Below, in pieces: positions 1 to 32,005 of a stretch of DNA of 32,005 bases (position 1 is the first letter of the stretch; every line of letters begins with the position of its first letter). The translations under genes were made by a program, and so were the position numbers. The notes beneath the pieces were generated by a model. It was not told the origin of the DNA. It saw only the letters and a list, made by a program, of their open reading frames with translations, and did not search any database. This DNA is from a virus, in the IMG/VR virus record IMGVR_UViG_3300045886_000087, positions 1-32,005 of that record; one strand, given 5' to 3'.

Positions 1-1740
1 AAGCGCGGTGAGGCGACCGTGCGCTTCTCGAAGCGCGCCGACGTGGAGCCTGTGTGGCAGGACGTTCAGGACCGGATCATCCGCAATCTCAGCGTGGGCT
101 ATCGCGTCTACACGTACGAGCAGACGACCGGCGGGCCTGGCGGCGTGCCGCGGCGCCACGCGATCGACTGGGAGCCCTACGAGATCTCTGCGGTGCCGAT
201 GGGCGCCGACGACGGCGCCAAGATTCGCGCCGCCGGCGAGAAGACCCCGACCAACCCGTGCGTGATCGTCACGCGCGACGCGAAGGAGACACCCATGAGC
301 CGTCGTGCCCCCGCTGCCGTCCCCGCCACCGAGCCCGCCGAGGTCGTCGACCTCGATGAGCGCGCCGATCTCCTCGACCCCGGAGCTCCGGCGCCCGCTG
401 CGCCGCCCGCACCGCCGAGCGCCGAGGAGGTCGCCGACGCCGAGCGCGAGCGCGGCGTCGAGCAGGAGCGCGACCGCGTCCAGTCGATCATGCAGGCCTG
501 CCGCAACGCGAACATGCCGGTGGCGTTCATGCAGGCCCTGATCGAGGAGCGGGTGCCGAAGGTTGACGCGCTCGAGCGGGTGCTGGAGCGGGTCCGCGAG
601 CGCGCCGGCGACGAGCGCGGTCCGCGCATCGTCATGGTGCCCGGCGTGGATCCGCAAGACGCGGTCCTGCGGGGCCTCGAGAATGCGCTGCTGCATCGGT
701 GCGCGCCGAGCCTCTTCAAGCTGGACGACAGCGGCCGGAACTACCGCGGCCTGTCCCTGATCGAGTCCGCGAAGATCTGCCTGCAGGCTCGCGGGGTCCG
801 GACCACCGGCCTGTCGAAGATGGAGATCGCGGGCCTGGCGCTCGGCCTGAACCAGCGGGCCGGCCTGCACACGACATCCGACTACGCGAACCTCTTGGCC
901 GACGTCGCGAACAAGACGCTGCGGGCGGCCTACATGGAAGCCCCGCAAACCTTCGGCCCGATCGTGCGGCGGACGACAATTCCCGACTTCAAGCCGGTGA
1001 AGCGGAACCAGCTCGGTGAGGCGCCGACGCTCTCCGCGGTGAACCAGCATGGGGAGTTCACCAGCGGGACGATCGGCGAAGCCAAGGAGCAGTACCAGCT
1101 CGCCACTTACGGGCGCGTGTTCGGCATCACCCGCCAGGCCCTCGTGAACGACGACACCGACGCCTTCTCGCGCGTCGCCCTCCTCTTCGGACGGTCAGCC
1201 CGGCACCTCGAGTCCGACCTGGTGTGGGCGCAGATCACCAGCAACCCGACCATGGGCGATGGCGTCGCGCTCTTCCACGCCAACCATGGCAACCTCTCGG
1301 GCACCTCCGACGCGATCGCCATCGCGCCGATCGGGGCCGCACGGGCCGCGATGCGCCAGCAGAAGGGCGTCGACGCGGTGCAGTTCTTGAACCTCGTGCC
1401 GCGCCTCCTGATTGTGCCGACCGGCAAGGAGACGATCGCCGACCAGTTCGTGAGCACGAACCTGCTCGCGAGCCAGTCGTCCAACGTCAACCCCTTCGGC
1501 GGCCGGCTGACGGTGGTCGCGGAGCCTCGCCTCGATGTCGCCTCGGCCGTCTCCTGGTACTTGGCAGCCTCGGCCGACCAGATCGACCTGGTCGAGCTCG
1601 CGATGCTTGAGGGGGTGGATGGGCCGGTGGTCGAGACGCAGGTCGGCTTCAAGGTCGACGGCATCGAGGTGAAGTGCCGGCACGACGTCGGCGCGAAGGT
1701 GATCGACTGGCGCGGCTTCTACAAGAACCCCGGCGCCTAG
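1..1740 (+). CDS. Prohead protease / major capsid protein fusion (5'-truncated)
   Basis: The reading frame is open from the first base, so the N-terminus lies outside the window; 579 residues are visible. The first ~80 residues match the C-terminal end of HK97-type S78 prohead proteases (IRNLSVGYRVY, then DWEPYEISAVPMGAD). An Ala/Pro/Glu-rich, coiled-coil-prone stretch (about 100-200) looks like the scaffold/delta segment. From about residue 205 to the end the protein resembles the Mu gpT-type major head subunit, with YGRVFGITRQALVNDD and MGDGVALFHANHGNL. Natural protease-scaffold-capsid fusions of this kind are known in tailed phages. The product would build the procapsid shell and be cleaved during maturation. 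It is followed at 51 nt by the cement gene. Capsid assignment is firm; the cleavage site cannot be placed by eye. Confidence 0.88.
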   Translation, partial: KRGEATVRFSKRADVEPVWQDVQDRIIRNLSVGYRVYTYEQTTGGPGGVPRRHAIDWEPYEISAVPMGADDGAKIRAAGEKTPTNPCVIVTRDAKETPMSRRAPAAVPATEPAEVVDLDERADLLDPGAPAPAAPPAPPSAEEVADAERERGVEQERDRVQSIMQACRNANMPVAFMQALIEERVPKVDALERVLERVRERAGDERGPRIVMVPGVDPQDAVLRGLENALLHRCAPSLFKLDDSGRNYRGLSLIESAKICLQARGVRTTGLSKMEIAGLALGLNQRAGLHTTSDYANLLADVANKTLRAAYMEAPQTFGPIVRRTTIPDFKPVKRNQLGEAPTLSAVNQHGEFTSGTIGEAKEQYQLATYGRVFGITRQALVNDDTDAFSRVALLFGRSARHLESDLVWAQITSNPTMGDGVALFHANHGNLSGTSDAIAIAPIGAARAAMRQQKGVDAVQFLNLVPRLLIVPTGKETIADQFVSTNLLASQSSNVNPFGGRLTVVAEPRLDVASAVSWYLAASADQIDLVELAMLEGVDGPVVETQVGFKVDGIEVKCRHDVGAKVIDWRGFYKNPGA

Positions 1741-1791
1741 CGCCGACGACCTGCTCGGGGTCACCCCGGGCCATGACAAGGAGGCAGCGCG

Positions 1792-2142
1792 ATGAAGGGC
1801 TATGTGCAGCCGGGCGAGATCCTCGAGTTCATCGCGCCCACCGGCGGGGTGACCGCCGGTGTCGGCGTGAAGATCGGCGACGTGCTGGTGATCGCGACGG
1901 AGACGGTCGCGCAGACCCTGCCCTTCCGGGGGCTCCGGCTCGGCGTCGTGGAGCACGCGAAGCTCAGCGCTCAAGCATGGACCGAGGGGCAACAGGTCAA
2001 CTGGGACGACACGAACAAGCGGTTCACCACCGTGACGACCGGCAATTTCAAGGCAGGGGTGGCGGCGAGGGTGGCGGTCAACCCCTCCGCGACGGGGTTC
2101 GTCGTCCTGCACGGTGTGAACCTCGGCGCCGCGCTCGCGTAG
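1792..2142 (+). CDS. Capsid cement/decoration protein (DUF2190-like)
   Basis: This 116-residue protein starts at an ATG preceded by a good ribosome site (AAGGAGG, about 8 nt upstream). It reads as a small all-beta protein: MKGYVQPGEILEFIAPTGGV, then a GVKIGDVLVIA segment and a C-terminal GFVVLHGVNLGAALA. This pattern is typical of the DUF2190 family, found directly after capsid genes and thought to decorate or cement the capsid. Length and position agree with the family. A short 5-bp hairpin (CGGGG/CCCCG, 1756-1768) precedes it but has no T-tract. It is in frame with the next gene, separated by a TAG stop and a short gap. Confidence 0.72.
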   Translation: MKGYVQPGEILEFIAPTGGVTAGVGVKIGDVLVIATETVAQTLPFRGLRLGVVEHAKLSAQAWTEGQQVNWDDTNKRFTTVTTGNFKAGVAARVAVNPSATGFVVLHGVNLGAALA

Positions 2143-2163
2143 CGCTTCGGCCAGGGGCTCGCC

Positions 2164-2517
2164 ATGACGGACGCCCGGCCGAGCCTCGACGTGCTCTTTC
2201 AGCACTTCGGCGTCCCGGCGACCGTGGCCCTGCCCACCTTCGCCGAGTTCGCCCAGGGGCCGGAGTCGGCGGCCATCACCGTGGTGATGCAGCCGCCGCC
2301 TCCGATGCCGGTCCCTGAGCAGCTCGACCCCTCGATCTTCCGGCGGTGGGACAAGCTGATCTGCTTCAGGCGCGCCGACGCCCCCCTGCTGCGCAAGGGC
2401 GCGGTGGTGCGCGCGCCCGAGGTGGCCGGCGGGCCGATTGACCGGTGGGTGGTGGACGTGGTCACCGAGGTAGACGGCGACGAGGTGCGCGCGATGGTCT
2501 ACAAGGAGCCCGTCTAG
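2164..2517 (+). CDS. Probable head-tail joining/connector protein
   Basis: A 117-residue protein lying between the cement gene and the tail Z-like gene, the slot normally used by head-completion or head-tail joining proteins. The sequence is mixed alpha/beta, with a proline run near residue 45 and a C-terminal half (RRWDKLICFRRADAPLLRKG, then VVDVVTEVDGDEVRAMVYKE) that reads like a small beta-barrel adaptor. I recognise no specific family. Its TAG stop overlaps the GTG start of the next gene by one base, implying translational coupling. The role is inferred from position. Confidence 0.55.
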   Translation: MTDARPSLDVLFQHFGVPATVALPTFAEFAQGPESAAITVVMQPPPPMPVPEQLDPSIFRRWDKLICFRRADAPLLRKGAVVRAPEVAGGPIDRWVVDVVTEVDGDEVRAMVYKEPV

Positions 2518-3095
2518 TGCCCGTCGGCTTCACCATCAAGCTTGACGACCGTGCCCTGACGCTGGCCCTGGCCAATGTCAAGAACGGCGTGCCGCGCGCG
2601 GTCACGCGCGCGATCAACCGCACGCTCACGACGGTCCGCGCGGCGGCCGCGCGCGAGGTCGCCGAGGACATTGGCGTGCCCGTGCGCCAGGTCACCGAGC
2701 GGATGGACATCACGAAGGCGACCTTCAACCGTCTGGCCGGGCGCATCCGGATCAGTGGGACCCGGATCCCGCTCGTCGAGCTGCGCCCAGCCGGGCCGGA
2801 GCCCTCGCGCGGCAAGGGCCGCGGCGTGAGCTACTCACTCGGCGGGCAGCGGCGGCGGATCCATCAGGCGTTCCTCGCCACCATGCGTAGCGGGCACCGC
2901 GGCGTCTTCCGTCGGGAGCCAGGCGCCGGCCGCCTGCCGATCATCGAGCTCCGTGGGCCGTCGATCCCCAGGGTGGCCGGCAAGAAGGCGATTCGCGACG
3001 CGATGCACACGCTCGGCCTGGCCACGCTCGAGAAGAACCTGCAGCACGAGGTGGCCTTCCTGCGCCGCGGCGTCGCGGCGGGCGGGGACAGCTAG
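2517..3095 (+). CDS. Minor tail protein Z-like (prophage GPZ family)
   Basis: The start chosen is GTG 2517, inside the upstream TAG stop (TAGTG); this gives 192 residues beginning VPVGFTIKLDD. The N-terminal region has the arrangement typical of lambda gpZ-type minor tail proteins: AVTRAINRTLTTVRAAAARE followed by a predicted-helical IGVPVRQVTERM segment. The protein is strongly basic, and the middle third is rich in Arg and Gly. In lambda-like phages gpZ acts at the head-proximal end of the tail before head joining. An extended upstream frame exists, but it overlaps the previous gene and is Gly/Arg shadow sequence, so the GTG start is preferred. It ends 2 nt before the next start. Confidence 0.65.
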   Translation: MPVGFTIKLDDRALTLALANVKNGVPRAVTRAINRTLTTVRAAAAREVAEDIGVPVRQVTERMDITKATFNRLAGRIRISGTRIPLVELRPAGPEPSRGKGRGVSYSLGGQRRRIHQAFLATMRSGHRGVFRREPGAGRLPIIELRGPSIPRVAGKKAIRDAMHTLGLATLEKNLQHEVAFLRRGVAAGGDS

Positions 3096-3097
3096 CC

Positions 3098-3601
3098 GTG
3101 GCCGACCCCAAGGGTTTGCAGATCCTCGTGCGTGTCAGCGAGATCCTCGCCGGGATGGTGGGCGTGCGCCCCTGGGGCGGGAACTACCCCGTAGACCCGC
3201 CGCTCGTCGAGATGGGCCATACGGCCCCGCGCACGCTGAAGTCCTTCCTGCGGATCCGCCTCCGCGAGGCCAGCGGCTCGCGCTCGAGCATCACGTCGAT
3301 CAATCAGTCGATGAATGTCGAGCAGCTCCTGCGCGTGCGGATCGACGCGACCTTTCCGTTTGACGAAGGGGGCCTCCGCACGCCGCAGGAGTGGGCGCAG
3401 CTCGTCAAGGACGATCTCCTGACCACGGTGACCAAGAACCTCGGCCTGGTCGGGGCTGGCGGCGAGCGCCTGTGCTCCGGGTGGGAGAACCCCATCGAGT
3501 GGGTGACCAATGACGGCGACGAGGCCGGGGACTTTGCGCAGCAGATCACGCTGACCATGCTCGTCACGTACCGCTACCGCGACACCAAGGAGGTGGCCTA
3601 G
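3098..3601 (+). CDS. Probable tail terminator/tail completion protein
   Basis: A GTG start at 3098 lies two bases after the previous stop and gives 167 residues. The protein starts with a helix (LQILVRVSEILAGMVGVRPWG) and ends in a beta-strand-like LTMLVTYRYRD segment. This profile, and the place immediately before the tail tube gene, fit the tail terminator (lambda gpU-like) role of capping the tube after assembly. No diagnostic motif is visible, so the function rests on order and size. It contains one Cys and no membrane segment. Confidence 0.5.
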   Translation: MADPKGLQILVRVSEILAGMVGVRPWGGNYPVDPPLVEMGHTAPRTLKSFLRIRLREASGSRSSITSINQSMNVEQLLRVRIDATFPFDEGGLRTPQEWAQLVKDDLLTTVTKNLGLVGAGGERLCSGWENPIEWVTNDGDEAGDFAQQITLTMLVTYRYRDTKEVA

Positions 3602-3603
3602 CC

Positions 3604-4641
3604 ATGCCCGAATTTGCTGCAGCCGTCGCGATCACGAAGCAAATCGTCATGCGGGAGGAGTCGACGTCGGGCACCGACCCGATGGCGGGCACCTACCTGG
3701 CCGCGGACATCATCGAAGCGGACGCCGCCTCGATCCGCGAGACGAACGACCCGAACGAGATCCGGAACCTGATCACGAAGGGCAACCTCGGCAACGCGCC
3801 GGCGCTCAAGGGCCCGCGCGTGACCCGGATCGACTTCCGGATGCCGATCCGGGGCCTGGTCGGCGCGGCCGAGTACGACGATACTCCAGAGGTAGTACCC
3901 ACCGCGGACCGTCCGCTTCAGGGGTGCCGCCTGGGGCGCACCTTCACGAACCCCGGGGTCGCTAACAGCTCGGTCCTCTACAAGCCGACGAGCGCGGGCA
4001 AGACGTACACGATCTATGTGCCCGTGCTCATCACCGGTTCGACGGCACAGATCCGGAAATATACGGGGTGCCAGGGCAACGTGCGCTCGATGGGCGTCGC
4101 CGGGGAGGGGGCCTTTCACGAGTTCAGCTTCATCGGGAGCTTTCTCGAGGAGGTCGACGGGACCTTCGTCGCCGGCACGCTGGTCAACACGCCGGAGTTT
4201 CCGACGGTGGTCGACGCCGACTTCCAGATCGGCAGCACGAACTACGCGCCGAGGATCAAGACGTTTACCTTTGACGCGGGCCAGCGGATCGCCCGACTCC
4301 CCTCGATCAACGCGGCGACCGGCGTCTCGGGCTTCAAGGTGGTCGATCGGAACCCGCGGCTGGTGATCGACCCCGAGATCGACACCGAGGCCAACTCCGG
4401 CTGGTTCGCCGCCTTCCGTGACGGCGTTCCGCTCAAGGACTGCACGTGGAAGGTCGGCAAGGATGGGGCCGCGGGCCACGCCAACCGGCTGCAGTTCCAG
4501 TTCGCCTCCGACGGCACGACCGCGAACCTGCAGGTCGTCGACTACCAGCGCGAGGAGCGGGACGACGTCGTGTGCGCGCGCATCACCCTGACGCCGCTGA
4601 TCGCGGCCGGGAACGATGACTGGGGCTATCTCTATAACTAG
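3604..4641 (+). CDS. Major tail tube protein
   Basis: A 345-residue, beta-rich protein immediately upstream of the chaperone-position genes and tape measure, where the tail tube gene always lies. It starts MPEFAAAVAITKQIVMREES and has many short hydrophobic strands and Gly turns, for example GEGAFHEFSFIGSFLEEVDG and TPLIAAGNDDWGYLYN at the end. Tube subunits of this length carrying extra Ig-like or insertion domains are common in siphoviruses. The start ATG is 2 nt past the previous TAG. The TAG stop at 4639-4641 is followed, in the same frame, by a 21-nt gap with a strong ribosome site and the next start. Confidence 0.7.
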   Translation: MPEFAAAVAITKQIVMREESTSGTDPMAGTYLAADIIEADAASIRETNDPNEIRNLITKGNLGNAPALKGPRVTRIDFRMPIRGLVGAAEYDDTPEVVPTADRPLQGCRLGRTFTNPGVANSSVLYKPTSAGKTYTIYVPVLITGSTAQIRKYTGCQGNVRSMGVAGEGAFHEFSFIGSFLEEVDGTFVAGTLVNTPEFPTVVDADFQIGSTNYAPRIKTFTFDAGQRIARLPSINAATGVSGFKVVDRNPRLVIDPEIDTEANSGWFAAFRDGVPLKDCTWKVGKDGAAGHANRLQFQFASDGTTANLQVVDYQREERDDVVCARITLTPLIAAGNDDWGYLYN

Positions 4642-4662
4642 GCCGCTCGACTAGGAGGCTGT

Positions 4663-5121
4663 ATGCCGCGACGTGCGACGGAATCCGAGATCATCGCCGC
4701 CGGAGAGATGGACCTCGAGGACCCCGGCCTTGTGTCCAAGGACGGCGAGCCGATGTCGATTCGCGTTCGCAAGGTCGACGCCGGCGAGCGCGAATCGCTC
4801 ATGCCACCGGTGCCTGCCCATATCTACGACGAGCTGCCAGAGGATGACGAGAAGCGGCAGAAGGCCCTGATCGAGCGGCGGCAGGCGTGGCTCGCCGGCC
4901 TGTCGAAGGAGGAGATCGAGGCGCGCACGGAGGAGGCGGGCCGCTTTCACTATCGGCTCGTCGCGCGGGCCGCGGTCGATCCCATCCTGACGGAGCACGC
5001 CGCGAGCCGGCTCGGCGACGCCGCCGTGCGCCTCTCCACGAAGATCACCGCATTCTCGCGGAACGAGCTGGCCCGCGTCGGCGTCGAGCCCCCCACGGAT
5101 CAGGCCCCGCCCGGTCCCTAG
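4663..5121 (+). CDS. Tail assembly chaperone (G-like)
   Basis: A 152-residue, highly charged and largely helical protein between tail tube and tape measure genes, the place of lambda gpG. The start has a clear ribosome site (AGGAGG, 5 nt before ATG). The middle is rich in Glu, Lys and Arg (EDDEKRQKALIERRQAWLAG) and the end is Pro-rich. In the lambda paradigm G and GT are made by a -1 frameshift. Here the following gene is in the same frame, parted only by a TAG that touches its ATG, so a classic slippage product is not needed. Function is inferred from position and composition. Confidence 0.55.
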   Translation: MPRRATESEIIAAGEMDLEDPGLVSKDGEPMSIRVRKVDAGERESLMPPVPAHIYDELPEDDEKRQKALIERRQAWLAGLSKEEIEARTEEAGRFHYRLVARAAVDPILTEHAASRLGDAAVRLSTKITAFSRNELARVGVEPPTDQAPPGP

Positions 5122-5742
5122 ATGGCGCCCGACCTGATTCTGATCGCCACGGTCAACGGCGAGCCGCTCGAGTTCATCGCGCGCGACGTGCCGGCCGGGG
5201 TCTTCTTCTTCGGGTTCCAGGACTCGTTTCCCGGCACCGAGTGCTACGCCAAGCTGGGGGCCACGCAGCAGCGCGACATCATCGCGGGCTTTCACGCCTG
5301 GGGGCGTGGCCTCCTCTGTCGCGCGATGGTGGACCCGCGGCTGACCCCTGAGGGCGTGCAGCGCCTGGGAAGTGCCAGCGACGAGCTGGCCCTCGGCTAC
5401 ATGTGGGGGGTCGGTTATCAGCAGCCAACCGCTCAGGAGCGCGAGCGCATGGCCCCGCCGCGCCGGTCGAGCGAGCGCCACGGGGTCCACCGGCGGTGGA
5501 CGGACGATTATGAGGCGCTCATGACCGTGCCGTCGCCGAACATCCGGGGGCTGGTCAAGGAGATCTCCCACCGCGCCCGGACCGCTCCGGCTGCGGTCTG
5601 GAGGTGGCCGATCTCGACGTGGCTCTGGACCTGGCGGGTCATCGTGCAGGATGACCTGAAGCGGCGCGCCGGCAAGGCTAGTCGCCGGTCGGGGCTCCTG
5701 CCGCAGAGCGACATCATGGACCGCGTCGGGCGGGAAGCCTGA
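5122..5742 (+). CDS. T-position protein between chaperone and tape measure
   Basis: A 206-residue protein whose ATG directly follows the upstream TAG, in the same frame and without its own visible ribosome site. It must therefore be made by termination-reinitiation or by amber readthrough as a G-T style fusion. The first ~90 residues are beta-rich (LILIATVNGEPLEFIARDVP). The C-terminal third has aromatic and basic stretches (AVWRWPISTWLWTWRVIVQD), with four Trp in ten residues. No family is recognised. The slot suggests the T half of the tail assembly chaperone, contacting the tape measure protein. Confidence 0.5.
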   Translation: MAPDLILIATVNGEPLEFIARDVPAGVFFFGFQDSFPGTECYAKLGATQQRDIIAGFHAWGRGLLCRAMVDPRLTPEGVQRLGSASDELALGYMWGVGYQQPTAQERERMAPPRRSSERHGVHRRWTDDYEALMTVPSPNIRGLVKEISHRARTAPAAVWRWPISTWLWTWRVIVQDDLKRRAGKASRRSGLLPQSDIMDRVGREA

Positions 5743-5743
5743 G

Positions 5744-8725
5744 ATGGCGCAGGAAGCCCTCGACTTCATCATCTCCGCGCGGGACGAAGCGACCCGTGTG
5801 CTGCAGGGTGTCGGGCAGCAGCTCGAGATGTTCGGCCAGGCCGCGACCCGCGGCACCGAGCAGATCAACCGACAGCTCGCGACGACCACCCGCACCGTCA
5901 CCGCGTTCGACAATGCGATGGCGCAGAGCGCCCGGGGGGTGCGGGCCCTCGCCCTGCCGCTGATCTCAGAGCTGTCGCCCGCGCTCGGGCGGACCAGCGG
6001 CGAGATGGTCCGAGTCCTCACTGGCGCGGCTGCCCTTGGGACGGGGTTCGGGGCGCTCACCTTGGCGGTGGCTGGCACCGCCGGCGTGCTCGCGGGGGAG
6101 TGGATCTCCGCGAGCCGGCGGGCCCAGGAGGCCCAGCTCGACTTCCGGCGCGCGCTGCAGTCGCCCGAGATCGGGGACGTGACGAGCAAACTCGCGACCC
6201 AGTCCAAGGAACTGCGCGACCTGCGCGACCGCCTCCGCGAGGTGAACCAGGAGATCACCGCGATCGACCCGCGGAAGGTCGAGCAGCTGCGCGGGCCCTT
6301 CTCGCCCGGGGCCCGCCGGGCGCAGCTCGAGCGTGACAAGGCGGTGATCGAGGGGCAGATCAGCCAGCTCCGCGAGCGCGAGGCGGCCGACCTCACCGGG
6401 GCCACGGTCGGCCAGGCCTTCCGCGCGGGGGAGCAGATCGACCGCGACCGCGCCCGCCAGGCGCTCGAGATCCTCGATCGGGTCAACCGCGGCGAGTTCC
6501 GCACCCCGCTGATTCAGGACCCGATCGCCCGGGGCGAGGCCGAGCTCCGGGCCAGCCTGGCCCCGCAGATCGAACTCCTGCGGAGCCAGGGCCTGACCGA
6601 TCAGGCGCGGGTGCTCCAGGCCTTCCCGGGCCTGCTGGCGCGGGATGCGCGGATCTCCCGCTTCCAGCAGGGGGCGCCGGTGAACCCCTTCGAGACGGCG
6701 CAGGGCCAGGAGGCCGAGCGACGCGCTCGCGCGCAAGCCCTCGTCGAGGAGGCCGAGGCTTACGAGGCGCGCATCCGCGAGTTCCAGCAGCAGGCGCCCG
6801 TCAACCCCTTCGAGACCGCCGCCGGCCAAGCGGCGGAGCGGAAGGCGATCGACCAGGAGCAGCTCCGGCTGATGCAGGAGCAGGAGCAGGTCGCGGGGCG
6901 GATCTTCGTCGCCAACGTGCAGATGCTCGACGTGCAGCGGCACGCCTTCGAGATCACAGGGCAGATGACGCCGGAGCTCAACGCCCAGCTCATCCTGCGC
7001 GAGCGCGACCTGCTCCTGAGCCAGGAGAAGCTGACCGACCAGGAGAAGGGGCTGATCAACGCGCGGGCCGAGGTGGCGCTGCTCGAGCAGATGGTGCGCC
7101 TCGACCCCTTGGCGGGCTTGAGCGCCGGCTTCGCGGAGTCGGCGGCACGGTCGCGCGAGTGGGGGAGCGAGCTTCGGCAGCTCGCGCGCGAAACCGACCG
7201 GACGATGTCGCAGACCTTCAGCGACGGCCTCTTCAACCTCTTCACCGGCCGCAAGGGGCAGGATCTCGGCAAGCAGTTTGCGGAGAGCCTGCTCCGGTCG
7301 GTGACCGACGTGGTCGGGCGCCAGCTCTCCAGCTCAGTCGGCGGCATCTTCTCGCAGGGCCTCCAGGCGGTCCGAGGCGTTGTCCCGAGCACGGCGGTGG
7401 CTGGCGGCGGGGGTGGCTTCGACATCCTGAGCCTGATCGGCGGGAGTGGCGCCGCGCCGACGACCCTGTCGCCGACGGGCCTCCCGGTGGGGCAGCTCGT
7501 CATGACGCAGGCTGGCCTCGGTCAGGTCACGCCGACCGGGGCGGTGCAGATCCTTGAGAGCGGGACTGGCTTCGACGTTGACCCGAGTACGCTCATCGGC
7601 CTCACGCAGCAAGGCTACAAGCTGGCCACCGGCGGCTCCTCGATCCTCTCCACGCTCGGATCCAACTACGCGCTCGGTGGGGTACAGGGTGCGCTCCTCG
7701 GGCTCCCGGCCGGTGCGACGATCACCACGGCCGCAGGGCAAACCATCGTCCTGGGGTCGGAGCTGGCCTCGACCAGCGGCTACGCCCTGGCCGAGCTCGG
7801 CGCGGTCGGTGTCGACGCCGCCGCCAGCGGAACGACAAGCGGGCTGGTCGGGACTGGCGGGAGCGTGTTCGCGAGCACGGCGGGGGCGGCGACGGCGGGC
7901 GTACTCGCCGCCGTCGCGCTGGGCTTCACGATCTATGGGGGCCTCTCGCAGCAACCCACCGCGACGAACATCGCGATCAATGCGGCCTCCGGTGCGCTCT
8001 CGGGCGCCGTGCTGGGCCTGGCGATCGGCACCCTGATCAACCCAGGCCTCGGGACCGTCATCGGTGGTGCCCTCGGTGCGATCATTGGTGGTGCCGCAGC
8101 GGGCGCGACCACGGGCCTCAAGGCCGGGCCGCGGCCCTTGAACACGGCGGAGCGGTCCGCCGAGATCGGCCGGCTCGGCGCCGAGAACTTGCAGAGCGCC
8201 ATCAGCCGCGCGTCCTCGATCGAGGACATGGTCGCGATCTTCAACACGCGCTGGGCGCCGAACGGTGAGGTGCAGATCCTGACGGTCTACCAGGGCACGC
8301 TCTACTGGGCCGGCGACCAGGATGATCCCGGCGGGCAGCCGGCGACTCCCGAGCTGATGGTGATCCCCGAGTTTCTCGACGCGCTCGACATCCGCGTCGG
8401 CCAGACCGGCGCGCCCGAGACGAACGCCACGCTGGTCACCGCCTTTCGGGCGAAGCGGGACGAGCTGCTCGAGACGCTCTCCGCCATTCCCTTCGGCATC
8501 CTCGAGAGCGACCGCGGGGCGGGGGTCACCCGGCGGACGTACCTCCCCTTCCAGAAGATCTACGGCCTCGAGAAGGGTCAGCAGCAGCTCTTCGGGAGCA
8601 GCGAGTTCTACCGGCGCGATCTCGGTGGTGAAGATGACACGATCGCCTTCCTGCTCGATCGCCTCCGCGAATACTCGGTGCGGAAGGACGTCGATCTCAC
8701 CCGCACCGAGTTCCTCTTCCGATGA
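5744..8725 (+). CDS. Tail tape measure protein
   Basis: At 993 residues this is the longest gene in the window; it starts 1 nt after the previous stop. The N-terminal ~100 residues are typical of tape measure proteins (DFIISARDEATRVLQGVG, then Gln/Thr-rich helix). A hydrophobic segment lies near 95-120, followed by long charged coiled coil (about 125-460) with two copies of a FQQ-PVNPFETA-GQ unit 40 residues apart. A Gly/Ala-rich hydrophobic region (about 700-790) contains membrane-like stretches. A soluble C-terminal cap of about 200 residues ends TRTEFLFR. Tape measure proteins set tail length and help DNA entry. Its TGA overlaps the next ATG by 4 nt (ATGA). Confidence 0.85.
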   Translation: MAQEALDFIISARDEATRVLQGVGQQLEMFGQAATRGTEQINRQLATTTRTVTAFDNAMAQSARGVRALALPLISELSPALGRTSGEMVRVLTGAAALGTGFGALTLAVAGTAGVLAGEWISASRRAQEAQLDFRRALQSPEIGDVTSKLATQSKELRDLRDRLREVNQEITAIDPRKVEQLRGPFSPGARRAQLERDKAVIEGQISQLREREAADLTGATVGQAFRAGEQIDRDRARQALEILDRVNRGEFRTPLIQDPIARGEAELRASLAPQIELLRSQGLTDQARVLQAFPGLLARDARISRFQQGAPVNPFETAQGQEAERRARAQALVEEAEAYEARIREFQQQAPVNPFETAAGQAAERKAIDQEQLRLMQEQEQVAGRIFVANVQMLDVQRHAFEITGQMTPELNAQLILRERDLLLSQEKLTDQEKGLINARAEVALLEQMVRLDPLAGLSAGFAESAARSREWGSELRQLARETDRTMSQTFSDGLFNLFTGRKGQDLGKQFAESLLRSVTDVVGRQLSSSVGGIFSQGLQAVRGVVPSTAVAGGGGGFDILSLIGGSGAAPTTLSPTGLPVGQLVMTQAGLGQVTPTGAVQILESGTGFDVDPSTLIGLTQQGYKLATGGSSILSTLGSNYALGGVQGALLGLPAGATITTAAGQTIVLGSELASTSGYALAELGAVGVDAAASGTTSGLVGTGGSVFASTAGAATAGVLAAVALGFTIYGGLSQQPTATNIAINAASGALSGAVLGLAIGTLINPGLGTVIGGALGAIIGGAAAGATTGLKAGPRPLNTAERSAEIGRLGAENLQSAISRASSIEDMVAIFNTRWAPNGEVQILTVYQGTLYWAGDQDDPGGQPATPELMVIPEFLDALDIRVGQTGAPETNATLVTAFRAKRDELLETLSAIPFGILESDRGAGVTRRTYLPFQKIYGLEKGQQQLFGSSEFYRRDLGGEDDTIAFLLDRLREYSVRKDVDLTRTEFLFR

Positions 8726-9807
8726 CGCAGATCCACGGCATCATTCGCCCGACGTCGCTCTACCCGCGCCTGCGGTATGGGACGCCGACGGTCACGCTGG
8801 ACCTGCTCGAGGGCCTCGCCGACTGGTTGCCGTCGAGCCAGGGCCTGCGGGGGGCGAACCTCGTCGCGACCGGGGAGATCGAGTATCTCTTCGGGCGGCT
8901 GGAGGAGGCCTGCTCGCTCACCGTGGCGTGCCTGGCCTCGCAGTACGCCCAGCTCCGCCGGGCGATCGAGCAGAGCCTGGTGACGGGGGAGCAGTTCGAG
9001 GCGTGGGTCGATCGGTATACGGGTGCCTGCTGGATGTTCGCCGAGAGCCTCGTCGATCAGAATGGCCTGGCCCTGACGCTGAACACGGGGACCGAGACGT
9101 ACGTTGACATCGGCGAGACGCATGGTCGCGGCCTCTCGCTCAGCGCCAGCCAGCGGCTTTCGGTGGCGACGGCCCAGGCCAGCGCCGTGACGAAGACGGG
9201 CTTCGACGACCCCCTGAGCAAGTCCGAGGGGGTGGTAGTCCTCGATGTCCGCCCGACCTGGGCCGCGAATGACAACACGCAGCGCTACCTGATCGACACC
9301 ACGGGCACCACGTCGAACCGGCTGCGGCTTTACAAGACGTCGGGGAACGTGCTCCGCTTCGAGATCCTCGACGCCGCGGCCGGCTCGAAGATCATCTCGG
9401 GCTCGCCGACCTGGAGCGCGAATGCGCGCGTGGAGATCATCGCGCGCTGGACCACGGCGGGCGCCCTGCAACTCTGGTACGCGGTCGACGGGGGGGCGAT
9501 GGTCGAGCTCACCACGGCGAGCGGGGCAGGGACGGGCATCATCGGCACGCTGGGCGCCACGCTCTATGTCGGCTCCGAGAACGATGGGACCGACTTCGCG
9601 CCGGGGGTCTATCAGGGGCTGACGTGGTTCACGCGCGCCTTCACCGCTCCCGATCGCAGCCTTCGGCTCTGGAAGCCGGTCTGGCGGAATTACTTCCCCT
9701 ACGCCGAGCTGACGGGCACGGGCTGGCAGCCGCAGCGGGTGCTGTTGGACCCGCTGGTCTGGACCTACCCGCTCGTGCTACGCGCGGGCGTCGCGCACGC
9801 CGCGTAA
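8722..9807 (+). CDS. Distal tail protein with LamG/concanavalin-like lectin domain
   Basis: A 361-residue protein coupled to the tape measure gene by an ATGA overlap, the expected place for a distal tail (Dit-like) protein. Residues 1-120 form the conserved tail part (IEYLFGRLEEACSLTVACL, then helix). Residues about 135-325 read as a jelly-roll: NRLRLYKTSGNVLRFEILDA, EIIARWTTAGALQLWYAVDG and GATLYVGSENDG are typical strands of LamG/concanavalin A-like domains, which usually bind glycans or glycoproteins. The end (NYFPYAELTGTGWQPQRVLL) is unassigned. It may form the ring between tail tube and hub and also touch host surface sugars; the second role is inference. Confidence 0.6.
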   Translation: MTQIHGIIRPTSLYPRLRYGTPTVTLDLLEGLADWLPSSQGLRGANLVATGEIEYLFGRLEEACSLTVACLASQYAQLRRAIEQSLVTGEQFEAWVDRYTGACWMFAESLVDQNGLALTLNTGTETYVDIGETHGRGLSLSASQRLSVATAQASAVTKTGFDDPLSKSEGVVVLDVRPTWAANDNTQRYLIDTTGTTSNRLRLYKTSGNVLRFEILDAAAGSKIISGSPTWSANARVEIIARWTTAGALQLWYAVDGGAMVELTTASGAGTGIIGTLGATLYVGSENDGTDFAPGVYQGLTWFTRAFTAPDRSLRLWKPVWRNYFPYAELTGTGWQPQRVLLDPLVWTYPLVLRAGVAHAA

Positions 9808-9810
9808 CCC

Positions 9811-11562
9811 ATGCGCGCAGAAACCGAGGCGTATCGGACCGAGCGAAAAAAGTGGGCGACGCAGCCCCGCCTCTTCCTGCGCGTCTATCACGTCCCCGCC
9901 TATGACTCGACGCAGGAGTGGCCCTTCGCCCGCGACTACGCCAGCGGCCCCGTCTTGAATGTCGCGACGGAGAAGATCCAGTGCATCCGGCGCGCGAGCG
10001 GCAACCCCCAGCGGGTGGATCCGATCGCGGGGACGTCCGACATCGGCTCGCTCAGTGTGGAGCTCGTCGACCTGGCCGGGGAGATCACGCGGCAGATCGC
10101 GGATCCCGCGCTGCCGCTGGCCGCCAGCCTGGGGGGGCCCTTCCCGAGCTATCTGGCCTCGGGGCCCTTCACGGCCGGCACGGGAGCGATCACGCCGCCC
10201 CTGCCCGCCGACACGATCGCGGGCGACGTCGCGCTCCTGGTCGTCCAGAGCGAGAACCAGACCATCTCCCTGACGACGGCCAACGGGTTCGCCGAGGTCG
10301 GAGCCCAGGCCAACAAGGCCGCGGGGACGGCCGGTGTCAATCCCGCGACCCGGCTCGCGACCTACTGGAAGCGTCTGGTTGGCGGTGATCTTCCGCCCGT
10401 GGTCGCGGACTCCGGGGACCACACCGCGGCGCAGATCCATGTCTTCCGGGGCTGCAGCGCCTCGGGCAACCCGTGGGACGTCTTCGCGGAAGGGAACGAC
10501 TCCGCCGCGAATGACACCACGGGCTCGATCCCAGGGGCCACGAGCACCGTCGCCAACTGCCTCGTGGTCCTGCTCTGCGCGACGAGCTTCGATGGAACGA
10601 GCACCGCCGAGTTCTCGGGGTGGACCAACGCGGGGCTGACCAACCTGCTCGAGCGCCAGGACAATTGCGACACCGCGGGGCTCGGCGGCGGGCACGGCAT
10701 GGCGACCGGGGAGCGCGCGGTCGCCGGGGCCTACGGGGCCACCACTGTGACGCTGGCGAATACGAGTTTCAAGGGCACCATGTCGATCGCCCTGAAGCCG
10801 GAGATCACCCTGAAGGCCCTCGGGGACGGCACGGGCTATCCGAAGAAGGGCACGGTCACGGTCGACGGCGAGGACATCACCTATACCGGCTACACGGTGG
10901 CCAGCGACGAGACGACCTTCAGCGGGATCACACGGGCCGCGCGCGGGACCGCGGAGGCCGCCCACGTGGCGGGGGCGCTGGTGCACAACGGTGAGCAGCT
11001 CGGGAAAAGCCAGCGCATGACCCTCTTCCTCGGCTATGCCCCGATGGACGAGGACGAGTACGGCCCGGGCCCGGGATACGTGAAGCTCTCGGTGGAGTCC
11101 TTCGAGTCGCAGAACGCTGGGCAGACGTGGATCATCCGGGCGGCGGACATCCAGCGGTTCATGAAGCAGGAGGTCTTCACCTCGGCCGTTCCCGACGCGC
11201 CCGCCGCGATCGGCCCGGATCACCCGCTGACCATCGCGCTGAAGGTGATGCTCTCCACCGGCTCGGGGGTCAACGGAGCCTACGACGTGCTGCCGGCCTC
11301 GATGGGGGCCGCGGTGCCCCCGACGCTGGTCGCGACCGAGATCCTCGAGCTGCTGCGGGACAGCCTCTTTCCGGGCCTGGAGATGGAGTTCGCCGACGTC
11401 GAGGCCACGGATAGCAAGGCGTTCATCGAGGAGCAGATCTTCCGGCCGCTCAATCTCGTGCCGCATGTGACGCAGCGCGGCCGCTATAGCGCCCGGGCCT
11501 TGCGGCAGCCGACCTTCGCGCGGTCGGCCGTCGGAGTTCGCGGGCTCGTGGTGGGGGCCTAG
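9811..11562 (+). CDS. Tail hub protein, N-terminal half, with inserted beta domain
   Basis: 583 residues. Residues 1-108 and 332-560 read as one tail hub/baseplate scaffold: RLFLRVYHVPAYDS, SVELVDLAGEITRQI, then after a gap GYPKKGTVTVDGEDITYTG, TRAARGTAEAAHVAGALV, LFLGYA, and FIEEQIFRPLNLVPHVTQRG. Between them (about 113-330) sits a separate domain containing FRGCSASGNPWDV and GATTVTLANTSFKGTMSIALKP. The same domain occurs as a free-standing protein at 20876-21604. The protein stops just where hub proteins normally continue into their C-terminal half; that half appears at 12931. The tail end (RSAVGVRGLVVGA) looks like a run-out. Start ATG 9811 is 3 nt after the previous TAA. Confidence 0.65.
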   Translation: MRAETEAYRTERKKWATQPRLFLRVYHVPAYDSTQEWPFARDYASGPVLNVATEKIQCIRRASGNPQRVDPIAGTSDIGSLSVELVDLAGEITRQIADPALPLAASLGGPFPSYLASGPFTAGTGAITPPLPADTIAGDVALLVVQSENQTISLTTANGFAEVGAQANKAAGTAGVNPATRLATYWKRLVGGDLPPVVADSGDHTAAQIHVFRGCSASGNPWDVFAEGNDSAANDTTGSIPGATSTVANCLVVLLCATSFDGTSTAEFSGWTNAGLTNLLERQDNCDTAGLGGGHGMATGERAVAGAYGATTVTLANTSFKGTMSIALKPEITLKALGDGTGYPKKGTVTVDGEDITYTGYTVASDETTFSGITRAARGTAEAAHVAGALVHNGEQLGKSQRMTLFLGYAPMDEDEYGPGPGYVKLSVESFESQNAGQTWIIRAADIQRFMKQEVFTSAVPDAPAAIGPDHPLTIALKVMLSTGSGVNGAYDVLPASMGAAVPPTLVATEILELLRDSLFPGLEMEFADVEATDSKAFIEEQIFRPLNLVPHVTQRGRYSARALRQPTFARSAVGVRGLVVGA

Positions 11563-11566
11563 CGCC

Positions 11567-12586
11567 ATGCAGAAGCTCGCCATGGCCGTCATTGACGCCA
11601 AGGGCGCCCCGATGACGGGCGTCACGGTGACCGTCAAGGATGCGGGCACCGCGAACAACGCGAGCATCTTCTCGGACAACGGCAGCACCGCGAAGGCCAA
11701 CCCCTTCCTCAATGACGCCAACGGGTCCTACGAGTTCTATGCGGCGAACGGCCGCTACGACATCCAGCTGGTGAAGACCGGCGTCACCTTCGTCGCGGCC
11801 GACACCTCAGACATCGCGCTCTATGACCCGGCCGATGCCGCGGCCGCCTTCGGGGCCCCGGTCTATACGGATGAGCTGACCGGGCTCGGCCTGGCGAACG
11901 GGACCGACGCCACGAACGACATCAACATCGGGGTGGGGGCGGCGGCCTCCGACGACGCGACGATCACCAGCCGGGTGCTCATGACGGTGACCTCGGTGCT
12001 GACGAAGCAGCTCGATGCCACCTGGGCGGCGGGGAACAACGCCGGCGGGCGTGTGTCCGGCCAGAGTCTCGCCGATGGGACGTGGCACGTGTTCCTGTTC
12101 CGGCGCTCCGGCGGGCAGGACGACGTGTGCTTCTCGAACACGCTCTCCTTCACGCTGCCGGACAGTGGGACGAAGCGGCGGCGGATCGGGTCAATCGTGC
12201 GCGCCAGCGGCGCGATCCTTGGATTCCAGCAGGACGGGGATCTGTTCCGGTGGACGACCAAGCCTGCCCTCGACTTCAACACGACCAGCGGCACCAGCGC
12301 AAACACGGTCACGCTCACGGTGCCCCTCGGGATCGTGGTCTGGGCCCTTGGCGCGTACTTCCAGTCGGCGATCTCGATGCAGTACTTCAGTGCGCTCGAC
12401 GAGACTGACGAGGCGCCTTCCAGTACCGCCGTCCCGCTCGGCCAGGGCACCACGAGCGGCGTCGTCGGGCAGCTGTTCGGGCCGCTGAAGACGAATACCT
12501 CCGGGCAAATCCGGATGCGGTCGTCGGTCAGCGTGACGATCCGCATCTCCACCCACGGCTGGCTTGACCGCCGCGGGCGCGGGTAG
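11567..12586 (+). CDS. Tail fibre-like protein with transthyretin-type N-terminal domain
   Basis: 339 residues. The first ~85 residues match a module common in phage fibres and virion proteins: a carboxypeptidase-regulatory/transthyretin-like strand pattern (GVTVTVKDAGTANNASIFSD, NGSYEFYAANGRYDIQLV). The rest (about 90-335) is a Gly/Thr/Ser-rich beta protein without motifs I can name, ending in a basic WLDRRGRG. It lies 4 nt after the hub N-half and 3 nt before the next gene, so it interrupts the hub pair. Likely a fibre or baseplate-attached protein; receptor contact is inference. Confidence 0.55.
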   Translation: MQKLAMAVIDAKGAPMTGVTVTVKDAGTANNASIFSDNGSTAKANPFLNDANGSYEFYAANGRYDIQLVKTGVTFVAADTSDIALYDPADAAAAFGAPVYTDELTGLGLANGTDATNDINIGVGAAASDDATITSRVLMTVTSVLTKQLDATWAAGNNAGGRVSGQSLADGTWHVFLFRRSGGQDDVCFSNTLSFTLPDSGTKRRRIGSIVRASGAILGFQQDGDLFRWTTKPALDFNTTSGTSANTVTLTVPLGIVVWALGAYFQSAISMQYFSALDETDEAPSSTAVPLGQGTTSGVVGQLFGPLKTNTSGQIRMRSSVSVTIRISTHGWLDRRGRG

Positions 12587-12589
12587 GCC

Positions 12590-12931
12590 ATGCCCTTCTG
12601 CGTGTTCGACAAGACGACGCGGGTTTTCCTCGGCGGTATCCAGTGGACCCCGCCCGCCTTCGACGCCGCCACGCAGGTCCTCGTCGAGCTGCCCGCCTAC
12701 CCGAGCGAGACGGAGCGCTGGGATGGGGCCACCGGCGTCCGCCCGGCCACGCCGCAGGAGCTCGCCGCGTCGCTCGCCGCCGCCCGAGATCTCGAGGCGA
12801 CGAAGATCGACCTCTGGTTGCGGTCCGCCCTCCGCGTGCTCGCCCCGCTCTTGCCGGTGCCGATGCAGCCCCAGGACCTCATCCAGGCGGTGCGGGAGGA
12901 GTACCGCCGCCAGCTCGACCAGGGGGCCTGA
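12590..12931 (+). CDS. Small tail-associated protein, fibre-assembly-like
   Basis: 113 residues, starting MPFCVFDKTTRVFLGGIQ. A first half with aromatic, Pro-rich strands (VELPAYPSETERWDGATGVR) leads to ATPQELAASLAAARDLEATK and a helical C-terminus (APLLPVPMQPQDLIQAVREE). Small proteins with a strand module followed by an A-T-x-x-E-helix are frequent beside fibre genes. I cannot assign a family. Same frame as the preceding gene, separated by TAG-GCC-ATG; its TGA overlaps the next ATG (TGATG). Confidence 0.5.
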   Translation: MPFCVFDKTTRVFLGGIQWTPPAFDAATQVLVELPAYPSETERWDGATGVRPATPQELAASLAAARDLEATKIDLWLRSALRVLAPLLPVPMQPQDLIQAVREEYRRQLDQGA

Positions 12932-14145
12932 TGGGCGCCGCCGGTCGGACGACCATTGCCTTCGAGGACCTCTACACCATCGACGAGCACGACGTCCTGG
13001 TCGATCCACAGACCGGGCTCCCTCAGGCCGTCTGGAGCAAGGACAACACGATTCGCAACAAGGTGGACATCTTCTACAACTACAACGATCCGGCGCTCAG
13101 GCCCGAGGACTTCGGCACCCGCCAGGTGTGGACGGCCGATGCCAGCGTGACGCGGCATGGTCCGCAGCCGGCGATCAGGATGGAGTGCCGCGGGATCCGC
13201 ACCGACCTGGGCGGCCAGGCCCTGATGGACGGGCTCGCGCTCAACTTCCTGCAGCGGTGGGGCTATACGCCGCCCATGCTGCGGCTCGCGGTGACGTTCC
13301 GGCGGCATCTCTTCGAGATCCTCGACTCGGTCCGCCTGACCCATCCGCTGATCAAGAATCCGATGACCGGGCGGCTGGGCCTGGATCGTGAGCAATTCGA
13401 GGTGCTCGAGGTGACGCCCGCCTGGCTGACCGAGGGGAAGCTGATTCTCCTCCTGCTCTGGACGGGGGCCGTCGAGACGTCCGCGGCGCCGACCAGCGGC
13501 GGGGTACTCAATCTCGTGCCCGGCCTCGGTGCGACCGACGAGACCGACGTGCCGGTGCCGCTCGCCGGCTCGGCGACGGTCACGACGGCGGCGAATACGC
13601 GCCGCCTCACGCTGGGCCTCAAGCAGCGCGCCTATCGGGCGTGGGAATGTGTGTTCAACGCGCAGACGCTGGGCAACTGGGACCTCGATCCCAAGACCCC
13701 CGACACGTGCCAGGCGACGGGGCTGAGCTATGTGAGCCGCGCCTACACCAGTCAAGTCACCTACAAGATCGAGTACAAGACCTCGGGCGCCCCGGACTCC
13801 CCGGGCAGCGGCAGCGACCCGACGACGGGATGGGTCACCCTGAAAGCGTCGAGCACGCGCGGCACGGTCGCCCTGTTCAACGAGAAGAAGTGCACGGCCT
13901 CGCCCCAGGCACCCTCGCTGCCGACTGAGGATGCGTGGCAGGAGCATTTCGAGGTGCTGGGCGCTTCGCCGGCCACCTACAACGTCAAGGTCTTCTTCGA
14001 GTCGGTCGCGGCGCAGGCCAACCCGTGCAGCGGCCTCGGGGGGGCGTACTGCTCCTCGCCGAGCTGCTCCGGCACCCTCGATTCGTCGCAGCAGACCGAC
14101 GAGGACGCCGACGTGACGATCGACTACGTCACGTCCATCTCGTGA
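12931..14145 (+). CDS. Tail hub protein, C-terminal half
   Basis: The start chosen is ATG 12931, overlapping the upstream TGA; a longer upstream frame exists but reads as shadow. 404 residues. Residues 1-178 look like the second half of siphovirus hub proteins: FEDLYTIDEHDVLVD, NTIRNKVDIFYNYND, VWTADASVTRHGPQPAIRME, a helix GLALNFLQRWGYTPP, then LAVTFRRHLFEILDSVRLTH and FEVLEVTPAWLTEGKLIL. Residues ~180-404 are an added beta-rich, Cys-containing extension (CTASPQAPS; CSGLGGAYCSSPSCSGTL). With the 9811-11562 product this would make a complete hub. Two other genes lie between the halves. Complementation of the halves in the particle is inference. Confidence 0.6.
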   Translation: MGAAGRTTIAFEDLYTIDEHDVLVDPQTGLPQAVWSKDNTIRNKVDIFYNYNDPALRPEDFGTRQVWTADASVTRHGPQPAIRMECRGIRTDLGGQALMDGLALNFLQRWGYTPPMLRLAVTFRRHLFEILDSVRLTHPLIKNPMTGRLGLDREQFEVLEVTPAWLTEGKLILLLLWTGAVETSAAPTSGGVLNLVPGLGATDETDVPVPLAGSATVTTAANTRRLTLGLKQRAYRAWECVFNAQTLGNWDLDPKTPDTCQATGLSYVSRAYTSQVTYKIEYKTSGAPDSPGSGSDPTTGWVTLKASSTRGTVALFNEKKCTASPQAPSLPTEDAWQEHFEVLGASPATYNVKVFFESVAAQANPCSGLGGAYCSSPSCSGTLDSSQQTDEDADVTIDYVTSIS

Positions 14146-14384
14146 TGGCCGCCATTACCGATCTCGCACGCCCCGCCGCGATCGACGGCCCGGACGACCC
14201 GGAGCTCGCGCGGCTCTGGTCGCTGGCGCTGGCCAAGTACGAGGCGCAGCACGGCGCCCCCCCGGGGAGCCGGGCCGACTGGCGCGAGGTGACGGCGGAC
14301 TACGGCCGCCTCGTCCGGAAGCCGCGCGGCCCCCTGACGCGGATCATCCAGGAGCGGTGTGAGGAGGCGCCCGGCGGTGACTGA
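14145..14384 (+). CDS. Small protein of unknown function at the head of the GNAT/desaturase cassette
   Basis: ATG 14145 overlaps the upstream TGA (TGATG), giving 79 residues. It is acidic at the start (DGPDDPELARLWSLALAKYE), then basic (YGRLVRKPRGPLTRIIQERC), and predicted mostly helical. No family recognised. A small adaptor or a regulator are both possible; nothing in the sequence decides. The next start follows 18 nt after its stop. Confidence 0.5.
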   Translation: MAAITDLARPAAIDGPDDPELARLWSLALAKYEAQHGAPPGSRADWREVTADYGRLVRKPRGPLTRIIQERCEEAPGGD

Positions 14385-14402
14385 CACAAGCGCCCGGCGC
14401 CG

Positions 14403-15014
14403 GTGGCGCCGGCCGTCCTGCCCCGGCTCGTGTGGGAGACGGTGACGGTGGACGAGTTCACGGTGCGTGAGGTGCCCGACGGCGAGCGCTGGTCCACGAG
14501 GCCGGGCGATGCCACGGTGGAGACGATCATCGACGAGACGGCGTGGGAGGGGGCCGCGGCCGCCCCCGGGCGCGCGCGCGCCATGCTCGAGGCCTGGCTC
14601 GCCGAGGGGGCCTGGGTGCTGGGACTCTACCGGGCAGACCGGCTCATCGGGGTCTTCGATATCGGCCGATTCGTGCCGGCCGACTACCTCGTGCCGCGCC
14701 CCGACGCCGTCGGCGACGTGACCGCCGACGCGGGCCCCAGGACCGGACCGGCCCCGCTGCGGCATCTCACGCAGTGGTTCGCCATCCGGCCATCCGAGCG
14801 GGGGCAGATGCCCGCCGCCACCTTCAAGGCATTCAGCGATATCTTCATGCGCCGCCTGTGGGATCAGGGGATCCGCGAGCTCCTCACGATCCACGTCCTG
14901 ACCCTGGCTGAGGGCCGGGCCCACGCGGCCCGCGTCGCCCGCTTCGGGTGGCGCACGCTCAGCCGGACGGGGGCGGTCGAGATCAAGGGCAAGCGCCTGA
15001 TGGAGCGGCCATGA
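14403..15014 (+). CDS. GNAT-like protein, degenerate acetyl-CoA motif
   Basis: 203 residues from GTG 14403; no earlier in-frame start exists because a TGA lies just upstream. The order of elements fits a GNAT fold: RARAMLEAWLAEGAWVLGLYRADRLIGVFDI (split helix, then central strands), a FAIRPSERGQ segment before helix 3, and RRLWDQGIRELLTIHVL followed by RVARFGWRTLSR near the end, the position where GNATs have the GF-x-x end strand. The usual Q/R-x-x-G-x-G/A pyrophosphate loop is not clear (RPSERGQMP), so catalysis is uncertain. It shares elements with the next gene. Its TGA overlaps the next ATG (ATGA). Confidence 0.5.
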   Translation: MAPAVLPRLVWETVTVDEFTVREVPDGERWSTRPGDATVETIIDETAWEGAAAAPGRARAMLEAWLAEGAWVLGLYRADRLIGVFDIGRFVPADYLVPRPDAVGDVTADAGPRTGPAPLRHLTQWFAIRPSERGQMPAATFKAFSDIFMRRLWDQGIRELLTIHVLTLAEGRAHAARVARFGWRTLSRTGAVEIKGKRLMERP

Positions 15015-16138
15015 CGGACGCGGTCCTCGCCCGGCTGGCCCAGGCCCGCGCGATCATGCTCGCGTCGAGCCACTTCCCCCCGGCGGCGCACCTGGCCTAC
15101 CTCGAGCAGGCCGGGCCCGCCATCGGCACGGGCTTCTCACCGGTCGTGATCGGGGCGCTGACCCTGCGCGAGGTGGACCCGATGGCGGAGCGCGTGGAGG
15201 TCATCCGCGTCGTCTCCGAAACCCTCCTCACCTTCGGGCAGGTGGGGCGCATGCTCGCGACGCCCAACGCGGTACCGGGGGCGCTGCTGGCCGCCAACCT
15301 CGTCTGGTTCGGCATCGAGCGGGACGGCGTCCTGATCGGGCTGCACGGCGGCTTCTTCTGGTCGCCGACGCTCTGGATCCGCCGGTTCTACGCGACCCTC
15401 GAGGACCTGGCGTGGGAGATCCACGCCGCGATTGAGTCAGCGATCTACGGGCATCTCTGGGACGCCGGGATGCGCGAGAGCATGATGCAGCTGCCCGCCG
15501 GCACGTCCACTCTGGACGCGCGGATCGCCTCCGGCTGGGCCCCGGTGCATGAGGTGGTGTTCCAGCAGAATGCCCGGCCCTTCGTCTGGCTTCGATACGA
15601 GTTCCCCGATCCGCCCGCCCAGCCAGGCCGCCAGCCGCTGACCGCCGGCACGGCGTGGCGCGTGACGGGCGACGGGTTGATGACGCGGGAACTGGAGGCC
15701 GCCGACGCCCCGGCCATCGTCGCGCTCATGAACTCGGCGCAGTCGGGCTGCCGCATCGACCCTGACCGCGCGGGCGCGATGCTCCGGCGCTGGCTCAGCG
15801 AGGGCTGTACCCTCGTCGGCACCTTCGACGAGGCGGGGCTGTATGCCCTCCGCGTGGTGGATCGCAGCGCGCGCGCGCCCGTCGCGCGCCTCCGCGCCGC
15901 GTGTTGCCGGGACCCGCTCGAAGGACCGGACGGCTACTCCGACGCGATGAAGCGCTCGCTGCGCGGCTACGTCGCCTGGCTCCGCCAGGTCGGCGCGGAG
16001 CGCGTCACGATCGTGCTGCAATCGACCACCCTGGCCGACTGGGACGCCGTCCGGCGTCAGCTCGACGAGGGGACGGTCGCGGCCGGGCGCTTCGAGTGCG
16101 ACGTCGCCGCGCTGGCGACCTTCGCGGGGGCGCCATGA
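15011..16138 (+). CDS. Tandem GNAT-like protein of unknown substrate
   Basis: Start ATG 15011 overlaps the upstream stop (ATGA), giving 375 residues. Two GNAT-like halves are visible. The first (about 45-200) has VWFGIERDGVLIGLHGG, then AIYGHLWDAGMRESMMQL and a RIASGWAPVHEVVF end. The second (about 215-370) has MTRELEAADAPAIVALMNSA, AMLRRWLSEGCTLVGTFDEA and a helix-strand end GYVAWLRQVGAERVTIVL. The first half resembles the end of the preceding protein (LWDQGIRE versus LWDAGMRE); the second resembles its start (AMLEAWLAEGAWVLG versus AMLRRWLSEGCTLVG). Neither half shows a clear acetyl-CoA loop. The next gene starts in an ATGA overlap. Confidence 0.5.
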   Translation: MTDAVLARLAQARAIMLASSHFPPAAHLAYLEQAGPAIGTGFSPVVIGALTLREVDPMAERVEVIRVVSETLLTFGQVGRMLATPNAVPGALLAANLVWFGIERDGVLIGLHGGFFWSPTLWIRRFYATLEDLAWEIHAAIESAIYGHLWDAGMRESMMQLPAGTSTLDARIASGWAPVHEVVFQQNARPFVWLRYEFPDPPAQPGRQPLTAGTAWRVTGDGLMTRELEAADAPAIVALMNSAQSGCRIDPDRAGAMLRRWLSEGCTLVGTFDEAGLYALRVVDRSARAPVARLRAACCRDPLEGPDGYSDAMKRSLRGYVAWLRQVGAERVTIVLQSTTLADWDAVRRQLDEGTVAAGRFECDVAALATFAGAP

Positions 16139-16854
16139 GGCGCTGGCTCGTCGGCCCGGTCCCCGGCCTCCTCGTGGTCCACCTCGGGGCGGTGGTGGGC
16201 CTCGCCTGGCTCCTCACCGGGCGGAGCTCCGCGTGGTGGATCCTCGCGAGCTGGGCCGGCTTCGTCCTGATGGGGCTCATCGGGGTGGACGGCGGCTACC
16301 ACCGGGTGGTGGCCCATCGCAGCTTGCGGCCCCGGAACCGGGCCTGCTTGTTCACGCTGCTCCTGCTCGCCGTCCCGGCCGCCCAAGGGTCGGCGCTGGC
16401 CTGGGCGACGTCGCACCGACTGCACCATGCGCACGCCGACACCCCGGAGGACCCGCACCGGCCCGCGGATGGGTGGCTGCACGCCTACGTGGGCTGGATG
16501 TTCGGGCCCTACGTCCGGGTCATGCGCATGGCGATGCTGCGCGACCCGGGGCTTCAATGGCAGCACCGCTACTATGGGGCGCTGCTCCTGCTCGCATGGG
16601 GCGCGGCTGCGCTCGTGGGGGTGGAATGCCTGGTCTTCGGGCTGCTCCTGCCTGCGGCGGCCGGCTACGTCTCGACGGGGATCGTCAACGCTGTCGCCCA
16701 CCGCCCCAGCGGGCAGATCGTTGACCTGTGGTGGTTCTATCCCCTGGTCGGGGCCACCGCGTTGCACGGGCGCCACCACGCCGCCCCGCGCGCCGGTCGC
16801 TATGGGCGGCTCGACCCGGTCGGATTCATCCTGCGCGCGGTGTGCCGCCCATGA
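16135..16854 (+). CDS. Membrane fatty acyl desaturase (acyl-CoA/acyl-lipid delta-9 type)
   Basis: 239 residues from ATG 16135 (ATGA overlap with the previous stop). All di-iron histidine boxes of the membrane desaturase family are present: H56-x4-H61 (HRVVAHR), H94-x2-HH (HRLHHAHAD), N185-x3-H189 (NAVAH) and H211-x2-HH (HGRHH), followed by the conserved RYGRLDPVGFILR ending. Hydrophobic spans lie near 10-28, 34-50, 71-88 and 147-178. Such enzymes use O2 and an electron donor to put a cis double bond into acyl chains in the cytoplasmic membrane. It is shorter than most bacterial members (about 300) but has no missing metal ligand. No ferredoxin or reductase gene is adjacent. Desaturases are known from some cyanophages but are unusual in phages. 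Confidence 0.9.
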   Translation: MRRWLVGPVPGLLVVHLGAVVGLAWLLTGRSSAWWILASWAGFVLMGLIGVDGGYHRVVAHRSLRPRNRACLFTLLLLAVPAAQGSALAWATSHRLHHAHADTPEDPHRPADGWLHAYVGWMFGPYVRVMRMAMLRDPGLQWQHRYYGALLLLAWGAAALVGVECLVFGLLLPAAAGYVSTGIVNAVAHRPSGQIVDLWWFYPLVGATALHGRHHAAPRAGRYGRLDPVGFILRAVCRP

Positions 16855-17381
16855 TCGCCCCGCGTGATGCGGCTTGGGCGGCGAAGGTCTGGCCCCGGTG
16901 CCTCGAGGGCCTCGACCCTGTCGCCACCTACGGCCCCGAGGTCTTCGACACCGACACGCACCCGGGCGATCGCTACTGGGCCATCGTGGACGCGGACGGC
17001 GCCGAGCTGGGGATGGCCTGGGCCAACCGCTACGAGAACGCCCACATGTGGAGCTACGGCCTGGCCTACTTCCCCGAGTACCGGGGGCGCGCCCTGGGCC
17101 AGGGCTACGAGGTATCGGCGGCGATCACGCGCGAGCTGTTCGCGCTGCCCGCGACGTCGGCGCTGGTGACGCTCGTGTACACGAGCAACCCGGCGGCCAT
17201 GCGCTACAACGGCCTGGTGCGCGAGGGCGACACCTGGGTGTGGCATGGCCGCCCGCACCGTCGGGTCGTCGGGCATATCGTCGACGCGGCCGGGCCGGGG
17301 ATCGACCTGTGGATCTTTCAGACGACGCGGCCGGCCTGGGCTGCGACGCAGCGACCGGTGACGCCGTGGGAGACACCGTAG
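16851..17381 (+). CDS. GNAT-family N-acetyltransferase
   Basis: 176 residues, ATG 16851 in an ATGA overlap with the desaturase. It has the canonical acetyl-CoA binding motif: strand AYFPEYRGRALGQG (residues 72-85, R-G-x-x-L-G-x-G type loop) followed by a helix. Later VTLVYTSNPAAMRYNGLVRE (106-125) is the typical N-x-x-A-x-x-x-x-x-x-x-G motif B region. A central strand ELGMAWANRYE precedes motif A. It should transfer an acetyl (or acyl) group from CoA to an amine; the substrate is unknown. It is the last gene of the coupled cassette and ends in TAG, 65 nt before a strong hairpin. Confidence 0.78.
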   Translation: MIAPRDAAWAAKVWPRCLEGLDPVATYGPEVFDTDTHPGDRYWAIVDADGAELGMAWANRYENAHMWSYGLAYFPEYRGRALGQGYEVSAAITRELFALPATSALVTLVYTSNPAAMRYNGLVREGDTWVWHGRPHRRVVGHIVDAAGPGIDLWIFQTTRPAWAATQRPVTPWETP

Positions 17382-17446
17382 CGAGCCGCTAACAGACAAA
17401 CCGAGCCCACCGGGCGGCGTCATGAACCGCCTGGGGCGTGAAGCCG

Positions 17447-17493
17447 AGACAGAGGGGCCCCTCACCGTACGGGGTGGGCGGGCCCCTTTGTCT
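17447..17493 (+). terminator. Strong hairpin, probable transcription terminator
   Basis: A 14-bp stem pairs AGACAGAGGGGCCC (17447-17460) with GGGCCCCTTTGTCT (17480-17493), with one G-U pair and a 19-nt loop that can itself form CACC/GGTG. The 3' arm is T-rich (CCCCTTTGTCTTT), so it can act as an intrinsic terminator rightward. It lies in the only sizeable gap of the late region (17382-17526), which is otherwise free of genes. Confidence 0.6.
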
Positions 17494-17526
17494 TTGGGGA
17501 CGGACTGAAGGGAAGGGGGGCAGGCC

Positions 17527-19560
17527 ATGATCATCGAGATTCCGCCGACGACGAACGAGCGGCCATCTACCCCGATCGCCGCAGTCGTTGATGTCCAGCC
17601 GGGGCGCGTCCACAACCCCGTCGTGCCGCTCCCCGTCCGTGACGCGCCGCCGTTGAACGGCAACCCGGACGGCCGTCTCTGGGGCCGGTGGATCTCGCGC
17701 CAGCCCAACGGCCCCGGCACGCCGCTGTACGACGGCATGCCCGTCCTCGAGCAGATGGACGACGGCTCCTGGCAGGTGCGGCGCAATTACAACAAGAGCG
17801 GCGACACCAGCGAGCTCGCGGCGCAGCGCATCCCCACCAAGCAGGAGTGGGGCGGGGGCCGGTGCGACGCCATGTTCGTCGGCGACGACACGGTGATCGG
17901 CATACCCGACACCGAGGGCAACAACACCTGGATGGGGATTAACCCCGGCGGGGCGATGAAGCACTACGCGACGCACCCGCTGCACTCGGGCGTCATCCCG
18001 ATCTGCGGGCTGTTCGTCCCGAAGGACGCGGTGATCCGCCCGAGCGGGGCGAGCAAGGTCCTGCTCGGCACCTTCGACCGGCCCTTCCTGAATCCGAATG
18101 ACCTGTGCATCGACGAGGATATTCTGCCTGCCCCGCCGGGGACGCCGGGCGCGACCTTCACCCAGACGGTGGCGTTCGTCGCGGACACGGGCACGCCGTC
18201 GAAGTCCACGGGGCGAATCGCCAAGGTGCGCCACGTTGAGCGCGGGCGGGTCGAAGTCACGACCTTCTTCGACCTAACCGGGAAACTTCCGTACTGCATC
18301 GCGCGCTGGCCCACGGGCGAGTCGCTCGTGGGCTGCCGGGCGACGGGCGAGCTGCTCGTCGTCAACAAGCAGGGGACCGCCGCGACGGTGCTGGCCAGCG
18401 GGTTCAACGAGCCCACGCGGATGCGGCGCTGCTCCGACGAGTCGGTCCTGATCGTGGAGTGGAACGGGCGAAAGATCTGGCGCGTCTTCCCCGACGGCAC
18501 GAAGACCGACACGGGGCAGAAGGTCACGGCCAAGAGCGGGCTGATCGCGGATACCTGGTTCGACCTCTACGTCGATCGGTACGGTGCGCAGGGGCCGGTG
18601 GACGACTACCTCGCCATCCAGTACGGGACGAGTCGGAACATCCAGCGACGCGGGCTGACGGACGGGTTCTCCTCGTGGCTCTCGACCGGGAGTTACTCGA
18701 TCCGGCAGGGTCTGCTCAAGTACATCCAGGAGATCGACTTCCACTACGGGTGGACCTTCACGGGCGCCCCACGTCGGTCGCTCTTCTTCTCGAACGGCGA
18801 TGCCGGAACGTCAGGCGTCAACGAGCTCTACTTCGGCACGCCCGCCGAGATCGCCGGCTTCGACAAGTTCAACGCCACGCTCTACAAGCGTGGGGCGACC
18901 GTCTGGCATCACGGCACGACCCCGGAGACGGGCGTCCTCCGGTCCTCCGGCAAGCTGCACATGGGCAACTACGGGCAGGCGTTCGTGGTGGGGTACACCT
19001 TCGAGCAGATCACCCGGAAGACGCTCCACGAGATCGCCGAGTGGTTGCGGGCGGGGATGGGGACGACGGTCCCGCGTCCCGAGATCACCGACGCCGACGT
19101 GGAAGCGTTCGCCTACTTCGCCGCCTGCCAGACCGCCGTGCCGCAGGAGAAGTCGAGCCTAGATCCGGCGGTGATCCTCGAGGCGGGCGACCCGCTGCCC
19201 CCACCGGACACGACGGGACCCGTGATCACGGCGGTGACGGGCTGGCCCGAGGCGCCGATCAATCCAGGCGAGACGGTCAAGCTGACGGTGCTGGCGGAGG
19301 ACCCGAGCGGCGTGCAGGACGTCACTATCTTCATTGACGGCATCGAGCACGAGACGGACATCGCGGCGCCCTGGTCGGTGACCTTCAGCCGGGATCTGCC
19401 GGACGACTACGCCGTGACCATCCGGGCCCGCGACACCAAGGGCAACCCGACCATCACGGCGCCCCGGACCATCGTCGTCGAGCTGCCCCCGCCGCCGCCG
19501 CAACCGGACGTGACCCTCATCCTCCGGGCCGGGTTGACGCACGAGGTGAAGCAGGCATGA
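17527..19560 (+). CDS. Large beta-propeller-like virion/surface protein with C-terminal Ig-like domain
   Basis: 677 residues; ATG 17527 has an AGGGGGG ribosome site. The body (about 60-440) has repeated four-strand blades of the NHL/SMP-30 kind (YCIARWPTGESLVGCRATGE, FNEPTRMRRCSDESVLIVEW, then KIWRVFPDGTKTD). A middle region (450-560) is followed by a clear Ig-like domain (about 575-655): INPGETVKLTVLAEDPSGVQ, then VTIFIDGIEHETDIAAPWSV and YAVTIRARDTKGN. A PPPPPPQP linker leads to LILRAGLTHEV. It has no signal peptide. Position in the late region suggests a fibre or receptor-binding protein; a cargo enzyme is not excluded. Its TGA overlaps the next ATG by 4 nt. Confidence 0.5.
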   Translation: MIIEIPPTTNERPSTPIAAVVDVQPGRVHNPVVPLPVRDAPPLNGNPDGRLWGRWISRQPNGPGTPLYDGMPVLEQMDDGSWQVRRNYNKSGDTSELAAQRIPTKQEWGGGRCDAMFVGDDTVIGIPDTEGNNTWMGINPGGAMKHYATHPLHSGVIPICGLFVPKDAVIRPSGASKVLLGTFDRPFLNPNDLCIDEDILPAPPGTPGATFTQTVAFVADTGTPSKSTGRIAKVRHVERGRVEVTTFFDLTGKLPYCIARWPTGESLVGCRATGELLVVNKQGTAATVLASGFNEPTRMRRCSDESVLIVEWNGRKIWRVFPDGTKTDTGQKVTAKSGLIADTWFDLYVDRYGAQGPVDDYLAIQYGTSRNIQRRGLTDGFSSWLSTGSYSIRQGLLKYIQEIDFHYGWTFTGAPRRSLFFSNGDAGTSGVNELYFGTPAEIAGFDKFNATLYKRGATVWHHGTTPETGVLRSSGKLHMGNYGQAFVVGYTFEQITRKTLHEIAEWLRAGMGTTVPRPEITDADVEAFAYFAACQTAVPQEKSSLDPAVILEAGDPLPPPDTTGPVITAVTGWPEAPINPGETVKLTVLAEDPSGVQDVTIFIDGIEHETDIAAPWSVTFSRDLPDDYAVTIRARDTKGNPTITAPRTIVVELPPPPPQPDVTLILRAGLTHEVKQA

Positions 19561-20876
19561 GCGAGATCCGAATCCGCTGGGTCGCGCTCCTGCTGATGGC
19601 GGTCCTCATTCTGCTCCTGATCGCGCTGTCCATCGTCAACGCCTGGGCGGCCTGGGAAGTGGTCCCGTGCACGACGCCAACCCGGACCGTGCATCAGCCG
19701 TACTTGACGGGCAACAACAGTCTGGCCAAGGGCACGGCAGGGGCGGGCGTCACCGTGGCCCCGCGCCCGGTGACGTTCAATAATTGCGAGTTCGTCTTCC
19801 GCTCCTACTCCGGAGCATGGATCGTGGATGGCCAGTACCTCGCCATCGGCGGCGGCCATGCCGGGCACCCGGGCAACGACGTGGACCGCTTCGACCTGGC
19901 CGCAGGGGCGTGGCAGCCGCTCGCGTACCCGTCCGAAGCGCCCGAGCCCTACACCCTCGTCAACGGCGTCTGGACCGCGAACGGGCTCTGGCGCTGCATG
20001 AAGGGCGGCGGGGCCGGGTGCGGGGGCGTGAGCCCGACGGGCCGGCCGTTCACGGGGCACATGTACCGGCTCTGCGCCCCGGCGCTGTCCACGTCGAGCC
20101 CTTCGGGGCTGCTCGCCTGCGTCCTGGGATCGGGAACGTGGACCTTCGATGCGGGCTCAGGAGAATGGGTGCAGCACGCCGGGCGGGACCGCTACAAGAA
20201 CGAGCCGGCCTGCGGCGCGGCCTGCGGCGTCCTCTACGATCCGCTGACGCACGCGCTGTGGGTCTTCGCCAGTGACACGCAGAACGCCCTCTCCCGCGCG
20301 ATCTACCGCTACGCCTTCCCGGTCATGGACTACGACCGGGTGCGGAGCTGGCCGGTGGTGTCCGGGTGGGGGTGGGGCTCGAAACTCATCTCGGCGTTCC
20401 GTGTGGACCTGACGCGCGAAGCCGTGCTGATCACGAGCCCGACCGGCGGCACGCTCCCTGCCGTCCCGTATCGGATCTGGCGCATGGCGCTCGATCACCC
20501 CGCGGCGCCGATTGAGTGGGACGACTCCATCCTGCCCGGCGATCCCGTCTATGAGGAGCTGAAGGGGAGCGACGGCAAGTGGGCGCGCCGCTGCGACGTG
20601 CGGCAGACGACGGGCGAGCTCTGGTGCTGGCAGGGGCAGACGTTCACCCATCCGGCACTGGGCGCGGTGACGCCGGGCTGGTGGGTGCAGGACCCGCAGA
20701 CACGGGAATGGACGAAGGTCCCCTGTAGCGGGCTCTGCCCGAGCGTGGACTGGTGGACGGTGGCGTGGGACGCGGCGACGGATACCTTCATCGCCACCGA
20801 CGGGCTCACGCTCTACTGCGGGGTGTCGGCGGCCTCCTGCGGCGGACGCGCGCGCCTGGTGAGGTACCGGCCCTAA
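19557..20876 (+). CDS. Kelch-like beta-propeller protein with N-terminal signal/anchor
   Basis: 439 residues. Residues 9-31 (VALLLMAVLILLLIALSIV and on) form a hydrophobic signal or membrane anchor followed by Ala-Trp-Ala, a possible signal peptidase site. The rest has kelch-like blades: YLAIGGGHAGHPGNDVDRFD with AGAWQPLAYP, TWTFDAGSGEWVQH, GVLYDPLTHALWVFAS and WVQDPQTREWTKVPC. It contains more than a dozen Cys, several close together (ACGAACG, GLCPS), which fits disulfides outside the cytoplasm. Ordinary virion proteins lack signal peptides, so this may be exported to the envelope or surface of the infected cell. Start ATG overlaps the upstream stop; its TAA overlaps the next ATG. Confidence 0.5.
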   Translation: MSEIRIRWVALLLMAVLILLLIALSIVNAWAAWEVVPCTTPTRTVHQPYLTGNNSLAKGTAGAGVTVAPRPVTFNNCEFVFRSYSGAWIVDGQYLAIGGGHAGHPGNDVDRFDLAAGAWQPLAYPSEAPEPYTLVNGVWTANGLWRCMKGGGAGCGGVSPTGRPFTGHMYRLCAPALSTSSPSGLLACVLGSGTWTFDAGSGEWVQHAGRDRYKNEPACGAACGVLYDPLTHALWVFASDTQNALSRAIYRYAFPVMDYDRVRSWPVVSGWGWGSKLISAFRVDLTREAVLITSPTGGTLPAVPYRIWRMALDHPAAPIEWDDSILPGDPVYEELKGSDGKWARRCDVRQTTGELWCWQGQTFTHPALGAVTPGWWVQDPQTREWTKVPCSGLCPSVDWWTVAWDAATDTFIATDGLTLYCGVSAASCGGRARLVRYRP

Positions 20877-21604
20877 TGGCGCTTCCGACCGTTCAAGGGG
20901 TCGCCAACGGGCAGGGGAACACTGCCGCCGCCACCGTCTCCTGGCCAGCGAGCCACCAGGCCGATGACATTGGCTTGCTGTTTCTTGAAACGGACGACGG
21001 CGAGGCCGCCGGGGTCGCCTCCCCCTCCGGGTGGGTGGAGGTGACGGACTCGCCGCAGGACAGCGGGGCGAACGGCGGGAACACTGGCACACGCCTCACG
21101 GTCTTCTGGAAGCGGGCCACGTCAGGGGCCGAGGGCGATGTCACGACGACCGACGCGGGGAATCATACCTACGCGCGGATCATCTCGTTCCGGGGGTGCG
21201 AAACCAGTGGCAACCCGTGGGACGTGACGGCAGGAGACAACGCGAACAGCGCGTCCTCCGGCTCGATCCCTGGCGACACCACCACCGTCGCGGACTGCCT
21301 GATCGTCGCGGCCATCTCGCGCGGCACGGACACGGCGAGCGCCGCGTTCTCCAATTGGGCCAACGGGGACCTGGCCAACGTCGCCGAGATCGCCGACGCG
21401 GGGACCGCCCAGGGCAGCGGGGGCGGGGTCGGCGTCGCGACCGGGGAGAAGGCCTCGGCCGGGACGTTCGGCGCCACGACCGTGACCCTCGCGGCGACGT
21501 CCGGGCAGGGCCGAATCATGATTGCGCTGAAGCCGCCGCAGGCCGCAGCGGGCGGCGGTATCGTCTTCGACCCGAACCCATTTCACCACCTGCTCGTGAG
21601 ATAG
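20876..21604 (+). CDS. Free-standing paralogue of the hub insert domain
   Basis: 242 residues from ATG 20876 (TAATG overlap). Residues 30-221 align along their whole length with residues 137-331 of the hub protein at 9811: shared blocks are the WKR turn, G-N/D-H-T-x-A-x-I-x-x-FRGC-x-x-SGNPWDV, GSIPG-x-T-x-TVA-x-CL, and VATGE followed by GATTVTLA and IALKP. The N-terminus is a short strand region; the C-terminus (GGGIVFDPNPFHHLLVR) is unique. It is a beta-rich virion-type domain of unknown function, perhaps a ligand-binding module. It follows the kelch-like gene and precedes the next gene in the same frame, separated by TAG. Confidence 0.6.
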   Translation: MALPTVQGVANGQGNTAAATVSWPASHQADDIGLLFLETDDGEAAGVASPSGWVEVTDSPQDSGANGGNTGTRLTVFWKRATSGAEGDVTTTDAGNHTYARIISFRGCETSGNPWDVTAGDNANSASSGSIPGDTTTVADCLIVAAISRGTDTASAAFSNWANGDLANVAEIADAGTAQGSGGGVGVATGEKASAGTFGATTVTLAATSGQGRIMIALKPPQAAAGGGIVFDPNPFHHLLVR

Positions 21605-21616
21605 GAGATCCCCACC

Positions 21617-22087
21617 ATGGGCCGCATGTATAACTTGCCGCTCGCGCGCACGGCGGTCACCGCCGCCGTGGACCTGGTCGAGATCCTCACCGCGTCCTCG
21701 CATATCTGCGTGATCCACGGCATCGAGCTCACGCAGTCCACCGAGGTTAAGGACGCCGAGGAGGAGATGCTCCAGCTCGCCTGGAAGTCCGGCCAGACGA
21801 CCGGCGGCTCGGGCGGCGGGACTAGCATCACCCCGATCCCGATCCTCATCGGCGACGCAGCGCACGGCATGACCGTCGAGGCGTTCAACACGACCAAGGC
21901 GAGCGCGGGGACCATCGTCACCCACAAGGTCTGGGACTGGAACGTGCGCGTGCCGTTCCTGTACGTCTTCACGCCCGAGACGCGGCTCGTGATCCCGCCG
22001 TCCACCCGCGCGACGCTCGAGCTCGTCAGCGCGCCGGCCGACTCGGTCACCATCGGCGGCCAGATCGTGCTGGAGATCATCGGCTAG
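21617..22087 (+). CDS. Probable small virion protein
   Basis: 156 residues; ATG 21617 follows a TAGGAG ribosome site. Beta-strand pattern with aromatic strands (YNLPLARTAVTAAVDLVEIL, HICVIHGIELTQSTEV, WDWNVRVPFLYVFTPETRLV, VTIGGQIVLEII) and a Gly/Ser-rich loop (TTGGSGGGTS). This is what a jelly-roll-type decoration or tail protein looks like; proteins of this plan are common among phage virion genes. No exact family assigned. Confidence 0.5.
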   Translation: MGRMYNLPLARTAVTAAVDLVEILTASSHICVIHGIELTQSTEVKDAEEEMLQLAWKSGQTTGGSGGGTSITPIPILIGDAAHGMTVEAFNTTKASAGTIVTHKVWDWNVRVPFLYVFTPETRLVIPPSTRATLELVSAPADSVTIGGQIVLEIIG

Positions 22088-22090
22088 GCC

Positions 22091-23005
22091 ATGCCCGGCG
22101 TCTTCCGGCATTCCTGGCTGCCCCCGCCTCGGCCGGCGGCCCTCGCCACGCTCACGAAGCCGGCGGCGGGGGCGTTCAGCATCACGGCGGAGGCGGGCAG
22201 CTACACCGTCAGCGGCACGGCGGCCGGCCTGCGAGATGATCGCCGGATCGCCGCCAATGCTGGGGCCTACACCATCACTGGCGCGGCCGCGTCGCTCCTC
22301 TTCGCTCGGAAGGTCCAGGCCGTGGCCGGCACCTATACGATCAGCGGCCAAGCCGCCACGCTCCGCGTGGGGCGGCGCGTCGTCGCGAACGCTGGCAGTT
22401 ACACCATCACGGGCTCGGCGGCGACGCTCACGGCGACGCGCCGACTGCTCGCGGCCGTCGGGAGCTACACCCTCACCGGCACCGCCGCAACCCTCATCCA
22501 CGACACGGCCGGGGCGATCACCCTCGTGGCCGACGCGGGCGTGTACACCGTGACGGGGGCGGCCGCCACGCTCCGCGCGGGGCGGGCGGTGGTCGCCAAT
22601 GCCGGCGCCTACACGGTCACCGGTGCGGCCGCGACCCTCCGGGCGGCCCGGCGCCTCAGTGCCGTCGCGGGCGGCTACACCATTTCGGGAACCGCCGCGG
22701 GGCTCGCGGCGGGCCGCCGAGTCAGTGCCGTGAGTGGCGCCTACACAATCACGGGCACCGCGGCCACGCTGCGCCCCGTCCGGCGGCTCACCGCAGTGCC
22801 CGGTGCCTACGTCATCACGGGTGCCCTGGCCGAGCTCATCTACAGCGCGGTCGGCCCGGCCCCGATTCTCGTCCTCTTCACTGACGAAGCGTCCCGCGTT
22901 CCTGAATGCACCCTCGAGACGTTCTCCATTCCCGGGCATGACCCCGAGACCTTCACCGTCCCGGCCTACGACGCCGAGACATTTGCCCTCTCAGGGGCGC
23001 CATAA
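22091..23005 (+). CDS. Ten-repeat beta-solenoid-like surface protein
   Basis: 304 residues, starting 3 nt after the upstream TAG and in the same frame. Residues 33-255 are ten tandem repeats, nine of 21-22 residues and one (the fifth) of 26, with consensus A-x-A-G-x-Y-T-I-T-G-x-A-A-T-L-x-x-x-R-R. The Gly, Tyr and Thr positions are nearly invariant. The C-terminus (about 275-304) carries three 10-residue repeats of E-T-F-x-x-P-x-x-D type. Repeats with a single Y-T-I-T-G strand per turn suggest a stacked beta-solenoid or fibre shaft; this is inference. No signal peptide. The gene ends in TAA with the next ribosome site (AGGAGGG) directly behind. Confidence 0.55.
   Translation: MPGVFRHSWLPPPRPAALATLTKPAAGAFSITAEAGSYTVSGTAAGLRDDRRIAANAGAYTITGAAASLLFARKVQAVAGTYTISGQAATLRVGRRVVANAGSYTITGSAATLTATRRLLAAVGSYTLTGTAATLIHDTAGAITLVADAGVYTVTGAAATLRAGRAVVANAGAYTVTGAAATLRAARRLSAVAGGYTISGTAAGLAAGRRVSAVSGAYTITGTAATLRPVRRLTAVPGAYVITGALAELIYSAVGPAPILVLFTDEASRVPECTLETFSIPGHDPETFTVPAYDAETFALSGAP
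22187..22855 (+). repeat. In-gene tandem array, ten units of about 66 bp
   Basis: The unit encodes 22 residues; units begin at residues 33, 55, 77, 99, 121, 147, 169, 191, 213 and 235 of the 22091-23005 protein. The fifth unit carries four extra residues. Protein identity between units is high while third-codon positions differ, so the array is old or kept by selection rather than freshly duplicated. Confidence 0.85.
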
Positions 23006-23017
23006 GGAGGGCCAGCC

Positions 23018-23446
23018 ATGGCCGCGTATAACAAGTTCCAGGACTTCGTCGAGCAGCTCGTCCTCGCCAAGCACGACCTGGGCGCCAGCGGTCATGTGCT
23101 CAAGGTCTACCTGACGGATGCCACGCCGAGCGCCTCCGCCGATGCTGTCAAGGCCGACCTGGCGGAGTTCGGCCAGTCGGGGAGCGGCTACACCGTCGGC
23201 GGGCAGGACGTGCAGAACACCGTGTCGGAGACGACGGGCACGGTCACCATCGGGGCGACGGACGTGGTATGGACCGCCTCCGCCGACTGGACGGGGAACC
23301 CGTTCCGCTACGTCGTGCTCTATAACGACACGCAGACCACGCCCGCGGACCCGCTCATCGCTTGGTGGGACTACGGTTCGAGCATCACGCTCCTCAATAC
23401 CGAGACGTTCACCGTGGACTTCACGAACCTGTTCACCCTGGCCTAG
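23018..23446 (+). CDS. Small virion-associated protein (common phage MAxYNKFQDFVEQL type)
   Basis: 142 residues with a strong ribosome site (AAGGAGGG before ATG). It opens MAAYNKFQDFVEQLVLAKHD and continues with LGASGHVLKVYLTDATPSAS, a start shared by many small phage virion proteins that follow fibre genes. Residues 75-142 are beta strands (TVTIGATDVVWTASADWTG, YVVLYNDTQTTPADPLIAWW). Probably a structural or decoration protein; the family role is not established to my knowledge. Confidence 0.6.
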   Translation: MAAYNKFQDFVEQLVLAKHDLGASGHVLKVYLTDATPSASADAVKADLAEFGQSGSGYTVGGQDVQNTVSETTGTVTIGATDVVWTASADWTGNPFRYVVLYNDTQTTPADPLIAWWDYGSSITLLNTETFTVDFTNLFTLA

Positions 23447-23448
23447 CG

Positions 23449-23685
23449 ATGGATCAGCCGATCACCGTCCGGTCGGTCGCCACCGGGGCCGAGACCATCG
23501 CCCCGGCGGCCCTCTGGCTTCAGTGTCTCCTCGAGATGCTGCCTCCGCAGCAGCTCGGGGAGCTGGTGAGGCGTGTCGAGTCCATCCGTGACGCGGGCCT
23601 CGTGCAGCCTCCGGGGCCGCGGCACTACCACATGACGGCAGAGCCCGGGCACTACGGGCTCCGGGGCCGCGCGATCGGAGGCTAG
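23449..23685 (+). CDS. Small protein of unknown function
   Basis: 78 residues; ATG 23449 is 2 nt after the previous TAG. An amphipathic helix (LWLQCLLEMLPPQQLGELVR) is followed by RVESIRDAGLVQPPGPRHYH and a Gly/His-rich end. Its last codons contain the ribosome site (GGAGG) for the next gene. No recognised family; probably part of the virion or tail-tip set by position. Confidence 0.5.
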   Translation: MDQPITVRSVATGAETIAPAALWLQCLLEMLPPQQLGELVRRVESIRDAGLVQPPGPRHYHMTAEPGHYGLRGRAIGG

Positions 23686-23688
23686 ACC

Positions 23689-24069
23689 ATGGCCACGAGA
23701 ACCATCTCACCCGTCGAGGTGCCGGAGCGGACCAGCTTCCGCTACACGGCCACCCTGACCAAGGAGGACGGCACCCCGCTCACCGCCGCGCAGCTCACCA
23801 CCCTGACCCTGACGCTCTACGCCATGGACGCGACGTTAACGATCATCAACAGCGTCAGCGATCAGAACATCCTGAACGCGGACCGCGGCACCGTGGACGC
23901 CAACGGGCTCCTCACCATCATCCTCACGCCCGCCGACAACCAGGTGCTCAACTCGACCCTCACCGTCGAGTACCACATCATGCTCATCGAGGCGACCTAC
24001 GCCAGTGGCGCCAAGGCGTCACGGCACGAGGTGCGGCTGGCCGTCCGGAATTTGGGCTTGGTGCCGTAG
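23689..24069 (+). CDS. Small beta-sandwich (baseplate/fibre-like) protein
   Basis: 126 residues; ATG 23689 has GGAGG 8 nt upstream. Reads as one Ig-like or BppU N-terminal-like beta sandwich: SFRYTATLTKEDGTPLTAAQ, LTTLTLTLYAMDATLTIINS, VDANGLLTIILTPADNQVL and VEYHIMLIEATYASG. Such domains anchor accessory proteins to baseplates, an inference here. Its TAG directly touches the next ATG, in the same frame and with no ribosome site for that gene. Confidence 0.5.
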   Translation: MATRTISPVEVPERTSFRYTATLTKEDGTPLTAAQLTTLTLTLYAMDATLTIINSVSDQNILNADRGTVDANGLLTIILTPADNQVLNSTLTVEYHIMLIEATYASGAKASRHEVRLAVRNLGLVP

Positions 24070-24498
24070 ATGCCCGACTCCGTGCGTCGGCGCGGCGGAG
24101 ACGATGACACGGACGCATGGCGCGCGCGGCGCCTGCACTCCCTCAGCCAGGAGGAGATCGAGCACTTCGTGTCTCAAGTGAAGGGCGGGAACGGGACCGG
24201 CTCGGCGCTGAGCATCTCCTGGGGGAACAAATCGCTGGCCGCGAAGGGGGCCGCGGCGATCACCGCGATCATGTTCGTGAGCATCGTGTCCGCGATCCTC
24301 TACGCCGGCTTCCGCGTCGAGGGCGCCATCAACCGGGTCGAGCAGGCCGCGAAGACCGACCACGACGCCATCCGCAAGAGCCAGGACCGCCTCTCGTGCA
24401 TGGTCGCCCTCAGCCCCGACGAGCGGACCACGTTCCGGAACGAGTACCGGCCGGGGGCCTGGAATCGCTGGTGCGGCTGGATGGACAACGAGCACTAG
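24070..24498 (+). CDS. Single-span membrane protein, lysis-region
   Basis: 142 residues. The first ~55 residues are soluble and charged (RRRGGDDDTDAWRARRLHSL). One membrane span follows at about 57-82 (AAAITAIMFVSIVSAILYAG core), then a helix with charged residues (AINRVEQAAKTDHDAIRKSQ) and a C-terminal part with two Cys. Topology N-in, C-out is suggested by the basic N-terminus. It lies directly before the endolysin, so an antiholin, pinholin-like or spanin-like role is possible but not shown. ATG follows the upstream TAG with no gap. Confidence 0.5.
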   Translation: MPDSVRRRGGDDDTDAWRARRLHSLSQEEIEHFVSQVKGGNGTGSALSISWGNKSLAAKGAAAITAIMFVSIVSAILYAGFRVEGAINRVEQAAKTDHDAIRKSQDRLSCMVALSPDERTTFRNEYRPGAWNRWCGWMDNEH

Positions 24499-24503
24499 CG
24501 GCC

Positions 24504-24920
24504 ATGCCCTCGACGCGGCTCACCGACTGCATCGTCAAGCTGGCCGACGCCTGGCTCGACCTGAAGGACGTCTACGAGGGCGGGCAACAGGACCGGCGGC
24601 TGCAGATCACGTGCACCTATCGCTCGATCGAGGAGCAGTACCGGCTCTATCAGGTCGGGCGCAAGCACGTCGGCAACTACCACTGGGTCGTGGACGACGA
24701 CCCGAAGACGGCGGTCGTCACCCAGCTCGACGGCCACAAGCGGCGGAGCAAGCACAACCTGGCGCCGGCGGCGGCCCTCGACTTCGTCGTGCTGATCGGC
24801 GGCAAGGTGTCGTGGGACCCGCGCGAGTACGCGCCCATCGGAGACGCTGCCCGGGTTCGCAGCCTCGTATGGGGCGGGGACTTCAGTTTCCGCGACTACG
24901 GGCATCTCGAGCTGCCCTGA
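24504..24920 (+). CDS. Endolysin, M15-type peptidase
   Basis: 138 residues from ATG 24504. M15 (VanY/L-alanyl-D-glutamate peptidase-like) features are in order: ITCTYRSIEEQYRLYQVGRK (35-54), the metal motif SKHN with P88 and D93 (H84 and D93 as zinc ligands, H-x8-D spacing as in phage SKHN-type members), DW-like SWDPREYAPIG (103-113), and D131 with the C-terminal H-L-E (H134) supplying the base and third ligand. These enzymes cut the peptide part of peptidoglycan. There is no signal peptide or cell-wall binding domain, so release needs a holin; holin-like genes follow. Its TGA overlaps an ATG. Confidence 0.8.
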   Translation: MPSTRLTDCIVKLADAWLDLKDVYEGGQQDRRLQITCTYRSIEEQYRLYQVGRKHVGNYHWVVDDDPKTAVVTQLDGHKRRSKHNLAPAAALDFVVLIGGKVSWDPREYAPIGDAARVRSLVWGGDFSFRDYGHLELP

Positions 24921-25186
24921 TGGCCTTGGCCCTGGCCCTCGGTCTGATCGCGGGCCTCATCGGGGTCGCCTATCTCATCCACTGGCTCGGCTGGCAAGGG
25001 CTGGGCCCTTCCGACGGAGGACACCATGGGCATCTTGGAGTTCATCCTGCTCGCGCTCGCTCTCGGCGTGATCGTCTGGGCTATCCAGAGCTACGCGCCG
25101 ATCCCCGCTGCGGTCAAGACCGTGATCCTCGTCGCGGTGGTGCTCTTCCTCGTCCTGGTGCTGCTCCGCGCGATGGGGATCTTTAG
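24920..25186 (+). CDS. Possible small membrane protein (overlapping frame)
   Basis: ATG 24920 overlaps the endolysin stop (TGATG). Residues 1-25 (ALALALGLIAGLIGVAYLIH) are one hydrophobic span. After about residue 36 the frame overlaps the next gene and becomes Arg/Gly/His-rich, which looks like shadow sequence. Either a genuine short holin-type protein with an overlapping tail, or an accidental frame over a 105-nt gap. Uncertain. Confidence 0.35.
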   Translation: MALALALGLIAGLIGVAYLIHWLGWQGLGPSDGGHHGHLGVHPARARSRRDRLGYPELRADPRCGQDRDPRRGGALPRPGAAPRDGDL

Positions 25187-25220
25187 CGCGCTGGACGCGC
25201 AGATTCCGAGGGTGCGGTGA
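25026..25220 (+). CDS. Small two-span holin-like membrane protein
   Basis: 64 residues; GGAGG lies 6 nt before ATG. Two hydrophobic helices: ILEFILLALALGVIVWAIQ (3-21) and KTVILVAVVLFLVLVLLRAM (31-50), with a short loop and a basic end. The size and hairpin topology, right after the endolysin, fit a small holin that would let the enzyme reach the wall. Other small membrane proteins also look like this. The stop overlaps the next ATG. Confidence 0.6.
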   Translation: MGILEFILLALALGVIVWAIQSYAPIPAAVKTVILVAVVLFLVLVLLRAMGIFSALDAQIPRVR

Positions 25221-25525
25221 TGCTCCATCTCGACTTTGACTGGCTCAGTAGCCCGAAGGTCACGCTCAACATCCTGATCTCGGCGGTGATCATCGCCGGT
25301 GGCATCGCCACCGGCGTCTATGCGGCCGGCGGCGGCTGGAAAGCCACGGTCGTCGCCTTCGTCGGCGGCGTCCTGGGCGCGCTCAAGGAGCGGATGTCGA
25401 AGAAGCCGGACCAGCTCGTGGACGAGGGCAAGCTCGCCGCCGGGCAACTCGTCGGGCGGCGCGCGGGCGACCGGCCGGGCGCGACCCTACCGCCGATCGA
25501 ACCGACCAAGGAGGCGCACGCATGA
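25220..25525 (+). CDS. Holin-like membrane protein
   Basis: 101 residues from ATG 25220 (TGATG overlap; a GTG one codon earlier is also possible). Two hydrophobic stretches, TLNILISAVIIAGGIATGVY and ATVVAFVGGVLGALK, are followed by a charged cytoplasmic-type tail (KERMSKKPDQLVDEGKLAAG). A short N-terminus, two spans and a long charged tail is a classic class II holin plan. With 25026-25220 there are two candidates; one may be the antagonist. Next gene overlaps by ATGA. Confidence 0.55.
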   Translation: MLHLDFDWLSSPKVTLNILISAVIIAGGIATGVYAAGGGWKATVVAFVGGVLGALKERMSKKPDQLVDEGKLAAGQLVGRRAGDRPGATLPPIEPTKEAHA

Positions 25526-25809
25526 CACGCCATGGACCCCTGCTTGCGCTGGCGATGATCTTCGCCGCCTGCGCGCCCTCGATGCCGTTGAACCCGTCCG
25601 ATATGACCGCCGAGCAGATCAAGGCCGCCGTCGCCGACAAGAGCTATTCCATGGGCTGCGCCCACACGGAAACGCCCTACAAGATCGGGACGATCTTTCT
25701 CAACTTCGACCGGGGCGTGCTCCCGGCGGGCTCGAGCGGCACCGTGAAGATCAACGCCGACTGCTCGGTCGAGTGGACGGTGGTCGGGCCTCCGAAGCAG
25801 CAGCCCTAG
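25522..25809 (+). CDS. Small lipoprotein in the lysis region
   Basis: 95 residues; AAGGAGG ribosome site and ATGA overlap. A signal peptide (MTRHGPLLALAMIFAAC) ends at a lipobox-like F-A-A-C with Cys17 as the lipidation site. The mature part is small and beta-rich with two more Cys (MGCAHTE, NADCSVEW) that could bond. Its place beside holins and endolysin invites an outer-membrane spanin idea, but it lacks the Pro-rich or coiled-coil form and no inner partner is evident, so call it a lipoprotein of unknown job. Confidence 0.55.
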   Translation: MTRHGPLLALAMIFAACAPSMPLNPSDMTAEQIKAAVADKSYSMGCAHTETPYKIGTIFLNFDRGVLPAGSSGTVKINADCSVEWTVVGPPKQQP

Positions 25810-26000
25810 TGCGCTCGTCGGCCTCGGCCGTCCCGATGATCATCCGGTGCTACGTCCACCAGTGGCCCCAGGACTACGGGCGAGGGGAGATCATGCCGGC
25901 GACCCTCCCGCGCGAGGTCTGCGGCCGCTACGAGGTGTCCGCCTCGATCGAGGCCCTGCCCCAAGAGGCGATGGGGAACCCGGACGCGATCGACTTCTAG
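25809..26000 (+). CDS. Small protein of unknown function
   Basis: 63 residues if read from GTG 25809, which overlaps the upstream TAG (TAGTG, the same arrangement as at 2515); ATG 25836 is the alternative. Contains WPQDYGRGEIMPATLPREVC and an acidic end. No family. Its TAG stop is in the CTAG that also forms the stop of the convergent minus-strand gene. Confidence 0.4.
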   Translation: MRSSASAVPMIIRCYVHQWPQDYGRGEIMPATLPREVCGRYEVSASIEALPQEAMGNPDAIDF

Positions 26001-26410
26001 TGCCCTGCGAGGCATCGGTAGTAGTCCGTGGTCCATCGGGCCCGGTCCCAGCCCGCCGAGGCGTTCGCGCGCTGGCGGCAGAGGCGGTCCTCGGTGGCCG
26101 GGTCAGGTGGCGGCATGGCCGGGACACTCGCCGGGGGCGTGGCGAGCGCCTCGCGCAGCGTGGGGTCGACGTGGCGCAGGATCGCATCCGTCTGCGGGGT
26201 CCGGCGCACGAACCCTTGCCCCTCGAGGAAGGTCTTGCAGTCCGCATAGGAGCTCCCCGACACGACAGCCGGGATGACCCCGAAGGCGGCTTGACGATAG
26301 CAGAGGTGTTTCTGGCCGGTCTTCAGGTCCACGTACTCGGACACGGTAGCGGTGGCGCAGCCGGCCAGCCAGAGCGCCGCGGCGGCCGCGAGCATGATGG
26401 GTCTGATCAT
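25997..26410 (-). CDS. Lipoprotein, last gene of the leftward repressor operon
   Basis: The start is ATG 26410: GGAGGA lies 6 nt upstream, and this ATG overlaps the stop of the preceding gene (ATGA). An ATG four codons earlier contains the ribosome site itself and is less likely. 137 residues: signal peptide MIRPIMLAAAAALWLAGC with lipobox L-A-G-C (Cys18), Ala at +2 (outer-membrane type sorting). The mature part has four more Cys (HLCYRQ, ADCKTF, LCRQR, YYRCL) and a Pro-rich linker (ATPPASVPAMPPPDPA). Possibly a lysogen surface or superinfection-exclusion protein, by context only. Confidence 0.65.
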   Translation of the reverse strand: MIRPIMLAAAAALWLAGCATATVSEYVDLKTGQKHLCYRQAAFGVIPAVVSGSSYADCKTFLEGQGFVRRTPQTDAILRHVDPTLREALATPPASVPAMPPPDPATEDRLCRQRANASAGWDRARWTTDYYRCLAGH

Positions 26411-26943
26411 GGATTCCTCCATCGGACGGTCGCTTCCGCCCGTTCAGTTCGGGGATCGGTCAGCAGGTGATGCGCCATGACGCCGGCCCCGACGCCGAGC
26501 AGGGCAGCCATGAGGAGCGCGATCGGTAGTGAGATGCCACCACGGCGTGCGCGGCGGAGTTCCCGCCGGCGGCTGCGCTCGGCCCTGTCCGGCCCCAGGA
26601 CGTCCGGGGCGCCGCCGAGTTCATCGCCGGACGTCACGAGCCGCGCCTGGAAGTGCGAGAGGAGCGCGACGCGGTTGAGATAGTCGCGGAAGATGTCCGC
26701 GACCATCGCCCCTGGGATGCTGCCGAGCAGCTTGGGCCCGGTCCAGAGCTCGATGGCGTCGGTCGCATGAAGACGCCACCGCCAGGAGCTGTCTCGGAAG
26801 AGGACCCGTAATTCGAGGTCGCCCACGGTTGGGTGAGAGCGTAATTTCCTGCCGCCATGGGTGTCAATGCGTAACTGATCGGTTGCACGAGCCGCACCGC
26901 TAGGGGTGGTGGGCGTCTCAGGCTCAGGCATGACGAGCGTCAC
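26407..26943 (-). CDS. Single-span membrane protein of the leftward repressor operon
   Basis: Starting at GTG 26943, which overlaps the repressor stop (GTGA), gives 178 residues; ATG 26931 is an alternative. Residues ~1-115 are soluble (FRDSSWRWRLHATDAIELWT, IFRDYLNRVALLSHFQARLV). A very basic stretch (RAERSRRRELRRARRG) then leads into one membrane span (SLPIALLMAALLGVGAGVMA) and a short polar end. The positive residues before the span place the large domain in the cytoplasm. No family recognised. Being co-transcribed with a repressor suggests expression in the lysogen. Confidence 0.55.
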   Translation of the reverse strand: MTLVMPEPETPTTPSGAARATDQLRIDTHGGRKLRSHPTVGDLELRVLFRDSSWRWRLHATDAIELWTGPKLLGSIPGAMVADIFRDYLNRVALLSHFQARLVTSGDELGGAPDVLGPDRAERSRRRELRRARRGGISLPIALLMAALLGVGAGVMAHHLLTDPRTERAEATVRWRNP

Positions 26944-27413
26944 GCTGGGCACGGCGCTAGCGCATCACCGTGGGGAAGCCCCCAGGCATGGTAGATCCGC
27001 CAGGCCAGCCGGCGGACGGAGGCGACATAATACCCCGCTAGGGCAGCGAGGCCGTCGCAGGCGCCAGCGATCGGGGCCATCCGCCGGAGGAGCCGCCGGC
27101 CGCGCACCGAGTCCGGGGAACGGCGCGGGCCTGGGTGCTCGGCTGACTGGGGGATGGGCACCAGCTCGCCACGAGTATAGGCCTCGTAATCCCGCATGAT
27201 GATGTCCCAGACTCGATCGAATTCCAGCCCGTACTCCGCGCAGAGCCGGCGGATCCCGTCGGGCTTCGGCAGCTTCGTGAGCCCCTTGGCCCAGCGATCC
27301 GGCACGCTCGGCGACACGCGCAGACGCTTGGTGATCCCGTAGAGATAGCCGTCATGGTGCGCGTCCGCGATGGCCTGGACTAGCAGGGGGAAGCTGGGCG
27401 GCAGCCGTTTCAT
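26940..27413 (-). CDS. Phage repressor-type HTH protein
   Basis: The start is ATG 27413, with AAGGAGG 9 nt upstream; a longer frame from 27491 would begin before the promoter. 157 residues. Residues ~12-75 form a helix-turn-helix of the XRE/CI kind: LVQAIADAHHDGYLYGITKR then LRVSPSVPDRWAKGLTKLPK and GIRRLCAEYGLEFDRVWDI. The C-terminal part (80-157) is basic and helical with no self-cleavage Ser-Lys dyad visible, so it is not a LexA-type repressor. Divergent to a Cro-like gene, it is the likely lysogeny repressor. Confidence 0.65.
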   Translation of the reverse strand: MKRLPPSFPLLVQAIADAHHDGYLYGITKRLRVSPSVPDRWAKGLTKLPKPDGIRRLCAEYGLEFDRVWDIIMRDYEAYTRGELVPIPQSAEHPGPRRSPDSVRGRRLLRRMAPIAGACDGLAALAGYYVASVRRLAWRIYHAWGLPHGDALAPCPA

Positions 27414-27443
27414 GTGGAACGCCTCCTTTTCATTCTTGCGAAA

Positions 27444-27472
27444 AGTATAAAAGCCGTCAGCCGCTATTGCTA
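27444..27472 (-). promoter_or_regulatory. Leftward promoter for the repressor operon
   Basis: On the minus strand the -10 TATACT (27449-27444, 5 of 6 consensus) is 17 nt from a weak -35 TAGCAA (27472-27467, 3 of 6). The predicted start would give a leader of about 25 nt containing AAGGAGG before ATG 27413. The weak -35 suggests activation or modest strength. Confidence 0.5.
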
Positions 27473-27484
27473 GGAAGAAATCGC

Positions 27485-27513
27485 TTGACATGTTTTATGC
27501 GACTCGGTAAGAA
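27485..27513 (+). promoter_or_regulatory. Rightward promoter for the Cro-like gene
   Basis: A perfect -35 TTGACA (27485-27490) lies 17 nt from TAAGAA (27508-27513); shifting by one base gives AAGAAT. Transcription is expected to begin at about 27519-27521, which is the start codon itself. It is back to back with the leftward promoter, the two -35 boxes being 12 bp apart. Confidence 0.5.
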
Positions 27514-27516
27514 TGG

Positions 27517-27535
27517 CCCATGCGCTACGCATGGG
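27517..27535. promoter_or_regulatory. Perfect palindrome over the Cro-like start codon (operator or RNA hairpin)
   Basis: CCCATGCG and CGCATGGG are perfect 8-bp arms around a CTA centre, and the ATG at 27520 is within the left arm. It could be an operator bound at the transcription start, or in the mRNA a hairpin hiding the start codon. Confidence 0.5.
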
Positions 27536-27777
27536 ACCCCGCAGCCCTCCGTCGATACCGACTGGACAAGCGCCTCTCCAATGAGCAACTGGGCGTGGCG
27601 ATTGGGACGGCTGGAACGACGGTCGGCAAATGGCAGCAAGGCAAGACCGCCCCGAGCGCCGAATCGGTGGCTGACCTCGCGACCGTGCTCGGGTGCGCTC
27701 CGGCGGACTTCTTCGTGGTCGAGGCTGGCTCGGACATCGAAGCCCCTGGCCGGGACCACCCGGCCCATTCGCTCTGA
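27520..27777 (+). CDS. Cro-like XRE-family HTH regulator
   Basis: 85 residues from ATG 27520; a TAA lies four codons upstream in frame and no later start keeps the domain, so the start is fixed. Residues 8-65 are a clear XRE helix-turn-helix: ALRRYRLDKRLSNEQLGVAI, then GTAGTTVGKWQQGKTAPSAE and SVADLATVLGCAPADFF. It is divergent from the repressor gene, as Cro is from CI. There is no convincing ribosome site, and the promoter places transcription start at the ATG, so the mRNA may be leaderless. A terminator-like hairpin follows. Confidence 0.75.
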   Translation: MRYAWDPAALRRYRLDKRLSNEQLGVAIGTAGTTVGKWQQGKTAPSAESVADLATVLGCAPADFFVVEAGSDIEAPGRDHPAHSL

Positions 27778-27805
27778 ACAGTAGGGAGCCATGCACCAAG
27801 AAACC

Positions 27806-27848
27806 GGGCGAGGCTGCGTGATGTCCAGCGAATCTTGCCCCCTTTTTT
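27806..27848 (+). terminator. Probable intrinsic terminator after the Cro-like gene
   Basis: GGGCGAG (27806-27812) pairs with CTTGCCC (27834-27840, one G-U), with an inner GCTG/CAGC stem, followed by CC and six T (27843-27848). It would stop the short Cro-like transcript; downstream early genes then need antitermination or their own promoter. Confidence 0.55.
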
Positions 27849-27894
27849 GTGGGCCGAATTCACACGCCTTAACCGCGCTTCACGGGGGTTCGCG

Positions 27895-28272
27895 GTGACC
27901 ATGGGCCGGGCCTTTCCGAGCCTGCGCGAGTCGATCCACGCCACGGCCACGACCTACCGGTCGGGGATGAAGGCCCTCGCCGCCGAGCTCGACTGGTCGC
28001 CGAGCGAGCTGTCCATGCGGACCACGCTCGGGGGCGACAGCGCGCGCCCATTCCCCGCCGATGACGAGCACCTGATCAAGCTCATGCGGGTGACCAAGGA
28101 CTATGCCGTGCTCTTCACCATGGCGGCGCTTCTAGGGTTCGAGGTCACGCCGAAGCAAGAGCGCGTCGCCGACCTCCTCGTGGAAACGCAGAAGGGGATG
28201 GCCGTGCTGCACAAGCAGATGGAGCTGATCCTCGAGCTGGCCCCACGGCCGGCACCACGGAGGAAGTCATGA
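27895..28272 (+). CDS. CII/CP76-like phage regulatory protein
   Basis: The start is GTG 27895 (GGGGG 6 nt upstream); ATG 27901 is two codons in. A TTG at 27835 lies inside the terminator and is rejected. About 125 residues. SLRESIHATATTYRSGMKAL, ELDWSPSELSMRTTL and then HLIKLMRVTKDYAVLFTMAA follow the pattern of the phage CII/CP76 regulatory family (P2-type), which binds DNA through a helix-turn-helix and directs early or lysogenic transcription. A helical C-terminal tail (LLVETQKGMAVLHKQMELIL) may mediate oligomers. The stop overlaps the next ATG. Confidence 0.55.
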   Translation: MTMGRAFPSLRESIHATATTYRSGMKALAAELDWSPSELSMRTTLGGDSARPFPADDEHLIKLMRVTKDYAVLFTMAALLGFEVTPKQERVADLLVETQKGMAVLHKQMELILELAPRPAPRRKS

Positions 28273-28382
28273 CGAGGCGCCTCCTGAGATACAGGGACTG
28301 GCTCATCATCCCGCTCGCGGTCGCACTGGCGTACGCCGGGGTCTATGGGCTCGCCCTCGCGATGCTCGCGTGGAGCCTGTAG
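28269..28382 (+). CDS. Tiny membrane protein (37 aa)
   Basis: ATG 28269 overlaps the previous TGA and has GGAGG 6 nt upstream. Basic N-terminus (MTRRLLRYRDW) followed by one membrane helix (LIIPLAVALAYAGVYGLALA). Too short to classify. Confidence 0.5.
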   Translation: MTRRLLRYRDWLIIPLAVALAYAGVYGLALAMLAWSL

Positions 28383-28386
28383 GCGC

Positions 28387-28482
28387 GTGCCTCCGATGGA
28401 TCCGGTGACGGCCTTCAGCCTCGGGGTCTTCGTCGGCGTCCTGGCCGTGGTGATCGTCTGCGGCATCGCGGTGGACCGATGA
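28387..28482 (+). CDS. Tiny membrane protein (31 aa)
   Basis: GTG 28387 (or ATG 28396) to TGA 28482, with the stop overlapping the next ATG. Nearly all of it is one hydrophobic helix (AFSLGVFVGVLAVVIVCGIA). Same plan as the previous small gene but no clear sequence match. Existence supported by tight packing only. Confidence 0.4.
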   Translation: MPPMDPVTAFSLGVFVGVLAVVIVCGIAVDR

Positions 28483-28790
28483 CGCGCGCCGAACAGGAGA
28501 CGGTGGTGCGCTGGGATGAGGCCGAGCAGATCGTCCACATCTGGTCAGCCAGCCGGGTGACCTGGCGGAAGATGGCGCGCCTCGGCGTGGCCCCCTCGAA
28601 GGAGACGACCGAGGCCGACGGCACCCCCTCCGGGAAATGGTTTCAGGTGCCGTTTTCACGGTTCCGGTGGGGGCTGAAGCGGCGGGGCAGGTCCCAGGGC
28701 ACCCCGGCCGCCTTTCTTCGCGCGCGCCCCGTTAATAAGCGGGCGCCAGACGCGCCGTCGGGCTCTGAGGGGCAGGGGGCGACCCCCTGA
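28479..28790 (+). CDS. Conserved-looking early phage protein of unknown function
   Basis: 103 residues; ATGA overlap. The first 70 residues are compact and aromatic (VVRWDEAEQIVHIWSASRVT, WRKMARLGVAPSKE, GKWFQVPFSRFRWGLKRRG), the rest a basic, Pro/Ala-rich tail. The alternating W/R strand pattern suggests a small nucleic-acid or protein-binding fold. No family I can name with certainty. The stop overlaps the next start. Confidence 0.5.
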   Translation: MTRAEQETVVRWDEAEQIVHIWSASRVTWRKMARLGVAPSKETTEADGTPSGKWFQVPFSRFRWGLKRRGRSQGTPAAFLRARPVNKRAPDAPSGSEGQGATP

Positions 28791-28945
28791 TGGCCCCGCC
28801 CCCCGCCCTCTACACCCCCTTGGCGTCAACGCTCCTCTGCCTGAACTGCTTCGTGACCTTCCAGGCGGGGCACCAGCAGTGCCCGGCCTGCACCAGCTCG
28901 CATATCACCCCGATCAGCCGGTGGCTGGACAAGGAGGGCAAGTAA
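28790..28945 (+). CDS. Zinc-ribbon-like miniprotein (51 aa)
   Basis: ATG 28790 in a TGATG overlap, TAA stop. Two C-x2-C knuckles (LLCLNCFVTF, QQCPACTSSH) 14 residues apart form a likely four-Cys zinc ribbon. First of a run of small Cys-rich proteins here. Function unknown. Confidence 0.5.
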   Translation: MAPPPALYTPLASTLLCLNCFVTFQAGHQQCPACTSSHITPISRWLDKEGK

Positions 28946-28948
28946 GCG

Positions 28949-29173
28949 ATGGAGACCCTGCGGCCGCCGACTCTTGCCACGGCCTACGCGATTCGACAGG
29001 TGGACCGCGAGCGCCCGTGTAGCCGATCCAGCTGCAAGGCGCCGACGCGGTGGCGGGTGGTGTACCTCTACCAGCACGAGGGGAGTGTCCATATCCCGCG
29101 ATGCCCGCTGCACCTTGTGACGTTCGCGGCCGCCCATCACCTACCGGTCCCGAGGGAGGCCAGCCGCCCATGA
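28949..29173 (+). CDS. Small Cys/His protein, paralogue A
   Basis: 74 residues. Shares one plan with the protein at 29334: RPCSRSSCKAPTRWRVVYLY, H-E-G, then R-C-P-L-H-L and HHLPVPREA. The likely zinc ligands are C24, C29, C52 and H55 (C-x4-C ... C-x2-H). Unknown family; the basic, aromatic strand suggests a nucleic-acid or protein-binding treble-clef-like fold. It overlaps the next start by 4 nt. Confidence 0.55.
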   Translation: METLRPPTLATAYAIRQVDRERPCSRSSCKAPTRWRVVYLYQHEGSVHIPRCPLHLVTFAAAHHLPVPREASRP

Positions 29174-29337
29174 CCGCCGCCGATCTCACCAGCACGCTCC
29201 GTCACGAGCCGGACTTTGCCGCGGTGACCGAGGCCGAGAAGCGCCAGGGCTACTCGTCGCGCTGCCGGCGCTGCCGGCGGCTGCTCTGGTCGGGCCTCGA
29301 GCTGCTCGGCTCGGCGTGCCCGGGGGCCGCCGAATGA
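29170..29337 (+). CDS. Small Cys-rich protein (55 aa)
   Basis: ATG 29170 (ATGA overlap) to TGA 29337 (ATGA overlap). A charged N-terminus is followed by a zinc-knuckle-like SSRCRRCRRLLWSGLELLG and a later C-P-G. Three Cys are visible in all; a fourth ligand is not evident. It lies between the two paralogous Cys/His genes. Confidence 0.45.
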   Translation: MTAADLTSTLRHEPDFAAVTEAEKRQGYSSRCRRCRRLLWSGLELLGSACPGAAE

Positions 29338-29549
29338 GGCCCGCCGCCATCACGGACCACCGGATCACCGAGGCCTTCCCCGCGCGCCCGTGCGTGACCC
29401 CGGGGTGCGGGGTGGCCACCACGTGGCGCGCCGTCTATGTCTACCACCACGGGGAGGGAACCGTCGAGCTGGCGCGCTGCCCGGTGCACCTGGCGCGGTT
29501 CGCCCGTCATCACGGCGTTGACCTGCCGAAGGAGGCGCACACACCATGA
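29334..29549 (+). CDS. Small Cys/His protein, paralogue B
   Basis: 71 residues from ATG 29334 (ATGA overlap). It matches the 28949 protein along most of its length: RPCVTPGCGVATTWRAVYVY, then V-E-L-A-R-C-P-V-H-L and HHGVDLPKEA. The same C-x4-C ... C-x2-H ligands are kept. The pair must come from an old duplication with another gene now between them. The stop overlaps the next ATG. Confidence 0.55.
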   Translation: MRPAAITDHRITEAFPARPCVTPGCGVATTWRAVYVYHHGEGTVELARCPVHLARFARHHGVDLPKEAHTP

Positions 29550-30289
29550 CCGACCTCGCCAGCAGGACCACCCCGGCCGACCTGCTCGAGCGTGTCGTCG
29601 TCGGGGGCGACCTGTCGAAGCTCACGGCCCCTGAGCGCCTCGGCTACTACCGGGCGGTCTGCGAATCCGTCGGGCTGAACCCGTTCACGCGCCCCTTCGA
29701 CTACCTCACCCTGAACGGGCGCCTCGTCCTCTACGCCAAGCGCGACGCCACCGACCAGCTCCGCGCCATTCACGGCGTCAGCGTCTACCGCATGGAGAAG
29801 GAGCGGTTCGACGATCTCTTCGTCGTGACCGCGTACGCGAAGAACAAGGAGGGGCGCGAGGACTCCTCCACCGGGGCGGTGAGCATCGCCCATCTCAAGG
29901 GCGAGGCGCTCGCCAACGCCATCATGAAGGCGGAGACGAAGGCGAAGCGGCGCGTGACGCTCTCGCTCTGCGGCCTGGGGCTGCTCGACGAGACGGAGGT
30001 CGGCAGCGTGGCCGGGGCCCTGACGGGAGGCGTGGATGTCGAGACGGGGGAGATCCTCGAGGGGTCGGCGGCGCCTGCGACGACCGCTGACGACTCGGCC
30101 CGTGCGTCGCTGCTCGCCCGGATCGAGAAGGGGGCGGCGCAGCTCGGCCTGACGGCCGCGCAGCTGGTCGGCCTGAGCGAGGATGTCTGCGGGATCGCCG
30201 ACTACACGAAGGCCGAGGGGGCCGATCTCAAGAAACTCCTCGACAAGCTGACCGCCCTCTACCGCGAAGCCCAGCCGAAGAAGGGGTAG
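29546..30289 (+). CDS. Probable single-strand annealing protein (RecT/Bet-like)
   Basis: 247 residues; AAGGAGG ribosome site and ATGA overlap. YYRAVCESVGLNPFTRPFDY (34-53), LVLYAKRDATDQLRAIHGV (60-78) and NAIMKAETKAKRRVTLSLCGLGLLDETE (124-151) follow the order seen in Bet/RecT annealing proteins: G-L-(D/N)-P near the start, a strand followed by D-x-x-x-x-L-R, then the K-A-x-x-R-x-x-x-L-x-x-C-G-L-G helix. A Lys-rich helical C-terminus (ADYTKAEGADLKKLLDKL) follows. Such proteins pair single strands during phage recombination. Similarity is distant, so the call is provisional; no exonuclease gene is beside it in this window. Confidence 0.55.
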   Translation: MTDLASRTTPADLLERVVVGGDLSKLTAPERLGYYRAVCESVGLNPFTRPFDYLTLNGRLVLYAKRDATDQLRAIHGVSVYRMEKERFDDLFVVTAYAKNKEGREDSSTGAVSIAHLKGEALANAIMKAETKAKRRVTLSLCGLGLLDETEVGSVAGALTGGVDVETGEILEGSAAPATTADDSARASLLARIEKGAAQLGLTAAQLVGLSEDVCGIADYTKAEGADLKKLLDKLTALYREAQPKKG

Positions 30290-30294
30290 GGGGC

Positions 30295-30606
30295 GTGGCG
30301 CTCACGTCCGACGAGGCGGCACGCCTCGCCCGGCTCCTGCCGTACCGCCCCTGGCTCGCGGACGCCAGCGAGGCGGACCAGCGCCGCGAGGTCGAGCGGT
30401 CCCTGTACCGCCCGGCCTATGTCTCTCCGCCGCCGAACCCCCGCGGCGACGGCCGCCCTGGCGCGCCGCCCTGGTCGGTCGAGGTGGACCACCTCGACGT
30501 CATCGCGTGGCGCGCGCGGAACCTGGATGAGCGGTGGGCGACCCCCGACGCCATCGCCCGCTGCTTGACCTGGCTGGAGCTTGAGTTCAGCGGCGGCCAG
30601 CGGTGA
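30295..30606 (+). CDS. Early phage protein of unknown function
   Basis: 103 residues from GTG 30295 with an AGGGGG site. Two helices (SDEAARLARLLPYRPWLADA and SEADQRREVERSLYR), a Pro/Gly loop, then PPWSVEVDHLDVIAWRARNL and a helix (TPDAIARCLTWLELEF). No recognised family; the final TGA overlaps the next ATG. Confidence 0.45.
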   Translation: MALTSDEAARLARLLPYRPWLADASEADQRREVERSLYRPAYVSPPPNPRGDGRPGAPPWSVEVDHLDVIAWRARNLDERWATPDAIARCLTWLELEFSGGQR

Positions 30607-30761
30607 TGCGCGTCGCCTACACCGCCGGGGCCCTCGTGTCAGCGGTCGGCTCTCTGTGTCCCGTGTGGATCTCCGTCGGCGTCTACTCCTTGATCGTGCT
30701 CGGGCGCGCCGCGCGCCTGGGCTGGTTCCCGCATGGCCGGCCCGATGCTCGCCTGTCTTAA
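30606..30761 (+). CDS. Tiny membrane protein (51 aa)
   Basis: ATG 30606 (TGATG overlap) to TAA 30761. One hydrophobic segment (AYTAGALVSAVGSLCPVWIS) extends into VGVYSLIVLG; the end is basic. It overlaps the start of the next frame by 29 nt. Confidence 0.4.
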   Translation: MRVAYTAGALVSAVGSLCPVWISVGVYSLIVLGRAARLGWFPHGRPDARLS

Positions 30762-31473
30762 ATGCAGCCGGTCGCTGGAGACGGACGCCGAGCTCGCGCG
30801 GCACCTGGTCATCCACCATGGCTTTCACGGTGAGGAAGCGGTGGCCGTTGCCGCGCGGATCGAGTCGGAGGGCAAGCGCGGGCGCCAGGGCGAAGGCGGC
30901 GGGCCGGCGAATCGCTCGGGGCGCTGCGGCCACTGTCATCATCCCGAGGGGCGGCATGGTGCCGCGTGTCCGAAGGCAGCGCAACCGGAGGTATCGGTGA
31001 TGAGGGAATGGACGTGTACGGCGTGCGGGCAGAGGGGGCACACGTCGCGGAGCAAGGACTGCCCGAAGAAGGGCGGCCATCTTGGCCTTCGCCGCCGAGG
31101 CGGTGCGGGAGGAGCGGGAGGCCACCCTTGCCATTGTGGCAGCAGAGGAAGAAATGGACGGGGAGATGCCCGATGTGATCTGGAATGCCTGCGCGACGAA
31201 GGCTGGAGCCTCGGAAGTGCTCCGAGCCGCCGTACGGGCCACCAAGAGAAACATCAGCGCAACCATCCGCGCCCGCCACGCCGGGGCGGGGGAGAAGTGA
31301 TGGCGATCTCCGTTTACGATGGTCTGACCTATTGTGAGTTGTGCGGCTGGTACGTCGAGAGGTTCCGCATCATCACCGTCCACGAGGACGAGCCTCGGCG
31401 CACCGATCGCATGGCCGTCTGCGAGACATGCCGCGACAAACTCTCACTGGCCCACCCCCAGGCCCGCCGATGA
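30733..31473 (+). CDS. Zinc-finger protein; frame probably broken near 31075
   Basis: The frame is open for 246 residues. The N-terminal part is convincing: a C2H2 finger (CLKCSRSLETDAELARHLVI with H-H, residues 8-29), CGHCHHPEGRHGAACP (65-80) and a zinc knuckle WTCTACGQRGHTSRSKDCPK (93-112). From about residue 116 (nt 31078) to 188 the translation turns into Gly/Arg/Ser-rich filler, whereas the +1 frame there (31082-31300) is protein-like. The last 57 residues (31300-31473) look real but have their own ATG and ribosome site and are listed separately. A frameshift, sequence error or programmed shift at 31060-31085 is likely; an intact long fusion is less so. Confidence 0.4.
   Translation: MAGPMLACLKCSRSLETDAELARHLVIHHGFHGEEAVAVAARIESEGKRGRQGEGGGPANRSGRCGHCHHPEGRHGAACPKAAQPEVSVMREWTCTACGQRGHTSRSKDCPKKGGHLGLRRRGGAGGAGGHPCHCGSRGRNGRGDARCDLECLRDEGWSLGSAPSRRTGHQEKHQRNHPRPPRRGGGEVMAISVYDGLTYCELCGWYVERFRIITVHEDEPRRTDRMAVCETCRDKLSLAHPQARR
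31154..31300 (+). CDS. Small protein, or C-terminal end of the zinc-finger protein
   Basis: ATG 31154 has an AGAGG site; the same frame is open from 31004 and is protein-like from about 31079 (AFAAEAVREEREATLAIVAA, an acidic helix before the ATG). As listed it gives 48 residues (MPDVIWNACATKAGASEVLR and a basic end). It may be a separate small gene, or the real C-terminus of the 30733 gene after a +1 shift. The stop overlaps the next ATG (TGATG). Confidence 0.4.
   Translation: MDGEMPDVIWNACATKAGASEVLRAAVRATKRNISATIRARHAGAGEK
31300..31473 (+). CDS. Small CxxC/CxxC protein (57 aa)
   Basis: ATG 31300 has a GGGGGAG site. Two knuckles, TYCELCGWYVERF and AVCETCRDKL, spaced 28 residues, form a likely zinc ribbon. 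It is in frame with the 30733 frame, but the intervening sequence is shadow-like, so it is best read as its own gene. The stop overlaps the next ATG. Confidence 0.5.
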   Translation: MAISVYDGLTYCELCGWYVERFRIITVHEDEPRRTDRMAVCETCRDKLSLAHPQARR

Positions 31474-31706
31474 GTGAGCGGGTGCAGAAGCGGAAGGGGC
31501 GGCGCTCCACGGGTCAATTCTTCGAGGCCGTCTGTCGGCACTTCTTCACGGACGAACACGGCGAGTTGGACTACTCCGAGTTCCTCGACCTGGGAGAGAA
31601 GTTCGGACTGTTGAAGCAGGTATCGTATGACCCGGGGCGGCACGGGAAATCCATCATGGGCGACCCTGAACCCGGCGAAACGATCTATGTGAGGACGAGC
31701 CGATGA
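31470..31706 (+). CDS. Small early protein of unknown function
   Basis: 78 residues from ATG 31470 (ATGA overlap). MSERVQKRKGRRSTGQFFEA with a helical C-R-H-F-F, an acidic loop (TDEHGELDYSEFLDL) and a short end (PGETIYVRTSR). The first 17 nt around its start recur at the next gene. No family. Confidence 0.45.
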   Translation: MSERVQKRKGRRSTGQFFEAVCRHFFTDEHGELDYSEFLDLGEKFGLLKQVSYDPGRHGKSIMGDPEPGETIYVRTSR

Positions 31707-31906
31707 GTGAGCGGGGGAAGAAGGGGGACGCAGCCATAGATCGGTTCTACCGGCAGGTGGCGAAGTTTCTGGAGACACGGGACTGGTCGGTGATGGTCGT
31801 TGGCGGCGCTCGGGTGACCGGCCGCCCGCCCCTGAAATACAACTTCACGCTGTCCATCGACTTCACTGGTGCGAAGCGCGAGCCGAAGAAGAAGGCCAAG
31901 CCATGA
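31703..31906 (+). CDS. Small early protein of unknown function
   Basis: 67 residues, ATGA overlap on both sides. MSERGKKGDAAIDRFYRQVA then KFLETRDWSVMVVGGARVTG and a Lys-rich end (KREPKKKAKP). The helix-then-strand plan resembles its neighbour at 31470 weakly. No family. Confidence 0.45.
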   Translation: MSERGKKGDAAIDRFYRQVAKFLETRDWSVMVVGGARVTGRPPLKYNFTLSIDFTGAKREPKKKAKP

Positions 31907-31971
31907 CCGACCCCCGGCGTGAGAGTGAGCGATATAAGATCGAAGACCGTTTGATCGAGGAGGACCGATGA
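31903..31971 (+). CDS. Very small peptide (22 aa)
   Basis: ATG 31903 (ATGA overlap) to TGA 31971 (ATGA overlap). Charged, MTDPRRESERYKIEDRLIEE type helix. May be a coupling leader for the next gene. Supported only by the overlaps. Confidence 0.35.
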   Translation: MTDPRRESERYKIEDRLIEEDR

Positions 31972-32005
31972 CCCCCGCCGAGGTGGAGGCGATTCGGGCG
32001 CGGTG
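31968..32005 (+). CDS. Start of a gene cut by the window end
   Basis: ATG 31968 with GAGGAGG upstream and an ATGA overlap; only 12 codons are visible (MTPAEVEAIRAR). No function can be given. Confidence 0.4.
   Translation, partial: MTPAEVEAIRAR

Follow-up and report, generated by a model that had tools for sequence, protein, structure and literature searches.

A divergent desaturase gene in an overlapping block with GNAT-like genes beside the tail region of a high-GC phage

A high-GC siphophage carries, after a tail gene and before its putative receptor-binding genes, a compact block of five genes, hereafter the cassette, in which a divergent gene, assigned on sequence grounds to the SCD-type membrane desaturase family, stands among genes with differing degrees of likeness to GNAT-fold proteins. 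We tentatively read the cassette as a lipid- or acyl-modifying auxiliary operon, and regard this reading, together with the mechanism set out below, as a serious possibility that falls short of being probable. The most interesting result of the analysis is the recurrence of GNAT or GNAT-like genes in the neighborhoods of viral desaturases, of which we found no description in the literature searched.

The DNA analyzed (the window) is the whole of the 32,005-base virus record IMGVR_UViG_3300045886_000087, with a GC content of 64-74%. Its first genes encode a major capsid-protease fusion, a head decoration protein and a neck protein. The capsid protein shows at most 48% identity to the capsids of Rhodobacter phages, such as RcKemmy, and the gene order of RcKemmy suggests that the window comes from a siphophage; the tail-size genes that follow 3' of the head genes are assigned by this synteny, no relatives of the window's own tail genes being detectable. 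This order agrees with the first-pass annotation, which had placed the cassette within a phage tail region. The gene directly preceding the cassette, which that annotation called the C-terminal half of a tail hub, has no match in Pfam or PHROGs, and its product is possibly part of a tail hub or adhesin. Beyond the cassette, positions 17527-20876 hold two large genes, the first encoding a bacterial Ig domain (PF17957) and the second giving a weak Kelch-like match, which are likely to encode receptor-binding or adhesion proteins. Farther downstream, an open reading frame at 21031-21633 has a GC3 of just 0.60, and the true gene probably occupies 20876-21604, beginning at the ATG at 20876 in another frame and overlapping the previous stop. 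The window thus holds a metabolic gene flanked by phage genes on a verified phage molecule, which is the arrangement by which phage auxiliary metabolic genes are recognized.

Table 1. Features of the cassette and its upstream flank, in window coordinates
Feature	Position	Strand	Remarks
Preceding tail-region gene, 405 aa	12928..14145	+	Codon statistics; stop overlaps cassette start
Gene 1, orphan, 79 aa	14145..14384	+	Coding by codon statistics
Gene 2, orphan, 203 aa, GTG start	14403..15014	+	Resembles C-terminal half of gene 3
Gene 3, orphan, 375 aa	15011..16138	+	C-terminal half GNAT-like in low-confidence model
Gene 4, SCD-type membrane fatty acyl desaturase (family assignment), 239 aa, shortened	16135..16854	+	PF00487
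Histidine box 1, HRVVAH, residues 56-61	16300..16317	+	Both His in 65/65 aligned
Histidine box 2, HRLHH, residues 94-98	16414..16428	+	His in 65/65
Ligand pair N185/H189, NAVAH, residues 185-189	16687..16701	+	N in 61/65, H in 65/65
Histidine box 3, HGRHH, residues 211-215	16765..16779	+	His in 65/65
Gene 5, GNAT-family protein (weak), 176 aa	16851..17381	+	Sub-threshold PF13302/PF00583
Terminator-like hairpin closing the cassette	17444..17497	.	-46.7 kcal/mol

The five genes, which the first-pass annotation had described as overlapping or nearly touching across 14145-17381, are indeed arranged in this way (Table 1). The start of gene 1 overlaps the preceding stop as TGATG, an 18-nt gap separates genes 1 and 2, and ATGA overlaps link genes 2 and 3 (at 15011), 3 and 4 (16135) and 4 and 5 (16851), so that the overlaps of the cassette measure 1-4 nt each. 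This 5' junction leaves no room for a promoter after the tail-region gene, and a search of the cassette region gave no sigma-70-like promoter. The terminator proposed at the other end is borne out by a hairpin with a z-score of -5.5, to which none of 200 shuffled sequences was equal in stability; its T-tract is short.

Because a GC content of 73% makes long chance reading frames common, the coding status of all five genes was tested. GC3 lies at 0.92-0.93 in all five, matching the neighboring phage genes, and the frames given in Table 1 score +0.23 to +0.46 per codon against the codon usage of the remaining phage, versus about zero or less for the other frames; antisense reading frames across the cassette have a GC3 of 0.72-0.76. 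These codon statistics rule out spurious high-GC reading frames and agree with the five genes of the first-pass annotation, all of which are coding. The GC content of the cassette is 0.733, compared with 0.693 (sd 0.010) elsewhere in the phage, and its AT skew is reversed. The excess is found mostly at codon positions 1 and 2, and since synonymous codon choice is like that of the phage, it reflects mostly amino-acid content; this fit to phage codon usage indicates resident genes rather than junk. A second contig (3300045941_000177) carries the same 10 kb at 99.99% identity, and one from a third sample (3300045925_000109) extends without a break from the tail-region gene to within gene 2. As the same junctions recur in these contigs, the cassette is not an assembly artefact, and the two together rule out a chimera or host contamination. 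Recent acquisition from a host was likewise rejected, no donor having been found among 592 Pseudomonadota and Myxococcota genomes plus the 80 best genome_contigs loci, in which the best bacterial matches cover only part of the protein, at no more than about 40% identity. A defense system was also considered and dropped, PADLOC returning no match.

The protein encoded by gene 4 matches PF00487 (E 2.6e-10; 40.9 bits, above the cut-off of 29.7), and a phmmer search recovers the acyl-CoA desaturase structures 4zyo (E 7e-14) and 4ymk (E 2.4e-11). The first-pass claim of a desaturase with every histidine box holds: the motifs that mark membership (HX4H, HXXHH and HXXHH, with the extra Asn and His ligands) are all present, and the set of ten predicted metal ligands (H56, H61, H94, H97, H98, N185, H189, H211, H214 and H215) is complete. 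Their roles are those which we take, from family knowledge of SCD1, to apply here. The GEG motif before box 3, a context common in SCD-like desaturases and not strictly defining for them, is replaced by ATA, with T at position 208, where 60 of the 65 aligned sequences have E. The protein is shorter than bacterial desaturases. The family has four transmembrane segments, and hydropathy places the hydrophobic regions of gene 4 at about residues 3-38, 31-55, 69-93 and, in one long stretch, 145-188. With all predicted ligands kept, GEG lost and the chain shortened, the product of gene 4 is a divergent but probably metal-binding enzyme, the activity of which the change from GEG to ATA might impair.

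Viral relatives of gene 4 share at most about 30% identity with it. An early tree that set it beside a bacterial sequence was superseded once closer viral sequences had been added. In the newer tree gene 4 (P0004) stands beside L269/L272 (SH-aLRT 94, not starred) in a mostly viral group, a placement that is tentative because of its long branch. A desaturase from a Bacteriovoracaceae metagenome-assembled genome (L101) falls among the viral desaturases; this may represent a viral contig or a prophage within that assembly.

The other four genes are harder to place. Gene 1 has no match in Pfam, PHROGs, NCBIfam or PADLOC, and genes 2 and 3 likewise match no family in Pfam, NCBIfam, PHROGs or PDB sequences. 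A single-sequence AlphaFold2 model of gene 3 has an overall pLDDT of 39, with blocks of up to 85 in the C-terminal half, where strands and helices follow one another as in a GNAT (about residues 220-372, in what is a low-confidence model). All 50 PDB matches listed for it are GNAT-fold acyltransferases, the best having E 2.8e-3 and a probability of 0.99, with TM below 0.35; the P-loop motif that binds CoA is absent from its expected place. The C-terminal half of gene 3 thus looks GNAT-like in the model, which we treat as a lead and no proof. Gene 2 resembles this half of gene 3 (Smith-Waterman z 4.8; none of 500 shuffles), pointing to a distant paralogue that would be GNAT-like through this link only, and its own structure model was uninformative. 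Of the first-pass description of genes 2 and 3 as GNAT-like, then, only such indirect indications survive, with family matches lacking for both. For gene 5, the term canonical GNAT proved overstated: PF13302 is matched at E 1e-4 with 23.4 bits against a cut-off of 25.4, and PF00583 (E 0.012) also falls below its cut-off. The sequence RALGQG (residues 80-85) fits the pattern [QR]xxGx[GA], although it is shifted by about two residues from its usual position and the pattern turns up somewhere in 29% of shuffles. We therefore class gene 5 as a weak GNAT on its sequence. A Foldseek search against viral structures gave mixed matches, some of them GNATs.

Genes 1-3 might instead code for divergent proteins of phage structure or tail assembly whose GNAT fold has degenerated, leaving genes 4 and 5 as the only inserted metabolic pair. 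Their orphan status, their continuity with the tail operon and the lack of a CoA-binding motif at the expected place would fit such an origin, but genes 1-3 were not found in the tail regions of related phages and the raised GC content (0.733 versus 0.693) is common to all five genes, and we consider it very unlikely.

Desaturases are common in phages: two family scans gave about 150 viral loci, in which the sequences closest to gene 4 have about 30% identity. In a set of 66 made non-redundant at 90% identity, a gene of either of two families, A5 and A6, lies within 6 kb of the desaturase at 37 loci and is its immediate neighbor at 18; the remaining 29 have no such neighbor. The adjacent genes are mostly downstream, with upstream positions in L269, L270 and L272 and the opposite strand in L026 and L058, and A5 occurs on either side of the desaturase and on either strand. 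A neighbor kept despite such changes of side and strand likely works with the desaturase. As the loci are related by descent, the 37 of 66 do not represent 37 independent events, and we count two or three. A6 is a GNAT family by Pfam (24.5 bits in L034, cut-off 20.7). A5 is only weakly GNAT-like, 2 of its 14 members matching PF00583 at E of about 0.14, and the two families align with each other in the GNAT core (hhalign E 0.0015). No homology between A6 and gene 5, A5 and gene 5, A6 and gene 2, or A5 and gene 3 was detected in any of four tests. Pelagibacter phage Mosig is the sole one of 50,697 phage records to have the A6 GNAT, which carries the annotation N-acetyltransferase there, and it is also the only true phage record matching gene 4. 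A desaturase in a 254-kb record that bears the name 'Acinetobacter phage MD-2021a' was dropped as a phage example, its neighbors being chromosomal genes; this locus (L007, CAKLQH020000002.1 52549-58884) includes chromosomal btuB, ydiU and baeR, and the record is probably host contamination.

That gene 4 alone changes the fluidity of the host membrane, with the GNAT-like genes as independent passengers that acetylate, for example, proteins, drugs or surface sugars, is in our estimate somewhat unlikely. It would agree with the published role of other viral desaturases, which are proposed to alter host membrane lipids or fluidity (PMC7300359, PMC7678222), and with the 29 of 66 loci devoid of an A5 or A6 neighbor; it sits poorly with the close joining of genes 2-5 through ATGA overlaps and with the recurrence elsewhere of GNAT or putative GNAT-like neighbors.

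The particular combination in the window was sought in other phages, the check proposed in the first-pass annotation, and scans with genes 2, 3, 4 and 5 recovered only near-identical contigs of the same phage. To judge from these scans, the five-gene order appears unique to this phage species. Gene 3 was found in none of 35 capsid-related phages, a negative search that had no positive control; just one of the 35 has a GNAT. Relatives of genes 1, 2, 3 and 5 were absent from the loci examined, as were relatives of genes 2, 3 and 5 from the phage records, and no published desaturase-GNAT pair in phages was found in the literature searched. From the earlier interpretation, what stands well supported by sequence is a desaturase-family auxiliary gene in an overlapping block; the five-gene order does not recur, and the fatty acyl substrate is one we infer from the family.

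The nearest viral relatives of gene 4 provide a different setting. At L269-L272 the order is PPTase (PF01648), A5 protein and desaturase, followed by ACP (PF00550) on the opposite strand, and the domains suggest ACP-bound acyl chemistry in the L269/L272 lineage. Together these four genes (L269, L270, L271 and L272, at about 3970-5930) make up a small, closely packed phage module for ACP-based acyl chemistry. Among the searched genes of the window, neither ACP nor PPTase was found. Other phage desaturase islands hold PPTase, ACP, ketoacyl synthase, ATP-grasp, halogenase, 2OG oxygenase and methyltransferase genes. L031 and L032 (on the same contigs as L276 and L294) combine a PPTase, a RimK-like ATP-grasp, a ketoacyl synthase, a rubrerythrin-like protein and a GNAT with five or six tandem desaturases, which looks like a phage-borne cluster for polyunsaturated-acyl biosynthesis. 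In L048 (3845-8786) one co-directional run holds genes for a tryptophan halogenase (PF04820), a relative of the gene 4 desaturase, a ketoacyl synthase and one more small membrane protein, which has a His motif. At L011 (7672-10668) the viral desaturase is directly followed by a B12-binding-domain protein split by an intein with a LAGLIDADG domain.

Such islands, containing PPTase, ACP, ketoacyl synthase or halogenase genes, raise the alternative that gene 4 is a tailoring desaturase or hydroxylase acting on a small natural-product intermediate rather than on bulk membrane lipids, with the GNATs capping or loading the product. The shortened chain of gene 4 and its loss of GEG could also be accommodated in this way. 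However, the window has none of those extra biosynthetic genes and the nearest solved structures are acyl-CoA desaturases, making this alternative quite improbable.

Under the operon reading that we prefer, the cassette would be read through from the tail operon and ended by its own terminator, and translational coupling would deliver a membrane di-iron desaturase and GNAT-fold proteins at matched levels. The desaturase would take electrons from a host ferredoxin or cytochrome and introduce a double bond into an acyl chain of the host, whether acyl-CoA, acyl-ACP or acyl lipid, and the GNAT-fold proteins would then move an acyl or acetyl group onto the amine of a lipid headgroup, an amino acid or a surface molecule. 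The outcome would be a changed membrane or surface of the infected cell, late in infection. Late timing, translational coupling, substrate, activity and a pathway shared by the GNAT-like proteins and the desaturase are all points that we infer. Joint action is plausible by analogy, since GNAT or GNAT-like neighbors occur at 37 of 66 viral loci and the nearest relatives are accompanied by ACP and PPTase.

It is conceivable, though unlikely as a general proposition at present, that phage desaturases are often one half of a recurring module, a membrane desaturase with a GNAT-fold acyltransferase (in some cases with ACP and an activating enzyme), which makes an N-acyl or acyl lipid product, and that the window adds a third such module, put together independently and containing three to four GNAT-like domains. 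The usual explanation of phage desaturases is that they act singly on membrane fluidity; should a GNAT partner really be involved, many of them may instead yield a specific acylated product.

Among known systems, GNAT enzymes that acylate amino acids (PMC11631085) make a desaturase-GNAT pair chemically sensible. The N-acyltransferases of the FeeM and OlsB type (PMC11631085) are GNAT-related, transfer acyl chains to amines and can serve as a model for the pair; the proteins of the window lack sequence matches to these families, and the likeness is a functional analogy only. Mosig (EXVC030M, MT647606) and similar marine contigs likewise have a desaturase and an N-acetyltransferase in one co-directional island beside a tail fiber gene. 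Mosig differs in being a T4-like myovirus whose island adds 2OG oxygenases, an aminotransferase and a methylase, and its GNAT is neither adjacent to the desaturase nor, by the tests run, homologous to those of the window. L269-L272, with the viral desaturases nearest to gene 4, have the putative GNAT-like A5 protein of 182 aa directly at the desaturase, but they differ in their dedicated ACP and PPTase, their upstream partner and their low GC content. According to PMC7300359, Arctic sea-ice viruses encode viral fatty acid desaturases (vFAD), and lipid desaturases of cyanophages are credited there to Roitman et al. 2018. Like gene 4, these are phage-encoded members of the SCD-type family proposed to alter host membrane lipids. 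They belong to aquatic phages, whereas the siphophage of the window is small and high in GC and its enzyme is very divergent; the window would extend the desaturase-GNAT pattern to such a phage, in the form of an overlapping operon with GNAT-like genes beside tail genes.
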